A stretch of 48,705 nucleotides of DNA from positions 1 through 48,705 of the IMG/VR virus record IMGVR_UViG_3300009610_000015; one strand, given 5' to 3'. The notes below the pieces were generated by a model, which worked only from the letters and a program-made list of their open reading frames with translations, had not been told where the DNA came from and did not search any database. How positions within the stretch are numbered: the first letter of the stretch is position 1; every line of letters begins with the position of its first letter. The position numbers were made by a program, and so were the translations under genes. Positions 1-48,705 of this stretch are shown piece by piece. The stretch comes from a virus.

Positions 1-123
1 ATTTTTTTTTTTTTTCATCAAACTGAAAAGGATACGAGAAATAAAGTGTTCGCCCGGCGAACGGTATCTTTTTCGAGAAGGAGGGAGATCCCCACATATA
101 CAGATCCTCTTTCGGTAGATCGC
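1..123. repeat. Terminal direct repeat, left copy
   Basis: These 123 bases are identical to 48583-48705, including the 14-base T run after the first A. Such an exact end-to-end repeat means the contig closes into a circle (assembler overlap) or that the virion DNA has short direct terminal repeats. The repeat holds a 7-bp dyad (GTTCGCC-C-GGCGAAC, 48-62) and a purine tract AAGGAGGGAGAT that resembles a ribosome binding site but has no start codon behind it. Sequence alone cannot tell assembly overlap from real repeats. Confidence 0.95.
48..62. promoter_or_regulatory. 15-bp palindrome inside terminal repeat
   Basis: GTTCGCC and GGCGAAC are perfect inverted arms around a single C. The symmetric form and the position in a gene-free control region suit a protein binding site. 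No binding protein can be assigned. Confidence 0.4.
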
Positions 124-273
124 TTTTTTGTGCGCGTTTTCATTGGGTCGATCGCTTTTCGGGTAAGGATAGAATCAGGTGAGAAACAGCCTAGGGAAAG
201 GTCGGGGAAAGCCTGGAATCAGCCTGATGGGGAGATACGCGCCTCCCCGCGATCATCCCTGAGAGGTTCCGTA

Positions 274-320
274 GGAAACTGTTCTAAGCCTCTGGAAATT
301 GTTCTAAGCCTCCGAAACTG
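274..320. repeat. 20-bp tandem repeat, 2.3 copies
   Basis: Copy 1 is 274-293 and copy 2 is 294-313. They differ at only two positions and share the core GTTCTAAGCCTC. A third partial copy (GAAACTG) follows at 314-320. Short tandem repeats in a non-coding region between divergent transcription units fit replication iterons or regulator sites; the function is inferred. Confidence 0.6.
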
Positions 321-561
321 CGCGCGCGTGGGTAAGACCGGCCCGAATTTGCGCCTCCGTGAACGATTGTTCGGGAAAGGCGAACGCTTTCTAGATACGC
401 GCGCCTCTCGGTCTCGAGCCTGGGACCGGAATACGCCTCCGTCGCGCTTACCCTGGGTCTCCGGGCCGGAGGACCGGGTGCCGGGGAGGATACGGCTGCG
501 CCGGGCCGGGTCCGGGAGCGGCGAATGCAAGCGATTTTTTTTTTCGCCGGGCTGCTGATTT

Positions 562-592
562 TTGGTGCGCTGGCGCGTTCTCGTGCTACACT
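562..592 (+). promoter_or_regulatory. Weak extended -10 promoter candidate
   Basis: TGCTACACT (584-592) reads as an extended -10 element (TGn plus TACACT) and lies about 65 bp before the first plus-strand gene. The upstream TTGGTG is a poor -35 with 19-bp spacing. This is the best match in the area but is weak. Confidence 0.25.
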
Positions 593-657
593 TGTGTTTC
601 GGTTGGCGGTTGCGGCGGCGAAACGGCGCAGCGGAGTTCAGCCGGGAGAAGTAGACG

Positions 658-1263
658 ATGGCAAAAAAGCCGAGTGCGAAAACGACAGACTCGAAAATCG
701 ACAAGGCGAAAACGAACCTTGTCACAAGTTCAGGTGAGGTAATTGTGAGCAATACGATCGAAACGACGGAGACTCCCAAGGGTGAATCCCGTGGGCACTA
801 CTCAGCGGAAACCGTTTACGGGCTGAGTTCGGATCAACTGGCTGCGGCGGTTGCAGCCGGCGCACTTCAGCCGACGGGCGATCCCACGGCGGTTGTCATT
901 CGTGGCAAGGGAAACACGAGGGACGAGTTCGTTACCTATCAGAAGTTCGTCGCGGTCAACTTCGACGGCGCGAAACTCCTGTGCGGCGGAAAAGAGGTTG
1001 CCGCAACCGAGAAGCCGGAAACCGGTGACGACACCAGATCCGACGCGGAGAAAGCGAAAGGCGCGGCGGATCATTTCAACTACGGTTTCGACCTGGAGGT
1101 AAAGCGGGAACTCCGCGCGAAGCTGGCCGAGCTGATCGAGGGTCCGGCAAAAGCCATTGCGAAGGCTGCACAGACGATGCTGGATCAGGGCGTTGCCGAA
1201 ACGCTGGACGATGCGGTCGCCATGGTGAAAGCTGGCCGACTCCGCAAGGGCCTGCCGGTCTAA
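658..1263 (+). CDS. Hypothetical protein, 201 aa, with C-terminal domain shared with the downstream gene
   Basis: Starts at an ATG preceded by GGGAGAAGTAGACG, a good ribosome binding site. The N-terminus (about residues 1-40) is Lys/Thr/Ser-rich and probably disordered. The middle is compact and mixed. The C-terminus (about 160-201) is helical and reads MLDQGVAETLDDAV followed by a basic RLRKGL. A very similar stretch ends the 109-aa protein at 1393-1722, so the two share a domain. Its stop overlaps the start of a 22-aa membrane peptide (TAATG), implying translational coupling. I do not recognise the family. It belongs to a short cluster separate from the late operon, so it may be an early or lysis-related function, but that is a guess. 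Confidence 0.8.
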   Translation: MAKKPSAKTTDSKIDKAKTNLVTSSGEVIVSNTIETTETPKGESRGHYSAETVYGLSSDQLAAAVAAGALQPTGDPTAVVIRGKGNTRDEFVTYQKFVAVNFDGAKLLCGGKEVAATEKPETGDDTRSDAEKAKGAADHFNYGFDLEVKRELRAKLAELIEGPAKAIAKAAQTMLDQGVAETLDDAVAMVKAGRLRKGLPV

Positions 1264-1331
1264 TGACGGCGGCGGGCGTAGTTTGGCTGTTCATACTTGC
1301 AGCCGGTCTACTTTTCATCGGTCGCAAGTAA
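1263..1331 (+). CDS. 22-aa single-pass membrane peptide
   Basis: The ATG overlaps the stop of the upstream gene (TAATG). The peptide is essentially one transmembrane helix: a short N-terminus, about 17 hydrophobic residues (GVVWLFILAAGLLFI) and a basic GRK end. Size and form fit a miniature phage membrane protein such as a holin-like, spanin-like or inhibitor peptide. No homology can be claimed. The in-frame hydrophobicity and coupled start make a real gene likely despite its length. Confidence 0.55.
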   Translation: MTAAGVVWLFILAAGLLFIGRK

Positions 1332-1392
1332 TCGGTTCGGTTCGGGGGAGCGGGGGATCATCTCCGCTCCCAACTTTCAGAGAGAAAATCAA

Positions 1393-1722
1393 ATGGCAAA
1401 AAAGTATGACGGCGGCGGTTATGGCGAGGCGGTTTCGGTTGCGCCCGGATCATGGGCGGTTGTCATTCTCGGCGTGATTTATGCGCCGTTCAATTCCGAG
1501 CCTGAAGCGCATGCGTGGGCGTTTTCATTCGGTTTCGGAGAGACTCGCTACGCGGTTGCACCGTTCAACGAGCCTGACCGGAACATTCTGACGCAGCCGG
1601 TTTCGGAACTCGTGATCAACGCAGCCCGAATGTTAGTTGAAGTTGGTTTGGCCGAGTCAATGCGCGAGGCGGTTTTGATCGTGCAGGCGCAGCGCAAAGC
1701 GAAGGGTTTGGACTCGGAGTAA
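1393..1722 (+). CDS. Hypothetical protein, 109 aa, paralogous C-terminus to the 201-aa protein
   Basis: I start at the ATG at 1393, because it begins MAKK like its upstream neighbour and follows a purine-rich AGAGAGAAAATCAA. The longer in-frame start at 1297 gives a low-quality Ser/Arg leader. Residues about 75-109 (AARMLVEVGLAESMREAV then a basic KAKGL) align with the end of the 201-aa protein, sharing the ML-GLAE-AV-KGL pattern. The middle part is rich in aromatic residues and beta-like. Its stop overlaps the next start (TAATG). Function unknown. Confidence 0.75.
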   Translation: MAKKYDGGGYGEAVSVAPGSWAVVILGVIYAPFNSEPEAHAWAFSFGFGETRYAVAPFNEPDRNILTQPVSELVINAARMLVEVGLAESMREAVLIVQAQRKAKGLDSE

Positions 1723-1826
1723 TGGCGCGCGTAATTCAGATCGGCGCGCGTCAGTATCCAGTAAGTGACGCAAAGCAGAGTGCAACGATTAGCATCGGCG
1801 GCAGGATCATCGTCCGAGTAGGTTAG
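1722..1826 (+). CDS. 34-aa small protein
   Basis: The ATG overlaps the preceding stop (TAATG). The predicted peptide begins MARVIQIGARQYPV and ends GGRIIVRVG, an alternating beta-like pattern reminiscent of a small strand-rich fold. It lies directly before a strong hairpin terminator, so it would be the last gene of the small plus cluster. No family recognised. Confidence 0.5.
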   Translation: MARVIQIGARQYPVSDAKQSATISIGGRIIVRVG

Positions 1827-1834
1827 TCGGAGAG

Positions 1835-1863
1835 TAAGGCGAGGGACAGCAGACCTCGCCTTA
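1835..1863 (+). terminator. Perfect 10-bp hairpin after the small plus cluster
   Basis: TAAGGCGAGG (1835-1844) and CCTCGCCTTA (1854-1863) pair perfectly around a 9-base loop, followed by TTCG. The stem is strong but the U-tract is short. It lies 9 bp after the last stop codon of the cluster and just before the AT-rich control region, as expected for a terminator separating two transcription units. Confidence 0.7.
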
Positions 1864-2005
1864 TTCGTATCCCGATAGTCCGATATCGTAGTATCCGAGG
1901 TCGGCATACTAATAATTAGTTACTAACAAATAATCCGCTACTTATTTTTTTATAGCTACTTACTTCCCCTCCGGTCCTTACCTTTCCTCCGGTCCTCACT
2001 AAAGT

Positions 2006-2020
2006 ATAGTTACTAACTAT
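2006..2020. promoter_or_regulatory. 15-bp perfect palindrome, operator-like
   Basis: ATAGTTA-C-TAACTAT is a perfect dyad. A second, partly symmetric copy (TAGTTACTAAC) lies at 1917-1927, 90 bp upstream. Paired palindromes upstream of two promoters suggest sites for a dimeric repressor or activator. The phage's own ribbon-helix-helix protein (43542-43883) is a candidate by inference only. Confidence 0.5.
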
Positions 2021-2099
2021 TTGGGTCCCATGAACCCGGACGGGGGGGTGGTAGCCAACTCATATCTGTTTTTCTTATCCTGAATCCATCTGGACCCTC

Positions 2100-2128
2100 T
2101 TAATTTGTTCGCTTCCCTTCCGTATAAT
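2100..2128 (+). promoter_or_regulatory. Sigma70-like promoter candidate
   Basis: A perfect -10 TATAAT (2123-2128) stands 17 bp after a weak -35 TTAATT (2100-2105). It points into the late operon and lies 42 bp before the next promoter candidate. Confidence 0.4.
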
Positions 2129-2169
2129 CGTTTGCCAGGAGAACACTTAAAAGCCCAATAAAACCCCTA

Positions 2170-2199
2170 TTGACAGCATAAATTGTTCTGTGGTAAGAT
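2170..2199 (+). promoter_or_regulatory. Sigma70-like promoter of the late operon
   Basis: A perfect -35 TTGACA (2170-2175) is followed after 18 bp by TAAGAT (2194-2199), a 4/6 match to the -10. Transcription would begin near 2206, giving a leader of only about 20 nt before the ATG at 2225. Confidence 0.6.
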
Positions 2200-2224
2200 C
2201 GCGCAAGGCCAACATCTATCCAAA

Positions 2225-2995
2225 ATGTTTATCTCGGACGCCGAACTCGCTGCTCGTTTATCTTCAGAGGCTAACTTAGTTAGTCGCTTGCGGAGAGAAG
2301 ATAATGATCTTATCCCTTCTTCTTTTCCCCTTCCGGAAATTCCCGAGGTTCCCAAAGTTTCCGAGGAGGAAAAGGGTCCCATATCTCCTACCGCACCCTT
2401 GGACCCTTGCACCCCGATAGAAATCCTCCCGGCAGAGTTCTCTCCTGAGTCCCTCGACAAAATCCTGAATCCCAGAATCCTGAAGAATGGAAAAGAGTAT
2501 TCCGGTCGAGGTCCGAAGGGTTTACACGTCGATGAGCAGGCTGCTATCGGAGTTGCCGCTGGGATCTTGGGAACGACAAAAGGCTCTAATCTTGGTGACG
2601 TTACTTATGCGTCGGGGCATTCGTTCAGAAACGGCTACGAAGGGAATCATACTCAATACGACCCTCGCCGGGGACCAAAAGAGGAACTGCGAGAAAAGAT
2701 TATTGGGGGTCACGGGGTCATTGTTGATAAGTGTTTCAATCGACTTCTCGCTACCTTGGACCTCCTTGATGACAACAAACTCTCCCAGGTGAAAAGGGCT
2801 ACAGAATTAAGCGTTGTCGCAAAGAATCTCTCCGGAATTATTGCTTCCGCTTCAGCCGCTACGCAGGATAAGTTCGTTGACCAGAAAGAGCAGTCTGTTC
2901 ACTTTCATATCATGCGTCCGGAGCCTGCTCTCCACGACGACTACCCCACGATCAACATCGACTCCTCTCCGGACCTCCCTAAAGATCCTTCCTAA
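2225..2995 (+). CDS. Hypothetical protein, 256 aa; small-terminase candidate by position
   Basis: The ATG at 2225 is chosen because the longer frame starts upstream of the likely transcription start. The protein begins with a helical acidic stretch, then a Pro/Glu-rich linker (about residues 30-75), then a mixed domain (about 85-215) with the stretch HVDEQAAIGVAAGILG and a helical section. The end is disordered and acidic. First gene of the packaging and virion operon, two kilobases before the large terminase, where a small terminase subunit is often found. I see no clear helix-turn-helix, so the small-terminase idea rests on position only. Confidence 0.65.
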   Translation: MFISDAELAARLSSEANLVSRLRREDNDLIPSSFPLPEIPEVPKVSEEEKGPISPTAPLDPCTPIEILPAEFSPESLDKILNPRILKNGKEYSGRGPKGLHVDEQAAIGVAAGILGTTKGSNLGDVTYASGHSFRNGYEGNHTQYDPRRGPKEELREKIIGGHGVIVDKCFNRLLATLDLLDDNKLSQVKRATELSVVAKNLSGIIASASAATQDKFVDQKEQSVHFHIMRPEPALHDDYPTINIDSSPDLPKDPS

Positions 2996-3021
2996 TCTTT
3001 CTCAGCTTCAAAGAAAACTCC

Positions 3022-3336
3022 ATGACCTCAACAACCTTCGAAAACTACCAAGACAAGATTCTCCCTCTGATGCGCGGAAAGGTTAGAAAGCTCAAAGAGG
3101 GATTTGGTTTCATATCTGGAGATGATGGAAGGGATTATTTCTTCCATTGGACTGCTCTCCAGCGCACGACCAAGGCTTTCAACGATCTCAAGATTCTTGA
3201 TCGAGTCGAAGGCTCTGTCATTGAACCCGCAGAAAATCGTGGACCTCGGATGATTGAAATTAGGGTGATTGATGACCGTCCTACCTCTCATCCTGCTTTT
3301 GATCCTTCTCTTCCTCCTCCATTGTCCAATACTTAA
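3022..3336 (+). CDS. Cold-shock-domain protein, 104 aa
   Basis: The domain (about residues 17-85) carries both RNA-binding motifs of the CspA family: RNP1 as GFGFI (27-31) and RNP2 as DYFFH (38-42), with the usual start RGKV-K and the acidic insert between them. Members bind single-stranded RNA or DNA and melt structures. This copy has a 16-residue N-terminal extension and a Pro-rich tail, so it is longer than bacterial CspA (about 70 aa). Encoded in the late operon, it could aid translation of late mRNA or bind nucleic acid during packaging; which one is inference. Confidence 0.9.
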   Translation: MTSTTFENYQDKILPLMRGKVRKLKEGFGFISGDDGRDYFFHWTALQRTTKAFNDLKILDRVEGSVIEPAENRGPRMIEIRVIDDRPTSHPAFDPSLPPPLSNT

Positions 3337-3387
3337 GCCGTGGTTTGGATTCCGGAAACCCGCGGGACATAAAGGGAAGTGGTTCCA

Positions 3388-3552
3388 ATGATTCTGATCC
3401 TTCTCGTTGTTCTCATCGTCTTTGCACTCTCCGGCCCTTGGTATCCATATTCTCGGCAATGGGGATATGGACCCTCTGGCCTCTTGGGAATCGTTCTCCT
3501 CATCCTTCTCATCTATTTGCTTCTCGGCGGAACCTCCCTGCGGATTAGATAA
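3388..3552 (+). CDS. DUF3309-like two-helix membrane protein, 54 aa
   Basis: Starts at the ATG behind AAGGGAAGTGG. The layout is a hydrophobic helix (about 2-15), a short loop with GPWYPYSRQWGYGPSG, a second hydrophobic helix (about 34-50) and a basic end. The central W-P-hydroxyl-R-WGY-PSGLLG pattern matches the small DUF3309 family that is common in Proteobacteria and some phages. Function is unknown; it would lie in the inner membrane. Its stop overlaps the next start (TAATG). It may be a captured host gene or a candidate lysis or superinfection membrane protein. Confidence 0.75.
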   Translation: MILILLVVLIVFALSGPWYPYSRQWGYGPSGLLGIVLLILLIYLLLGGTSLRIR

Positions 3553-3698
3553 TGCCTGCGGTCTCTGGGAAGCAATACCGATTAATGCAGGCCGCACTCC
3601 ATGGGGCCTCAGACCGGATACCAAAGGGCGTGGCGCGCGAGTTTGTAGAAAAAACTCCTCCCGCGAAACGTAAGATCTTTGCTAAGAAAGGGAAATGA
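3552..3698 (+). CDS. 48-aa basic phage protein
   Basis: Begins MPAVSGKQYRLMQAALHG at an ATG overlapping the upstream stop (TAATG) and ends with a Lys-rich tail. The plan of KQYRLMQ, a helix, then AREFVEKTP and a basic end is a recurrent small phage protein found near terminase genes, with unknown function. Its stop overlaps the following start by four bases (ATGA), so it is translationally coupled to the 194-aa gene. Confidence 0.75.
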   Translation: MPAVSGKQYRLMQAALHGASDRIPKGVAREFVEKTPPAKRKIFAKKGK

Positions 3699-4279
3699 TG
3701 GAAACTGCACTCGCTCCGAAACCCAAGGAAGAATTGGTCCCGACTCCGTTCCCGGACCCTGCGGAGGAAACGCGTCTCGAACTCGAAGCTCAAGCTCTCG
3801 ACATGGAGAAGGCGCGCGCCGAGGCATGGGAAGCTGGTCAGAACCCCGACGGCGATTACGTCATCACCGAGGGTCTTCCCGTCCCATTCTTCTTCGTTCG
3901 TCGCTACCGAGGCGTCGGACCTCTGGCCTACGAAACGAAGCGGGGTCTCATCAAGGTGAACTCGGGAGACATCATCGCCGGGTTCTACTACCACGAGCAC
4001 GATGCGGACGGCAACGATCTCGAAGAACAGCTCGAAGAAGTCATCGTCATGACCGAAGCCGCTTTCATGGCACTCCAGGATGATTTCGGACCGGACCAGA
4101 TCCCGGAAGCCCTCGACGTTCGAGCGGTGAACATCGGGAACCTTCGCCGACGGCCCGAGGTCACGCCTCCCATCGCCGAAACGAAGCCCCCGAAGCCGGA
4201 CCAGGGTCTCCCAGGGGTCAAGCCACCGGTTGCAGGTCAGCTCCCGACTCCTCCGGTTCCGACGCCGTATAAGAAGTGA
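3695..4279 (+). CDS. Hypothetical protein, 194 aa, upstream of terminase
   Basis: Starts with two Met codons overlapping the previous stop. An acidic helical N-terminus (to about 45) is followed by a compact central domain (about 50-145) containing the beta-rich PFFFVRRYRGVG and IAGFYYHEHDADG stretches, and then by a long Pro/Lys-rich disordered tail. It overlaps the terminase start by four bases (GTGA). No family recognised. The position suggests a packaging-associated or minor virion role. Confidence 0.75.
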   Translation: MMETALAPKPKEELVPTPFPDPAEETRLELEAQALDMEKARAEAWEAGQNPDGDYVITEGLPVPFFFVRRYRGVGPLAYETKRGLIKVNSGDIIAGFYYHEHDADGNDLEEQLEEVIVMTEAAFMALQDDFGPDQIPEALDVRAVNIGNLRRRPEVTPPIAETKPPKPDQGLPGVKPPVAGQLPTPPVPTPYKK

Positions 4280-5922
4280 TCGAAGTAACTTCGAGATTCG
4301 AGAAGGTATGGAAGCCGCACCCTAAACAGGTCGAGTTCATCCGTCTACCCTTCTCGATTTTCGAGGCTCTCTATGGGGGTGCAGCAGGAGGAGGCAAGTC
4401 CGAGCTTCTCCTAATGCTCCCCATACTTTACGGATTTCACGAGAAAAGTGGGTTCCACGGTGCGCTCTTTCGTCAGACCTTCCCACAACTTGAAGAGAGC
4501 CTTATCCCTCGTTCGCATGGATTTTATAAACCTCTTGGAGCGTCTTACAACGATACCAAGCACGTCTGGACTTTCCCCTCGGGAGCTAAGATTCGACTCT
4601 CTTATTTGGAAACTGAGAGAGACGCGCGTGAACATGATACGGCTGAATATCATTACGTCGGATTCGACGAACTCACTGCTTTCCTCGAATTTGTTTATAA
4701 GTATCTCACATCCCGAGTTCGTTCTACACTTGACGGAGTTCCTGCACTCATTAGAGCAGCATCGAATCCTGGAAACATCGGTCACGTTTGGGTCAGAACA
4801 AGATTTGTTGCTCCGGCGCCTGAAGGAGGAGCAAAGCTCTACGATGCCTACACGCAATCATACCGTTTTTTCGTTAGAGCAAAGCTCACGGACAATCCCT
4901 ACCTCATGGAGAAGGACCCGGGTTACATCAACCGGCTCCGAATCCTCCCAGAGGCAGAGCAGCGCGCGAAGATAGATGGCGACTGGTGGGTTTTTTCCGG
5001 ACAAGTTTTCAATGAATGGCGAGACCCATACGTTGGATCACCATTTCAAGGGGAGCCAACGACTGCGTGTCATGTTATTCCAGATTTCGAGCCGCCATAT
5101 TGGTGGCCACGAGTTATCGCAGCTGATTGGGGCTATACGGCTAAGACATGGGTCGGCTGGGGAGCGGTGGCACCGGATGGCAGGCTCTTTCTTTATCGCG
5201 AATACGTTAGGGAGAAAACTTCTATCGAGGAGTGGGGGTCAGACGTTAGAAGAATTTCTCAGTTTGAATTAGACAATCTGGGAGCGGCAACCCTTGATCC
5301 TTCAGCTTGGGGAAAACGTGGAGAGGCTAAGACCCTTCAGCAACAAATTACAGAGGCCACAGGAATTTCCTGGGAGCAAGCAGATAATGATCGATTGGGT
5401 GGAAAGCTCCTCATGCACGAGATGCTTCGCTGGAAGCCTCGGCCACCTAAATACACGCCTGCTGAGGGATTCAGGGAAGAAACCGCGCAGCGAATCCTGC
5501 GAATGCAAGGTCCAGACGTATATTCGGAATACGTCAAGATGTTCGAGCCTGACCCTCCGGAGTTAAATCTGCCGAAGTTGCAAGTTTGTCGTTCTTGCAG
5601 TCATTTTAGGGAAGCGATTCCCTCTTGCATTTATGAGCAAAAAGATGGAAAGAATGCCGAGGACGTTCAGGAATTCGACGGTGATGACCCTTATGATGGT
5701 GGTCGTTATCTTATCAAGGCTTATTCTCGATATATTCGAGAGTCTAAAACCAAGCATGAGAAACAGACCGCCCTGGGAGAAATCATTCAGAAACTCACGG
5801 AGACGAATGATTACAACCAGTTCCACCGGCAAATGCACGTTTTCGAGCACAAATATCTTCGGAAAAGCAGGTCCATCCACCGAACGCGCGCAAGGTCAGT
5901 AGGACACAGATTTAGGGCTTAA
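4276..5922 (+). CDS. terL: Terminase large subunit, 548 aa
   Basis: The DNA-packaging motor. The ATPase domain has Walker A GGAAGGGKS (34-42) and Walker B VGFDEL (128-133, catalytic Glu132). The C-terminal RNase H-like nuclease has its first acidic residue in IAADWGYT (Asp284), a second in ATLDPSAW (Asp341) and a third in DDPYDGGRYLI (about 471-480). Cys438, Cys441 and Cys451 lie in the nuclease domain and may bind a metal. It starts at GTG overlapping the preceding stop by four bases; an upstream ATG is not available in frame. It cuts and translocates genomic DNA into the prohead through the portal encoded two genes downstream. Confidence 0.97.
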   Translation: MIEVTSRFEKVWKPHPKQVEFIRLPFSIFEALYGGAAGGGKSELLLMLPILYGFHEKSGFHGALFRQTFPQLEESLIPRSHGFYKPLGASYNDTKHVWTFPSGAKIRLSYLETERDAREHDTAEYHYVGFDELTAFLEFVYKYLTSRVRSTLDGVPALIRAASNPGNIGHVWVRTRFVAPAPEGGAKLYDAYTQSYRFFVRAKLTDNPYLMEKDPGYINRLRILPEAEQRAKIDGDWWVFSGQVFNEWRDPYVGSPFQGEPTTACHVIPDFEPPYWWPRVIAADWGYTAKTWVGWGAVAPDGRLFLYREYVREKTSIEEWGSDVRRISQFELDNLGAATLDPSAWGKRGEAKTLQQQITEATGISWEQADNDRLGGKLLMHEMLRWKPRPPKYTPAEGFREETAQRILRMQGPDVYSEYVKMFEPDPPELNLPKLQVCRSCSHFREAIPSCIYEQKDGKNAEDVQEFDGDDPYDGGRYLIKAYSRYIRESKTKHEKQTALGEIIQKLTETNDYNQFHRQMHVFEHKYLRKSRSIHRTRARSVGHRFRA

Positions 5923-5924
5923 TT

Positions 5925-6425
5925 ATGGACACACCAATGGGAATCGGCGGCGCTCCTGATGCTCCGATGGGTCAACCTGCTCGCCCAAAGAAGCTCCGTG
6001 GGCCGAGAGAGTCGCTTGGAGGTCCTCCTCCGATGGGTGGAGGGATGCCTCAGAGGATGGGACCTCCCAGAGGAATGCCTCCCCAAGCTCAGGGACCAAT
6101 GCAGAGACCCCAGATGCCTCCCCAGGCAATGATGGCTCAGCGAAACGCTCAGATGCAGAGAATGCAGCAAATGCAGGCTCCGCAAGGTCTCCCACCGGGT
6201 CAAGCTCCTCCGGGTGTGCAGATGCCGCAGGGTCCTCCTCCCCCGATGCAACCAATGCCGATGGGGACGAACCTGGAAGGGCCTCCCATGCAGCCTGACC
6301 CCATGCAGATGCAGAAAATCATGCAAATGAAGGCCATGCAGGAGGGTCAGGGCGGAATGCAAGATCCTCGTGCGCGTATGATGGCTTATCGTCAAGCCAT
6401 GATGGGTCAACAGGGCATGATGTGA
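5925..6425 (+). CDS. Met/Pro/Gln/Gly-rich low-complexity protein, 166 aa
   Basis: Starts at the ATG 2 bp after terL. About 31 of 166 residues are Met, and most of the rest are Pro, Gln, Gly and Arg, in PM, MPP and QMQ steps. No globular domain is visible. A similar Met/Pro-rich stretch occurs near the C-terminus of the portal protein (about residues 735-780), so the two may interact or share an origin. It lies between terminase and portal genes in the packaging block. Function unknown; it is expected to be unstructured. Confidence 0.75.
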   Translation: MDTPMGIGGAPDAPMGQPARPKKLRGPRESLGGPPPMGGGMPQRMGPPRGMPPQAQGPMQRPQMPPQAMMAQRNAQMQRMQQMQAPQGLPPGQAPPGVQMPQGPPPPMQPMPMGTNLEGPPMQPDPMQMQKIMQMKAMQEGQGGMQDPRARMMAYRQAMMGQQGMM

Positions 6426-6865
6426 TGTGGCCGTGGAGTAAATTTGCTCGGTTGGAGGCCGAAATTGTTCGCCTGAAGAACGATTTACGGTCTGCCGAGA
6501 TGACATACACGGGCTACATGGCTCAAAACATGAAATTAGAGGACAGAGTTCGAGCTTTGGAGGCAGATGAGCGGGAGATTCGTCTCAACCTATTGCGCCG
6601 ATCCGGTGTCCTCCCCTCCGAGGCCCATATCGACGCCAAAGAGCGTGAATTTAAGCCCGTAAAGAAGACTGTGATTCCTTGGTCACAGCAAGCTGCCCGA
6701 TTAGAAGCGGATTCCAAGGAAAGATACTGGAAAAAGCAGATAGAATTGAGGGAACGGCCTCAGGAGGCTCGAAAAGGCGCATTAAATAATCCCGATGAGC
6801 CTGTTTCTGCTCAAGCAGATTACGATAGGGATTTGATGGAACTAGAAGATGTTTCCTCCAGCTGA
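6425..6865 (+). CDS. Coiled-coil protein, 146 aa
   Basis: I start at the ATG at 6425, which overlaps the upstream stop (TGATG); a GTG one codon earlier is an alternative. It opens with a WPW motif and a heptad-like helix of about 50 residues (LEAEIVRLKNDLRSAE onwards), then a charged helical C-terminal half. The end overlaps the portal gene by 17 bp. Placed directly before the portal, it may be a packaging or portal assembly factor, but no homologue is recognised. Confidence 0.75.
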   Translation: MWPWSKFARLEAEIVRLKNDLRSAEMTYTGYMAQNMKLEDRVRALEADEREIRLNLLRRSGVLPSEAHIDAKEREFKPVKKTVIPWSQQAARLEADSKERYWKKQIELRERPQEARKGALNNPDEPVSAQADYDRDLMELEDVSSS

Positions 6866-9404
6866 GTCAGAACTCCTCGACGAATCGCTTCTTCCCCAGG
6901 AAGATCTGGGTGGTCCCATCGTCCAGGGTGACTTGGAGCCGCAGGACGAAGCTCTGGCTCTCACTCCCGAGGCGCCGCCTGAAGAACCGGAAGAAAAGGA
7001 GCACTTCTGTGACTCCGATATTGCTAAAAATCTCGCCCGCATCATCGACCACCTTGAGCAGCACGACCGCTTCGCGCGTGAGCGTCTTATTAAGAAGTGG
7101 CGGAAACAGCTCTGTTATTGGGATAATATCCAATACATCTGGTGGTCAGACTTTGCTCTCGATTGGCGCACTCCGGACCAAATCAAAGAAGAAGATCCGC
7201 AGAGCGATATTGACCCAGCTCTCTATGCTAAGATTATCAACATCTACAGAGCTTACGGAGAGGTTATTATCGCTGCGATGAGTTCGGCTCTGCCGACTGT
7301 TCCCTTCGTGCCTGACGACGCCGAGAATCCTGACGACATTCAGACGGCGAAGGCGTATACGAAGATAGGAATGCTCGTTCAGAAGCATAACTACGCCGAG
7401 CTTTTGTTCATGAAGGCTCTTTTCATTCTGTATAATCAAGGAGTCATCTTTGGTTACAATGAAAATCGAGCCTCTGAGAAGTTTGGCGTCTACGAGAAGC
7501 CAATCGTTCAGAATCATGCCGTAGTTACTCGCGAATACTACTGTGCGAACTGCGGCTACGCTCTCGGTTCGGAGGAAATTTCTGCCTCCCCCATTCCTCA
7601 GTCCCCGGAGGAGGCTGGGTCCGAAGAACCGAGTCCTATGGACCTCCCGTCGCCCACTGGTCCGGTTGACGAGCCTCCCGTAGCCCAAAGTCTGCCTCCG
7701 ATGGCCGACCAGGCGATGGGAACTCAGGCTTGCCCGCAGTGTGGCTACGATAATATGCCTGAATCCGATGATTTTGAGGAAATGGTCCCCAGAATCGCCG
7801 GATACGCGAAAACTCCGAAGAATAGGGAGTGTCTTGAAGTCTACGGACCTCTAAATGTCAAAGTTGCTCCCTGGGCGACGAAAAAAGAGGATTTACCGTA
7901 TCTTATTCTCGAAACTGAAGAACATTACGCCAAACTTCAGGACATTTATCCCGATATTGCCGAGCGTATTCAACCTCTGATAGACATGGAGAGCATGGAT
8001 CGGGCGATGCGAACGTCTGTAGCCCTCAAAGGCGACGTTTCGACCGACCTTTGCACCTGTCGGAGAGTGTGGTTGCAACCGTGGTCCTACAATGTCCTGG
8101 GTATGGCTGGTCACAAGGACGAAATAGAGGAACTCCGCTCCCTCTACCCGAATGGCGTTTATTGCGTCGTAATCAACAAGGACCTCGTCGTCGAGGGCAT
8201 TCCCGACGTCATGGAGGACCATTGGACGATTACGGAGCATCCTCTCTCCGAAAATCTTCATGCCGAATCCGTCGGCTCCTCCGTAATGCCGATTCAGGAC
8301 ATGACGAATGAAGGATGGAACCTCACTCTTGAAGGTATTGAGTTTGGCATACCTGAACTCTATGCCGACCCTGATGTGCTCGATTTTGATGCATACGGGA
8401 AGTCGGAAGCGCGCCCTGGTCAAGTTTCCCCAGCTAAGGCCCCCGCTGGACGCTCCCTTGGTGAAGGATTTTTTGAAGCTAAGACATCATCTATCTCCCA
8501 AGAAATCGACAAGTTCCTCAATCGCCTTGAAAGAGTCGGTCAGTTCATCTCCGGAGCCTTACCTACGGTTTTTGGCGGCTCAATTACGGGAGGATCAGGA
8601 ACCGCCAAAGAATACGAAATGAGCCGAGCGCAGGCTCTCCAGAGACTCCAGATTACTTGGAAAATCGTCAAGATCTGGTGGGCGCGGATGCTCTCGAAGG
8701 CAGTTCGGAGCTACGCGATCAACATGCTGGAGGACGAGAAATACGTAGAAAAGCGTGGCTCTACATATGTGAACGTTTGGATTCGGCACATCCACATGAC
8801 CGGCTCGGTGGGTGAGGTTGAGCCTGACGTCAACGAAAGCTTCCCGATCTCCTGGGCGCAGAAAAGGGATATGATTCTCCAGCTATTCCAGGGTGGTAAC
8901 GAGGATGTGATGAACGTCCTCCGACACCCCGAGAATGCAGGACTCATCGCCCTAATCATTGGAGTTCCTGAACTCTACATCCCTGGCGATGACGACAGGA
9001 ATAAACAGCTCGTAGAGATCGGGGAGCTTATTCTTTCTGAGCCGACCCAGACAATGCCTCCCATGCCTCCTCAAGCACCTCCTCAGGAAGGTATGGGACC
9101 GGTTGGGCCTCCTGCTCCTCCTCAGGCTGCGCCTTCGGCTGAAGAAGGTATGGGGATGCCGATGATGACCTCCTCGGTCCCGATAGATGAAAGTCTCGAT
9201 AACCACGAGATCGAGATGATTACGTGTCAGGCATGGCTGAAATCTGAGATTGGCCTGCAATACAAGAAAGAGAATCCTGGCGCGTATATGAATGTCCTCC
9301 TTCATATGCAGGAGCACCAGAGATTAGTGCAGATGGCAGAGGCTCAGGCTGCTGAAGCTGAAGCTGAAGGATCTGAAGGTAAAGAGAAACCGCCTCAGGA
9401 GTAG
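6849..9404 (+). CDS. Portal protein, 851 aa, with split zinc ribbon
   Basis: Identified by its place between terminase and scaffold/capsid genes, its large size and the podovirus-like portal body (residues about 60-225 and 330-700, rich in helices such as RERLIKKWRKQLCYW). Twelve copies would form the DNA channel at one capsid vertex. An insertion carries CxxC pairs at 232/235 and 295/298, the halves of a zinc ribbon separated by a Pro/Glu-rich linker of nearly 60 residues. The N-terminal 50 residues are acidic and the region at about 735-780 is Met/Pro-rich. No protease or MuF fusion is visible. Confidence 0.8.
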   Translation: MFPPAESELLDESLLPQEDLGGPIVQGDLEPQDEALALTPEAPPEEPEEKEHFCDSDIAKNLARIIDHLEQHDRFARERLIKKWRKQLCYWDNIQYIWWSDFALDWRTPDQIKEEDPQSDIDPALYAKIINIYRAYGEVIIAAMSSALPTVPFVPDDAENPDDIQTAKAYTKIGMLVQKHNYAELLFMKALFILYNQGVIFGYNENRASEKFGVYEKPIVQNHAVVTREYYCANCGYALGSEEISASPIPQSPEEAGSEEPSPMDLPSPTGPVDEPPVAQSLPPMADQAMGTQACPQCGYDNMPESDDFEEMVPRIAGYAKTPKNRECLEVYGPLNVKVAPWATKKEDLPYLILETEEHYAKLQDIYPDIAERIQPLIDMESMDRAMRTSVALKGDVSTDLCTCRRVWLQPWSYNVLGMAGHKDEIEELRSLYPNGVYCVVINKDLVVEGIPDVMEDHWTITEHPLSENLHAESVGSSVMPIQDMTNEGWNLTLEGIEFGIPELYADPDVLDFDAYGKSEARPGQVSPAKAPAGRSLGEGFFEAKTSSISQEIDKFLNRLERVGQFISGALPTVFGGSITGGSGTAKEYEMSRAQALQRLQITWKIVKIWWARMLSKAVRSYAINMLEDEKYVEKRGSTYVNVWIRHIHMTGSVGEVEPDVNESFPISWAQKRDMILQLFQGGNEDVMNVLRHPENAGLIALIIGVPELYIPGDDDRNKQLVEIGELILSEPTQTMPPMPPQAPPQEGMGPVGPPAPPQAAPSAEEGMGMPMMTSSVPIDESLDNHEIEMITCQAWLKSEIGLQYKKENPGAYMNVLLHMQEHQRLVQMAEAQAAEAEAEGSEGKEKPPQE

Positions 9405-9408
9405 TTAA

Positions 9409-10710
9409 ATGTTTTTCTTCAAGTTTCAACAGTTCTTTTCACCCGATGATACCGGAGGGGGATCAGATGGGGACTTCTCTGCAGACATGGCCGTCCTCAA
9501 CGAGCCATCTGGAGAATCTGCTCCTGCTCCTGAAAAAACTCGAACCTTCAACGAGGAGCCAACAACCGAAGACCTCGCCGAGGAGGAAGAAGATGGCGAA
9601 GATCAAACTGACGAAGGTGACGAGACCGACGAAGGCGAGGAGTCCGAAGAGACCGACGAGGCCGACGCGCCCGTCCAGGGTAAACCGACCCTAAAGGCGA
9701 TAAAAGAGCAGTTCCCTGGTATCTTCAAGAAGTTTCCAGAGCTGAAGGCTGCTCTTTTCAGGGACCAGGAATTCTCGAAGTATCATGCGACGCCCGAAGA
9801 TGCGGCGCAGGCTGCGGTCAAAGCTGATAACTACGACCGATTGGAATCCACGCTGGTTCAAGGGTCTCCTGACCTCCTGATGAGTGAGCTTGCGGAGAAC
9901 AACCCGAAAGCTTTCAAGGAGGTTGCTCTCAATTGGTTGCCCAAACTCAGGGAGATTGACGAGAAGCTGTTCATTTCGGCTACCGAACCGGTCTTAGAGG
10001 AGCTTATCTTTCTCGCCTTCAAGCATGGGGAGAAAACAGGAGACAAGAATCTTGCGATGTCAGCGCGCCACCTCGCGAATTTCATATTTGCAAATGGTGG
10101 GGAGATTCCGGACATTTCGAAAAAGCAGCAGAAAGAACCCAATCCTGCCGAAATTCAGCTCCAGCAGGAGCGGCAGCAGTGGGCTCAGACTCGATTTCAA
10201 GAGGCCGATGGGGAGATTTTCAACTACGTGACATCCTCGCTGGACCAGACCATTCGGCAGGGTTTGGACCCGGCTGGAACGATGCCTGAACGGATGAAAG
10301 CCTCTATAGTGCAAGATGTGATAAACGAGATGAACTCCCAGCTCGCCAAGGACCCCGTCCACGCACGTAGGATGCAGGGTCTATGGAAACGGGCTGCGGG
10401 AGACGCCTACTCACGACAGAGCAAAGAGAGTATCGTAAACACCTACCTCTCGGGTGCGCGTCCGCTCTTGCGTGACCTCCGGAACCGAATCAGATCGGAG
10501 TATCTCGGCTCCTCTCCCACCAGAAAAGTGGGTAACGGAAAGGACGAGAAGCTCGCAGCTACTCCACAGAAAAAGAAGCCCTTCGAGGGATCTTCGAAGC
10601 GGGTTGACCAGCGGCGGGAAAGGGCGACGGTTCTCGATCCGAAGAAAATCGACTACGCCCACACTACCGACCTGGACATACTCTCGGGCAAGGTCACTCT
10701 GAAGAAATAG
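9409..10710 (+). CDS. Scaffolding-like protein, 433 aa
   Basis: It lies between portal and major capsid genes. The N-terminal 90 residues are extremely Glu/Asp/Thr-rich. The centre is helical with a Gln/Glu-rich coiled coil (about 240-270). The C-terminus is basic (KKKPFEGSSKRVDQRRERA), as expected for a scaffold that binds capsid subunits through its positive tail. It would assemble inside the prohead and leave or be cleaved. Assignment is by position and composition. Confidence 0.7.
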   Translation: MFFFKFQQFFSPDDTGGGSDGDFSADMAVLNEPSGESAPAPEKTRTFNEEPTTEDLAEEEEDGEDQTDEGDETDEGEESEETDEADAPVQGKPTLKAIKEQFPGIFKKFPELKAALFRDQEFSKYHATPEDAAQAAVKADNYDRLESTLVQGSPDLLMSELAENNPKAFKEVALNWLPKLREIDEKLFISATEPVLEELIFLAFKHGEKTGDKNLAMSARHLANFIFANGGEIPDISKKQQKEPNPAEIQLQQERQQWAQTRFQEADGEIFNYVTSSLDQTIRQGLDPAGTMPERMKASIVQDVINEMNSQLAKDPVHARRMQGLWKRAAGDAYSRQSKESIVNTYLSGARPLLRDLRNRIRSEYLGSSPTRKVGNGKDEKLAATPQKKKPFEGSSKRVDQRRERATVLDPKKIDYAHTTDLDILSGKVTLKK

Positions 10711-10717
10711 GAGATTT

Positions 10718-11998
10718 ATGGCTCTAACAGAGACGCAGGTAGTTGCTGCTGAGCTGGAAACAGTCCAGAGCAAAGTGCCCGTCCTGTTCGACCGCGATTC
10801 GCTTTTCTATGGCAACATCGAGAAGCGGGACGTAGAGAAGGTATCGAATCGGGATATGCGAGTCCCGATGGAAATCCGACCCGGTGGACGGTTCGGTTAC
10901 TTCTCTCCGGATGGCGGCGACCTGGGACGCGGCGATGGTCAGTCGTTCGAGAAGGCTCTCGTCTCCACGGTCCACATGAAGCACGGTGTGGAGTGGCAGA
11001 AGCGGGCACAGTGGGCCACCGACGATACGAGGAAGTCGGTTGTCAACGCATTCCGTCAGTTGCTTGCAAAGGCGATGGCGGAGTTCCGGCGTCAGGTCGA
11101 TTCCTCGCTCATGACGGGTGGAAATGGCGCGGTCGCCACGATCACCTCGGTCTCAACTGCGGGCGGCCAGGACACCTACACCTGCACGACGGATGGTTTC
11201 GGTGTGCGCCTCCTCCGATACGGACAGTTCGTGTCGGTTTACGATGCAGCCTTTGCCGCAGCTCGGGTCATTGCACCCTCGGCTGGAGCAGCGTTGGTCG
11301 GAACCGCAGCGCAGATCGACCTGGTGGATTATGCGGCCAAGACATTCCGCATCAAGGGAGCGGCGACCTCGCCCATCGCTGGTGATAGGATCGTCATCGA
11401 AGGGCTATCTGGGGCCAATCCAGTCGCTCTGCTTGGTGTTCCCTACCATCACAACAATGCGTCAACTGGGACTTGGCTCGGATTGGATCGAGCGCAGTTT
11501 CCAGAGATTCGAGCCTCACGAGTTGCAGCGGCTGGTCCGTTGGCACCTGCACACGCGAGGGTTGCTCTGAATCGCATCGGAGACCGCATCGGTCTCGACA
11601 ACGGTGTCAAGGTTCAGGCGTGGATGCATCCCTGTCAGGTCCAGGCTTACGAGGAGCTGGGACAGGCGGTGCAGGTGGTCAACCGCAATGGCGGATCGTC
11701 CCAGGGTCTCGACCTCTACTTCGACATCCAGCAGATCGCTGGAGCGCCGATTCGCCGGTCGTATTCGTGGGACAAGACCCGAATCGACTTCATCGTCGGA
11801 GAGGTCTGGGGACGCGCCGAAATGCATCCCGCAGGCTTCTACGAGGAAGAGGGTCGGCGGCTCTTTGAACTTCGCGGAGCATCTGGTGGAGTTGCCACGG
11901 CGACGATCTTCTACCTGACCGCATCGTTCAACACCTTCATCAACAATCCGGCTTCGTGCTCATACATCGATACCCTGACGGTTCCGTCGGGCTACTGA
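10718..11998 (+). CDS. Major capsid protein, 426 aa (HK97-fold type)
   Basis: A strong ribosome binding site (AGGAGATTT) precedes the ATG. The layout fits an HK97-fold capsid: an N-terminal arm, the P-loop-like segment RPGGRFGYFSPDGGD, a long spine helix around KSVVNAFRQLLAKAMAEF (about 108-128), a beta-rich insertion (about 140-230) and an A-domain at the C-terminus. No N-terminal delta domain is present, consistent with a separate scaffold. It is directly downstream of the scaffold gene and forms the icosahedral shell. Confidence 0.85.
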   Translation: MALTETQVVAAELETVQSKVPVLFDRDSLFYGNIEKRDVEKVSNRDMRVPMEIRPGGRFGYFSPDGGDLGRGDGQSFEKALVSTVHMKHGVEWQKRAQWATDDTRKSVVNAFRQLLAKAMAEFRRQVDSSLMTGGNGAVATITSVSTAGGQDTYTCTTDGFGVRLLRYGQFVSVYDAAFAAARVIAPSAGAALVGTAAQIDLVDYAAKTFRIKGAATSPIAGDRIVIEGLSGANPVALLGVPYHHNNASTGTWLGLDRAQFPEIRASRVAAAGPLAPAHARVALNRIGDRIGLDNGVKVQAWMHPCQVQAYEELGQAVQVVNRNGGSSQGLDLYFDIQQIAGAPIRRSYSWDKTRIDFIVGEVWGRAEMHPAGFYEEEGRRLFELRGASGGVATATIFYLTASFNTFINNPASCSYIDTLTVPSGY

Positions 11999-12012
11999 TG
12001 TAGAGGAGGGAA

Positions 12013-12047
12013 GGGGGCCGGATTCGATAACACGGATTCGGCCTCCC
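12013..12047 (+). terminator. Hairpin after the major capsid gene
   Basis: GGGGGCCG (12013-12020) pairs with CGGCCTCCC (12039-12047) with one bulged T. The loop contains a second copy of CGGATTCG, which also starts the stem. There is no immediate U-tract (a TTTTT lies about 20 bp on). It may be a leaky terminator or processing site that keeps capsid mRNA more abundant than downstream genes. Confidence 0.4.
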
Positions 12048-12110
12048 AACTTAGACCGCGGTGCAGGGTTTTTACCGTTTCACCTGCTTTGGGTCTATCG
12101 GAGCGGAACG

Positions 12111-12734
12111 GTGTCAGATAGGCCACGCGGCTTTTTTATGGACAACGTCTTAATCACTTACTTTAACAACAAGTTGGCAGATCACGGGAGGTCCCTTGAT
12201 GGCCGCCCAATCTGGAGAATATCGTGGGCACCAGACCAGCGTGAAAAACGACTCGGAACCTTCTCCGACTTCTATGGATCAATCTTTCTTCGAGAGCGAA
12301 CAGAAGTTAGAGACGTCCCTAAATACTGGTATGTGGGTCCGCGTTGGGTGCTTGAGCGCCTTACTTTTCTACCTCCTGGTAGCTCTGTTCATCGCGAGCT
12401 TGTTTCTCAAAGTAGTCCATTAGACATCTCTTCCCCGGTGAGGAGCGGGACCTATGAGCCAGTCTATGTTTTTCAAGACGCTAAAGGTGAAGCTCTCCCG
12501 GTCACTGAGTGGGCTTTGGACGCAGTTATGCATACTGCTGAGTTCGGAGAAAGGCGGCAGCTTTCGGACGCGGATATGAGGGATAAATACCACGCCTCGA
12601 TGGAAGAAGATGCAAAGTATTTTGAGGCTCAATTCCATGAGGCCGGGAGGTCCGCCCTGTTCGCATTCGAGAACTCCGTGTTTGTAGATTCAACGAAAGT
12701 CTATAAAGAGAGCGTCCATGCCTCCGAGATCTAA
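12111..12734 (+). CDS. Hypothetical virion-region protein, 207 aa
   Basis: GTG start chosen because CGGAGCGGAACG, a usable ribosome binding site, precedes it; an ATG nine codons on (12138) is the alternative. Mixed alpha/beta composition with an aromatic-rich centre (SDFYGSIFLRERTEV, YWYVGPRWVLERL) and a helical C-terminus. The end overlaps the next gene by 17 bp. First gene after the capsid, so possibly a head completion or accessory protein. Family not recognised. Confidence 0.7.
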   Translation: MSDRPRGFFMDNVLITYFNNKLADHGRSLDGRPIWRISWAPDQREKRLGTFSDFYGSIFLRERTEVRDVPKYWYVGPRWVLERLTFLPPGSSVHRELVSQSSPLDISSPVRSGTYEPVYVFQDAKGEALPVTEWALDAVMHTAEFGERRQLSDADMRDKYHASMEEDAKYFEAQFHEAGRSALFAFENSVFVDSTKVYKESVHASEI

Positions 12735-13389
12735 CGACATCTGCACCATCGTCACCATCCTCCCGTATCCCTTGGTAGAGGAGAAGCCCGGACTCGTTCC
12801 GGGAACTTTCATTATCCCCTACACGGAGCCGGGAGACTTCAATCTGGTCAACATCGAACGATGCCAACATGCCGTTTATCTTGACTCAAATCGTCCTCGA
12901 CTCATTGTGCCTGATCCCTCTGACTTGGTTGCTCGATCCGTGGCCTACGACCACAAAACTGCTATGGTCTGCTACGAGGCCGGAATCGCGGAGCCGGGCA
13001 TAGATTGGGTCTGGGGGGAATACCTCCCGAACGAGAACGGGAAACTCGCATTTGCAGCCGCGCACGGTGCCGTCCTCGAAGGGATGAAAAGGCTGCAAGA
13101 TGAGTGGTATGTGCGGCTGTTGAGAATGGCAGATGACGACTGGGCCAGATACCGCCAGCACAAATTCATCACCGGACTGCAAAGAACTGCCGCCCAAGTT
13201 CTAGGACAGACCGATCGGGACTGGATGGTCCAGAATCGTATCGAAGAAAGCCTGAGCAAATGTAGGTTCTGTTTCGCTCAGGTTCACCCGGTCGCTTGCA
13301 TCTGCCCCTCGTGTCATGGTATTCTGGATAAGGCCAGATACGAGAAGGAGTTCCTCGGGGCGGGTGTCATTGAGAAAGTGAGAGGTTAA
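12718..13389 (+). CDS. Hypothetical protein with C-terminal zinc ribbon, 223 aa
   Basis: The N-terminal part is beta-rich (TIVTILPYPLVEEKPGLVPG). The centre is helical with several Trp. The C-terminus has CRFC (about 184-187) and CPSC (about 198-201), the two knuckles of a zinc ribbon. Its stop shares the start region of the next gene (TTAATG). It sits in the head-tail connector block. It could be a minor capsid or head-closure factor; only the zinc ribbon is seen with confidence. Confidence 0.75.
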   Translation: MPPRSNDICTIVTILPYPLVEEKPGLVPGTFIIPYTEPGDFNLVNIERCQHAVYLDSNRPRLIVPDPSDLVARSVAYDHKTAMVCYEAGIAEPGIDWVWGEYLPNENGKLAFAAAHGAVLEGMKRLQDEWYVRLLRMADDDWARYRQHKFITGLQRTAAQVLGQTDRDWMVQNRIEESLSKCRFCFAQVHPVACICPSCHGILDKARYEKEFLGAGVIEKVRG

Positions 13390-13619
13390 TGCCGACATAC
13401 CAGATTCCCTGTGGTGTCCCGACCCAGATTGCACAGAATGCTGTCTGGGCGCTTCCCTCGTTCAAGGTCCGGGTTCGGGCGGAACCGAATTGCGAACTCG
13501 CACAGAGCGCTACTGGTCCCTGGGCTGCGATGACCGGGCCGGTGGAAGGTTTCGACTCTGCTGCCTCCTTCATCCGATGCACTACTGCCGCCGCGATGGT
13601 GACTTGTGTCAAAGGCTGA
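13389..13619 (+). CDS. Small hypothetical protein, 76 aa
   Basis: Starts at the ATG that overlaps the preceding stop. Beta-rich with four Cys and several Ala/Thr; the AVWALPSFKVRVRAEP segment is strand-like. In this block of connector genes it could be a small structural or decoration subunit. No homologue recognised. Confidence 0.65.
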   Translation: MPTYQIPCGVPTQIAQNAVWALPSFKVRVRAEPNCELAQSATGPWAAMTGPVEGFDSAASFIRCTTAAAMVTCVKG

Positions 13620-13758
13620 ACTCTGGTCTTTCACCCTAGAACTCTGCAAGGGTGATAAGGTCGTCGATAAGATTGACGTCTCAGACCACCACTTGGAAGA
13701 GATCATCGAGCTTCTGGAACGGTGGTTGGAGGATCTGAATGCCAATCGACACGTTTAA
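13606..13758 (+). CDS. Small acidic protein, 50 aa
   Basis: A GTG start overlaps the upstream gene by 14 bp, and the stop lies 20 bp inside the downstream gene. The translation begins MSKAELWSFTLELCKG and continues with an amphipathic acidic helix (HHLEEIIELLERWLEDL). Codon use and amphipathic pattern look genuine, and it fills an otherwise unexplained gap of 119 bp. Ribosome binding site is weak. Function unknown. Confidence 0.55.
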   Translation: MSKAELWSFTLELCKGDKVVDKIDVSDHHLEEIIELLERWLEDLNANRHV

Positions 13759-13951
13759 CGTCGAGGATGTCTTTACCTGGGAGGCACCGGAGCATCCTCG
13801 GGGAAGGTTGGTAAAGAAGGTCTCTCTCGACTTCGTTACCCTGGCTCAGAGCATCCTCTATAATGTTCCAGATTCTCAGGAACGGGTTGATGCTCTGAAG
13901 CTCCTGTTTGACGCTGAGACTCTCTGTGTTGCTCGAATCAAGGAGGGATAG
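13739..13951 (+). CDS. Small hypothetical protein, 70 aa
   Basis: Preceded by GGAGGATCTGA, a strong ribosome binding site at good spacing. Contains a strand-loop N-terminus with EDVFTWEAPEHPRGRLVKK and a helical C-terminus (SQERVDALKLLFDAETL). It lies immediately before the Acb2/Tad1-like gene with no gap. No family recognised. Confidence 0.65.
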   Translation: MPIDTFNVEDVFTWEAPEHPRGRLVKKVSLDFVTLAQSILYNVPDSQERVDALKLLFDAETLCVARIKEG

Positions 13952-14170
13952 ATGATTGACAAGCCGTATGCGTATCATAAACCATCAGCAGAAGGACTCG
14001 AAAAGATCAACCGGCTCCGTGCTCACTTTTCCGAGGGTGAGCGGCTCATAAAGGAGATTTGTCCTCCTTCTCGGCAGGCATCGGTCGCGATTACGGAAAA
14101 CGAAACGACTGCGATGTGGGCAATCAAAGCAGTCGTTTTCAACGACCCGAAAAGTGAAGTAGAGGGCTAG
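13952..14170 (+). CDS. Acb2/Tad1-like cyclic-nucleotide sponge, 72 aa
   Basis: The sequence follows the Acb2/Tad1 hairpin pattern: an N-terminal Y-YH-P, a helix with I-RLR (about residues 19-36), the central CPPSRQASVAIT (about 37-49) and then E-TAMWAIKAV (about 52-62). In studied phages such proteins form oligomers that bind cyclic dinucleotides or trinucleotides (and in Tad1, Thoeris signals), blunting CBASS or Thoeris immunity. Acting in the host cytoplasm, it would protect infection. Here it lies among connector genes, 2 bp before the adaptor gene, so it would be made late unless an internal promoter exists. The ligand cannot be told from sequence. Confidence 0.78.
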   Translation: MIDKPYAYHKPSAEGLEKINRLRAHFSEGERLIKEICPPSRQASVAITENETTAMWAIKAVVFNDPKSEVEG

Positions 14171-14171
14171 A

Positions 14172-14825
14172 ATGGCGATCCTGGCAGCCACGATCCTCCA
14201 AGGTGCAAAACCACTCCTGAATGATCCTCAGGGGATAATGTATCCGGATACTGCGCTCCTCCCGCTCTTGAGTAAGGCATACCGGGAACTCCAGACCCGC
14301 TTGTCTCGCTCGGGCATGGGAGTCACGAAAGAGGTAGCAGAGAGGGTGCCCGTGAATGTCGGGGTCGCTTCCCTTGGGGATGGCTCAGGTCTCCCCTTGG
14401 GATTGCTTTATCCGATTGAAATTCGAGAGGGTGCCCGAGGAGCACCCCAGAGGGATTTCCGGTATCTTGAGGAGAGGAACTGGGAACCTACATCTCACCC
14501 GACCACAGAGCTTCAGTGTTGGGCATGGCGGGAGGAGGAGATTAAACTACTACCCGCCCTCACGGATCGAGACCTCTACATCAAGTTCATGAAGGGCTTG
14601 ACCCCGATAACCGACGTCAACTCCAACATCCAGATCCTCAATTCGGAACTGTTTCTGGAAGCCAGGACCGCAGCAATCGCAGCTGCCCTCCTGGGAGAGA
14701 ACTACTCACGCGCTCAGAACCTCAATGCGGACGCTGAACAGTGGTATGACGTCCTCATTGGTGGTCTCGTGAAGCGTGGTCAACGAATGCCGGTTCGCAG
14801 AGGGCGGACCAGATACCGCGCCTAG
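14172..14825 (+). CDS. Head-tail adaptor-like protein, 217 aa
   Basis: Mostly helical, with an early PDTALLPLLSKAYRELQTRL helix, a beta-rich middle (LLYPIEIREG, with WAWREEEIKLLPAL) and a final helical part (about 150-200). This plan resembles podovirus adaptor or 'tail tubular A'-type proteins that dock onto the portal. The position between capsid and tail hub genes supports it. The C-terminal tail is Arg-rich (RRGRTRYR). Assignment is by fold pattern and context. Confidence 0.6.
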   Translation: MAILAATILQGAKPLLNDPQGIMYPDTALLPLLSKAYRELQTRLSRSGMGVTKEVAERVPVNVGVASLGDGSGLPLGLLYPIEIREGARGAPQRDFRYLEERNWEPTSHPTTELQCWAWREEEIKLLPALTDRDLYIKFMKGLTPITDVNSNIQILNSELFLEARTAAIAAALLGENYSRAQNLNADAEQWYDVLIGGLVKRGQRMPVRRGRTRYRA

Positions 14826-14862
14826 CTGCTCCGAGTTAGGGTCTGACGGTCGAGGAGAGAAA

Positions 14863-15174
14863 ATGCCTATTGCTTTTACTCAGACACAGAAGCTCCCGGA
14901 GTTCCGCACGATCCGGGTCATCGGAACTTTGACTTTCTCCGGCTCCTACGTGACCTCAGGGGAAGTTCCCACGGGTCTCTTGAAGCCAGGGACAGTCAAG
15001 AATCCTCTCTGGGCGAATTTCTACAACAAGACCGCACATCAGTTCCGTTACGATGCGGCGACCGGGAAGATCCTCTGCTTCGTTCCTGCCGGGACCGAAG
15101 TTCCTGCTGCAGCGTATCCCGGTGCCCTGACTTCGGACGTGGTGATCGCGGAATTCGAATATCCGAAGGCATGA
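14863..15174 (+). CDS. Small beta-rich structural protein, 103 aa
   Basis: Starts at the ATG at 14863 behind GAGGAGAGAAA; the longer in-frame extension into the adaptor gene is discarded. Begins MPIAFTQTQKLPEFRTIRV and is almost entirely beta-strand with Gly/Thr/Val, as in small decoration or head-fibre base proteins. The stop overlaps the tail hub start by four bases (ATGA). Function is inferred from composition and context. Confidence 0.7.
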   Translation: MPIAFTQTQKLPEFRTIRVIGTLTFSGSYVTSGEVPTGLLKPGTVKNPLWANFYNKTAHQFRYDAATGKILCFVPAGTEVPAAAYPGALTSDVVIAEFEYPKA

Positions 15175-17036
15175 GCCTCCGAGACCACGAGCCGATTTCG
15201 TTCAATCAGTTCCGCGGCACTTTTGACCGGGGGGAGGACGAGTCTGTCCCCCCGGGCTTTTTCAAAGGGTCGAGGAACATCCAGTTCATCAATCAGGGGA
15301 TTAAGACGAGGGATGGTTCTGCAATCGATACGGCGGAGACTGGACCTATCCGACGAATCGCTATTTATAAGAGAATCGGCGAGGTCGCGCGCCTCCTGAT
15401 TCTCAACAACGCTGGGGTCCTCTTTGACTCCATAACTCACACAGCAATTCTTACCATCCCGGCCATGTCTGACTTCAGCATGGTCAGCATGTTCAACCGA
15501 GCTTACATCACTCCGCACAATGGCCTCCGTGGTCTCCCGGGAGAAAAGTTATATGTGTATGAAGGGTCAGGAGTTGCACGACCTGCGGGAGGAACAGCTC
15601 CGCCTCCAACGGGAATGCAGGCAGCAGAAGGAGTTGCGGGAAACTTCGACCCGGGAATTCATCTTTTCGCAGTTGCGTTTGAGACTGCATCAGGATACAT
15701 TACGCCTTTCGGCTCCTCCTGCGCTATCTCCTCCACGACCGGAGGAAAGAAGATAGATCTTTCCGCCATCCCAACTGGGCCTCTAGGAACTGTCGCGCGT
15801 GTTTTGATGGGAACGAAGGATGTAGCAATCAATGGGGTCTTCTCCGGGGACTTTAACAACCAGACTTGGTATGTAATCCCGGATGGACGGATTCCAGACA
15901 ATTCTACAACCGTTAAGACCGTAAGCTATTTCGACGCCGACCTCCAGTCAGACATTTCCTACCTCTCAGAGCAGATGGGGTCTATCCCTGCTGGAGTAGG
16001 AGTCAACATCTATCGGGGCCGCTTAATTATTTGGGGTGAAGATGTCAACGAATCAATCGTTAGAGCTTCCGCCATTGGACAGCCGGAGTCCTTTGACGAG
16101 GCCGATGGCTTCGTTACCATCAATCCCGGCGATAGTGGCGGTGGAGTCCGATTCTGCTTCGAGTATCGAACTCAGCTTATTTGTTGCAAATCTCAGCGAT
16201 CCTACATTACGCAGGATAATGGAGATAATGCAGGAAGCTGGAAAGTTGACGCTCTCGATAAGAGTGTCGGGACCGAATGTCACGGAGTTGGAAAAATTCT
16301 CGACTTTGGCGAGGACGTTCGAGACCGCGCCTTCATCGCAGATAGGAGTGGGCTTCAGCTTTATACTGGAACTTTCTCCGACACTGAGGTCACCAGCAAC
16401 ATCTCCGACGTCTGGGACCGAATAAACAAGGCGGTTTTCCACAAGGTCGAAGTAGCTGTAGATCCTTTGAAAGGTTTGACCTACGTCGCCTGCCCTCTGG
16501 ACGTAGCAACGGAGAACAATGCCATCATCGTCGTGGACTGGTCAGAAGGTTTGACCGTCGAGGATATCAGGTTCACCATTTGGGAGTTCCCTTATCGGCC
16601 TCAGACTGTAGTTGTCGATGTGAACGAGGCGGATAAGGAATCCGTCATGAAGTTTGCTGGCCTCGACTCCATCAACGTATTCAAGATAGTGGAGAATCTG
16701 AAGCTCGACAACAACCTCGCTATCGATACGTGGGTGGAGTTCCCTCTCCTCCCGCAAGACGACGACTGGCCTGTAAATCACTTCACCGGATTTCGCGCGC
16801 GAATTAAGGGGGTTGGCTACCTCCTGATAAACCTCACGAGCCTTGACGACGCACAGCAGGTTGTAGTGCCTCCTGTAACTCTGAATCCTCAGCCCGGACG
16901 CCCGCTTTTCCGAGGTTTCAATTTCACGTCGGAAAGATGCTCCGTGAAATTAAGGACTAACCAGAGTGGGAACTACTTCATGATGACGAACTTCAACTTG
17001 TATTACAAGCTCCTCTGGTCGACCCGAGCTGAGTAA
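15171..17036 (+). CDS. Large beta-rich tail hub/nozzle protein, 621 aa
   Basis: ATGA-coupled to the upstream gene. The whole protein is beta-strand rich, with repeated blade-like segments (for example GVRFCFEYRTQLICC, AFIADRSGLQLYTG and YVACPLDVATENNAIIVVDW), suggesting a beta-propeller as in podovirus nozzle or stabilisation proteins. Following an adaptor and preceding the fibres, it probably forms the short tail tube or nozzle. No enzymatic motif seen. Confidence 0.65.
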   Translation: MSLRDHEPISFNQFRGTFDRGEDESVPPGFFKGSRNIQFINQGIKTRDGSAIDTAETGPIRRIAIYKRIGEVARLLILNNAGVLFDSITHTAILTIPAMSDFSMVSMFNRAYITPHNGLRGLPGEKLYVYEGSGVARPAGGTAPPPTGMQAAEGVAGNFDPGIHLFAVAFETASGYITPFGSSCAISSTTGGKKIDLSAIPTGPLGTVARVLMGTKDVAINGVFSGDFNNQTWYVIPDGRIPDNSTTVKTVSYFDADLQSDISYLSEQMGSIPAGVGVNIYRGRLIIWGEDVNESIVRASAIGQPESFDEADGFVTINPGDSGGGVRFCFEYRTQLICCKSQRSYITQDNGDNAGSWKVDALDKSVGTECHGVGKILDFGEDVRDRAFIADRSGLQLYTGTFSDTEVTSNISDVWDRINKAVFHKVEVAVDPLKGLTYVACPLDVATENNAIIVVDWSEGLTVEDIRFTIWEFPYRPQTVVVDVNEADKESVMKFAGLDSINVFKIVENLKLDNNLAIDTWVEFPLLPQDDDWPVNHFTGFRARIKGVGYLLINLTSLDDAQQVVVPPVTLNPQPGRPLFRGFNFTSERCSVKLRTNQSGNYFMMTNFNLYYKLLWSTRAE

Positions 17037-18508
17037 TGGCCGAGATTGATACCCAAGCGCTTCTCGGAGACATTGAGTCCGAGCTCCGTAAGCAGCACAT
17101 CGATGTTCAAGGGCTGATCCAGGGAATCCAGCTTGAGAACCCACGGCTCTATCAAATCCTGATGGAGCTGAACGGTGGCCTCCTCTCTGTCCAGGAAGAA
17201 ATCTTCCCACTCATAATTAAGGATAGGCTCCCGACCAACATCGGTGAGATCCTCCTACAGCCCGCTTCGTTCACCTTTGCGTTCCAGCCGACCTCTGTCC
17301 GGTTCTTCTGGAGCGAAGTTCCACAAGCATACGGTTATGAGATTCGGGAAGGGATGCTTTGGGACACTGCAACTTTCCGGGTTCGAACTGCCTCCCTCCA
17401 GGTCGACTTGGACCCTTTGCTCACTGGCTCCTACTACTTCCTCATCAAGACGATAAACGTAGCAGGGGAATACTCAGTCGATGCTCGTTCTGTCCTCGTC
17501 GATGTGCCTGCAATCTCGGCGGTAGTTCTCGCGCGCGAGGTTATTGATAACAACGTCCTCCTACGTTGGACTCTCCCGACTTCGACGTTTAGGATTTTGC
17601 ATTACGAGGTTTCCAAGGGTTCTGTTGTTGCTGGCCTCGTAGACTCCAACTTCTTCGTGGTTTTCGAGAACGTCGCAGGCACCTACGTATATTCGGTTGT
17701 TGGGATAGATGTAGCGGGAAACCGCGGCCTCCCAGCGTCGATTACGGTGCAGGTTGCCTCGCCTCCTGATTACGCGCTACAGGATAAGAGAATCTCTCGG
17801 CTTCTTGGACCGAAAGAGGATATACTGAGGATTCCACCTTTAGAGTCTCTAGTCAATCCGGTCCTCCTAGGGCCTTGGTTCTCTACGACCTGGGAGCAGC
17901 ACTTCGTCAATAACAATTGGGAAGATATCCAGGACCAGCTGGAGGCTGATTACGTCATCTACATTCAGCCTACCGACCTCGATGGAAAATACGAGGAATA
18001 CATAGACTACGGAACGGTGATCAGCAATGTCATCGTCACTGTAGCTTTCAATTTCAATCTGCACGTTCAGGATGTTGCAGTCATCATTGAGATGTCTAGC
18101 TCCCTGGATAATGCAAACTGGACTCCTGTGGTGACAGGTTCTAGTCAGTATTTCCCAACCATGAGGCATCTGTTCATTAGGTTGAAGTGGACCGCATCAG
18201 ACGACCGAGCTTTGCTGGAACTCTGGAATCTTAGCATCTCCATCTCGGTTAAGAGAGAGAACGATGGTGGTGAGGTTTTCGCAACTTACAACACTGTTGG
18301 AGATCCGGGCACCTACGTCACATTTAAGAAGCCTTTCAAAGACGTGGAATCCATCACTTGCACCACAAAGACTACTACAGAGCCTTACTATGCAGTCTTT
18401 GACTTCCAGGATATTCCAAATCCTGTTGGTTTCTACGTCTGGGTCTTCGACTCCTCGGGAAATCGAGTGAAGCAGACTGTTGATTGGAAAGCTCGGGGTA
18501 TCGTCTAA
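17036..18508 (+). CDS. Fibronectin-type-III tail protein, 490 aa
   Basis: TAATG-coupled. The N-terminus is helical (residues 1-60). Two FnIII-like beta sandwiches follow (about 75-155 and 158-240), recognisable by the VRFFWSEVPQAYGYEIR and VLLRWTLP strands and the Y-Y-F-IKT-N-AGEYS / Y-YSVVGIDVAGN ends. The second half is another beta-rich domain, perhaps a carbohydrate-binding sandwich. Likely a tail-tip or fibre-base protein that contacts the cell surface; receptor unknown. Confidence 0.75.
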   Translation: MAEIDTQALLGDIESELRKQHIDVQGLIQGIQLENPRLYQILMELNGGLLSVQEEIFPLIIKDRLPTNIGEILLQPASFTFAFQPTSVRFFWSEVPQAYGYEIREGMLWDTATFRVRTASLQVDLDPLLTGSYYFLIKTINVAGEYSVDARSVLVDVPAISAVVLAREVIDNNVLLRWTLPTSTFRILHYEVSKGSVVAGLVDSNFFVVFENVAGTYVYSVVGIDVAGNRGLPASITVQVASPPDYALQDKRISRLLGPKEDILRIPPLESLVNPVLLGPWFSTTWEQHFVNNNWEDIQDQLEADYVIYIQPTDLDGKYEEYIDYGTVISNVIVTVAFNFNLHVQDVAVIIEMSSSLDNANWTPVVTGSSQYFPTMRHLFIRLKWTASDDRALLELWNLSISISVKRENDGGEVFATYNTVGDPGTYVTFKKPFKDVESITCTTKTTTEPYYAVFDFQDIPNPVGFYVWVFDSSGNRVKQTVDWKARGIV

Positions 18509-19980
18509 TGTGGCAGCGATATAATCAGGGAAGCCACATCTTCGAGAAGTCCCTCGACAACGGAGCGAGCTGGACTCCGATGATGATAAACCAGTCAAGC
18601 ATCGAGGGTATAGCTCCACTTCCGACGAATATTGCGTATACGAATGTTCAGAATGATTTCACTCGTAGACAACGAATCACACCGGCTCCTGGAGATAGTC
18701 TGACACCCTACTATGCTCTAGAACTTGTTGGTGGGGCGGCGACTGGAGGAGATCATGCTGGCCTCGTATTCAACTCAACGGGTATGGCTGTTGACCAAAG
18801 GAAATGGCGTATTATTACTAATGCTGGTCTACTACGCTTCGAGCCTCTAAACGATGCAGAAAATTATACATTCGATGTTATAGTCTCTATAGACCGAGCG
18901 TGTTCCATAGTAGCAAGCGGTAATATCTCAACATCTGCTAGTCTTTATTCAACATATCATATCCTTGCGAGTAATGGAACTATTCGCTCGCAGGGTCCGC
19001 GTGGCACTCCTCCTGGGTCTGGTGGTGGTATTGAGCTGTTCTTTCAGTCTGGGCTTGGGTATCTCCATTGTTACGACATAACTACTGGAGGATATCCGCC
19101 AATCATTATAGCCGGTGGCTCAGTGGACATCCAATGTGCATTGACCGTTGGTGGCATTACTGGTAGTGCTCATATTCAGTCTGCTGCTCATATGGCTTGC
19201 AGCACTCTCTACACTAGAAATGGCACCTTCGTTATGCCAGGTCGTGTCGATGTTGCTGATGGTGGCATTCAAGGCTCATGGTATCTTGGGTCACATCCCG
19301 CATATGGTCTGTATTCCAATACCGGATTGTATCTCGCTGGAGGATTGACGGTAGCAGGCGGGGCGAGCTTCGGTGGCTCGCTGACATTTCCTGCGAATGT
19401 GTGGCACCTTAGCAGTGATGGAATCCAACGTCTCTATTTTGGGTGGGGTAGTCATACATACATAAAAAGTTACGCTAACATTTATTTTCGAGGAGGTAAT
19501 ACTGATACGGAGATCCTCACTATCTTTGCAGGTGGAGAGGTGCAGACACCTGGTGGCGTGAAGGCGATGGCATTTGGTTGCAAACCGGGTATGTATGCTG
19601 CTCCGACAGGGAGCTGGTTCAATTTCAATTGGACCGGGAACGTCCAAGTCTGGATTGATGCAACCTACGTAGGAGATATTGTCTTTTCCGACTCACGCCT
19701 CAAGCGAGACTTCACACCTCTGACGAGCAGCCTTGATAAAGTGTTGAAGATGCGTCCTGGCTCGTTCTATTTTCGAGATGGTGTTGATGCTGCTCCACGT
19801 CTACGTCTCGGATTGCAAGCACAGGATTTGGTAGAGGTCGCCCCGGAGTTAGTTCGTCAGACAGACCTACCAACAGAATTGACCCCGGACGGCACTTATC
19901 AAATTGATTACACTGGAATGATACCTATGCTCGTTGCTTCTATTCAGGAGCTAGAGCAGCGTGTGAGCAAACTGGAGTAA
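18508..19980 (+). CDS. Tail fibre with S74 auto-cleaving chaperone, 490 aa
   Basis: I start at the ATG at 18508 that overlaps the preceding stop. The shaft is Gly/Ser/Ile-rich beta structure. From about residue 390 a peptidase S74 intramolecular chaperone begins: SDSRLKRDFTPL (Ser394, Lys399), then FYFRDG, LRLGLQAQDLVEVAPELV and a final coiled coil (ASIQELEQRVSKLE). In this family the chaperone trimerises the fibre and then cuts itself off just before the conserved Ser. The receptor-binding spike of the phage is probably this protein. Confidence 0.88.
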   Translation: MWQRYNQGSHIFEKSLDNGASWTPMMINQSSIEGIAPLPTNIAYTNVQNDFTRRQRITPAPGDSLTPYYALELVGGAATGGDHAGLVFNSTGMAVDQRKWRIITNAGLLRFEPLNDAENYTFDVIVSIDRACSIVASGNISTSASLYSTYHILASNGTIRSQGPRGTPPGSGGGIELFFQSGLGYLHCYDITTGGYPPIIIAGGSVDIQCALTVGGITGSAHIQSAAHMACSTLYTRNGTFVMPGRVDVADGGIQGSWYLGSHPAYGLYSNTGLYLAGGLTVAGGASFGGSLTFPANVWHLSSDGIQRLYFGWGSHTYIKSYANIYFRGGNTDTEILTIFAGGEVQTPGGVKAMAFGCKPGMYAAPTGSWFNFNWTGNVQVWIDATYVGDIVFSDSRLKRDFTPLTSSLDKVLKMRPGSFYFRDGVDAAPRLRLGLQAQDLVEVAPELVRQTDLPTELTPDGTYQIDYTGMIPMLVASIQELEQRVSKLE

Positions 19981-19983
19981 AAC

Positions 19984-20334
19984 ATGGAAGAATTAGTCCT
20001 GACCGACCCAGAGGTCAAACCGGAGGAGGTCAAGAACACGTATAAGGTGGTAACGCTCACTCTAGACCATGAGGCGATACCATTAGCTCCGCCTCCTCCC
20101 GAACTACCGGTGCCAGGCATGGTTCGTATTGTTCTCAGGGACAATCTTGGTGGGACGTTCACTCACCAATATACTGGCAAGACTGCGACCGACTTCATCA
20201 AATATATCAACACTGCAAACTTTACAACCAAAAGCCTGCATAAGCGTATCCTTGAAAGGTTAGCAGCAGACGGTATTCTTCCTGGGACCGTAACTGGAAC
20301 ACCAGATCCTCCAACTGGAGTCTTTGATGCCTGA
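19984..20334 (+). CDS. Fibre-associated hypothetical protein, 116 aa
   Basis: Starts 3 bp after the fibre stop. A beta-strand N-terminus (NTYKVVTLTLD), a Pro-rich linker (PPPPELPVP), a strand pair (MVRIVLRDNLGGTF) and a helical section (FIKYINTANFTTKSLHKRILERLA). Small proteins of this design often follow S74 fibres. Role unknown. Confidence 0.7.
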   Translation: MEELVLTDPEVKPEEVKNTYKVVTLTLDHEAIPLAPPPPELPVPGMVRIVLRDNLGGTFTHQYTGKTATDFIKYINTANFTTKSLHKRILERLAADGILPGTVTGTPDPPTGVFDA

Positions 20335-20527
20335 ACAACCGAAAGAACTGCCACGTCAAGAAATCACCCTTGAGGAACTCTACCAGGTCGTAGGTGAGCT
20401 AGAGATCGTTCGTCGTAAGTTCTCTCAGCAGCTTCAACAGCTCTATACTCAGGTCGACGAGATGGCGAAAGAAATCGCTAATCTGAGGAACAAAGATGGC
20501 GGACTGGTCAAAGCCGACAATAACTAG
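20327..20527 (+). CDS. Short coiled-coil protein, 66 aa
   Basis: Starts at the ATG at 20327 within the end of the previous gene. After a Pro-rich N-terminus nearly the whole chain is one heptad-patterned helix (LEELYQVVGELEIVRRKF then QLYTQVDEMAKEIANLR). Probably a trimeric or dimeric coiled coil of the tail. Overlaps the next fibre gene by 32 bp. Confidence 0.65.
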   Translation: MPEQPKELPRQEITLEELYQVVGELEIVRRKFSQQLQQLYTQVDEMAKEIANLRNKDGGLVKADNN

Positions 20528-21122
20528 CAATTACGTCACCTTCGTCGATGAGGTGAAGGATCGTGATTTCGACGCTATTAGTCTGCAATACAACGCGCTC
20601 GTAAACCCTCCGAACGCCTCGGTGAAGCTCGTCCGCTCTCCTGTCAAATTCCAGCAATGGATGACGGGGGCGTGGAACGAGCTGACCCTTTCGGTCGAGG
20701 GAGGAGGGACTGGGCAGACCTCGATCGCAGGGTTCCGCACGAGCCTTGGCCTCGGGTCAATGGCCTACCAGAACTCCAACGCTATTGCGGTCACAGGCGG
20801 GACGATCGCTAACATCACGTCTGGTGGTAGCTACTTCAACCATCAGGGCGGGACGATGACGATTCTCCAGCCTACGATAGCGGGTCATGCACTCACGATC
20901 AACGGACCTGCTAATGGATACCATGCCCTCCTAATTTCATGCCCGGCATCTGTTGGTCATGGTGTCCATCTTCAAGCAGGATCTTCTCATAACGACTGGC
21001 CGCTTCGTATTATGAATTACAATGCGACCGTCGAAATCATGAGGGTAACGGGTGCAGGATCTACTTGGATTGCAGGGACTCTTGCTATCCCTGTGGGTGC
21101 AGACAAGTGGGTTCCCTGGTAA
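20496..21122 (+). CDS. Tail fibre protein, 208 aa
   Basis: The N-terminus is mixed. From residue about 65 it shows the classic fibre repeat GGTGQTSIAGFRTSLGLG followed by SMAYQNSNAIAVTGGTI, then a Gly/His-rich beta shaft. This is the trimeric beta-fibre style of phage side-tail fibres. It ends with a short W-P-W. Directly upstream of the His-Xaa-Asn repeat protein, so the two may be adjacent parts of one fibre. Confidence 0.8.
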   Translation: MADWSKPTITSNYVTFVDEVKDRDFDAISLQYNALVNPPNASVKLVRSPVKFQQWMTGAWNELTLSVEGGGTGQTSIAGFRTSLGLGSMAYQNSNAIAVTGGTIANITSGGSYFNHQGGTMTILQPTIAGHALTINGPANGYHALLISCPASVGHGVHLQAGSSHNDWPLRIMNYNATVEIMRVTGAGSTWIAGTLAIPVGADKWVPW

Positions 21123-22058
21123 ATGGCTAAGCGACCAGGCTCCCTTTGGGTCGAAGGGAATAGCCTTAACTACGTAGACGCATATGGTAGGGAGTGGTCC
21201 TATGCTGGCGTCTACATTAAGAACATAGGATGGGGTCGTCCTGGTTCTCTCTGGGTTGAGGGATACTATATCTTCTACATCGCGGAGTCGGGAACTCAAG
21301 TATTCCGGTTACAAGCGACCTGGAATGGAGAGTATCACGGTAGGACTGGTTCCATCTGGGTCGAGGATTGGGCGCTTCGGCACATTGGAGGAGGAGAAGC
21401 TGCTGAATTCTGGGCGCACGATAACCTAGCTCATACAAACGTAACGCATGTAGATACCGGAATCGCAACTCACACCAACACGCATACAAACGTAGCACAT
21501 AATAACATAGCGCACGTCAACTGGCACTCAAACGTAGCACACGTAAATTATCATACCAGTTACGAGCACGCCAATTATCACGGGAACACTCATACAAACG
21601 TCCCGCATACTGATGAGTGGGCTGTCTTGGAGCATGGGGATTACTACTCCCCAAATTACGGATATCCTGCGGCTGGTTCCTATCATCATGCGGACTGCAC
21701 GATTATAAGTCGAGGACAAGCCACTGGTCAGCATGGAGACCATTATGATGCACCTCCTAATACTCCAGCTCATAATGATGGTTACTACTTCAAGGATCAC
21801 TGTAACTTCCACGATAACCTAGCACACGCAAACAACCATTACGACTCACCTGGGCAGTCAGCGCACACAAACTACCACGGGAACACCGAGCACGTTGACT
21901 ACTGGACCCAGACGGCGCACTCAAACGCGCATGGGAATACGCATACGAACGTCGAGCATCAGGACGTTCCTCATGCGAACCATAACGACACGATTCACCA
22001 GAATGTGGCCCATGCGAACGTCACGCATCAGGATCAGCCTGTCCTCATAGGATACTAA
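21123..22058 (+). CDS. Fibre-like protein with about 34 His-Xaa-Asn/Asp motifs, 311 aa
   Basis: The N-terminal third has three repeats of about 35 residues, each beginning RPGSLWVEG or RTGSIWVED and then an aromatic strand. From residue 99 (His99) to the end, nearly every His is the first residue of H-x-N or H-x-D (HTN, HVN, HGN, HAN, HSN, HQD and so on), usually spaced 4-6 residues apart. The repeats are interrupted by a Tyr/Gly-rich stretch at about 160-200. It follows a fibre gene and overlaps the radical SAM gene by 1 bp (TAATG). Its regular His spacing suits metal binding, as in HxH phage spikes, and also suits a substrate for the downstream maturase, by analogy with HxsA His-Xaa-Ser proteins. 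The modification is inferred. Confidence 0.85.
   Translation: MAKRPGSLWVEGNSLNYVDAYGREWSYAGVYIKNIGWGRPGSLWVEGYYIFYIAESGTQVFRLQATWNGEYHGRTGSIWVEDWALRHIGGGEAAEFWAHDNLAHTNVTHVDTGIATHTNTHTNVAHNNIAHVNWHSNVAHVNYHTSYEHANYHGNTHTNVPHTDEWAVLEHGDYYSPNYGYPAAGSYHHADCTIISRGQATGQHGDHYDAPPNTPAHNDGYYFKDHCNFHDNLAHANNHYDSPGQSAHTNYHGNTEHVDYWTQTAHSNAHGNTHTNVEHQDVPHANHNDTIHQNVAHANVTHQDQPVLIGY
21417..22033 (+). repeat. Coding repeat region: H-x-N/D array
   Basis: Degenerate short repeats such as CACxCAAAC (HTN) and CATGCGAAC (HAN) run through this stretch, encoding about 34 H-x-N/D motifs. DNA copies vary at third positions, so the repeat is conserved at protein rather than DNA level. Confidence 0.8.
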
Positions 22059-23254
22059 TGACTGTCGAATATCTCCCCGTTGGTATCGCCTGCAATATCG
22101 CCTGCAAGTATTGCTATCAGGAAAGCCAAAGAGATGCAGGGAATATCAACATGCCTCGGAACTGGGAGAGAGTGCGCTCCCAGCTCGACCGCATTGGGGT
22201 CGACTTCGCAGTCTTTGGTGGGGAGCCTCTGCTGACCCCTATGGCTCACCTCGAAGAAGTGTTCAAATATGGCTTCGAGAAACACGGTAAGAATGGGATT
22301 CAGACTAACGGATCTCTCATCACCGACGAGCATATCGACCTATTTGATAAATACAAGGTCCACGTAGGCATCTCGATAGATGGACCTGGCGAGCTGAATA
22401 GTGTTCGCTGCACGAACGATTTGACAGAGAAAACAGAGAGCGCGATCAGGAAGCTATGTGATCGGGGAATCCCTCCCTCCCTCATTATGACGATCCACCG
22501 GGGGAACAATGATATTCCTGCTCTCACTCGCTGGCTTGATTCTCTTGCTCTACGAGGCTTACGCTACCTTAACTTCCACGAAATGGAGCAAGAGTGCGGA
22601 CAAACGGAACCCGCCCTCTCCGAAGCCGAAACCATAAGGAACTTCCTCCAGCTCTATGAGTGGTCGAAAGGGACGAAGTTCTGGATAAACCCGTTCGTCG
22701 ATATTCGTTCGCTCCTCACAGAGATGGAGCCAAGAGCCAACTGCGTCTGGCACGCTTGCGACCCCCAGACTACCGAAGCCGTTCAAGGAATCAATCCCGA
22801 TGGATCAATGTCAAATTGTGGTAGAGCTTATAAGGACGGCGTCAACTGGCTCAAGGCTGATACCCCCGGATTCGAACGCTATGTTGCGCTTTATCACACT
22901 CCTCAAGAACACGGCGGATGCGCAGGATGTAAGTATTTTGCTTTCTGTAAGGGTCAGTGTCCGGGCACTGCAATCGACGGAGATTGGCGAAACCGAAGCC
23001 TAGAGTGTCGTCTTTGGTATTCCCTCTTCGACGCCATTTCAGAGGATAACAAGGATCGACTCCTACCTCCTGAAGTTGTGAAGCAGAAGGAAGAGGCTCT
23101 GATGAATCGTTGGGCCTCTCCTCAGAACAACGAGCATGGGGACAAGCACGGAGATATTCCTCATGGCGACAAGCATGGGGATCATACGGATTACGGTCCT
23201 GGAGTTGAAGCTGTATTCTGCACCGAGAAACCAGAATGGTTACTGACAAACTAA
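22058..23254 (+). CDS. Radical SAM/SPASM peptide maturase, 398 aa
   Basis: The N-terminal radical SAM barrel has CNIACKYC (Cys12, Cys16, Cys19) to hold the 4Fe-4S cluster that cleaves SAM, and GGEP (54-57) for SAM binding. A full SPASM domain follows: Cys229, Cys234 and Cys254, then CAGCKYFAFCKGQC (288-301, the Cx2Cx5Cx3C signature) and Cys317, enough for two extra clusters. Enzymes of this class modify peptides or proteins post-translationally (thioether, C-C or epimer chemistry). The C-terminus (360-378) has five H-x-D motifs resembling the upstream protein. TAATG coupling to that protein and an overlap with the downstream methyltransferase gene suggest one modification cassette. Confidence 0.9.
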   Translation: MTVEYLPVGIACNIACKYCYQESQRDAGNINMPRNWERVRSQLDRIGVDFAVFGGEPLLTPMAHLEEVFKYGFEKHGKNGIQTNGSLITDEHIDLFDKYKVHVGISIDGPGELNSVRCTNDLTEKTESAIRKLCDRGIPPSLIMTIHRGNNDIPALTRWLDSLALRGLRYLNFHEMEQECGQTEPALSEAETIRNFLQLYEWSKGTKFWINPFVDIRSLLTEMEPRANCVWHACDPQTTEAVQGINPDGSMSNCGRAYKDGVNWLKADTPGFERYVALYHTPQEHGGCAGCKYFAFCKGQCPGTAIDGDWRNRSLECRLWYSLFDAISEDNKDRLLPPEVVKQKEEALMNRWASPQNNEHGDKHGDIPHGDKHGDHTDYGPGVEAVFCTEKPEWLLTN

Positions 23255-24603
23255 AGCGTCTTGATTTTACCATCCCGGACTTCTTCAGGACCATCTGGGT
23301 TTCTGAGGAAGCGAAGGATCTGTGGGAAGAAAGAATCCGCGCAATCGCTGCGAACTGGCCTTACATCGAGAGGGCAGCACTCCTTCATGGAGTAAGACCT
23401 GGAATTCTTCAATCTGTTCCTCCTATGGACCTCCCGATGGTTCAACATTGGGCTATGGAGAACAAGGTTCCAATGGTCATCCTAGAACTAGAGGGGGAGT
23501 CTGGTCTTTCCTACGGGAATGCTAGAATCCCCTATGAGCAGGGGAAGCCATTCACCTATCGGGTTTACTATGGGAAGGCTCCAGCTCATTTCCAGGGGTA
23601 TTGGAAGGAAGGAAATCAGGTAGCAATAGGTCGAGCACTTGGTTATCCTCCCTGTTGCATCGAATCCTTCAAGAAGCACTGGACGGAGGAGGGGTGGAGA
23701 GACCTCACCTACCACTCCTATGACGACCCGAATGAGAAGAACTTGATGTATAACAACGTGCTCCTCCGACAGCTCGGAGTCAGAGCCGTTTCACATCTGC
23801 CATGCACTATCTCATGTAGGCCATCCTGTAAGGTAGGGATGGATATGTTCGAGGTCATGGCGAAATGTGAGCATCAGACCGAAATCATAAACTGGATGAA
23901 GACCCTCTTGGCTATGCCGATGAAGTGGTCCTCTCTCCACGGAGTTGCCATCCTCACTACGCCTCTATTCAAGTTGATAAACGCGACCGACCCTCTCCCT
24001 TCTACCTCTGAGGTGAGTCTTGCCTCCGACTACTATCCTGAGGGTGGGGCAAGTGCAAACGTCTTTCCATTCCAGCAGGTTCGGCATCTGAAGTTCGCTA
24101 AGAGCAATGACTCCGACTTCCTGGATAATGGATTCGGTTCTCGGAGTTCGATGGTGGCTGCGCATCGGTTCATCCTCTCGATGCTACCTAACCAGATTGG
24201 GGGAGGTGTTATCGGTCGAGTTCTAGATCTTGGCTGCGGTAATGGACGCCTCCTGAAAGCTATCAAGAAGGAGCACCAAGAGGTAACACTCTATGGTGTC
24301 GATACCAAGGACATGGTCGGTGACACCTGGAATTTCATCCAAAGTGACATCTACGATTTCGAGTGGGAGGGAGAGTATCAGATAACCTTAATGTCTGTGG
24401 AGAGGTTACATGAGGTGAATAAGGAGCAGGCGATTGACTTGCTCCAGGCGATTAGTTCACATTCCAAGCTTCTCCTCCTATCCACTTACAATACGTGGAT
24501 GCATGGATTCGACGGTGAAATCAACAACCTGTTCTCCGTAGTCGCTGTCGGTGTTGATCCGGCCCTAGGCTACGAGGCCAAACTTCTAGAGAGGAAAATC
24601 TAA
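23236..24603 (+). CDS. Cys-rich DUF483-like domain fused to SAM methyltransferase, 455 aa
   Basis: Starts at the ATG 19 bp inside the radical SAM gene. Residues about 1-250 form an alpha/beta domain with GYPPCCIESF (Cys140, Cys141) and CTISCRPSC (Cys190, Cys194, Cys198), the arrangement I associate with DUF483; a metal or Fe-S site is possible. Residues about 300-455 are a class I methyltransferase: VLDLGCGNGRLL (motif I, 329-340) and an acidic LYGVD (352-356). The fusion and its tight coupling to the maturase suggest it acts on the same substrate, perhaps methylating it. The DUF483 call is moderate; the methyltransferase call is strong. Confidence 0.8.
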   Translation: MVTDKLKRLDFTIPDFFRTIWVSEEAKDLWEERIRAIAANWPYIERAALLHGVRPGILQSVPPMDLPMVQHWAMENKVPMVILELEGESGLSYGNARIPYEQGKPFTYRVYYGKAPAHFQGYWKEGNQVAIGRALGYPPCCIESFKKHWTEEGWRDLTYHSYDDPNEKNLMYNNVLLRQLGVRAVSHLPCTISCRPSCKVGMDMFEVMAKCEHQTEIINWMKTLLAMPMKWSSLHGVAILTTPLFKLINATDPLPSTSEVSLASDYYPEGGASANVFPFQQVRHLKFAKSNDSDFLDNGFGSRSSMVAAHRFILSMLPNQIGGGVIGRVLDLGCGNGRLLKAIKKEHQEVTLYGVDTKDMVGDTWNFIQSDIYDFEWEGEYQITLMSVERLHEVNKEQAIDLLQAISSHSKLLLLSTYNTWMHGFDGEINNLFSVVAVGVDPALGYEAKLLERKI

Positions 24604-25251
24604 ATGGCTTACGACTTGAATCGATGCCCGCAGACCGAATCCGACGCGCAGGACTACATCTTCACCCTTTTCAGCCGCACGATCGGTCAGCCCGCGAACG
24701 ACTGGGCGAGCGTAATGCAGAACACCAATCTGCCTCACAACGTCTACACACCTGGACTCAAGGCCGACGCGCTTTGGCCGATGTTCGGGTTCACTCAGAT
24801 GTGGGGCAGTGGTGGTCCCCGAGGGCGCATCTTCCTGCCGAGTCAGTCGTCCGACGACCAGGGTTACTACACGCGACAGATCCAGGTCATCGAGGACGGT
24901 CCCAATGGCGGCCTCATCTGGGCGTGGAAATACATCTCCGGATTCGCCTACTCGCCGGTCCAGGGAGTCTCGGAAGTGCCTCCCGGAACTGGTCCTCCTC
25001 CAGCAGTCATCGTCGGTGGCGGTCTGACCGAGGCTCAGGTTCAAGCGATGATTGACGACAGCATTCAGCAAGCTATCGCCAACTTCACCGGCGTCGTCTA
25101 CGGGGACAAGATTGCACTCCGAACGAACTCCGGCCTCCTTGCGGGTATTCTCGGTGGGGGACCAACCGTTCCGGATCAGGAAATCACGCTGATCGGCAAG
25201 GAAGGTGATCCTCACGCCTGGGAATCCTTCACGCTCGAAAAGGGTGAATGA
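24604..25251 (+). CDS. Hypothetical structural protein, 215 aa
   Basis: Starts right after the methyltransferase stop (TAAATG). Begins MAYDLNRCPQTESDAQDY. The N-terminal half is Trp/Gly/Gln-rich, a Pro/Gly linker follows (PPGTGPPP), then a helix (TEAQVQAMIDDSIQQAI) and a beta C-terminus. Composition resembles a tail or fibre accessory protein. The stop overlaps the GNAT start by four bases (ATGA). Could be part of the tail or a further substrate of the cassette. Confidence 0.7.
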   Translation: MAYDLNRCPQTESDAQDYIFTLFSRTIGQPANDWASVMQNTNLPHNVYTPGLKADALWPMFGFTQMWGSGGPRGRIFLPSQSSDDQGYYTRQIQVIEDGPNGGLIWAWKYISGFAYSPVQGVSEVPPGTGPPPAVIVGGGLTEAQVQAMIDDSIQQAIANFTGVVYGDKIALRTNSGLLAGILGGGPTVPDQEITLIGKEGDPHAWESFTLEKGE

Positions 25252-25631
25252 TTATCAGACCGTTCCAGGATTCGGATATGCTCGCCATAGACGAAATCTG
25301 GAAGAAGCACCACAGCAACGACTTTTCCGTCCCGAACCGTGAGACTCGCTTGGTCGAGTGGGTAGCCGAGGAGGACGGGAAGGTCGTTGCTTACGGGCAA
25401 GTCAAGCTCTTTGCCGAGGCTATGATAATCCTCGATAAGGATTCTTCGCAGAGAAATAAGGTAGAAGCTCTCAAGGGGCTTTTATTAGAGGCTTTTCGCG
25501 GCACGCAATCATCTGGGCTAGAAGATATTTACTGTTTCATCCGAGATCCTTCCTTCGCATCCATCCTCATCAATCATTTTGGCTTCGAGCTAGTCGATAA
25601 TCCTGGCGAACTTCTATTGAGGAAGGTGTAA
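25248..25631 (+). CDS. GNAT-like acetyltransferase, 127 aa
   Basis: ATGA-coupled start. The order of elements fits the GNAT fold: IIRPFQDSDMLAI at the N-terminus (strand 1 and helix 1), EEDGKVVAYGQV (strands 2-4), a central helix after SSQRNKVEALKGLL and a C-terminal HFGFELV strand. At 127 aa it is short and the acetyl-CoA loop is not a clear R/Q-x-x-G-x-G/A, so activity is uncertain. Typical GNATs acetylate proteins or small amines; here it may modify virion or host proteins. Confidence 0.6.
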   Translation: MIIRPFQDSDMLAIDEIWKKHHSNDFSVPNRETRLVEWVAEEDGKVVAYGQVKLFAEAMIILDKDSSQRNKVEALKGLLLEAFRGTQSSGLEDIYCFIRDPSFASILINHFGFELVDNPGELLLRKV

Positions 25632-25632
25632 T

Positions 25633-26967
25633 ATGGGTGGAGGTAAGGAAGGGAAAAAGACCAACACGATGATCGACACGGATAGGACCAAGGCCACCCA
25701 AGAGCACAATACCTACATGGGAGCGGTCAACACTGGTCTAACCGGAGCGCAGTCTCGTGCGGGTGATATGTATGGGGTCCAGTATGGGGGCTTCAAGGAC
25801 TTCTCAGAGGGGAAATACAACTACGGCTCTCCAGACCTCCAAGGAGCGGGAGGTGGCGGTGGAGGTGGTGGAGGCGGAGGTGGCGGGTATGCTCCTGCTG
25901 CTGCAGACGAACGAGGTCAGCTCTCTACCGATTCCTACAAGAAGTTCCTCGAAACTGGAGGGGCGGATCGGACGCTTTTCGACACGCATCAGGGAACTCT
26001 TACCGAACTCCAGAAAACTGGTGGTTGGGACCCAGCTCGAATGGCCTCGATGCAGGGTAACATCGACGCGTTCAAGGAGATGGGTCGGACGGGAGGGGTA
26101 GACGCTGCGGGTCAGGCGAGGATTCGTGGTGGGGGCATGTTTGAGGACTGGGCCAAGACAGGTGGCCTATCCGCCCAGGACATGGGGAACATGCGAGCGC
26201 GTGGGAATTCGGTCATCCCGTCGTATTACAAGACGATGCAGGATGAGTCGAACCGAATGGGGGCTATCCAAGGTGGATACGGCCCTGGTCGGCAGGCGAT
26301 GGCTCAACGGTCTGCTCGGGATCAAGCCTACAACGCACAACGAGCAGCCCTGGATACCGAGCTTGGAATTTCGGATACGAAGAGGAAGGGTCAGCAGTGG
26401 GGTGGACAGCAGATGTCCTCCTCCGAGCAGGGACTCCAAGAACTCCTCTCTCGTAACAAGGCAGCGGGCCTCACTGGAGCCACCCAAGCCGAAACCGGGA
26501 TGGTTTCAGACATTGCGCGGACTCGTGGAACTTCTGCTTCATCTGCTGGAGCGAATGAGCTAGAGATGCAGGGGCTCCTCCAGAAGGGCAAGATGTTCGG
26601 CACGGAGGGTCTGGCAGCGCAGGCAGAGGCAGAGGCAAATCGAGCGGCTCAATCTGCTGCGGCGGCTGCTGCTCGGGGCGACTACAATCGGCAGTGGGAA
26701 GCTCAGTTCAACGCAGGAAATCGCCTCGCTGGTCTCGAAGGCATGAACTCTCTTTACACGAGTAAACCAGCCGAGGTCGATATGTATCTCGGGGCGAATC
26801 GGGCGGGTCGGGATCTAGCCTACGGTCAACAGAGCACAACCTACGATGCGAGAATGGCAAATAACCCTAAGACAGATTGGGTTGGTTTGGCAGGTAGCCT
26901 TGCAGGTGGTGCGGGTGGCTTGATGACGGGAGCCGGTGCCCTCGGCTTCGGGAAGAAGAAGAAGTAA
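25633..26967 (+). CDS. Internal virion (ejection) protein candidate, 444 aa
   Basis: Starts with MGGGKEGKK. Contains a run of about 13 consecutive Gly (about residues 73-85), then Gly/Ala/Gln/Met-rich helical segments, and ends with a hydrophobic Gly-rich stretch (about 418-439) plus KKKK. Low-complexity, Ala/Gly/Gln-rich helical proteins before a giant protein are typical of podovirus internal core genes ejected with DNA. Role inferred from composition and position. Confidence 0.6.
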   Translation: MGGGKEGKKTNTMIDTDRTKATQEHNTYMGAVNTGLTGAQSRAGDMYGVQYGGFKDFSEGKYNYGSPDLQGAGGGGGGGGGGGGGYAPAAADERGQLSTDSYKKFLETGGADRTLFDTHQGTLTELQKTGGWDPARMASMQGNIDAFKEMGRTGGVDAAGQARIRGGGMFEDWAKTGGLSAQDMGNMRARGNSVIPSYYKTMQDESNRMGAIQGGYGPGRQAMAQRSARDQAYNAQRAALDTELGISDTKRKGQQWGGQQMSSSEQGLQELLSRNKAAGLTGATQAETGMVSDIARTRGTSASSAGANELEMQGLLQKGKMFGTEGLAAQAEAEANRAAQSAAAAAARGDYNRQWEAQFNAGNRLAGLEGMNSLYTSKPAEVDMYLGANRAGRDLAYGQQSTTYDARMANNPKTDWVGLAGSLAGGAGGLMTGAGALGFGKKKK

Positions 26968-26968
26968 C

Positions 26969-28042
26969 ATGGGACTAATGGACTCGTATCGTCTCAATAG
27001 CATCATGGGTGGTAAGAGACTCGGCCCCTACAAGGGCAACTTTAGCACTCCCGACGCCCCCGAGACTCCCATCGGCCCAAAAGGGGTGAGCTTCCAGCAA
27101 CCGGAGATTCAGATCCCAACCGAGGATGAGGATGACTCGTCCAGATACTATCGGATGATTCAGGATATTCGGAACGAGCAGACGCCAGGAATGACGGCTT
27201 ACAAGACTGCCCTCCAGAACCGACCGCAGGAGGAGGAATATAAGCCAAATGCCTGGACTCGAACTGCCTCCGCCCTCTCTGGATTCTCTGCAGGTTTGAA
27301 AGATGCTGGCAAGGGAATCACTACTGCTATGGGTCTCAACAGGGAACCATATCGGAGGGCTATGGAGGAATACTCTGGTCAGCTCTCTGGGTTGGAAGAA
27401 CAGGCTGGGATGGAGCAGGACGAGCGGGAATCCCGGATGGAAGCAATTCGGGATGCCTCGAGGATGGGGCTGGAACACGAGAAGTTCCTGCAACAGGGAC
27501 AGCACAATCGGGCGCTTGAAGGGACTGCTGCGGAGAACGCTCGTGCGAACATCATGAGAGCGGAAGCCTCGACGAAGCCCACTTACGCTCTACACGCAAC
27601 ACAAGGTGGGTTCCTCGCGGTCAACAGTAAAGACCCGAGCGATACCAAGATGATTGCAGCCAAGACTCCTCAGGATGCACAACTTGAGATTTCTCGGATG
27701 AACGCCCAGACCTCTCGGATGCAAGCTAATACTTCTGCTGGAAATCTGACCCAGAGACAGAATGAGTTCGGGGTAAATACTGCCCTCGCTGGGACCAGAA
27801 TCGGACAGGCTCAGCAGCGAATTGATCAAGCCGAAGAAGGAAAGCTACCGACTCCTGCCTCACAAACCAGTGCGCGTGAGCTGGCTCTCGACAAACTCAT
27901 GGACCATCCGAAGTGGGGCAAATTCGTAGGCACCAAGGATGCTCCCAAGGGACCGGGAGACTTCTCTCCTCAGGAATGGCAGGCATACCAGACGGTCCTC
28001 AGAGCGTTGGAAGCTGAGATTATTGCAGGGGGAGGTTTCTAA
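26969..28042 (+). CDS. Internal virion protein candidate, 357 aa
   Basis: ATG at 26969 (MGLMDSYRLNSIMGG) is preferred over a longer in-frame start inside the previous gene. Mostly helical and hydrophilic, with Gln/Glu/Arg/Met-rich stretches (about 115-190 and 235-300), as in ejection proteins. It lies between the 444-aa and 1217-aa genes, and its stop overlaps the next start (TAATG). No domain recognised. Confidence 0.65.
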   Translation: MGLMDSYRLNSIMGGKRLGPYKGNFSTPDAPETPIGPKGVSFQQPEIQIPTEDEDDSSRYYRMIQDIRNEQTPGMTAYKTALQNRPQEEEYKPNAWTRTASALSGFSAGLKDAGKGITTAMGLNREPYRRAMEEYSGQLSGLEEQAGMEQDERESRMEAIRDASRMGLEHEKFLQQGQHNRALEGTAAENARANIMRAEASTKPTYALHATQGGFLAVNSKDPSDTKMIAAKTPQDAQLEISRMNAQTSRMQANTSAGNLTQRQNEFGVNTALAGTRIGQAQQRIDQAEEGKLPTPASQTSARELALDKLMDHPKWGKFVGTKDAPKGPGDFSPQEWQAYQTVLRALEAEIIAGGGF

Positions 28043-31000
28043 TGCCCCGAGGAGAAAGGCCAGTTCGTCGAAGTTTCGCTGAAATTGAGGCGGAGCAGAG
28101 TGCCCTCCTGGATAAATACCAAGCAGAGACAGGAGGGGAGAAATCTCTTTGGCAGAAGGCAAATACTCCTCTCTGGGATAAACCTGCTGAAGTAGGGGAG
28201 AATATTGCTCGCAGCATCGAAGGTAGTGGAGATAGTGTCTTCGACAAAGCTGGTTCGAGTTATGGCAGGAGAGTTGGAGCGAATGCTGCCCGAGTTATCG
28301 GAGGCTTAGGTTCTGGTCTCACCTCTCCTCTTGGGGTCGGAACTGTGGCTGCGACGGTAGCTTCGGGTGGAGCAGCTGCACCTCTCCTCGGGGAGAGTAT
28401 GGCAGCAGGCAGAGCTATCCCTATGATAGCTGGTCGTGTAGCCCAGGGAGCAGGAGTTCTTCAGACTGGACATGGTTTGGGAGAAGTGGGTGGGGGTCTT
28501 TCGGAGGGGGATTATCGGAGGGCTGGAGGCGGGCTTGCAGAGATAGGCTTTGGTGTTCTCGGGATGCGGAATCCTGGAGGAAAGCCTCGACCTTCTGCAA
28601 CTTCGAATGTGGGGAATGTTGGCCTTCAAGATATTGGAGCACTTCCTACAACGACTACTGGAATTCATGGGACTCCGATGGTCCCTCAGCCTCGACCTAT
28701 CGGTGGACCTCAGTTAGCTGGTGGTCCTCCTACTCTGACAACCCAGCCTCGAACGATCCCGATGCAGGGTCAGACCTCTAGAGTTCCACGCTATGGAAGA
28801 ATGCTCCCGGAGAATGCAGAAACACCTCCTCCTCTCCCGCAAAGCCAGTTGCCTGGGCCTCCCAGATTCAGGGCGGGTCCAGCAGGAGTCGAGCACCTCC
28901 CGGAGGCTCCAATTCAGGGTGTCGTAGAGAAGGGTCGAGTCTCTAATGTCTCTGCTGGGATGGGAGGGGCACGAACTCCTGAGAAGGAAGCGTTCGAGGC
29001 TTTGGTCCCTGACAGATATAAGCGGAGCGCGCAGGGAATCTCGGACGAAGGCCTCACTTACAACTGGAGAGGCGAGACTGTTGAGCCTCCGACTCCAGGG
29101 TTGCGTCTCAATCCTCAGGGACAGCTCCGGCCCGAAAAGGGCTTCAGCATGGACTTCCCGCAGATGGTCGATAAGTATGGCCTAGAGGAAGCTGCGGCTC
29201 GAGCGCGCGTGACTGAAGCGGAGGCTGCGAAGCTCCTCAAAGGAAAGCCGATAACTCCAGCAGCAAAACCGAAGGCAAAGTCAAAGTATCCTCCTCCGAC
29301 CAGAACGGGGCCAGCACCAAAAAAAGTTGAGGCGACACCCCCTGAAGTCATAGCGGCTGCAAAGAAACTGCAGGCAATGACCCAGAGGGAAGCTGCTCCC
29401 GTCGCCACTGCTGCTCCTGTTCAGGGGCCAAATCTGGGAGCGATGAAAACCTCTGAGCTTCAAGCTCTGGCAGCAGAAGGAAATACGCAGGCTGCTGACA
29501 TTCTGGTCAAGAGGGCAGCTTCTCCGAGACAACCGACCTCCCTCAAGGACCGGCTGGCAAACGCTATTCCAACAAGGTTGAAGAACGAAACTGGAGCGGT
29601 TGGGAGGGATATTGGGCCAATTACCGAAAGGCAGAGGAGGCAGGCTCTAGTTAGGGAGGCGAAGAAAAGAGTGGTAGAACCTCCTCCAGAGCCAATGGGT
29701 CCGGGTCGTGCTCCGATGGAACCTGGACCTGAGGTCGTCAGGGGACCGGAAAGAATGGCCCTCTGGAAGCGCATGAAGGATGAGACTGGAGCGGTGGGTC
29801 CGGGCACTGACGATTTGATGCGTCAGAGATCCGAACTAGCAGAGGAATTTGGGGAGGAAGGTATCCCATCGAGGCCTAGCTCTGACAATCCTGAATGGGC
29901 TGCTGATAAAGATGCGAAGTGGGCTAAATTCATGAAGGAGCAGGAGCTTCATGAAGATATGCAAAACTTCCAGAGACGGCAGGATTTAGCTCCGGAGAAG
30001 TTCGAGCAAGACATGGACTTCATGATGCGTGAGAATCCTAAGTTCACGCATGAAGAAGCGATGGATGAAATCTTCCGGCAGTTCAGAATCAATCAGGATC
30101 GAGTTCGGGATAGGGTCAGAAGGTTCCAGCCGGAGGCAAGGGGTAGTAATCGGGAGCCTCCCCCTTTCCGAGATGCAGAGGACTATCCTGGAAACAAGAT
30201 GCTAGCTCGAGACGAGACGGAGTTCAGAGGTCCGACTATCGAGCAGGGTCGAATGGTTCCGAACAAGGATTGGTATGCAAGTCAGGATACCATCGACCGC
30301 GCTCAGGTAGAGTCTGTCAAGAAGTATGGTGTCAGCAATCCGAAAGCAGCCAGCAGAAGTAAGCCTGTGGTATCTATTGATGAAGATGGGAACTACCAGA
30401 TTCTAGATGGGCATCATAGGTCAACCGCTGGATTGGAGACTGGTCAGGGTGTCGATTACCAAGTAGAGGACTGGTCTCCAAGGGACTCCTGGTTCCGTGA
30501 AGCTCGTGGGATGACGGAATACGACAGCCCATTTCGGGAGGCTGGTCAAAAAGAAGCTCGAAAGTTCCGAAGGGCAATGGATAACGCCGAATCTGACGAA
30601 CTTGGAGAGAGCCTCTATCAGCGTCTAGTTCGACAACTTGGTAAGAGTGAAACGGGAGCTGTAGGTAGGGACATTGGACCAATGGCTCGGGAGCAGGCGC
30701 GGATTAAGGCTGCAAGAGCTCAAGCAGCGGCGGGTGGAGCGAACAGGGGTCGGGTGCCGGGAGGAGGGAATCCACCTTCTCCGAGACCTGGAGCTTCTCC
30801 ACCTCCGGGAGGGCAGCCTCCTTCTACGGGTGCGGGAGCGGTTCCGAACAAACCAGCAGGGATTGGGGAGAAGGCGTGGAATGCGATGCTCCAGGCTAGA
30901 ATGACGGCGATGCTGTCAGGTCTGGCAATTCCCAAGTCGATGCTAGGGAACGTGGGAGCACACGCATTTGCGTCGATGGAGAGGAAGTCGATGAAACCTC

Positions 31001-31695
31001 TCCAGGAGCTTATGAATACGGGGGAAAACTGGAAGAATTTGAAGGCAGGATGGAAGGCGGGAGCTGTCACACCGGATGCTAACGACCTAGGGTTTGGTAA
31101 GTTCAACATTCCTGGTCGTGTCATGGGTGCATTTGATGAAATGTCGACGAAGAGCCTGCAAAGAGCGGGGATGACCGAAAAGGAAGCTAAGGAGATCCTC
31201 CTGACTTCTCCAACTACCTTCGGTAAATCCCTAGGCTTGCAGACTCCTCTTGGTAAGCTCCTGGTGCCCTTCCAAAAGACGCCCGCGAATACCATGAAGC
31301 AAGGATTCGAGCGCGCGTGGAAACACAAGGGTATCGGAGCCGGTGCAATCGGAGCTGGTGCTGCGATGGGAACGCAGACAGATGACCCGAAGAAAATTGC
31401 TTTGGCCTCCGCTCTGATGGGGCCATATGCTCTCCCGTTCCTCCTCGGTGCCCTACCGACCGCAGGTGAGAAAGCAGTTCAGGGATTCTCTCCCATACCC
31501 GAATGGTCGGTTCACAAATCGATCACGGACCCCTTTGCTCCCTTCCAGAAGCCAGGTTTTGCGCGGCTATTTGAGAAGAAGGGAGGAGATGCGAGTCTCT
31601 GGGGTAAGGAAGGGGATACGCGAATCTGGGAAAAGAAAAGCCCCGCCGGTCGGGCGAGGCCTAAGAGTTCCAACAGGCGCAGTCGGAGGGATTAA
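28042..31695 (+). CDS. Giant internal virion protein with ParB-like domain, 1217 aa
   Basis: The largest gene and the last of the late operon. Regions: a Gly/Ala-rich helical, membrane-like segment (about 70-180), a Pro-rich linker (about 215-310), mixed domains, a ParB/Srx-like domain (about 745-820, with VVSIDEDGNYQILDGHHRS), another Pro/Gly linker (about 900-940) and a C-terminal hydrophobic part (about 1095-1150, GAGAIGAGAAMGT and LMGPYALPFLLGALP). The motif ETGAVG(R)DIGP occurs three times (about residues 515, 580 and 870). Plausibly ejected to form the DNA conduit; the ParB-like part may act on DNA. The 3' end also encodes the minus-strand terminator. Confidence 0.7.
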   Translation: MPRGERPVRRSFAEIEAEQSALLDKYQAETGGEKSLWQKANTPLWDKPAEVGENIARSIEGSGDSVFDKAGSSYGRRVGANAARVIGGLGSGLTSPLGVGTVAATVASGGAAAPLLGESMAAGRAIPMIAGRVAQGAGVLQTGHGLGEVGGGLSEGDYRRAGGGLAEIGFGVLGMRNPGGKPRPSATSNVGNVGLQDIGALPTTTTGIHGTPMVPQPRPIGGPQLAGGPPTLTTQPRTIPMQGQTSRVPRYGRMLPENAETPPPLPQSQLPGPPRFRAGPAGVEHLPEAPIQGVVEKGRVSNVSAGMGGARTPEKEAFEALVPDRYKRSAQGISDEGLTYNWRGETVEPPTPGLRLNPQGQLRPEKGFSMDFPQMVDKYGLEEAAARARVTEAEAAKLLKGKPITPAAKPKAKSKYPPPTRTGPAPKKVEATPPEVIAAAKKLQAMTQREAAPVATAAPVQGPNLGAMKTSELQALAAEGNTQAADILVKRAASPRQPTSLKDRLANAIPTRLKNETGAVGRDIGPITERQRRQALVREAKKRVVEPPPEPMGPGRAPMEPGPEVVRGPERMALWKRMKDETGAVGPGTDDLMRQRSELAEEFGEEGIPSRPSSDNPEWAADKDAKWAKFMKEQELHEDMQNFQRRQDLAPEKFEQDMDFMMRENPKFTHEEAMDEIFRQFRINQDRVRDRVRRFQPEARGSNREPPPFRDAEDYPGNKMLARDETEFRGPTIEQGRMVPNKDWYASQDTIDRAQVESVKKYGVSNPKAASRSKPVVSIDEDGNYQILDGHHRSTAGLETGQGVDYQVEDWSPRDSWFREARGMTEYDSPFREAGQKEARKFRRAMDNAESDELGESLYQRLVRQLGKSETGAVGRDIGPMAREQARIKAARAQAAAGGANRGRVPGGGNPPSPRPGASPPPGGQPPSTGAGAVPNKPAGIGEKAWNAMLQARMTAMLSGLAIPKSMLGNVGAHAFASMERKSMKPLQELMNTGENWKNLKAGWKAGAVTPDANDLGFGKFNIPGRVMGAFDEMSTKSLQRAGMTEKEAKEILLTSPTTFGKSLGLQTPLGKLLVPFQKTPANTMKQGFERAWKHKGIGAGAIGAGAAMGTQTDDPKKIALASALMGPYALPFLLGALPTAGEKAVQGFSPIPEWSVHKSITDPFAPFQKPGFARLFEKKGGDASLWGKEGDTRIWEKKSPAGRARPKSSNRRSRRD
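31631..31660 (-). terminator. Rho-independent terminator of the minus operon
   Basis: On the minus strand GCCTCGCC pairs with GGCGGGGC (one G-U) around CGACC, followed by TTTTCTTTT. It lies 32 bp past the minus-strand stop at 31692, inside the last codons of the 1217-aa plus-strand gene. Confidence 0.85.
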
Positions 31696-32903
31696 TTCCC
31701 CTCCTTCTGCATCTTCGAGTAGTTCTCAACTACGGCTGTAGTCAAGACATAGACAATCTCCTTCTTCGTGCTACCATTGAGAGAAATCAACTTAATCGTT
31801 ACCGCCTTCTGAGCCTCTAGGGATTCTGCAATTCGGTCTAGCTCGTAGGAGTCAAAGTCTGCCCAATGCTTCTTGAGCATATTGACTCTGGTCATAGCGT
31901 AGCCGTGTTCTTTCCGCGAGAGCAACTCCTTCAGGAAGGTCGCAGTCCCCACCGAAGTTATCGACTTCCCGCCTCCCATAGAAACCCTGCGCGCACCCGG
32001 CACGAAGTCCTGACAGGCGATAATAGCCTCTTGCACATCTTCCTCCTCCAAGACTAGGTTGACCTTTCTGGAGAGGGAGATAAGCATTGCAGCCTTCAGG
32101 ATGTGGTCGTGCAACCGCTCGATGGTCCCTGTGGTATCCGTATACTCCCCATCGGAGAAGTCCGCATACCACTTGTTGTAAATCTCCCGAGCACCGTCTG
32201 AATACGTGAACTGACCACGAAGCTGAGAGAGAACCTTCAGATACTTCGCAAGTTCTGGAATCTCGATAGACTCCTTAGGCTTGCTGGTCAGTGGGTTGAC
32301 GATGCTCTTCCTGTCTGCATGGATGATATTGGTGCGCGCAACGAAGCCGCCTCCAAGTGCGTTGTCCGGGACAGCATCCTTGAAGTGAACTTCGTTACTC
32401 GCTCCAATCATCGTCAGACACGGATTCTTCAGCTTTTCAGAGCCGCTGCCTTTGGTGAGGTTTGTCCATTCGGGGTTGTAGTCACCGTCGTATAGGTCTG
32501 TGAGGATGGTTAGTGCTTGTTGGTCTTGGATGATGAAACTTGCAAACTCCGAAGTCGTCAGGAACCCAGAAGCGTCAGTCAAGGGAGGGCCTCCATTATC
32601 ACTGGTCTTGGCTTTCTGAAGCTCAGTGATAATCGCTTGGATACTTGCCCTTCCCGAAATGACCCGAGTATTACCTACCTCTGTGACCAACCGTTTCGCT
32701 AGTGCTACGGGTGGCCCCTTTCTGATCCCGGATTTACCCACGAGCAGGACGTAAATGTTAGGGTATAGCTTGTAATAGAACTTGTCAAGATACACCTGAT
32801 TTTTCACGACTGCTGCGATGGCTGACATACCGGCCCAGTAGTAATACTTTCTAGGACTCTCTGACTCCTTAGTTACTGACATCAGATGGTCCAGCCATGT
32901 CAT
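31692..32903 (-). CDS. DUF3987-like P-loop ATPase/helicase-like protein, 403 aa
   Basis: Starts at ATG behind AAGGGGACGAG. The P-loop region reads VLLVGKSGIRKGP (about 52-64), the degenerate form seen in DUF3987-type primase/helicase-like proteins. Conserved-looking segments follow: FASFI (about 127), an MIGASNEVHF and a GGGFVARTNII box, then a helical C-terminus. Proteins of this kind accompany phage replication genes. The DNA polymerase lies directly upstream (9 bp). No DnaB helicase is recognisable, so this may be the replicative or loader ATPase; inference. Confidence 0.75.
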   Translation of the reverse strand: MTWLDHLMSVTKESESPRKYYYWAGMSAIAAVVKNQVYLDKFYYKLYPNIYVLLVGKSGIRKGPPVALAKRLVTEVGNTRVISGRASIQAIITELQKAKTSDNGGPPLTDASGFLTTSEFASFIIQDQQALTILTDLYDGDYNPEWTNLTKGSGSEKLKNPCLTMIGASNEVHFKDAVPDNALGGGFVARTNIIHADRKSIVNPLTSKPKESIEIPELAKYLKVLSQLRGQFTYSDGAREIYNKWYADFSDGEYTDTTGTIERLHDHILKAAMLISLSRKVNLVLEEEDVQEAIIACQDFVPGARRVSMGGGKSITSVGTATFLKELLSRKEHGYAMTRVNMLKKHWADFDSYELDRIAESLEAQKAVTIKLISLNGSTKKEIVYVLTTAVVENYSKMQKEGN

Positions 32904-32912
32904 CTCGTCCCC

Positions 32913-35420
32913 TTAAGCTGCTACTGGTAAGTAATCGTGCATTCCATCACATCCTCTACAGCCCTTAACTTTGCACTCCTTGTAGTTCCGTCCGACCTTG
33001 GCTTCTGACGGGATTATCAGCTTGCCACGAGAGAGGGTGCAGTTAGCGAAGTCGATGGGCTTATTCAACTCCTCAGTCATGATCTGCACGTATCTCTCGA
33101 CGTAATCATTGGGGACTAAGCCAACGAATGCGTCGTGAGCCTCCACTACGAACGGGGTTTTGCCTCCGATGAAGCGTGGGAGAACCTTGTCCGCCCAGAA
33201 GCGAGGAAGAGCTCGTAACCCAGCCTGTCTAAGGTGGTCCGGGACAGTTGACTGTGGTATATGTGCGTAGGCTTCTCGGTAGAGCTCATCTCCCCATCTA
33301 CCAAAGAATTTGCGGTATCGTCCAAAAGGAGAGACAAGGACACGGTCGTTCTTGTCAATCGCATCCCTGATTTCCTTGTGGAAGACTTGACGGATAGGAG
33401 GATTGAACTGGTGGAACTTTTCGAGGATTTTTCCTCCCTGCCACTCGGAAATGCTGATGTTAATACCGAACTTCTTGGCGTCAGTATTAACAATTTGCAT
33501 GAGCCTTTTCTTGCCCATGTCATAGTTACCAGCGTGTCGAGTAGTCTTGCCGATAAACCTAAACTCAGGAGTGACTTTTTCAAAGGCCACACCAAATATC
33601 CAGGTTGATGTGAGCCGATGTATGTCAACCTTATCGTCGAATAGCTTGAGGGTTTTTTCATCTCGTCCTAGGAGCGCAACAATCCTAGCCTCCGCTTGCG
33701 AAAGGTCGATTTCGACGAATGAGTAGCCTGGGTCCGCGATGAAGTAGGAGCGAAGTTCCGCCCCTATCTCACCGTGCTTGGTCATCGTTTGGAAAGCGAG
33801 TCCAATCTTTTCGGGTCGTAGGGGCTGCTTAAGGATACTGTTAGAGCTTCGCCCGGTTTCAGTTCCACAGATTCTGACACTAGTTCGCATCCGTCCGTCG
33901 TAGTCAGGCTTAGCCTCAAAGTAAGTCCCCTTGGACTTACGTAATCGGCGGATATGGATGATGAGTTCAAGAGCTCGTTTGTGGGAAGGTAACTTGCAGG
34001 AGTTAGCTTCCAGAGCGACCAATGTATCCTCATCGACACCTTTCCTTATCGGGAGTTTGAACTCTTTGTAGAGCAGCTCCGAGACCTGCTTCGGAGAACT
34101 CACGTTTACCGGATGCCCAACAATATCGTCGAGGTCAAGCTGGGCATACTTAATCTTGTCCTCATACTCTAGGATCAGCTCTTTCCTTCGGTTATCGTCG
34201 GCTAAGATGCCCACTTCCTCTAGGTCCTTATAGAGGTAATGCAGCTTCATCACATAACCGAAGAAGAAGTCGTCGAGCCAGTTAGGAAATCCAGGCACGA
34301 CCAATTCGCGCGCGGCTTCTGTAAGGCGGAGGAAAATCTCGAACGCGACGGCAGCGTCTTTGGCATTGTAGAGCAGGAGTCTGTCTACCTTGTCTTTCTT
34401 CCAGTTGAATTCCCGGCCCTCATCTTTGTAGTAGGGTTCCTCTGTGTAGATGGAGGCAAGGAAAGCCTGGCTCTTCTCGAACTCACAATGCAGAGAATGA
34501 GCTAGAAGCATTACGTCGCAGTAGACGTTCCTGATCTTGATACCACAGACGTCCTCTAGCTTCCCGTGATCGAACTTGAAGTTCTGCCCTATGACGAGAA
34601 TGTCCTCCCGTCCGAACAGCTCCGCGAGAATCTTCCAAATCTGGCACAGCTGGTGGTCTGCTATCCCCTCCAAGTTCTGCCAGCTCAGGATATCAAGGAG
34701 CGGAACACTTGCGGCGTGCCACTCATTGAAGGCCAAAGCTATGCAGACTGGGAGACCATAGACTGTCTCGATATCGACGCTTACGATGTGCTTGTCAGCG
34801 TAGAGGTCGAGGAATCTCTGGAGGGCGATGGGAGACTTGATGATTTCCAGATTACGCTCAGGTGGAGAGTATCGCTTGAAAAGACTCTGTTCTTTGAGTC
34901 GCTTCAGGTCGAAACGAACCACATGCCTCATCTGGTATTTCATGGCTCCTGCACCCTCGGCGTTTTCAGAGTGCAGGAAAGCAGCAGGGTGGATGGTCGG
35001 GATGACTTTACTATCAAGGTTCAAGGAGGGAAGGACCGAACCTCGGTAGTGCATAATCCCGGTGAAGCCGTTTCCTTTGCCAGTCAGGACGTTTAGGGAG
35101 AGGTTTCCCAAGGCCAGGATGACGTTCGGATTGATGGCTCCAATCTCCTGCCAGAGCTGAGGGATGCCCTCCTCAATGCTGTGCCCTATCTCTGACAGCT
35201 TCCTGAGATTGTTGTTGGGAGGTCGCCACTTGACGACGTTAGTGACGTAACATTCGCTTTTTCTGATCCCTGCTTCAAGCAGCCAATCATTCAGCATCCT
35301 ACCCGATGGCCCACAGAACGGAACGCCCGATTCCTCCTCGTCTGCTCCCGGAGCCTCCCCAACTATCACTATCTTAGCGTCGGACGGTCCTTGACCTTCT
35401 ACTCTTTCTCCTTGCCCCAT
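32913..35420 (-). CDS. Uracil-DNA-glycosylase/family A DNA polymerase fusion, 835 aa
   Basis: The N-terminus (about 1-175) is a family 4/5-like UDG with GEAPGADEE (21-29), PFCGPSGRML and a HPAAFLHS motif. A 3'-5' exonuclease follows (VSVDIET, about 213; then NFKFDH and YNAKDAA). The polymerase palm has motif A VEIDLSQAEAR, motif B as RFIGKTTRHAGNYD and motif C AHDAF. In motif B the residue at the E. coli Phe762 position is His and the usual YG is YD. In motif C Glu after the catalytic Asp is Ala. A ribosome binding site GGAGATGGT precedes the ATG, 22 bp inside the previous gene. Replicates the genome; the UDG domain may tether or repair uracil in it. Confidence 0.92.
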   Translation of the reverse strand: MGQGERVEGQGPSDAKIVIVGEAPGADEEESGVPFCGPSGRMLNDWLLEAGIRKSECYVTNVVKWRPPNNNLRKLSEIGHSIEEGIPQLWQEIGAINPNVILALGNLSLNVLTGKGNGFTGIMHYRGSVLPSLNLDSKVIPTIHPAAFLHSENAEGAGAMKYQMRHVVRFDLKRLKEQSLFKRYSPPERNLEIIKSPIALQRFLDLYADKHIVSVDIETVYGLPVCIALAFNEWHAASVPLLDILSWQNLEGIADHQLCQIWKILAELFGREDILVIGQNFKFDHGKLEDVCGIKIRNVYCDVMLLAHSLHCEFEKSQAFLASIYTEEPYYKDEGREFNWKKDKVDRLLLYNAKDAAVAFEIFLRLTEAARELVVPGFPNWLDDFFFGYVMKLHYLYKDLEEVGILADDNRRKELILEYEDKIKYAQLDLDDIVGHPVNVSSPKQVSELLYKEFKLPIRKGVDEDTLVALEANSCKLPSHKRALELIIHIRRLRKSKGTYFEAKPDYDGRMRTSVRICGTETGRSSNSILKQPLRPEKIGLAFQTMTKHGEIGAELRSYFIADPGYSFVEIDLSQAEARIVALLGRDEKTLKLFDDKVDIHRLTSTWIFGVAFEKVTPEFRFIGKTTRHAGNYDMGKKRLMQIVNTDAKKFGINISISEWQGGKILEKFHQFNPPIRQVFHKEIRDAIDKNDRVLVSPFGRYRKFFGRWGDELYREAYAHIPQSTVPDHLRQAGLRALPRFWADKVLPRFIGGKTPFVVEAHDAFVGLVPNDYVERYVQIMTEELNKPIDFANCTLSRGKLIIPSEAKVGRNYKECKVKGCRGCDGMHDYLPVAA

Positions 35421-35767
35421 ACCATCTCCGTAAGCTCCTCAACCGTATAAACGATCTTGATTTGTTTCGAGATAGCAACGGTGCGCTCCATGACAGCGCC
35501 GGGACTTTTCTCCCATCCCGGAAGCATCAGGATGTGAGTGCAGTGTCCTAGGACAGCCAGATCGTAGGCCATCCAAGTGTGGTAGTGGAGGTCGTAGGCA
35601 GAGGGGAAAGCGGCACCCAGGTGGACGCAGATGGAGGGAATGCCCTCACCCGTGAGTCTGATGAACACCTTGAGCGCGGCTGCTACGTTCTGCTCAGTGC
35701 TCATCTCCCCGTTTGGAGTAATGGGGCCTGAGATGTAAACAAGCACATCTTTCTGCATCTCAATCAT
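35399..35767 (-). CDS. DUF4406-type (deoxyribosyltransferase-like) protein, 122 aa
   Basis: Start chosen at the ATG that overlaps the preceding stop by four bases (ATGA); an upstream in-frame start lies inside the methyltransferase gene. Begins MIEMQKDVLVYISGP, with VYISGPIT as the nucleoside 2-deoxyribosyltransferase-like Rossmann entry, HTWMAYDLAVLGHCTHILMLPGW and then the helix after SPGAVMER. This small family (DUF4406) is widespread in phages. It probably handles nucleotides or NAD-like substrates, but activity is undemonstrated. The stop overlaps the polymerase start by 22 bp. Confidence 0.85.
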   Translation of the reverse strand: MIEMQKDVLVYISGPITPNGEMSTEQNVAAALKVFIRLTGEGIPSICVHLGAAFPSAYDLHYHTWMAYDLAVLGHCTHILMLPGWEKSPGAVMERTVAISKQIKIVYTVEELTEMVWGKEKE

Positions 35768-37035
35768 TTTAGCCCCAGTCGTGCTTTCCCGCTCTCGTAG
35801 TAGTTCTTCTCCCGTTCGCATACGATGTATCTCCTATCTAGCTCTTTGGCTGCGGCTGCGGTAACGAAGGAACCTCCGAAGGGGTCCAGGATGATGTTGC
35901 CCTTGTAAGTCAGGTCGCCGATGATGTCCTTCACGAGTTCAATCGGCTTCTCGTTGGGATGCAGGAGCTTCTGGGGTGGCACAGCTGGAAATGTCTTGAC
36001 CCCAGATAGGACAGTGGGAGAGGTCATTGCTGGTGATCCCTTAGTAGCTATGACCCCAAGCTCGAAGTTCCTATCATACTCCCAAGGTCGAACTCCTCGT
36101 CGGGAGAGTGCATTTGTCTTGTTCCAGATCATGGGGTTCTTGGAGACCTTGAAGCCAAGCCTCTCCAGTTCTCCATTGGTGTGGACTAGCTTGCCGGTCG
36201 AGTGGTCCCGCACATCGGAGCCGCAGTAGTAGGCGTAGTCGTCCAGACCACAGAAGAAGAACAGGAACCCATCGTGTCTTAGCACCCTGTAGATCTCCTT
36301 GAAGACCGGCATCGTTCGCTGGTCCAGGGTCAAATCCTCCTGAAAGAACTTGATCCACGGTGGGTCAGTTATGCAGTGGTCGATGCTCTGCGCGGGAAAC
36401 TTGGAGAGCACGGTCGCCGCATCTCCCAGATAGCACTGGTTGACCGCTAGGTCTTGGTTGACGAGGCCCGCTTCTTCTTCTGCCTCGAATCGTTGTGCAG
36501 CAATGCGGACAAGCCGGACAGCTGTCTTTTTATCTCTAATGTTACGGAGAGAAGGGTCAAGCTGGACCGCCCTAGCGAGCTGGAGGTCTTCTGCAATTGG
36601 TCCGAGAGAGATGCCAAGCTCACGAGCAGTGTCTCGGACTCCCCATCCAGTCTTTTCCGCGTCTTTTTTGGGCCTACCTGTAGGAGCCTCACCGTATTCT
36701 GACTGTCGAAACTTGTGAAGTGCCTCGATAAGGAGGGCCTCCTCCCACCACGGGAGATTGTGCCGCTTAAGGTTTTCGTGGGTCTGGATGATTTTGCCTT
36801 GGATTTCGTCGACTTCGCGGACTTCGGCATCGATCTCCTTCCATTCCAGTTTAATCGCGGCCCGCAAACGCTTCTCCCCAGATACCAGGAAGTAACCCTC
36901 ATCCCTCGGCCGCACAATGATGGGATGGGAGAGACCGAGTTCCTTGAGCGACGATGCGATGTTGTCTACGTCAGATACTAGCTCTGGTGACTCCTCTGAG
37001 GGTGAGTAAAAGATGCTCTCGATCGGTAGCTTCAT
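35764..37035 (-). CDS. ParB-domain DNA methyltransferase, 423 aa
   Basis: ATG at 37035 is chosen for its AGAGGGAAAGA ribosome binding site; the longer frame would run through a hairpin. Residues 1-100 are a ParB/Sulfiredoxin-like domain (HPIIVRPRDEGYFLVSGEKRLRAA, abbreviated by its key GEKRLRAA at 53-60). A helix-turn-helix-like segment follows (about 130-165). Then comes a beta-class N4-cytosine/N6-adenine methyltransferase with DPPW (224-227, catalytic), HPNEKP (359-364) and the SAM-binding DPFGGSF (384-390). It would modify phage DNA against restriction or mark it for other proteins. Four-base overlap with the downstream gene. Confidence 0.9.
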   Translation of the reverse strand: MKLPIESIFYSPSEESPELVSDVDNIASSLKELGLSHPIIVRPRDEGYFLVSGEKRLRAAIKLEWKEIDAEVREVDEIQGKIIQTHENLKRHNLPWWEEALLIEALHKFRQSEYGEAPTGRPKKDAEKTGWGVRDTARELGISLGPIAEDLQLARAVQLDPSLRNIRDKKTAVRLVRIAAQRFEAEEEAGLVNQDLAVNQCYLGDAATVLSKFPAQSIDHCITDPPWIKFFQEDLTLDQRTMPVFKEIYRVLRHDGFLFFFCGLDDYAYYCGSDVRDHSTGKLVHTNGELERLGFKVSKNPMIWNKTNALSRRGVRPWEYDRNFELGVIATKGSPAMTSPTVLSGVKTFPAVPPQKLLHPNEKPIELVKDIIGDLTYKGNIILDPFGGSFVTAAAAKELDRRYIVCEREKNYYESGKARLGLK

Positions 37036-37049
37036 TCTTTCCCTCTGCG

Positions 37050-37131
37050 AAAAATTGCCGGGAGGCTTGCGTCCCCCCGTTACGCGAGACATACCCTCAC
37101 TCGTAACGACTCGCACCATTCCTCCCGGCAA
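37050..37131 (-). terminator. Nested inverted repeat with U-tract before the ParB-methyltransferase
   Basis: Outer arms TTGCCGGGAGG (37055-37065) and CCTCCCGGCAA (37121-37131) are perfect 11-bp inverted repeats. Inner arms CGTTACG (37078-37084) and CGTAACG (37102-37108) form a second stem. On the minus strand the outer stem ends in TTTTT, so it resembles a terminator or attenuator lying between the acidic peptide gene and the methyltransferase gene. A structured regulatory RNA is the alternative. Confidence 0.65.
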
Positions 37132-37141
37132 ACTTACCTAA

Positions 37142-37297
37142 CTAGAACGGAATGTCGTCGTCATCCGTCGTTTCGTCCGCGACGTCGTCCTCGTCCGTGT
37201 CGTCCTCGGTCTCGTCCCTGACCACGGTTTCCGTAACGCCCGTGTCCTCGTCCTCACGGCGCTTCTGCACCGCTTCCTTGATGTCCTTGTCGGTCAT
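37142..37297 (-). CDS. 51-aa acidic peptide with SSB-type C-terminal tip
   Basis: ATG with a GGAG ribosome binding site 7 nt upstream. After a basic start (MTDKDIKEAVQKRR) the chain is almost entirely Asp/Glu/Thr and ends DDDDIPF. This is the exact style of the bacterial SSB C-terminal tip (DDDIPF) that docks replication and repair proteins, but no OB fold is attached. The OB-type SSB candidate is the next gene upstream and ends differently. The peptide could act as a free or recruited SSB-tail, or as a decoy for host SSB partners. Tip sequence seen; function inferred. Confidence 0.75.
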   Translation of the reverse strand: MTDKDIKEAVQKRREDEDTGVTETVVRDETEDDTDEDDVADETTDDDDIPF

Positions 37298-37449
37298 TGC
37301 ATTCTCCAGATGAAAAGTTGTGGGAGTTCCGTCATTTTACGTGCTTACCGCAGCTCCCAAGCATTCACACAACCTAATCAATTCACTTTTCTAGTGCCCC
37401 TCACTTTGATGTAGGGGACGCATGAATTAATTTCGGGGAGTCGAGGGGT
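37298..37449 (-). promoter_or_regulatory. Intergenic control segment with hairpin
   Basis: No gene in 152 bp. On the minus strand GTTGTG...GGGAG pairs with CTCCC-ACAAC (arms at 37368-37373/37354-37358 and 37322-37326/37317-37322) and is followed by TTTTC just before the ribosome binding site of the acidic peptide. A second small stem CCCCT/AGGGG (37397-37417) lies after the SSB-like gene. Attenuation or mRNA processing between the two genes is plausible. Confidence 0.45.
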
Positions 37450-37884
37450 CTACTTGAAGTCGCCGAAGCCACCGACCGGAGCGGCCTCAGTCACGCTGGA
37501 TGAAGGTGCCCAGTCGTCGATCTGGTTGCGGGGCTTGTCGTTGCCCGTCTTGCCGCGCGAGGTGACGATGTGAACCATCACCCTCTTGCCCACCTGCATC
37601 TCGAAGTCGTAGTCGGGGTCCACGCCCTCCTCCTCCGAGACCTTGCCTCCCGTGGCCTTGATGAAGGGGATAGCCGACTGCGGGAACTTCTCCGAGAACC
37701 ACGTCGGGATCGGGACGTCCGTTGCATCCCCATCCAGGCCGACAACGTCGATGCGCGTGTTCATCGACTCCTTGTCCGACGCGACTTCCTGACGGACTTC
37801 CTTGATCTCCGCCCCATACCAACCTGGACGGACGATCTTCTGCGCCTTCACGTCTTGCGGCGTAATGTTCATGCGAATTGCCAT
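37450..37884 (-). CDS. Single-stranded-DNA-binding-like (OB-fold) protein, 144 aa
   Basis: Strong AGGAGTAGACAA ribosome binding site. Begins MAIRMNITPQDVKAQKIV, then strands PGWYGAEIKEVRQEV, NTRIDVVGLDG, VPIPTWFSEKF and a late GKRVMVHIVTSRGK. The five-strand pattern fits phage OB-fold SSB-like proteins. The C-terminus is disordered with acidic and Gly-rich sections and ends GGFGDFK, not an SSB-type acidic tip. It is near the recombination ATPase and polymerase genes, so ssDNA protection in replication is the likely role. Confidence 0.65.
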   Translation of the reverse strand: MAIRMNITPQDVKAQKIVRPGWYGAEIKEVRQEVASDKESMNTRIDVVGLDGDATDVPIPTWFSEKFPQSAIPFIKATGGKVSEEEGVDPDYDFEMQVGKRVMVHIVTSRGKTGNDKPRNQIDDWAPSSSVTEAAPVGGFGDFK

Positions 37885-37946
37885 TTGTCTACTCCTGTCT
37901 GCACTTGCTTGTTGTAATACGACGCCTTTATTCCATTATCCTCCAA

Positions 37947-38192
37947 CTATTTACAAGGCTGGCCGCTCCCAATCGCTGCTCCACACCGCTTGCAGAATGA
38001 GCCGTTCATGTAGAACTCCCATTCATGTTTTATTTCCTCAGGTTTATCCTCCGGGAAATTTGGTGCGTCGCCTGGGAAGCGAACACGGTCAGCCTCGATG
38101 CACTCAGGGCAAATTGCGATAGCCCTGAATACGGTTTCGTCAGGAACCTCATTGCTGACCGATTTGTGGCAGATCCAGCAGATGAGTCTCAA
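37947..38192 (-). CDS. Zinc-ribbon protein, 81 aa
   Basis: TTG start at 38192 is chosen since AGGAGGTAACTGC, a very strong ribosome binding site, precedes it; the longer frame begins inside the upstream gene. Four CxxC-type Cys pairs: CWIC near residue 5, CPEC near 32, CKRC near 69 and a final Cys. Two small zinc knuckles separated by an acidic linker are likely. Starts 4 bp inside the Sak4-like gene end. Function unknown. Confidence 0.75.
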   Translation of the reverse strand: MRLICWICHKSVSNEVPDETVFRAIAICPECIEADRVRFPGDAPNFPEDKPEEIKHEWEFYMNGSFCKRCGAAIGSGQPCK

Positions 38193-39010
38193 GCAGTTAC
38201 CTCCTCTGCCTTTCCCTGGAGCTTGACATTGTGCTCTGCACAATACTTCTGCAAAATCGGATACAGAGGCTTATTGGTAATGTCAATGCGTGGAGGCAGA
38301 GGGAGCGCAGTCTTTGCCATATCCTTACCGGTCGGTTGGGTAAGGACGAATCGCTGTGCAGGCTCATTCGGAGCACTAGGTGGCTCAACCCCGAATTGGT
38401 AGATTTCGTTGAAGTATATGGGAACCAGAGAGGGGGTCTTGGTTCCATAGGCTGCAATCGACCTCGCTTTCTTGAGAGTGCCACCCCCAACGTCTACGCT
38501 CTTGTCGACCGGGTGAGCAGTGAAGATGACGTTGCAGGGGAGAACCTTGGACACGTCGAGAATTTGCTGGACGACCGAAGTCTCTCCATTGAACTCGTCC
38601 CAGGAGGGGACTTGGATTCCGCTTGTAAGCTTCTTCCCTTTTCCCTCTTTGGACTTAATTCCGAGTTGAAAACCTACAGCCGTGGCAGTAAGAGCTGTGA
38701 TAGAATCGACCACAACCGTCTCCCAAGGACACCGATCCTGGAGGTCTTCAAACTCTCGCGCGAAATCCATGAACGAGATACAACCGGGGAAGTTCGGGCC
38801 GGGTCGGATGGCTTCCATTCCAACGAGGTCATAGGTGATGTCCCTCCTATTGGGATAGAACAGCTTCAACGGCTGCATTCTCCCGTCGAAGTCGAAGAAC
38901 TTAATGGGGCCGGGAAACGACCCTGCTGCGACAGTTTTCCCGTTCCCATTGTCGCTGATAAAGAGGGCCATGATGCGACCCCCTAGCACAATGTCGAACA
39001 CGTTTGGCAT
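38189..39010 (-). CDS. Sak4-like RecA-fold ATPase (AAA_24), 273 aa
   Basis: ATG overlaps the upstream stop (TGATG). P-loop SDNGNGKT (19-26) and Walker B TVVVDS (98-103) with the neighbouring ITALT helix. It looks like the phage 'nucleotide-binding protein' family that includes Sak4 single-strand annealing ATPases. Next to a Cas4/RecB-like nuclease and an SSB-like gene it would form a recombination module. C-terminus PRIDITNKPLYPILQKYC fits the family end. DNA-binding and annealing activity are inferred. Confidence 0.82.
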   Translation of the reverse strand: MPNVFDIVLGGRIMALFISDNGNGKTVAAGSFPGPIKFFDFDGRMQPLKLFYPNRRDITYDLVGMEAIRPGPNFPGCISFMDFAREFEDLQDRCPWETVVVDSITALTATAVGFQLGIKSKEGKGKKLTSGIQVPSWDEFNGETSVVQQILDVSKVLPCNVIFTAHPVDKSVDVGGGTLKKARSIAAYGTKTPSLVPIYFNEIYQFGVEPPSAPNEPAQRFVLTQPTGKDMAKTALPLPPRIDITNKPLYPILQKYCAEHNVKLQGKAEEVTA

Positions 39011-39207
39011 CAGAGTTTGTCCATTTCCTCGCAAAAGACGTTCTTGACAGCATTCTTCCACTCATCGACACTAATCTCTCCTAGCGCCTTGAGTGAGTCC
39101 TCTGCAAACTCCAAAGTTCTCCCGATGACAGTGATGCCAATATTACGGAGGAGCACCGACCTCCGTAATTGTAGGTCTTTGATGTGAGCTGCAAGTTCAG
39201 GATGCAT
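39010..39207 (-). CDS. Small helical protein, 65 aa
   Basis: ATG at 39207 overlaps the preceding stop (TGATG); a TTG one codon upstream is an alternative. Helical throughout: HPELAAHIKDLQLRRSVLLR, then LKALGEISVDEWKNAVKN. Probably a small accessory of the recombination ATPase that follows with a 1-base overlap. Family not recognised. Confidence 0.7.
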   Translation of the reverse strand: MHPELAAHIKDLQLRRSVLLRNIGITVIGRTLEFAEDSLKALGEISVDEWKNAVKNVFCEEMDKL

Positions 39208-39515
39208 CAATCAACCCTCAGGAGATCGTCAAGGTTGTTTAGAATCTGTGTGATCTCTGCCTCGCCTTCGGTCTTTCTCCCCTTCGTGTTTGCCGGTCGG
39301 GTGCAGGTGACACAATGTGGCTTGCGCTGGTCGAGATTCTTCCGAGTCATCTCGAAGATGTTTTCGCAACGATGGCAGACGCACTGCCTACCGAGAACCA
39401 TCTCGTTGACCAGATAGTGCCCGCAGTTGGTGAGGATGCACTTCCAGAGTGTGGAGGTCCCCTCCCGGTTGAAGGTTACTTTGATATACTTATGAACGTC
39501 GTGACCCCACTTCAG
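39207..39515 (-). CDS. Zinc-ribbon protein, about 100 aa, start uncertain
   Basis: The frame has Cys at WKCILTNCGHYLV and VCHRCENIF, then CVTCTR, giving a zinc-ribbon protein with a Lys/Asn-rich end. No ATG, GTG or TTG start exists in the gap after the upstream gene. The coordinate given is a CTG 11 bp after the upstream stop, and the frame is open much further upstream over the exonuclease gene, where the translation is poor. The coding part from about 39500 down is convincing; the start is not. Confidence 0.6.
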   Translation of the reverse strand: MKWGHDVHKYIKVTFNREGTSTLWKCILTNCGHYLVNEMVLGRQCVCHRCENIFEMTRKNLDQRKPHCVTCTRPANTKGRKTEGEAEITQILNNLDDLLRVD

Positions 39516-39525
39516 TGAGGTGGCG

Positions 39526-40419
39526 CTACGCCTCTGTCTCGCCAACGGCCTCCTCCTTCTTGTCTCGGGTGTGCGGCGACCACGGATCACCCTGATAGTA
39601 TTGAGAGTTGAGCTTGAATTCGCGCACCTGTGGTATCGAGCAGCACACCTGTTGAAAGATGCACCCTGAATACTTGTCGCAGGACGTGAAGTTGGGCGGG
39701 AAGTAGTTCTGGTCGATGTAGCCGACAAGGACATGTGCCCAATAGATCGTCTGCTGAACCCATTCCCGAATCAGCTCCCGCTCGTATGAGATGAACTGAC
39801 GCTGAAACCTTTCGGACGCCGGAATCGACTTCTGGAATCCGATCTTGTTGATGATGACCTGATTCATGTTGAGCGCCCAACAATAACCCATGAACTGGTT
39901 AGACAGCTTGTTGGGATTGGACCGACGAGATGCTGTCTTGTGGTCCACGATGTAGATACCGTGGGGTGAGGGATGCTCTACGATGGCGTCGATGATTCCC
40001 TCGTAGGCAATGGTGAGACCGGGCCTCGTTGGGGTGTCCGGCCTCTCGTAAATGACCTTGGAAAAGCTCTGCTCGACTTCGAGAACCTTCCAGCCGTCGC
40101 GCTGCCAATAGAGGACGTTCTCCTTGAATTGCTTAATGTCCTCCTCGGCAGTCGCGACAGAGAGTTGCATGGGGAGGTATTCCTTTCTCCCCTCTGCAAT
40201 GGCACCAGCGATCAGGAGCGCATGATCCGCGTCCGTCGTGGTCATGCCCGCCTTCTTACCACGGAGGTAATAAGCGAGCATCTTATGCATCAAATCGCCC
40301 TTCTCCAGAGCCTCCGCCTTCTCTGTGGGGCGCCAGTTGTCTATGAACTGCATCTTGACCTTGCGCCCACACGAGACCAAGGTGTTCAGGATCTGCGAGT
40401 CAATGGCGATATTCCTCAT
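39526..40419 (-). CDS. Cas4/RecB-like PD-(D/E)XK exonuclease with Fe-S cysteines, 297 aa
   Basis: Nuclease motifs: His45 in GDLMHKML, Asp144 in GIIDAI and Asp159-His-Lys161 in IYIVDHKTA, followed by Gln175 in NQFMGYCWAL. Cys17 near the N-terminus and Cys247, Cys253 and Cys259/260 near the C-terminus (CDKYSGCIFQQVCC) match the 4Fe-4S clamp of Cas4 and AddB. The ribosome binding site AAGGAATAA precedes the ATG. It likely resects DNA ends for recombination or degrades host DNA, working with the Sak4-like ATPase downstream. Confidence 0.88.
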   Translation of the reverse strand: MRNIAIDSQILNTLVSCGRKVKMQFIDNWRPTEKAEALEKGDLMHKMLAYYLRGKKAGMTTTDADHALLIAGAIAEGRKEYLPMQLSVATAEEDIKQFKENVLYWQRDGWKVLEVEQSFSKVIYERPDTPTRPGLTIAYEGIIDAIVEHPSPHGIYIVDHKTASRRSNPNKLSNQFMGYCWALNMNQVIINKIGFQKSIPASERFQRQFISYERELIREWVQQTIYWAHVLVGYIDQNYFPPNFTSCDKYSGCIFQQVCCSIPQVREFKLNSQYYQGDPWSPHTRDKKEEAVGETEA

Positions 40420-40617
40420 TTATTCCTTCTTTGTGATCTCGGCGTCCTCAGGACCACCAATGACATTGATGTGCCAGCGGTGGTCCGTTTTCTCGTTGAG
40501 GAACTGCTCCATCTCCCAGACAATCCTGAGGTCAGTGAGCTTCATGTTTTCGAGGAGCTTGACCTGGAACTCTTTCGCTCGGCCAAGAGGAGCGGCGACA
40601 CGGAAGGTGAGGAGCAT
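40420..40617 (-). CDS. Small hypothetical protein, 65 aa
   Basis: TAATG-coupled start with GAGGGGTCGAGTA upstream. A strand-helix fold: LLTFRVAAPLG, a helix (EFQVKLLENMKLTDLRIVWEMEQFLNEK) and a final strand WHINVIGG. Ends in KKE immediately before the nuclease ATG. Function unknown. Confidence 0.65.
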   Translation of the reverse strand: MLLTFRVAAPLGRAKEFQVKLLENMKLTDLRIVWEMEQFLNEKTDHRWHINVIGGPEDAEITKKE

Positions 40618-41099
40618 TACTCGACCCCTCGCATGAGAATCCGAACGCGGTCAGGATGATGCACCTTCCTCTTAGCCACCTTCGCTCCAGACGTTGGTGC
40701 TGCTTTCTTCTTGTATTGTGGCGCACCCATCCTCGAGGAAGGCGACTTGGGAGTCAGGAAGTAATCTCCGGGTGCGAAATCGTGGTTGCGGTCGAATGAT
40801 ACTATCTCTCTCTGCACGCGCTCCGGGGTCGAGAAGCGAATCGCTTTGTTCCCTCGGATGATATAGGACGAGGAGAGACCGATGATAGCACCGTCAGCCT
40901 CCATGTCTCGACGAACCGCCCGAGCCAACGCGCACTCGGATGGGTCCATCTGCTTTGCCTCTGTGCAGTCCTTCTTCGACACCTTGATATCGACAGACTG
41001 GTCTGCATCGACAGCAACTGTGACCTTCGGGAAGAGCCGAGCCACGCTCCTTGGAAGGAGAACGTGTGAGTCTTTCCGAATCTTAATTCTCTTTGCCAT
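40617..41099 (-). CDS. Hypothetical protein, 160 aa
   Basis: Begins MAKRIKIRKDSHVLLPRSVA after an AAGGAGTAGAA ribosome binding site. The N-terminal half is beta-strand rich with VTVAVDADQSVDIKV, then a helix with CALARAVRRDME, strands IIGLSSSYIIRG and a Lys-rich, disordered basic tail. It resembles a small nucleic-acid-binding protein but no family is recognised. Confidence 0.7.
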   Translation of the reverse strand: MAKRIKIRKDSHVLLPRSVARLFPKVTVAVDADQSVDIKVSKKDCTEAKQMDPSECALARAVRRDMEADGAIIGLSSSYIIRGNKAIRFSTPERVQREIVSFDRNHDFAPGDYFLTPKSPSSRMGAPQYKKKAAPTSGAKVAKRKVHHPDRVRILMRGVE

Positions 41100-41101
41100 T
41101 T

Positions 41102-41194
41102 CTACTCCTTATTGACGATCCACTTTTCTAGATCTACTAGAAGGTTTATTACCTCGTGGTCTGTGATCCAACAGTGTCCAAGTTCAGCGAGCAA
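41102..41194 (-). CDS. Short ORF after the 176-aa gene, start uncertain
   Basis: The frame reads LLAELGHCWITDHEVINLL to its stop, a convincing short helical protein. A TTG at 41194 gives 30 aa; an ATA at 41218 with AAGGG 10 nt upstream would add eight residues. A much longer open frame continues upstream over the 176-aa gene but looks like a shadow. Kept at low confidence because the gap is otherwise empty. Confidence 0.35.
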   Translation of the reverse strand: MLAELGHCWITDHEVINLLVDLEKWIVNKE

Positions 41195-41225
41195 AGCGTT
41201 CGCCTGCCGAACAGTTATGGGATAG

Positions 41226-41756
41226 CTACCCTTCGTATCCGCATTGGTTGCAGATTGCTCGGTCCCAAGTTGACCCGCAGGAGGGACACTTGGAGTCCGC
41301 GTTGAGCCTACTTCTGAGTCCAGAGGGTGCCTTGTTAGATGTTCTAGGTCTAGCACTTGCCCCAGTTCGAGTTGCAGGGGTCTTAGCGTAATGGGAGTCC
41401 GAGATTTGGCCCCAGACTTTGTAGTAGTCGTTCGGGGCCGCGTGACAGAGCCTTTCTGCCTCTTCTTGACTCCAACCTTCTTTTTCGGCATATCGGTAAA
41501 TCCACCATTCTCTTGGCAGGAGCCTTACGCCGTTGAATTGACCACAGCAAACTTCAGCACGGACACCAGCTCCGAGGTCAGGCATCCGGTTCTTCGTGAC
41601 CGAATAGCATGACCACGGATAGATGGCAATGATGAAGTTGTTTGTGTGGCAACAAGTGCAGCAATTCTCTTTTGGAAAATCACTGCACTTGAAGACCCTA
41701 GTGCCTTCAGAAGAAAAACCTACCGACATCCCGTCGAACTTAGTCGGGTCCCACAT
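41226..41756 (-). CDS. Cys-rich protein with C-terminal zinc ribbon, 176 aa
   Basis: TAATG-coupled with GGAGAACCAGTA upstream. N-terminal part has ENCCTCCHTN (about 31-40), CYS near 50 and VCCGQFNG. The middle is Trp/Tyr-rich and helical (WWIYRYAEKEGWSQEEAERL). The end is a classic zinc ribbon CPSCGSTWDRAICNQCGYEG. Several metal sites are possible. No function can be assigned. Confidence 0.75.
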   Translation of the reverse strand: MWDPTKFDGMSVGFSSEGTRVFKCSDFPKENCCTCCHTNNFIIAIYPWSCYSVTKNRMPDLGAGVRAEVCCGQFNGVRLLPREWWIYRYAEKEGWSQEEAERLCHAAPNDYYKVWGQISDSHYAKTPATRTGASARPRTSNKAPSGLRSRLNADSKCPSCGSTWDRAICNQCGYEG

Positions 41757-41908
41757 TACTGGTTCTCCTTCTCCCTCCGCTGAGTGATTGCGTCGTAGAG
41801 CTGCTCGACCTGCCTCCTCGTGAGCGGCATCACCAGTATGAGCTGGCAGATGTCGTCAACGATTTGCTCACGGGGAAGCTGTTTAACCTTTGGTAGAGGG
41901 TTCGTCAA
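41756..41908 (-). CDS. Small helical protein, 50 aa
   Basis: TTG start at 41908 is preceded by GGGAGAAGATCT, a clear ribosome binding site. The sequence is helical and ends RRQVEQLYDAITQRREKENQ. It overlaps the upstream gene by 26 bp. Unknown function. Confidence 0.6.
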   Translation of the reverse strand: MTNPLPKVKQLPREQIVDDICQLILVMPLTRRQVEQLYDAITQRREKENQ

Positions 41909-42113
41909 AGATCTTCTCCCAACAAGAGTCGCATACTCCAGTCTGCATGGCCTCCCGTTGTCTAGGGGAGAGTTCTGGAAATGCCTCGTTGACATGCCGA
42001 CCCTGTGCCCACCTGTCCCATCTGATCCGGAACTCCTGCTCGGTGTAGCACTCGAATTCCTCTGAGCGTTCTCTGCCACAGGAGGGACAGTGAACCTTGA
42101 AGAATACGCTCAC
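41883..42113 (-). CDS. Zinc-knuckle protein, 76 aa
   Basis: GTG start overlaps the preceding stop by four bases (GTGA). Starts with a strand and a first knuckle CPSCGRERSEEFEC, then a Trp-rich helix (IRWDRWAQGRH) and a second knuckle CDSCWEKIF. Two CxxC pairs suggest one zinc ribbon. Unknown function. Confidence 0.7.
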   Translation of the reverse strand: MSVFFKVHCPSCGRERSEEFECYTEQEFRIRWDRWAQGRHVNEAFPELSPRQREAMQTGVCDSCWEKIFDEPSTKG

Positions 42114-42364
42114 CGAGGTCTCGCTCGGATAACTCGCATCCCCCGGACGTAGCCACCCGCCTCTTGGATGTTGAGGATGTCGCCCTCCTCCAATTCGATG
42201 GCGTCACCTTCGTAGTCCGGCTCGTTCTCCACAACGACCACAATCTCCTCGTCGTCGGGAAGGCCAGCAATGTCTGCCTTCAAGTCTGAAACCTTGTAAA
42301 CCATGACTCTCCTTTTCGGTAGCCTCGGAGTTGATACCCGCTTGTTTTTCCCAGCCTGTTTCAT
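42110..42364 (-). CDS. Small acidic protein, 84 aa (or 64 aa)
   Basis: The start at 42364 overlaps the upstream stop (TGATG) behind GAGGAGGAACTC. A second start at 42304 has an equally good AAGGAGAGTC. The longer form adds a basic leader MKQAGKNKRVSTPRLPKRR; the shorter is an acidic beta-rich domain (MVYKVSDLKADIAGLPDDEE, then VVVVENEPDYEG). Both products might be made. Unknown function. Confidence 0.65.
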   Translation of the reverse strand: MKQAGKNKRVSTPRLPKRRVMVYKVSDLKADIAGLPDDEEIVVVVENEPDYEGDAIELEEGDILNIQEAGGYVRGMRVIRARPR

Positions 42365-42558
42365 CAGAGTTCCTCCTCTGAGATAGGCTCATACGCCCCG
42401 GTGATGTCGGGCCTCGGTGAGTCGGGATGCAGCTTGCACCAACGCTCGAAGCACGACTGACAGATTGGTTCTCCCTTGATGGATGGGACCTTGCGTGGGT
42501 TGAAACTTACCATCGCCCCACAGGAGAGGCAACGACCCATCGCGAACAGGTATCCCAT
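42364..42558 (-). CDS. Zinc-ribbon protein, 64 aa
   Basis: ATG at 42558 overlaps the stop of the previous gene (TAATG). Contains CLSC (about 10-13) and CQSCFERWC (about 33-41), forming a treble-clef or ribbon, and ends with an acidic tail. Function unknown. Confidence 0.72.
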   Translation of the reverse strand: MGYLFAMGRCLSCGAMVSFNPRKVPSIKGEPICQSCFERWCKLHPDSPRPDITGAYEPISEEEL

Positions 42559-42764
42559 TACGGCCTCCCGTCCTTCAACCGCTTCTCGTTCGTGACCTCG
42601 ATGTGACTGAGAACGGAGTTGATCGTGTCCCATTCCGACGAGTTGAGCTTGACCCACTCGCCGTCAATGAGCCGGTGCTCGGTAAGCTGGTAGCTCTGGG
42701 TCTTACCCGAGTAAACGAGCGACCACTTGTAATCCCGCTGTTTTGACGTAAGCATTTGGTGCAT
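42558..42764 (-). CDS. Small hypothetical protein, 68 aa
   Basis: ATG behind GGGGATCTA. Strand-rich with WSLVYSGKTQSYQLTEHRL and then a helical WDTINSVLSHIEV. No Cys and no recognised motif. Part of the early run of short coupled genes. Confidence 0.65.
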   Translation of the reverse strand: MHQMLTSKQRDYKWSLVYSGKTQSYQLTEHRLIDGEWVKLNSSEWDTINSVLSHIEVTNEKRLKDGRP

Positions 42765-42825
42765 TAGATCCCCGCTAGGTTGCGGAGCCTCCCTGCCAGT
42801 TTAAGTAAGTCCTTCGTGATTTCAT
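42764..42825 (-). pseudogene. Possibly disrupted 20-aa micro-ORF
   Basis: An ATG with GGCGGAGGTGCG upstream overlaps the preceding stop (ATGA) but gives only a 16-aa peptide ending at 42775. If one A is added to the AAA after the ATG, the frame becomes MKITKDLLKLAGRLRNLAGI and its stop falls exactly on TAATG of the next gene. This suggests a one-base loss (biological or sequencing). Confidence 0.3.
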
Positions 42826-43253
42826 CGCACCTCCGCCTTCAGCGCATCAAGTTCCCGACGCAACTCGCCGAGGTTGTGAAGCTGGTTGATGATGACCTCC
42901 TCCTTGGCCGCGCTCTCACGCATCGCGGCTTCCTTGCGAGCAATAGCGCCGATGACTTCCAGCCGCTCGGCATTCAATTCCTGCTTCAGTTCTTCGTTCA
43001 CTCCCGCCGCTTCAGCAAGGCCGTCACCCAACTGACGAATCGTCTGCTGCAACACATTGATCTGTTCTTCCAGTTGTGCGATGCGATCCGTGTGGACATT
43101 CAGCATTGCTTCGAATTCGCCTCTGAGACTTTCCTGCATCTGGGCGACCTTGCCCTTGTCTACCCTGTTACTCATTAACCTCCGCGCTTGCTCGCAGATG
43201 GAGCATAAGCAAGAGCAGTGCTGTGGTTCTAAACATGCACGACAGTTAACCAC
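42822..43253 (-). CDS. Cys-rich N-terminus and long coiled coil, 143 aa
   Basis: GTG start at 43253 is preceded by GGGAGGCACT. The first 20 residues contain six Cys in pairs (CRAC, HCSCLCSIC). From about residue 30 to the end it is one continuous heptad-rich helix (MQESLRGEFEAMLNVHTDR, then EEQINVLQQTIRQL and onwards). Coiled-coil dimer with a metal-binding head is likely. Early operon, unknown role. Confidence 0.75.
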   Translation of the reverse strand: MVNCRACLEPQHCSCLCSICEQARRLMSNRVDKGKVAQMQESLRGEFEAMLNVHTDRIAQLEEQINVLQQTIRQLGDGLAEAAGVNEELKQELNAERLEVIGAIARKEAAMRESAAKEEVIINQLHNLGELRRELDALKAEVR

Positions 43254-43467
43254 AGTGCCTCCCTCGCACTTTCATGACCGAGCCATCGGGTTGTGGGAAG
43301 TAGCTCAAGGAGCCGATGGCGGCCTCCTCGAATCCGTTGGAATGAATGGGACCGTAGTAGATGGCGACCATGTGGGGAGTAACTGTAAGACGTGCCCACT
43401 GCCTCTCCGTCTCCATTGAAGGAAGATCGGAGAGCGCCATCTGAACCGCTGACGCTTTTCCGTGCAA
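43246..43467 (-). CDS. Small hypothetical protein, 73 aa
   Basis: TTG start at 43467 is preceded by TGGAGTCTCATC. The frame competes with two others in the same stretch, but this translation (VAIYYGPIHSNGFEEAA and SYFPQPDGSVMKVRG) is the most protein-like. An internal ATG (43440) is possible. Overlaps the coiled-coil gene by 8 bp. Function unknown. Confidence 0.55.
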   Translation of the reverse strand: MHGKASAVQMALSDLPSMETERQWARLTVTPHMVAIYYGPIHSNGFEEAAIGSLSYFPQPDGSVMKVRGRHCG

Positions 43468-43541
43468 GATGAGACTCCAGTTCCAGTTCCGGTTGCCGAC
43501 ATAGACCCAAGAATACCCTCACAGGCAGGGCATTCCTCGAA

Positions 43542-43883
43542 CTACTCAGCGAGAATCTCTGCGATGCGACGCAACTTGTCCTGCGATGCTGACTCTGGCT
43601 CGAACAGGCGCTCCAGCGCGTATTCGATTAGAGTAGAAACGCTGATCCCTTGGGCCTTCGCCATCTCGATGGCTTTATCCCACTTGGAGAAGTCGCGCAC
43701 GTAAATCGTCTTGTTGCCGTATTGAATGTGTCGACCAGATCGAGGGCGTCCTCTGACGCGCCACCCTTTCTCTCGCGCACAGTTAATACAGAGGTCATCA
43801 GGACCATAGAGGCAAGAAGTGCCCGGCACATCACAGAATTCCTTGCCTTTTGGAGTATGCCGACGGGGAACGCTTTTATCCAT
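43542..43883 (-). CDS. Ribbon-helix-helix regulator with N-terminal Cys knuckle, 113 aa
   Basis: ATG at 43883 behind GGTGAAT, just downstream of a terminator. The N-terminus is basic with CDVPGTSCLYGPDDLCINC, four Cys that could hold one zinc. The middle has KTIYVRDFSKWDKAIEMA and then GISVSTLIEYALERLF, the strand-helix-helix order of Arc/MetJ-type DNA-binding dimers. A candidate phage repressor or activator. The palindromes at 1917-2020 are possible targets by inference. Confidence 0.72.
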   Translation of the reverse strand: MDKSVPRRHTPKGKEFCDVPGTSCLYGPDDLCINCAREKGWRVRGRPRSGRHIQYGNKTIYVRDFSKWDKAIEMAKAQGISVSTLIEYALERLFEPESASQDKLRRIAEILAE

Positions 43884-43892
43884 ATTCACCAG

Positions 43893-43920
43893 AGAAAAAA
43901 GAAAGGGGTCCGAAGACCCC
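43893..43920 (-). terminator. Rho-independent terminator with UUCG loop
   Basis: On the minus strand GGGGTC-TTCG-GACCCC is followed by TTTCTTTTTTCTC. The very stable UUCG tetraloop and the U-rich tail make a textbook terminator 10 bp after the SNF2 gene and before the ribbon-helix-helix gene. It would reduce or stop read-through into the genes further down the arm, so a promoter or antitermination is needed for them. Confidence 0.9.
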
Positions 43921-43929
43921 AATCTCGAG

Positions 43930-45708
43930 TTAGGCTGCCCATTTCTTGAGACCGTTGCGATTCAGAACGTCGGCCAAATCTCTCATGAGGTCTGACTCGT
44001 CCCAAATTGTCTCCACGTTATCCAGAGTCGCGTGGAGAATGCTACGCTTCCTCTCGACTAGCTCGGTCAGGAAGTCGTCGATCGAACCTGCGGCGATCAG
44101 GTAGGTCGCCATGATCTTGTCGGCCAGCTGACCCGGTCGGGGAAACCGTGCTTCAGCCTGCTCTTCGTTGGAGGGATTCCACTGTCGCTCCATCATGAGG
44201 CAGTCGGAGCAGAACTGCATGTTCAGCCCTTCGCCTGCGCTCTGCGTGGATGCGATCATGATGCGGAAATTCTTGCCGGTTGGAACTTCGAGCAGAACCG
44301 GTTTGTTCTCCGCGTCGTAGCTTCTCTCAGTCCTGACACCCTTGAACTCGGCAAGCACGTCTTGCCTTTGCTCCATTGTCAGGTCCGAGATAAGCATGAG
44401 AGGAAGTTCGAACGTGCCATACTCACCGCTCTTGTTCAATTCGTCGATGAGCCGGGAGAGACCGGCGTAGAGCATCTTGCGAGTTGAATTGTGATGCGTG
44501 AATATGACCAACTTGCGGTCGGTGGACGTGAGAAATTCTTCAACGAACTCCGTGGCTGCCGGAACTTTCGCTTCTCCGGTCAGCCGCCGCATTCTGGAGA
44601 AGTATCCGAGAATGTTGCTTATGTCCTTGAAGTTGATTTCCTCAACGTCGGACATAAATTCTTGGAACTCCTTGATCACCGCCTTGTAGCGCTCCAGAAC
44701 GTCCCCACCCATCTCGGCGTGACGGAACATTCTGGAAATTGCAGGTAGCTCAGGTAGCACTTCGGCCCTCGTGAACCGTTGAATGAATCCCTTCGTTTTC
44801 TCGTGGAAGCGGTCGGGATAGGTGAGAATGCAACGCGAGCCAGAACCGACCGGGGTTGTTTCCCTCTGGATGAAGTGCTGTTCAGAAGGATACAAGGTCG
44901 GGTTGACCAAATGCAGAATCGGCGCATACTCGTGAGCCGAGTTCTTGATCGGGGTGCCGGAGAGACCCATGACGCTCGGTCGCTCGGACCCGGTGCGCTG
45001 CCATGCAGAGGCAATCTTCTTAATTGCACGGCACCTTGAGGAGGCGGGGTTCTTGATCATCTGGCACTCGTCCAGAATGATTGATTTGAACTGGCTGCAA
45101 ACTGCATCGTCCCAACGAATGACGTTCTTTTTCAGTTTCTTACCAGTCCGACCGTTGGTGAATTCTTCCCCGACGAGACCCACAGCGTTCAACCTCTCCC
45201 AGTCGAGATCCACGTCCGGGCGAACCAGACGCAGCGTGTCGTAGGAGATGATGACGATGGGGAAGTATTCTACGTAGGGCAACTGATTCCCGTTCTCTAT
45301 GATCTGGGGAATCATTTCTCCGTTCGACCAATTCACGAACTCCATCCAAGTATTGTAACGGAGACCGGACTTGGTTACGAAAAGGATGGGGGACATGGAT
45401 GCTTCGTTTCTCTTAGCGAGAATTGCAGCGATAACCATTTTCCCGACGCCCATCTCGTGAGCCAGAATGCAGTTCAGGCCCGCTTCCTCGGCAAACTTAG
45501 CGGACCTGAGCTGGTAGTCATACGGCTTGTGGCCGTTTCGTGCGACGATGATGTCTTCGAGCGGTGTCTCGATTTTGTCTTGAATGAGGCAGTGGCCGCA
45601 CTCGAGGAAAATGAACCACCGAGTCATCATGTCCTGTCTCTTAGTCTCCACGGCAACTTTGCCGCAGAAAGGACAGGTCTGTCGGAGCGTAGCGATGGGT
45701 TTTCCCAT
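43930..45708 (-). CDS. SNF2-family helicase-like ATPase, 592 aa
   Basis: N-terminal zinc ribbon (CPFC at 12-15, CGHC at 37-40). Helicase motifs in order: Q-like YDYQLRSA, motif I HEMGVGKM (84-91), motif II LDECQMIKN, motif III GLSGTPIKN and, near the C-terminus, motif V/VI QWNPSNEEQAEARFPRPGQ. This is the SNF2 pattern (DECQ rather than DEAH). The usual Thr/Ser after GK is Met91, an unusual choice for nucleotide binding. TAATG-coupled with AAAGGAGCTAAGTA upstream. SNF2 proteins remodel DNA-protein complexes; phage ones may strip host proteins. Confidence 0.9.
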   Translation of the reverse strand: MGKPIATLRQTCPFCGKVAVETKRQDMMTRWFIFLECGHCLIQDKIETPLEDIIVARNGHKPYDYQLRSAKFAEEAGLNCILAHEMGVGKMVIAAILAKRNEASMSPILFVTKSGLRYNTWMEFVNWSNGEMIPQIIENGNQLPYVEYFPIVIISYDTLRLVRPDVDLDWERLNAVGLVGEEFTNGRTGKKLKKNVIRWDDAVCSQFKSIILDECQMIKNPASSRCRAIKKIASAWQRTGSERPSVMGLSGTPIKNSAHEYAPILHLVNPTLYPSEQHFIQRETTPVGSGSRCILTYPDRFHEKTKGFIQRFTRAEVLPELPAISRMFRHAEMGGDVLERYKAVIKEFQEFMSDVEEINFKDISNILGYFSRMRRLTGEAKVPAATEFVEEFLTSTDRKLVIFTHHNSTRKMLYAGLSRLIDELNKSGEYGTFELPLMLISDLTMEQRQDVLAEFKGVRTERSYDAENKPVLLEVPTGKNFRIMIASTQSAGEGLNMQFCSDCLMMERQWNPSNEEQAEARFPRPGQLADKIMATYLIAAGSIDDFLTELVERKRSILHATLDNVETIWDESDLMRDLADVLNRNGLKKWAA

Positions 45709-46589
45709 TACTTAGCTCCTTTGAACTTCTTCTCGACGTGTGCGATCGTGGCTTCGTCCAACTTACCCAACGCCTTGAGTTTGTCGATGACTTCCTCTTT
45801 CGAGTCACCCATAACATCGGCGTATACGTCTGCGAGCTTGATCCCTGCGCCCTTGGGAGGAGCAGCAGGCCGGTCCTGCTTCATTCGAGTTGCAGCAGCC
45901 TTGTTATTCCCGAGAATGTGCTGCTTGGTTTTGTCTAGTTCCTTGATTTTCGCTTTTCTCTCGGAACTCTGACCGTTCAACCTCTCAGCAAGGCCCGAGC
46001 GCAGACCCTTCTGAAATTCGCGCGCCTTGTAAATGTAGGCTTCGATCTCGTGGAACTTCGAAATGACCTGTTCGTCCGTGGCCGCCGTGACCGAGAAGGA
46101 ACGGCCTGCAAGGTAAATCGAATTCGGTTCGTTCGGCTCGGGGACAGCGATTTGCTGCTCCGAAATAAACGCACCACCTGAGACCCATTCGGTCTCTTTG
46201 ATCTCGAGCTTGGTAATTACGAAGTCAATGCTCTTCGCAGCGTGCTCGGGAAGCGGCTCCTGTTCAAAGAGCGGGGTCGCAGCCTGTGGACGAGGAAGGC
46301 TGTTACTTGGAGGAATCGGTCTCGGCGTCGGCTTTTCTTCCGGGCTTTTGGCTGGAGAAACAGGCTCGACACTTGAGGGTTTCGACGATTCGTCCATTGC
46401 GTCCGCCTTTTCGCTCCCGTTTGACGGCAAGCTCACCACCGCATCGCTTACAGATTTTTTCCATTCGGTCTGCTCGGCCTTTCCATTCTGCTGTTCACGA
46501 GCTGCGAGGTAGTCGTCAAAGCTCTCGAATTTCTGAGCTTCCTGATCTACCTCATTCACCAATTCCGACAGTTTGTCTTTTTGTTCCAT
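45708..46589 (-). CDS. Hypothetical protein, 293 aa
   Basis: Begins MEQKDKLSELVNEV. Helical N-terminus, a long Pro/Ser/Glu-rich linker (about 60-110), a strand-rich middle (about 115-170) and a helical, Lys-rich C-terminal domain (about 175-293). It is directly coupled to the SNF2 gene (1-base overlap), so it could be its partner. Ribosome binding site weak. Family not recognised. Confidence 0.7.
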   Translation of the reverse strand: MEQKDKLSELVNEVDQEAQKFESFDDYLAAREQQNGKAEQTEWKKSVSDAVVSLPSNGSEKADAMDESSKPSSVEPVSPAKSPEEKPTPRPIPPSNSLPRPQAATPLFEQEPLPEHAAKSIDFVITKLEIKETEWVSGGAFISEQQIAVPEPNEPNSIYLAGRSFSVTAATDEQVISKFHEIEAYIYKAREFQKGLRSGLAERLNGQSSERKAKIKELDKTKQHILGNNKAAATRMKQDRPAAPPKGAGIKLADVYADVMGDSKEEVIDKLKALGKLDEATIAHVEKKFKGAK

Positions 46590-46699
46590 TGCTCTGCGTT
46601 TCTCAAATGTTGCGTGGTTGAGAAGTTAATCGCCATGTGAATTTAGGCCATCTATGCGACGCTCTCTTGAAGATCCCAAAAGAGCGTCGGTAACATGGT
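46590..46699 (-). promoter_or_regulatory. Leader with conserved box and hairpin
   Basis: No gene in these 110 bp. TTAATCGCC and TTTAGGCCATCTA (46626-46654; minus-strand sense TAGATGGCCTAAAT...GGCGATTAA) match the leader upstream of the first gene of the arm (47691-47716). Further upstream (minus sense) CGACGCTCT/AGAGCGTCG (46657-46665 and 46681-46689) is a perfect 9-bp stem with a 15-base loop. The shared box and hairpin suggest a common regulatory leader, perhaps a phage-specific promoter or an internal terminator-plus-restart. Confidence 0.55.
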
Positions 46700-47170
46700 C
46701 TAGGTCTCTGAGCGGGACGTGAGAACCTCGGTGAGGCCAATGATAAACGCGCGCTCGTAGGTCATCTTTTTCATGACCCTGGGGTCTTCGATGCGGCAGT
46801 TTAGGCTTCGTGCGTATTCGAATATGGCCTGTTTGAACCGCTTGATCTGTTTTGCTAGTTCCTCTGAGGTCTCATTCTTTCCAAGGCGCTTTGCCTCGCG
46901 GTAGAAGTGAGCGAATACACCGTTGGAAAACTGTTCGCCGTCCGAACTCTTTTCTCTGCCGTTCTCCAAAGTGTAGTAGGCGTGAGGAAAGCCACCGTTC
47001 TCCGAAACCGCCACACAAACGGCCAGCGTGGAGAAGAAATCCTTCCGAGTTTTGTAAATCTCCTCGGCTGCGTCCTTCGCCTCGTTGTGCGTGCTCCAGA
47101 TCGTGTCGTCTTGGACCCAACCTGAGAGAAGGTGCTCGCGCACAAAAACGTAGTAGTCTTTTTGTTCCAC
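46700..47170 (-). CDS. Hypothetical protein, 156 aa
   Basis: GTG start behind GGAGACTACA. Begins MEQKDYYVFVREHLLSGW; its first five residues equal those of the 293-aa protein downstream. Mixed alpha/beta, with a helical C-terminal part (AKQIKRFKQAIFEYARSLN, MTYERAFIIGLTEV). No recognised family. Early-arm location suggests a role in host take-over. Confidence 0.7.
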   Translation of the reverse strand: MEQKDYYVFVREHLLSGWVQDDTIWSTHNEAKDAAEEIYKTRKDFFSTLAVCVAVSENGGFPHAYYTLENGREKSSDGEQFSNGVFAHFYREAKRLGKNETSEELAKQIKRFKQAIFEYARSLNCRIEDPRVMKKMTYERAFIIGLTEVLTSRSET

Positions 47171-47185
47171 TGTAGTCTCCAGAAG

Positions 47186-47449
47186 TTAGTGTTTAGTAGC
47201 CCGTTTCGCAGGTTCAATGATCTGCGAGTTGAAAGTGAACGACCAGATAATGATCGCGCACATGCGCTCTGAGAGTGAGCAGATCCAGCAGGAGTCAATA
47301 GTTTTCGCCATTGCCATTCCAACCTGCTGCTCTTCGAATCCCATGACCAAGTCCGGGTAGTCGTAGGATTCGAGAAGTTCAAACACGCGCTCAATATACG
47401 CGCCCTTGGTTTCCGAAGTGGGCCGACCCGACACGCTAAGAACGGCCAT
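47186..47449 (-). CDS. Hypothetical protein, 87 aa
   Basis: ATG at 47449 is chosen for its GGGAGAAATCCA ribosome binding site; a longer frame lies over the previous gene. Begins MAVLSVSGRPTSETKGAYI, helical with WICS and a Trp/Phe-rich C-terminus, ending AKRATKH. Overlaps the upstream gene by 14 bp. Function unknown. Confidence 0.65.
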   Translation of the reverse strand: MAVLSVSGRPTSETKGAYIERVFELLESYDYPDLVMGFEEQQVGMAMAKTIDSCWICSLSERMCAIIIWSFTFNSQIIEPAKRATKH

Positions 47450-47681
47450 TGGATTTCTCCCGTGCAAAAGCCGCGCAGTAGCTCGGAGTCCGCACAATTC
47501 GCGGGATGACCCGATACTGAATTCCGGGGTTCACGCGCGCCTGCTGCTCTTTCCAATCCAGAGCATCGTTTCTCTCCTCGAACAGCCCTTCACAGCACCA
47601 CTCGAGATACGAACCAGTGCGCCATTCCATACTCCAAACTTCCCGGCAGATGGGAACTTTAGGAGCTTTCGTTTTAGCCAT
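47436..47681 (-). CDS. Hypothetical protein, 81 aa, first gene of the minus operon
   Basis: Strong AAGGAGAAAGC ribosome binding site. Begins MAKTKAPKVPICREVWSMEW, with aromatic strands and a middle CCEGLFEERNDALDW, then a basic C-terminus. First open frame after the gene-free region, hence the earliest expressed gene of this arm if the promoter lies upstream. Short proteins at this place are often host take-over factors. Not recognised. Confidence 0.7.
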   Translation of the reverse strand: MAKTKAPKVPICREVWSMEWRTGSYLEWCCEGLFEERNDALDWKEQQARVNPGIQYRVIPRIVRTPSYCAAFAREKSNGRS

Positions 47682-47690
47682 GCTTTCTCC

Positions 47691-47716
47691 TTAATCGCCC
47701 GAAATTAGGCCATCTA
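47691..47716 (-). promoter_or_regulatory. Conserved leader box before the minus operon
   Basis: In minus-strand sense the box reads TAGATGGCCTAATTT-CG-GGCGATTAA and ends in the ribosome binding site of the first gene. It matches the leader box at 46626-46654 apart from a 3-bp longer spacer. Its recurrence before two genes of the same arm supports a regulatory role. Confidence 0.5.
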
Positions 47717-48034
47717 GAAAATTCTAAGTAGCTATTCCGGTGTATTCAGTCGGGCAAGCTACAGAACTTTCCACATAGTCAATTTCCCTATGCTCATGCT
47801 CGGCTTACTTGCTCGTCGCAGGGCACCCTTGATCTGCGTTTAACGAATGTCACTGTGGTCCAAACTTCCCCTCCGGCCATATTCACCACGGTCTTTTGTG
47901 GGGCCATTAGGTTAATAACTTCTGCTTAATTCCTTATTTGCGGGAATTCCAACCGGCTCCTCGTTAGACGTGGGAACCAGAAGTGCAGCGTGCTACATTA
48001 TCGCTTGGGTCAGTGCTCAGCTAGATCAGGTAGG

Positions 48035-48066
48035 TGCCGGACCCCCATGACGGGGCAGCTTCGGCA
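48035..48066. other. Nested hairpin
   Basis: TGCCG (48035-48039) pairs with CGGCA (48062-48066), and CCCC (48043-48046) pairs with GGGG (48052-48055). It could form a stable RNA or cruciform structure. Function unknown. Confidence 0.4.
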
Positions 48067-48142
48067 TTCTCCTCTGGAGTATTCACAGAGTAGCGAGCGT
48101 ATTTGGTTATCAAAGACCTGAAGGCCCACCACTTCTACTTTT

Positions 48143-48179
48143 GGGTCGCGAACCTCTCATTTTGGCGGAGGTGAGACCC
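48143..48179. other. Nested hairpin
   Basis: GGGTC (48143-48147) pairs with GACCC (48175-48179), and inside it CCTC (48153-48156) pairs with GAGG (48168-48171). Part of the same structured stretch. Confidence 0.4.
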
Positions 48180-48395
48180 GAAGCAAGGGCTGCAAGGTGC
48201 GCGCGGGATACGAAAGAGCCAGCCGCAGCCGCACAAGCCATTGTAGCACGGTTCCCGGCGGCCTGCAAGTGCTTGTGATCAAAGGGTTTAGCCGTTTTGG
48301 ATGTGTGGATTATGGAACTGGGTCTAGGTTCCAATTCTCCTCCTTAGATAGCGAGATACAAGGGGAAAGTAGGGAATGGAAAAATTCACCTACCC

Positions 48396-48461
48396 TGATT
48401 CCAGGCTTATTCCGAGCTGATTCCAACCTTATTCCAAGCTGATTCCGAGCTGATTTTTCAC
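48396..48461. repeat. Six tandem 11-bp iterons
   Basis: Units at 48396, 48407, 48418, 48429, 48440 and 48451. The consensus is T(G/T)ATTCC(A/G)(A/G)(G/C)C; the last unit is degenerate. The 11-bp period puts each copy on nearly the same face of the helix, as for a replication initiator or regulator array. Confidence 0.8.
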
Positions 48462-48582
48462 GGTAAGTTATTGAAAACAAAAGGGTTATTCTAAACACCT
48501 ATATGTATATGAGGGGGACCATCAGGGGGTCAATTTCGAATTTCGAAAGGGTTTCTGGTTTTCGTATCTAGTTTCTTTTTTT

Positions 48583-48705
48583 ATTTTTTTTTTTTTTCAT
48601 CAAACTGAAAAGGATACGAGAAATAAAGTGTTCGCCCGGCGAACGGTATCTTTTTCGAGAAGGAGGGAGATCCCCACATATACAGATCCTCTTTCGGTAG
48701 ATCGC
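48583..48705. repeat. Terminal direct repeat, right copy
   Basis: Identical to bases 1-123. The genome is therefore about 48,582 bp as a circle. Confidence 0.95.

Follow-up and report, generated by a model that had tools for sequence, protein, structure and literature searches.

The locus analyzed here raises the question of what a viral radical SAM enzyme acts on when its gene follows, with an overlap of a single base, that of a fiber-like protein filled with His-x-Asn and His-x-Asp motifs. The window, i.e. the whole stretch of 48,705 bases that was analyzed, is an IMG/VR record that includes terminase, DNA polymerase, primase, and helicase genes and a weak match to a major head protein. An earlier note, made from the sequence alone, had inferred that the phage modifies its own fiber in a RiPP-like way. 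Our results support this inference, with the chemistry unproven: it is very likely that the enzyme modifies the repeat protein in some way, a conclusion inferred in the absence of chemical data. The relevant features of the window are the following.

17036-18508, + strand: host-specificity-type tail protein.
18484..19980, + strand: tail fiber with a Peptidase_S74 intramolecular chaperone (Pfam S74, E 1.4e-11; phrog_5668 tail fiber, E 4e-19).
20496..21122, + strand: short tail-fiber-like protein, 208 aa, upstream of the repeat protein (phrog_25747 tail fiber, E 5.5e-4; conserved in sister phages).
21123..22058, + strand: repeat protein (putative substrate), fiber-like, 311 aa (ORF; relatives in phages phiMa and Cumys and in IMG/VR).
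21135..21407, + strand: N-terminal carrier part of the repeat protein, three degenerate GSLWVEG...YVD.G.E repeats (from sequence).
21417..22034, + strand: H-x-N/D domain, 34 motifs (34/34 His kept in the sister phages L003 and L004).
22058..23254, + strand: putative radical SAM/SPASM maturase, 398 aa (Pfam Radical_SAM, E 1.5e-17; structure model; fold).
22091..22114, + strand: CNIACKYC radical SAM [4Fe-4S] motif with C12, C16, and C19 (invariant in a 31-member alignment).
22757..23008, + strand: SPASM cysteine set, C234 to C317 (invariant in the same 31-member alignment).
23135..23191, + strand: substrate-like C-terminal tail of the maturase, HGDKHGDIPHGDKHGDHTD (sequence; tail counts in relatives).
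23236..24603, + strand: third gene, DUF483-like domain plus class I SAM methyltransferase (weak Pfam match; relatives; model and fold search).

The S74 tail fiber gene located close upstream indicates that the module belongs to the cluster of tail genes. This context is shown; that the product of ORF 21123-22058 is itself a virion component is inferred from gene position only.

The repeat protein includes 38 His residues, 36 of them within residues 99-311. Thirty-four of these 36 begin an H-x-N/D motif (22 HxN and 12 HxD), and all 34 motifs fall in residues 99-304. Residue shuffling produced 7.2 +/- 2.2 motifs with a maximum of 16 in 10,000 shuffles, versus the 34 that are present. The fifteen-base DNA units that code for the motifs are each different, and Tandem Repeats Finder detected no array in the H-x-N/D region of the window. 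Simple DNA tandem repeats are therefore ruled out as the source of the pattern, and the repetition exists at the protein level.

The product of the next gene belongs to the radical SAM superfamily and to its SPASM subfamily, as both membership criteria are met. It has the CxxxCxxC motif and, by its fold, the TIM-barrel SAM domain, its Pfam Radical_SAM score is 64.7 bits against a cut-off of 29.5, it contains GGEP, and it has seven cysteines in the pattern C234-x14-G249-x4-C254, C288, C291, C297, C301, and C317, which fulfills the consensus Cx9-15Gx4C-Cx2Cx5Cx3C-C (C288xxC291x5C297x3C301). The integrity of the enzyme is thus shown. The closest solved structures by sequence are anSME (E 2.8e-30) and ChlB (E 1.1e-20), and the same two proteins are the nearest folds of a structure model of the enzyme (pLDDT 85.7; Foldseek E about 1e-15); identity to them is nevertheless only 16-19% and their substrate is different, and no sulfatase was found in the tail cluster of the window. 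The best-scoring curated models include AmcB (85.7 of 425 bits), YhhB, GrrM/OscB, and the dynobactin maturase DynA (75.4 of 450 bits). The enzyme passed no curated maturase model, and its relatives were likewise far under the cut-offs.

Residues 360-378 of the enzyme, at its C terminus, contain HGD/HTD motifs like those of the putative substrate. At least two HxD motifs were found in this tail in 56 of 66 viral relatives versus none of 50 outgroup SPASM enzymes, and 4 of the 30 close bacterial relatives have such a tail. The structure model shows it as disordered (pLDDT <50) and not docked, and for this reason we do not claim that the enzyme is its own substrate. In a locus near-identical to the window, L002 (IMGVR_UViG_3300012159_000003, 6691-6750), a stop breaks the frame of the radical SAM gene, owing either to an error in sequencing or to a defective gene copy.

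The third gene codes for a DUF483-like domain (residues about 1-290; conserved residues C140, C141, H187, C190, C194, and H235) followed by a methyltransferase (residues about 290-455). Its match to DUF483 (PF04467), 23.9 bits, is below the gathering cut-off of 25, and 23 of 38 relatives matched this family at E<=0.001 (best 1e-7). When the model of the DUF483-methyltransferase protein was used in a fold search, only the methyltransferase half matched. A clear SAM motif is found in 46 of 99 complete DUF483 partners, so that the methyltransferase fusion is a property of many but not all of them. A DUF483-like gene was present in 62/66 viral loci, 30/30 bacterial loci, and 2/50 outgroup loci. 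The DUF483-like protein is likely a required second component; any specific role for it is inferred.

The earlier note had described about 34 H-x-N or H-x-D motifs from residue 99 onward, with almost every His in that stretch starting one, a one-base overlap with the next gene, and in the latter an intact CNIACKYC, GGEP, and a complete set of SPASM cysteines. All of these observations held: base 22058 is common to both ORFs, and the cysteines are invariant in 31 family members. It had overlooked the HGD/HTD tail of the enzyme and the third conserved gene (23236-24603).

The association between the two proteins was assessed starting from each of them. With only the window enzyme as query, eight IMG/VR loci were retrieved, one near-identical to the window, and all eight had an HxD/N repeat ORF with 30 to 51 motifs just upstream; in the five loci with enzymes at <=62% identity every motif was HxD. 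A profile search for viral enzymes rendered 66 distinct members after deduplication, of which 61 had a repeat ORF in the locus, versus none in an outgroup of 50 other SPASM enzymes taken from the same scan of genomes (1 with a relaxed cut-off). The profile was built from repeat-associated enzymes and the viral figure is therefore tilted toward a positive result; the search with the window enzyme alone is free of this bias but small. Among 30 close bacterial relatives, 13 had a repeat ORF nearby, or 19 with the relaxed cut-off, and the remaining 11 lacked any HxD protein in a range of about 7 kb, at that cut-off too.

For the opposite direction, loci were fetched using DNA patterns of four spaced HxD or HxN codon groups, without use of the enzyme; the HxN scan recovered chiefly unrelated loci and added little. 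ORFs in which a single motif spacing dominates (L036, L062, L079, and L421) were classed as simple repeats and kept apart. The count was restricted to distinct, irregular repeat ORFs followed by 1.5 kb or more of sequence (n=50); a radical SAM gene was found in the same locus in 44 cases (43 when counted on the same strand or nearly so), versus 2 of 208 pattern loci lacking a repeat ORF. The exceptions are L096, L130, and L425, which by eye resemble simple repeats and were kept in the count, one truncated locus, one fragment of 4 kb, and L334, a fragment whose 19 kb include 39 motifs but no radical SAM gene. A collagen-like 368-aa fiber with 13 motifs (the L063 type) had no radical SAM gene in its 64-kb record, and L091, a sister of this type, has a radical SAM gene at a distance of about 45 kb, next to other HxD/N proteins. 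The gene association is thus shown. The search for homologous pairs in other phages that the earlier note had proposed as a check was passed in both directions, and the outcome that it would have taken as a refutation, repeat proteins regularly occurring without a radical SAM neighbor, was not seen, with a few real exceptions.

The repeat domain is found on several unrelated carriers: the GSLWVEG type is the largest cluster (53 of 86), followed by a type with a laminin-G tail protein among its members (9), phrog_8917/tail-fiber (7), collagen-like (5), and large (4) types, and singletons. It is therefore the domain and not a fiber family that tracks the enzyme, and the constant unit consists of the motif domain, the radical SAM enzyme, and the DUF483-like protein. 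This module is spread over many unrelated phages and some bacteria. A tblastn search in annotated phages identified enzymes 43-45% identical to that of the window in phiMa, Cumys, and phiLo. Every His in the repeat proteins of the cultured Thermus phages Cumys (54/54) and phiMa (53/53) is part of an HxD motif. Phage phiLo (L135, 9512-15368) has three adjacent giant HxD proteins, phiLo_135 to 137, with 55 to 101 HxD each and up to 104 HxD/N motifs; they adjoin baseplate wedge genes and are located a few kb from the radical SAM gene. Small HxD peptides with an apparent Tat signal are found beside radical SAM and DUF483 genes in two Chthonomonas MAGs (L142, 9131-9499, and L143, 9127-9498). Such a signal fits modification in the cytoplasm prior to export, and these peptides are possibly a non-phage exported product.

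Motif statistics were obtained from 110 domains comprising 23,560 residues, in which 3914 of 4007 His (98%) belong to an HxD/N motif. At Asp/Asn sites without this His, position i-2 is occupied by F, Y, or W in 37.1% of the cases, versus 5-9% at other tested offsets (Fisher P about 1e-169, although the sequences are not independent; 80 of 94 domains show the enrichment). The roughly 6-fold enrichment at i-2 is composed of 8x for F, 4.6x for Y, and 4x for W, and I, L, V, and M are not enriched. Thr is 2-fold up at the same position, likely because it is often the middle residue in HTDN-type strings. When the window is compared to L003 and L004 none of the 34 motif His is lost, the Asp and Asn are frequently swapped but only for each other, and the middle residue varies. 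This pattern and its conservation are shown, and the rule that they define is aromatic-x-(Asp/Asn), the aromatic residue being mostly His and sometimes F, Y, or W. A fixed His, interchangeable Asp and Asn, and a variable middle residue suit a reaction at C-beta because Asp and Asn share this carbon.

Enzymes that generate three-residue cyclophanes couple an aromatic ring at position i to the C-beta at i+2; with OscB the residue linked through its C-beta can be Asn or Asp, and with HaaB and YhhB the ring atom is C2 of His (PMC11002830). The repeat domains meet the substrate criterion of these triceptides, aromatic-x-x3 with x3 typically Asn, Asp, Ser, or Arg, and the triceptide enzymes XncB, OscB, MscB, YxdB, HaaB, and YhhB (PMC11002830) are likewise radical SAM/SPASM proteins with an aromatic-x-Asn/Asp or His-x-... 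motif. The system of the window differs from them in the large phage fiber with tens of motifs, the absence of an evident leader, the DUF483 partner, and the HxD-tailed enzyme. Since its scores are under all curated cut-offs the window enzyme is not filed in the cyclophane maturase equivalogs; we treat it as triceptide-maturase-like in action, which is an inference, and withhold a named family.

The agreement of the motif rule with that of the cyclophane enzymes, together with the best curated matches and the fold, leads us to propose ring-to-C-beta stapling. In this model the three genes would constitute a protein-maturation module. The radical SAM/SPASM enzyme would act on newly made fiber protein during infection, ahead of virion assembly, and its target sites would be the many aromatic-x-Asp/Asn motifs, with the ring of residue i becoming bonded to the beta-carbon of the Asp or Asn at i+2 and two hydrogens lost per motif. 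An otherwise featureless His/Asp-rich domain would thus become a chain of small rigid rings and a stiff, stable fiber. The DUF483-like protein, a near-constant partner, would be a second enzyme or a substrate handler, sometimes fused to a methyltransferase. The repeat as substrate, the bond formed, the stiffness of the fiber, and the role of the partner are all inferred. That the product is a three-residue ring-to-C-beta cross-link is an inference without MS or NMR data toward which the evidence leans modestly, and we favor the explanation as a whole by a similarly small margin. The lack of an evident leader peptide on the repeat protein, unlike most RiPP substrates, speaks against it. A bolder reading, in which the product is a virion-borne poly-cyclophane rod with tens of ring-to-C-beta cross-links per chain in phages, with exported relatives in bacteria, could as readily prove wrong as right.

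The alternative that survives best is that the same motifs undergo another reaction: formation of a C-N or C-O cross-link, epimerization or desaturation of Asp/Asn, or methylation by the fused methyltransferase. SPASM enzymes make several kinds of bonds in RiPPs, a C-N cross-link is among the steps by which dynobactin matures (PMC11002830), and the methyltransferase domain on many DUF483 partners (46/99 with a clear SAM motif) suits the methylation option. On the other hand, the strict aromatic residue at position 1 and the free exchange of Asp and Asn favor ring-to-C-beta linkage over other reactions, and epimerization alone would not need an aromatic residue two positions before. This alternative clearly trails the stapling model and is less likely than not, but it remains a real possibility. 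Sactipeptide or ranthipeptide chemistry was dropped as a candidate: with 64 Cys among the 23,560 residues the domains are almost Cys-free, and thioether chemistry is therefore unlikely.

A purely metal-binding fiber was already raised as an alternative in the earlier note. In this view the HxD/N motifs of an unmodified fiber would hold iron or zinc in a trimer, a role also suggested for HxH motifs in some phage tail fibers, and the radical SAM enzyme would do something else. His and Asp are metal ligands, and a tail fiber with HxH-type potential iron-binding domains has been described (PMC11705849), which shares with the present protein its His-rich fiber motifs. Here, unlike in the HxH fibers, the motifs are HxD/N with aromatic substitutes and there is a dedicated radical enzyme. 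The metal-binding explanation is weakened because Asn freely replaces Asp (22 of the 34 window motifs are HxN) and F, Y, or W replace His in register; moreover, the repeat domain tracks the enzyme over unrelated carriers. We consider it very unlikely.

The module of Cumys and phiMa has been published as an 'rSAM module' for which DNA modification was suggested (Kolesnik et al. 2024, Viruses 16:1410, PMC11437467). This proposal finds support in cyanobacterial homologs located near deazapurine genes (PMC11437467). Against it, QueC (PF06508) and TGT (PF01702) were found in 0 of 27 module-bearing records, some of them fragments, including the window, phiMa, Cumys, and phiLo (most control genomes in the same search gave matches), and the Thermus phages lack deazapurine genes according to the same authors (PMC11437467). 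DNA modification explains neither the co-inherited HxD/N protein nor the HxD tail of the enzyme, and is very unlikely to be the function of the module. Equally improbable is that the target of the enzyme is its own HxD tail or a different protein, with the fiber just binding the same partner through a shared docking motif, an idea that rests on the HGD/HTD motifs at the C terminus of most phage maturases, since the tens of motifs per fiber domain and the aromatic rule resemble a substrate and the tail is present in 4/30 close bacterial relatives, yet the repeat protein in 13-19/30.

The resemblance to His-Xaa-Ser (Hxs) systems, to which the earlier note had compared this locus, consists in the pairing of a His-repeat protein gene with genes for radical SAM maturases. 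The third residue here is Asp/Asn and not Ser, as the window protein has 1 HxS versus 34 HxN/D, and there is one radical SAM enzyme of a different family. HxsB (TIGR03978) was absent from the best 25 models for the window enzyme and far under its cut-off in one relative, L025 (42.1 of 370 bits), and HxsC and HxsD were not among the best model matches. Membership of the window system in this class is therefore rejected.

As a set of three genes the module of Thermus phages is already published, and the new element is the inferred substrate class. The Cumys/phiMa module has the same three genes; identity to the window proteins is 43-44% for the radical SAM enzymes and about 28%, along its length, for the DUF483 protein. 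Kolesnik et al. called the repeat protein unknown and did not mention HxD repeats in the text retrieved, whereas we identify it, by inference, as the likely substrate. The published proposal of DNA modification for a cultured phage is replaced by a different, testable one, and the DUF483-linked enzyme family gains a likely substrate. In the literature searched, the substrates described for radical SAM maturation were short peptides and enzymes, and no phage fiber was reported among them. Should the stapling model hold, carbon-carbon stitching would harden the receptor-binding apparatus of phages, with as many as about 100 cross-links in each chain in the case of phiLo, and would account for a low-complexity His/Asp domain working as a fiber. 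It would also mean that cross-linked protein rods can be genetically encoded, giving a new protein material with covalent reinforcement.

Several other observations were made in the window and among the relatives. Window positions 28042-31695 include a 1217-aa ORF with a weak ParB-like match (E 0.0045), and positions 25248-25631 a 127-aa ORF that resembles GNAT acetyltransferases by eye and has no confident Pfam match. A GSLWVEG-type HxD fiber with radical SAM and DUF483 genes is found in a Candidatus Diapherotrites archaeon MAG (L163, 6086-6976), which may represent an archaeal virus or a mis-binned contig. Very large bacterial proteins with a few C-terminal HxD motifs adjoin radical SAM-DUF483 fusion genes in L147 (8176-12195), L151 (3593-6994), and L166 (2681-6847). 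In L060 (10391-13315), a single HxD protein, in which FVN motifs are interspersed with HxD, is followed by a tandem pair of radical SAM genes of the family.

Follow-up and report, generated by a model that had tools for sequence, protein, structure and literature searches.

A phage module in which a radical SAM/SPASM maturase and a DUF483-methyltransferase fusion may staple the His-x-Asn/Asp motifs of a tail protein

Most of what is known of radical SAM peptide chemistry concerns the making of small secreted peptides. The closest described systems are the triceptide enzymes, which join residue i to residue i+2 and pair W, F, Y or H with N, D, R, A or S (PMC11002830). Within this group OscB links Trp to Asn or Asp, YxdB links Tyr to Asp, and HaaB and YhhB work via His C2 (PMC11002830). 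In phages, a 2024 paper reported an 'rSAM module' in the Thermus phages Cumys and phiMa, where it was read as an unknown DNA modification, and mentioned database fusions of DUF483 with a methyltransferase or with rSAM; HxD repeats go unmentioned in the passages found of that paper, and the word histidine is absent from its main text (PMC11437467). The open-access literature yielded nothing relevant on radical SAM enzymes with phage tails or on cyclophanes in phages, and no report of such virion chemistry was found.

We analyzed a window of 48,705 nucleotides, IMG/VR record IMGVR_UViG_3300009610_000015, which is a tailed-phage record encoding a terminase, a head protein, a DNA polymerase and a primase. 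One of its replication-side genes joins a ParB-like domain to a DNA methyltransferase (35767-37131, minus strand). The genes considered here are as follows.

18484-19980, plus strand: tail fibre with a C-terminal Peptidase_S74 chaperone (Pfam S74 E 1.4e-11; PHROG tail fibre E 4e-19)
20496-21122, plus strand: tail-fibre-like protein directly upstream of the putative substrate (weak PHROG tail fibre matches)
21123-22058, plus strand: putative substrate, 311 aa, with N-terminal RPGS(L/I)WVEG repeats and 34 H-x-N/D motifs (motif counts, comparison with relatives)
22058-23254, plus strand: radical SAM/SPASM peptide maturase, 398 aa (Pfam, curated family models, conservation)
23236-24603, plus strand: DUF483-methyltransferase fusion protein, 455 aa, ATG start (ORF list, Pfam, AF2 model pLDDT 89)

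The stop of the putative substrate gene overlaps the maturase start (TAATG), and the ORF list bears out what a sequence-only reading had noted for the fusion, namely an ORF at 23236-24603 that shares 19 nt (23236-23254) with the upstream ORF at 22058-23254. That reading had also placed the fusion in a virion operon; a location among tail genes is supported by the position of the module genes after tail genes, including the fibre with the S74 chaperone. In Cumys and phiLo, repeat proteins are encoded behind baseplate genes. The best explanation of the locus, to which we assign a probability of roughly 0.65 from sequence comparisons, is a module whose maturase would staple the His-x-Asn/Asp motifs of a tail protein, with a DUF483 partner and optional methylation. 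The three-gene module would thereby post-translationally modify the repeat protein encoded immediately upstream, a putative tail component.

The putative substrate contains 22 HxN and 12 HxD motifs, so that 34 of its 38 His lie in H-x-N/D, compared with a mean of 5.9 and a maximum of 15 in 20,000 shuffles. Motif His were unchanged (34/34) in comparisons with each of two near relatives, every position-3 change between the window protein and its two nearest relatives was a D-N swap, and about a third or more of the other positions differed. Tandem expansion of the repeats at the DNA level was ruled out for the window, as no array was detected in the gene and motif spacing varies. Across 57 repeat proteins (2,451 His) the residue at +2 was D in 83% and N in 6% with +1 free, percentages that are descriptive since these proteins were picked for having the motif. 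An unselected scan covered four aromatics, four offsets and 20 residues within 6 kb at p<1e-6. Its top motif at 60 phage loci was H+2D in 48, H+2N in three and F+2N in one, and H+2D was also the top motif at 32 of 59 genome loci; another 25 of these 59 had no motif at p<1e-6, with weaker HxD or HxK in several. The same scan around other radical SAM genes found no motif at p<1e-6 in 21 loci. In the reverse direction, a blind DNA pattern of four consecutive HxD at five-residue spacing returned 31 pieces with an HxD-rich ORF, and module genes were present in the piece for 18 and elsewhere in the record for two. The other 11, judged by eye, were largely simple repeats (HTDTA and RHQDM arrays) or fragments of the L245 family. 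Together with L188, L217 and L239, L245 belongs to a family of collagen-like fibres whose C-terminus carries an HxD/HxN array; a maturase is encoded at 90,158-91,429 of its record, apparently apart from the fibre gene.

Both ends of the motif vary between loci. At locus L010, a protein at the same position and with the same type of N-terminal repeat has FxN at 37 of its 43 Phe, and the maturase is 60-70% identical to enzymes adjoining HxD proteins. A single protein at L169 combines HxD/N (63/73) with FxD/N (23/26) and has a maturase in the same record, L025 also has WxD/N (28/46), and L027 has FxD/N (9/11). HxK occurs in three bacterial loci, L136-L138, clustered at the end of a large protein. 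Going by these sequences, the family motif is an aromatic residue, any residue, and then D, N or K, mostly HxD, with ends exchangeable within chemical classes and with fixed spacing. We also observed that L136-L138, L113 and L107 encode large bacterial proteins (about 870 to 1,100 aa; L136 is truncated) that end in clustered HVK or HVD, lie directly upstream of a maturase (in some cases DUF483-fused), and appear non-phage.

This variation bears on a rival account, in which the tail fibre with its H-x-D/N array stays unmodified and either binds metal or is structural, the enzymes having some other target. The tip of the T4 long tail fibre has HxH iron sites, His and Asp/Asn are metal ligands, and both the D/N mix of the window protein and its tail-gene location would suit such a function. 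However, Phe cannot bind metal and stands in for His in the 37 L010 motifs and in 23 L169 motifs, Lys replaces Asp in L136-L138, and module genes are present in 20 of the 31 records from the blind search, with simple repeats making up most of the remainder. We consider an unmodified array quite improbable. As both ends vary while the i to i+2 relation is fixed, carboxylate reactions, imidazole-specific chemistry and metal binding are all disfavored as a common theme, and linkage of an aromatic ring to the beta carbon of the residue at i+2 is favored. That the repeat protein is the substrate of the module enzymes appears very likely.

In the chemistry that we propose, the maturase would abstract a hydrogen at the beta carbon of the Asp or Asn in an aromatic-x-(Asp/Asn) motif and bond this carbon to the ring of the aromatic residue that opens the motif, His here. 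By analogy with HaaB, the bond would be expected to run from His C2 to the beta carbon of Asn or Asp. The predicted product is a three-residue ring, a triceptide-type cyclophane, which would be formed many times per chain. We regard a cyclophane of this size as the probable product from the motif pattern, with one point against it being that the substrates are large proteins, unlike short RiPP precursors.

The maturase itself matches Radical_SAM (E 1.5e-17), and C12-xxx-C16-xx-C19 together with the SPASM cysteines C234, C254, C288, C291, C297, C301 and C317 are invariant in 52 sequences. Its best curated resemblances are to AmcB and DynA, neither of which reaches its cut-off (for AmcB, 85.7 vs 425 bits). 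All 52 maturases match these two models of cyclophane-forming enzymes, every one below cut-off, and no maturase of the family reaches the cut-off of any characterized cyclophane enzyme (models including AmcB, GrrM, FxsB, XyeB, YhhB and DynA). Because the matches fall far below the DynA and AmcB cut-offs, we treat these maturases as a separate family and do not file them as triceptide equivalog members. The closest solved sequence relative, aligned over most of the length, is the anaerobic sulfatase maturase anSME (4k36).

This relative is an oxidase, and many radical SAM peptide enzymes catalyze reactions other than ring formation, both of which lend some weight to the possibility that the same module acts on the same substrate to make a different beta- or alpha-carbon change (oxidation, dehydrogenation or epimerization), with DUF483 as a second enzyme and no cyclophane. 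Against this, a strict aromatic at i with D, N or K at i+2 is what ring closure requires, whereas oxidation or epimerization of a single residue would leave the aromatic at i unexplained. We judge such a change unlikely and retain the cyclophane as the preferred product.

The maturase also carries motifs of its own near its C-terminus.

23135-23191, plus strand: HGDKHGDIPHGDKHGDHTD tail in the maturase, residues 360-378, with HGD/HTD motifs as in the putative substrate (sequence)

At least two such motifs follow the SPASM part in 47 of 58 phage maturases, where 241 of 287 His lie in a motif; the tail may serve for self-modification, as a docking mimic, or be a relic of a substrate. At one locus (L072:9001-12448) two maturase genes occur in tandem, the second encoding 647 aa with 25 HxD motifs, and HxD proteins lie on both flanks. 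Contig L031 (IMGVR_UViG_3300012159_000003) differs from the window by a single base, at 22749, over a shared stretch of 11.6 kb. This difference puts a premature stop in the L031 maturase, which may equally be a natural knock-out, a strain mixture or an assembly error.

The N-terminal part of the fusion protein has the following features.

23236-24069, plus strand: DUF483-like domain, residues 1-278 (Pfam match at 128-210, conservation, model pLDDT 93.6)
23653-23658, plus strand: Cys140-Cys141 in an LGYPxCC motif (invariant, 51/51 relatives)
23794-23817, plus strand: H187-L-P-C190-xxx-C194 motif; with CC, its residues are candidate metal or redox ligands (conservation)

By hmmscan the fusion matches DUF483 (PF04467) at residues 128-210 with E 4.5e-5 and 23.9 bits, slightly short of the 25 that Pfam requires, whereas a six-frame search gives 25.6 bits, above this cut-off; 41 of 51 phage relatives, each scanned singly, match as well. 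Membership is borderline for the single sequence and clear for the family, which upholds the DUF483-like assignment made from the sequence alone. Across the 51 phage relatives C140, C141 and C194 are invariant, H187 is conserved in 50, and C190 is kept in 48, with His replacing it in the other three; E45, L135, P138, D156, R183 and P189 are further invariant residues of the domain. The sequence-only reading had described the cysteines as CC at 140-141 and CxxxCxxxC at 190-198. All of them are present, but C198 shows no conservation across the 51 relatives, so the second motif is really HxPCxxxC and its third Cys is incidental. The domain is predicted to fold confidently alone, and in this confident model both CC (140-141) and PCxxxC (190-194) sit at helix N-termini, an arrangement that a single cluster would allow. 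A structure-relative search found no solved sequence relative of the domain; the closest solved fold, 2guk, whose function is unknown, is a weak match (Z 7.2 over residues 35-150), and NleE (Z 4.2) was too weak for use. We hold it to be somewhat more likely than not that these Cys and His form a metal site. DUF483 would assist the radical SAM enzyme via the CC and HxPCxxxC site, in a role that could equally be repeat-protein recognition, electron delivery, or a second redox step or oxidation.

Searched as a single sequence against viral contigs, the fusion matched a near-identical contig only, and profiles were therefore used for the contig scans. These recovered about 60 distinct phage loci on viral contigs and 59 further loci in bacterial genomes of many phyla, so that the module of repeat protein, radical SAM enzyme and DUF483, with or without a methyltransferase, is found on about 60 phage contigs and in many bacterial genomes. 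For the 66 distinct phage radical SAM ORFs, a DUF483 gene was present at the same locus in 62 and an HxD/N repeat ORF in 55; phage loci lacking the repeat protein were mostly short or ended near the module. In 41 loci the end of the repeat gene falls at most 60 nt from where the maturase gene begins, and in 28 of them the two genes overlap by 4 or 1 nt. Bacterial genomes often encode the maturase and DUF483 as a single polypeptide, and locus L090 encodes a radical SAM-DUF483-methyltransferase triple fusion. The 62/66 linkage and the bacterial fusions contradict the prospect, raised with the sequence-only reading, of fusions lying away from radical SAM genes, and on this pattern DUF483 is quite likely an obligate partner of the maturase.

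The Thermus phages Cumys, phiMa and phiLo encode a DUF483 protein (28-29% identity) immediately after a radical SAM gene. The third module protein of Cumys, Cumys_13, has H-x-D at 54 of 54 His, and phiLo has three HxD proteins with over 200 motifs in total. Synechococcus S-CAM7 was rejected as a relative, as its match covers the methyltransferase only. DNA has been proposed as the target of the module in Cumys, and cyanobacterial homologues are described near deazapurine DNA-modification genes (PMC11437467). However, in both the window and Cumys the gene lies within a tail-gene block and adjoins a repeat protein, the motif of which varies together with the family, and the maturase resembles peptide-modifying SPASM enzymes. 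DNA modification is accordingly a highly improbable function, and modification of the repeat protein is preferred.

Outside the module, DUF483 has a wider distribution. In the phylum of a Nannocystis genome the radical SAM family occurs in 1 of 140 genomes and DUF483 in 28 of 140, so DUF483 alone is no marker of the module. In this phylum, DUF483 proteins with LGYPxCC and PCxxxC adjoin or are fused to other radical SAM enzymes; the contexts comprise a halogenase-like fusion, a carbamoyltransferase fusion, HxsC-like enzymes, and an HxsB that exceeds its cut-off and is accompanied by an HxsA-like protein with HGS repeats. Since the enzymes beside it are varied and quite different, DUF483 looks like a recurrent radical SAM partner that is unspecific to this chemistry, a point that counts against the proposed reading. 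In a myxobacterium (L308), a classic His-Xaa-Ser pair of HGS repeat peptide and HxsB (15670-16074 and 16127-17641, both minus strand) lies less than 3 kb from two DUF483 genes.

The remainder of the fusion protein is a second enzyme.

24124-24600, plus strand: residues 297-455, class I SAM methyltransferase domain in which DNGF and DLGCGNG are conserved (Pfam, conservation, Foldseek)

The claim of a SAM methyltransferase made from the sequence alone is borne out by a hmmscan match to Methyltransf_25 (residues 329-408, E 8.4e-6), by the DLGCGNG motif, and by Foldseek, whose best matches are class I methyltransferases. At least 35 of 51 phage relatives, each scanned singly, match a methyltransferase family, and D331, G333 and G335 are aligned in 46 of 51 phage DUF483 proteins. 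The best solved sequence relatives include plantazolicin peptide N-methyltransferases, which is a hint only. The domain is missing from the Thermus phages and from 5 of 51 other relatives; being optional, it is not part of the core of the module. Its presence is independent of whether the motif has D or N, and a tie to HxN instead of HxD was ruled out, as most fusions adjoin HxD proteins. Where present, the methyltransferase could modify the repeat protein in an additional step, and we lean slightly toward this protein being its target. A further enzymatic step, as in the multi-step pathway that had been proposed for the locus, is plausible, but the optional methyltransferase does not belong to its core.

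Taken together, we give somewhat better than even odds to the full picture, namely a tail-fibre protein bearing dozens of three-residue His-x-Asn/Asp cyclophane staples, DUF483 acting as a general radical SAM partner, methylation following as a second step, and the system being common among phages and extending to large bacterial proteins. Radical SAM chemistry seems here to be directed at a large viral structural protein. If true, backbone-stiffening staples in phage tail fibres would amount to covalent stapling of virion proteins by radical chemistry, DUF483 would gain a first function as a radical SAM enzyme partner, and the HxD, HxN, FxN and HxK loci would offer a large natural set of enzyme-substrate pairs for peptide stapling. 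The proposal is directly testable in cultivable phages, as Thermus thermophilus HB8 is a host for both Cumys and phiMa.

Compared with known systems, the phage family is like the triceptide maturases (XncB, OscB/GrrM, FxsB, YxdB, HaaB and YhhB; also DynA) in being radical SAM/SPASM enzymes with an aromatic-x-X3 target, with which HxD, HxN, FxN and HxK at a fixed i+2 agree; D and N are favored in the phage family. It differs from them in falling below all model cut-offs, in its putatively obligate DUF483 partner, in a phage or large bacterial substrate with up to dozens of motifs, and in a His-x-Asp/Asn pair that is absent from the published list (PMC11002830). The His-Xaa-Ser system (HxsA/HxsB/HxsC/HxsD) shares His repeats with an i+2 partner and radical SAM enzymes, but i+2 is Ser there and D or N here, and the HxsB model matches the maturases weakly (best E 3.1e-11 vs 5e-156 for true HxsB), which places them outside that system. 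The anaerobic sulfatase-maturating enzyme (4k36), whose product is formylglycine, acts on a single Cys or Ser, without repeats or DUF483. Relative to Pfam DUF483 (PF04467), the LGYPxCC and PCxxxC region of the fusion matches the model, whereas the phage domain is longer (about 270 aa) and is fused to a methyltransferase or radical SAM enzyme. The Cumys/phiMa module also lies among tail genes and consists of these three genes in identical order, without the methyltransferase domain.

Follow-up and report, generated by a model that had tools for sequence, protein, structure and literature searches.

A separate gene for a putative SSB tail beside a tail-less OB-fold protein in viral contigs

The window, i.e., the whole 48,705-base virus record analysed here, carries on its minus strand a gene for a 51-aa acidic mini-protein ending in DDDDIPF (37142..37297), apart from the gene for a neighbouring OB-fold SSB candidate that has no tail of its own. 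Bacterial SSB recruits repair enzymes through a DDDDIPF tip, and an acidic C-terminal tail is usually regarded as integral to the SSBs of prokaryotes and phages. The acidic gene is real and is a member of a large syntenic family, of which the genes encode 43-102 aa with ~40-70% D/E and lie directly after a PrgE-like tail-less OB SSB gene, usually beside Sak4. Neither a free-standing SSB tail nor an SSB-tip decoy in phages was found in the literature searched.

The 51-aa frame ending in DDDDIPF, reported in an earlier note on this DNA, is indeed present: it starts with ATG, is preceded by a Shine-Dalgarno-like TCTGGAG and encodes MTDKDIKEAVQKRREDEDTGVTETVVRDETEDDTDEDDVADETTDDDDIPF. The same note described the peptide as nearly all Asp/Glu/Thr, which is right as to its acidity (D/E, 45%) and overstated otherwise, as D/E/T make up only ~60% and the N-terminal 15 residues are mixed, including Lys and Arg. 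Judged from this composition, the protein is probably disordered. The tip codons (37145..37165, minus strand) specify an acidic stretch, Ile-Pro and a last Phe followed by the stop, in agreement with the SSB-Ct pattern acidic-(I/L)-P-F, albeit on a separate ORF and not on the OB-fold SSB polypeptide. Among the ORFs of the window, this is the only one with an SSB-like tip at its end. We found the same peptide again in seven other viral contigs, and where a contig with a 95%-identical SSB differs from the window in this gene, at two nucleotides, both changes are synonymous. PHROG and Pfam searches with the acidic mini-proteins gave no significant match, and a sigma-70 scan detected no promoter near the 51-aa gene.

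The surrounding replication block is encoded entirely on the minus strand. On one side of the acidic gene lie a ParB-N + N6/N4 DNA methyltransferase (35764..37131, with a conserved start near 37035), a UDG-DNA polymerase A fusion (32913..35420) and a primase/helicase-like protein (DUF3987; 31692..32903); on the other, the 144-aa OB protein (37450..37884), a Sak4-like ssDNA annealing ATPase (38189..39061, with a conserved start near 39007; PHROG 124, E 1e-13, and AAA_24) and a PD-(D/E)XK exonuclease (39526..40419). The methyltransferase, polymerase, primase/helicase and exonuclease were assigned by Pfam/PHROG profile matches. Between the stop codon of the OB gene and the 51-aa ORF there are 153 nt. 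The relatives are all metagenomic; searches of named phages with this SSB or Sak4 gave no match, no Sak4 relatives were found in genome contigs, and named phages in the polymerase search had <30% identity among the matches listed.

Although the 144-aa protein had no convincing match in Pfam or PHROG, and the DUF669 profile did not match it at E<=1, its predicted structure is OB-like (pLDDT 73) with the OB strand order present. The best match among solved structures was PrgE of plasmid pCF10 (8s4s; Foldseek 5.7e-05; VIA Z 9.9, the next entry being 5.3), and the best predicted viral matches (BFVD) include DUF669 proteins, which the model thus resembles at the fold level only. A second OB subfamily, modelled from 21 sequences, gave pLDDT 92.9, and PrgE was again the best match (Z 11.1; next entry, 6.4). 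The 144-aa gene also adjoins sak4, as expected of a Sak4-associated phage SSB. Given (i) the OB-like model, (ii) the PrgE match and (iii) the precedent of phage HK620, in which a DUF669 protein encoded beside Sak4 is a proven SSB (PMC5928155), the predicted function of the 144-aa protein as an SSB is well supported. This protein ends in GGFGDFK and lacks an SSB tip, as the earlier note had stated, and its relatives end in GAGFDN, GSFEDLS or HKYRALRG. One subclade (L051, L056 and L217-L226) has OB proteins ending in an acidic-Phe tip (NVPDADF, NIPGSDF) that resembles T7-type tails, and the separate acidic gene is present there too.

The acidic tail had been suggested to be split from the OB protein in the window; the same arrangement holds at more than 100 loci. 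Within the window's SSB subfamily, an acidic ORF lies right after the SSB gene at nearly all loci on viral contigs. The second OB subfamily was reached via a conserved leader sequence (see below), and its profile gave 80 loci, 76 of which had enough flanking sequence; an acidic ORF of 43-102 aa with 38-72% D/E lies directly downstream of the SSB gene in 76/76, and in none does it end in an SSB tip. Grouping by simple string similarity at 80% yielded 69 clusters, 52 from the sister subfamily and 17 from the window's own. High acidity is the only feature common to all 69, the C-termini varying freely. Because these mini-proteins are of low complexity, it is position and composition, not alignment, that support the homology of distant acidic ORFs. 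For comparison, we took 80 unrelated viral stretches, which were picked for tip-bearing proteins and are not random viral DNA; of their 3,737 ORFs of 40-100 aa, only one had >=40% D/E, and that one is this acidic gene as found in a near relative. Some tail-less OB genes have no acidic neighbour, namely those in L029, L030 and L058 and those for the OB-like proteins of L235-L237, the three named phages examined from the polymerase search, in which no acidic ORF was found. L202 and L021 were not informative, as their sequences diverge after the N-terminal part at the contig end.

In 120 viral stretches encoding DDDDIPF followed by a stop, most tips form the end of an SSB/OB protein and no other acidic mini-ORF was found, which fits a picture in which a phage has a fused acidic tail or a separate one, but not the two together. 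A transition from fused to split tail is suggestive only, the matches to DUF669-type OB proteins with a fused DDDDIPF (L124, L063 and L107) being weak profile matches. It seems common for phage proteins other than SSBs to carry an SSB tip. Small unrelated phage families of 73-89 aa, which are not typical SSBs, end in DDDDIPF (L135/L101/L109; L075/L118; L062/L082; L072, weakly matching DUF736; L139; L142), as do helicase-like phage proteins in L061, L064, L092, L147 and L165.

Is the terminal IPF conserved in homologues, as the earlier note would lead us to expect? The answer differs between the window's clade and the family. DDDDIPF is limited to the window's clade, including L005, where it occurs on two distinct peptides among the 69 clusters. 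Between L005 and the window, the peptide body has been largely rewritten, whereas the final eight codons, those of the tip and the stop, are all identical; at the codon change rate of the neighbouring methyltransferase gene in the same pair (0.32), an unchanged tip has P ~0.04. Conservation of the tip within the clade is therefore mildly significant on the codon comparison of two distinct peptides, and, as far as its sequence tells, the tip there is an authentic SSB-Ct. Across the family, 67/69 clusters end otherwise. The relatives combine the acidic body with ends such as DDLDEDDKD, DEDLVQ, DDSPEE, DKDDDE, EGDSGE, TGAEDE, DEDVVE and DDDSVV, and an SSB tip as a family-wide feature is thus ruled out. 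The earlier note had named this very combination as evidence against its reading, and it is found in the family though not in the clade.

Sister acidic proteins carry a different motif. The pattern Q[LIMV]x[LV]P[FLYI] (e.g., QLELPF, QLDLPL) occurs in 14 of the 52 second-subfamily clusters, against 0.01 expected by shuffling, and only once in 105,306 residues of long ORFs from the same contigs. It fits the published clamp-binding consensus QLxLxF (PMC11139829), of which the strict definition is satisfied by 12/52 sister clusters and by 0/17 in the window's subfamily. One such candidate is MYLNPDEPEQLELPFDPP... The position of QLxLP[FL] varies in the acidic proteins of L238-L317, mostly N-terminal and, in L315, C-terminal. 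An N-terminal aromatic pair, a candidate docking patch, is also enriched by its occurrence in the sequences (31/52 sister clusters against 4.9; 7/17 in the window's subfamily against 0.5). The window peptide has neither this aromatic patch nor a beta-clamp motif (Q-aliphatic-x-[LM]-x-[FL] or the pentameric form), so that the SSB tip is its only recognisable motif and it shows no visible tether to the OB protein.

Upstream of the acidic gene we noticed a candidate for a new structured RNA, a pseudoknotted leader (37317..37374, minus strand) with sequence shared by distant phages. It consists of GGUUGUGUGAAUGCUU, an 8-bp stem with two inner C-G pairs and a pseudoknot GUGY/RCAC. Its loop, GCGGUAARCACGUAAAAUGACGG, is nearly invariant in nine distinct sequences from distant phages, and the stem and pseudoknot covary, both partners having changed in 5/14 pairs; 95% of the alignment cells are paired, against 25-58% when the alignment is slid. 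Counterparts lie at 3040-3097 in L005, 6468-6525 in L010, 5321-5378 in L185, 5386-5443 in L187 and 3527-3584 in L234, mostly upstream of the acidic gene and, in L187, upstream of the SSB gene. An Rfam search with the leader gave no match. The ATG in the loop opens a short frame beginning with MTE (window, L005, L185 at 5360, L186). As read from the window, this region holds a 13-aa leader ORF, MTELPQLFIWRMQ (37294..37335, minus strand), which ends in a stop codon overlapping the ATG of the 51-aa gene (ATGA). The L005 leader ORF, MTELPSFFIWRQV, shows the same kind of overlap with its acidic gene, and in L185 and L186 the MTE frame continues in frame into the acidic protein. Translational coupling of the leader ORF to the acidic gene is possible. 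Some gaps between the SSB and acidic genes hold other elements: those in L022 (4435-4835), L025 (4444-4560) and L056 (5324-5430) are without the pseudoknot leader and contain GTGTGG(c/t)CCCGAGC...TCGGGGCAC, and that in L023 (4438-4600) contains a tRNA-like 3' half (GTGGGTTCAAATCCCATCCCCCGGCA). Elsewhere in the window, a CyVA-1 RNA (Rfam RF02965, 62 bits) was detected at 12055-12131 on the plus strand.

The tip shares with the bacterial SSB-Ct (DDDIPF) its last residues, a free C-terminal carboxylate and the acidic stretch before them, and differs in being encoded on a separate 51-aa gene with no OB fold attached. A close parallel is found in HK620, in which sak4 likewise adjoins the gene for a phage OB SSB, and the last six residues of the DUF669 SSB (NDYPPF) are needed for loading of Sak4 on SSB-covered ssDNA (PMC5928155). 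In that phage, however, the tip that drives the partnership ends the SSB itself and requires attachment to ssDNA-bound SSB for its activity (PMC5928155), whereas in the window the tip is encoded by the gene that follows that of a tail-less OB protein. In phage SSBs such as T7 gp2.5 and Enc34 ORF6, the acidic tail tunes DNA binding, recruits replication partners and enforces a preference for ssDNA; the Enc34 SSB without its acidic tail loses its preference for ssDNA over dsDNA (PMC5686142). These tails are covalent, unlike the separate gene of the window, and the window's OB family, PrgE-like, is a different one. PrgE, which the tail-less OB protein matches best in structure, is a plasmid protein, and a term search of its description (PMC11137577) gave no mention of an acidic or C-terminal tail. 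Sister acidic proteins resemble beta-clamp-binding proteins such as Hda (PMC11139829) in carrying QLxLP[FL] mostly near the N-terminus, and differ from them in having no folded domain attached.

We favour, at slightly less than an even chance, the interpretation that the 51-aa protein is a stand-alone and probably disordered SSB tail, co-encoded with a tail-less PrgE/DUF669-like SSB and a Sak4 annealase. The acidic body would do in trans the job of the covalent acidic tail in other phage SSBs, and a short linear motif would dock the phage replication/recombination zone onto replisome proteins. The tip of the window's clade would fit the tip pockets of such readers as Sak4 or host RecO, PriA, RecG and ExoI, and sister phages may present a beta-clamp motif in place of the tip on the same kind of scaffold. 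We infer the binding to tip pockets, the association with the OB protein, and recruitment rather than competition. In favour of a detached tail are the tie of the acidic ORF to a tail-less OB SSB and its near absence elsewhere, the PrgE-like OB fold shared by both SSB subfamilies, and the enrichment of the clamp motif and the aromatic pair. Targeting of replisome hubs is more credible than from the tip alone, because QLxLPF occurs on the same scaffold in other phages. Against a detached tail count the two distinct tip-bearing peptides with their P of ~0.04, the OB SSBs that lack both a tail and an acidic neighbour, the want of a visible tether in the window peptide, and the HK620 tip, which functions only on SSB bound to ssDNA.

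This last point bears directly on another interpretation, namely that the mini-protein is a decoy aimed at the host, of which the free tip (or, in relatives, the clamp motif) would fill the pockets of host SSB-binding proteins or the sliding clamp and so block host repair or replication. Since the HK620 tip has to sit on SSB that is bound to ssDNA, one with no attachment at all would be expected to compete and not to recruit, and a host-directed decoy thus retains substantial weight, unlikely as we judge it overall. A peptide not covalently joined to a DNA-binding fold would by default be a competitor of host SSB, one kind of scaffold carries two different motifs for host hubs, and there are known examples of phage proteins disabling the clamp, e.g., Twort Gp168, as cited in PMC11139829. 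The strict synteny with the phage SSB/Sak4/methyltransferase block nevertheless argues for a role in phage replication, and most family members have neither motif.

The variable C-termini permit a further interpretation, to which we grant a rather small probability: the acidic body itself may be the function, as a polyanion or DNA mimic whose role would be to gate the OB groove, to guard against nucleases or restriction, or to buffer a basic partner, the IPF of the window's clade being incidental. Acidity is the sole feature kept in 69/69 clusters, and in T7 SSB competition of the acidic tail with ssDNA for one surface has been reported, as stated in the title of Marintcheva et al. (2008) cited in PMC5686142. 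The likeness of the window peptide to DNA-mimic proteins lies in high acidity only, as read from its sequence. If the acidic body were the whole function, however, an exact DDDDIPF end would be very unlikely by chance, and neither would one expect that end to be what has stayed constant between L005 and the window, nor the strong motif enrichment in the sister proteins. Finally, we attach almost no credence to the ORF being a translation artefact of a GAC-rich stretch. A Ser-rich open frame on the opposite strand could be taken to hint at one, but this frame is a by-product of the same codons, and the start, Shine-Dalgarno site, length class and acidity are conserved at more than 100 loci with synonymous changes; the conserved synteny and the Shine-Dalgarno site rule out a spurious ORF.

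A large phage group with a separate tail gene provides a natural experiment on what an SSB tail does in cis and in trans. We tentatively suggest, while leaning somewhat against it ourselves, that these phages may possess a widespread and undescribed mini-protein family in which the SSB tail has become an independent gene, an exchangeable adaptor with one disordered scaffold bearing lineage-specific hub motifs (SSB tip or clamp), by which the phage would take over or block the host replisome. Should the exchange of motifs prove genuine, the mini-proteins would be natural peptides against two antibacterial target pockets, those for the SSB tip and on the clamp.
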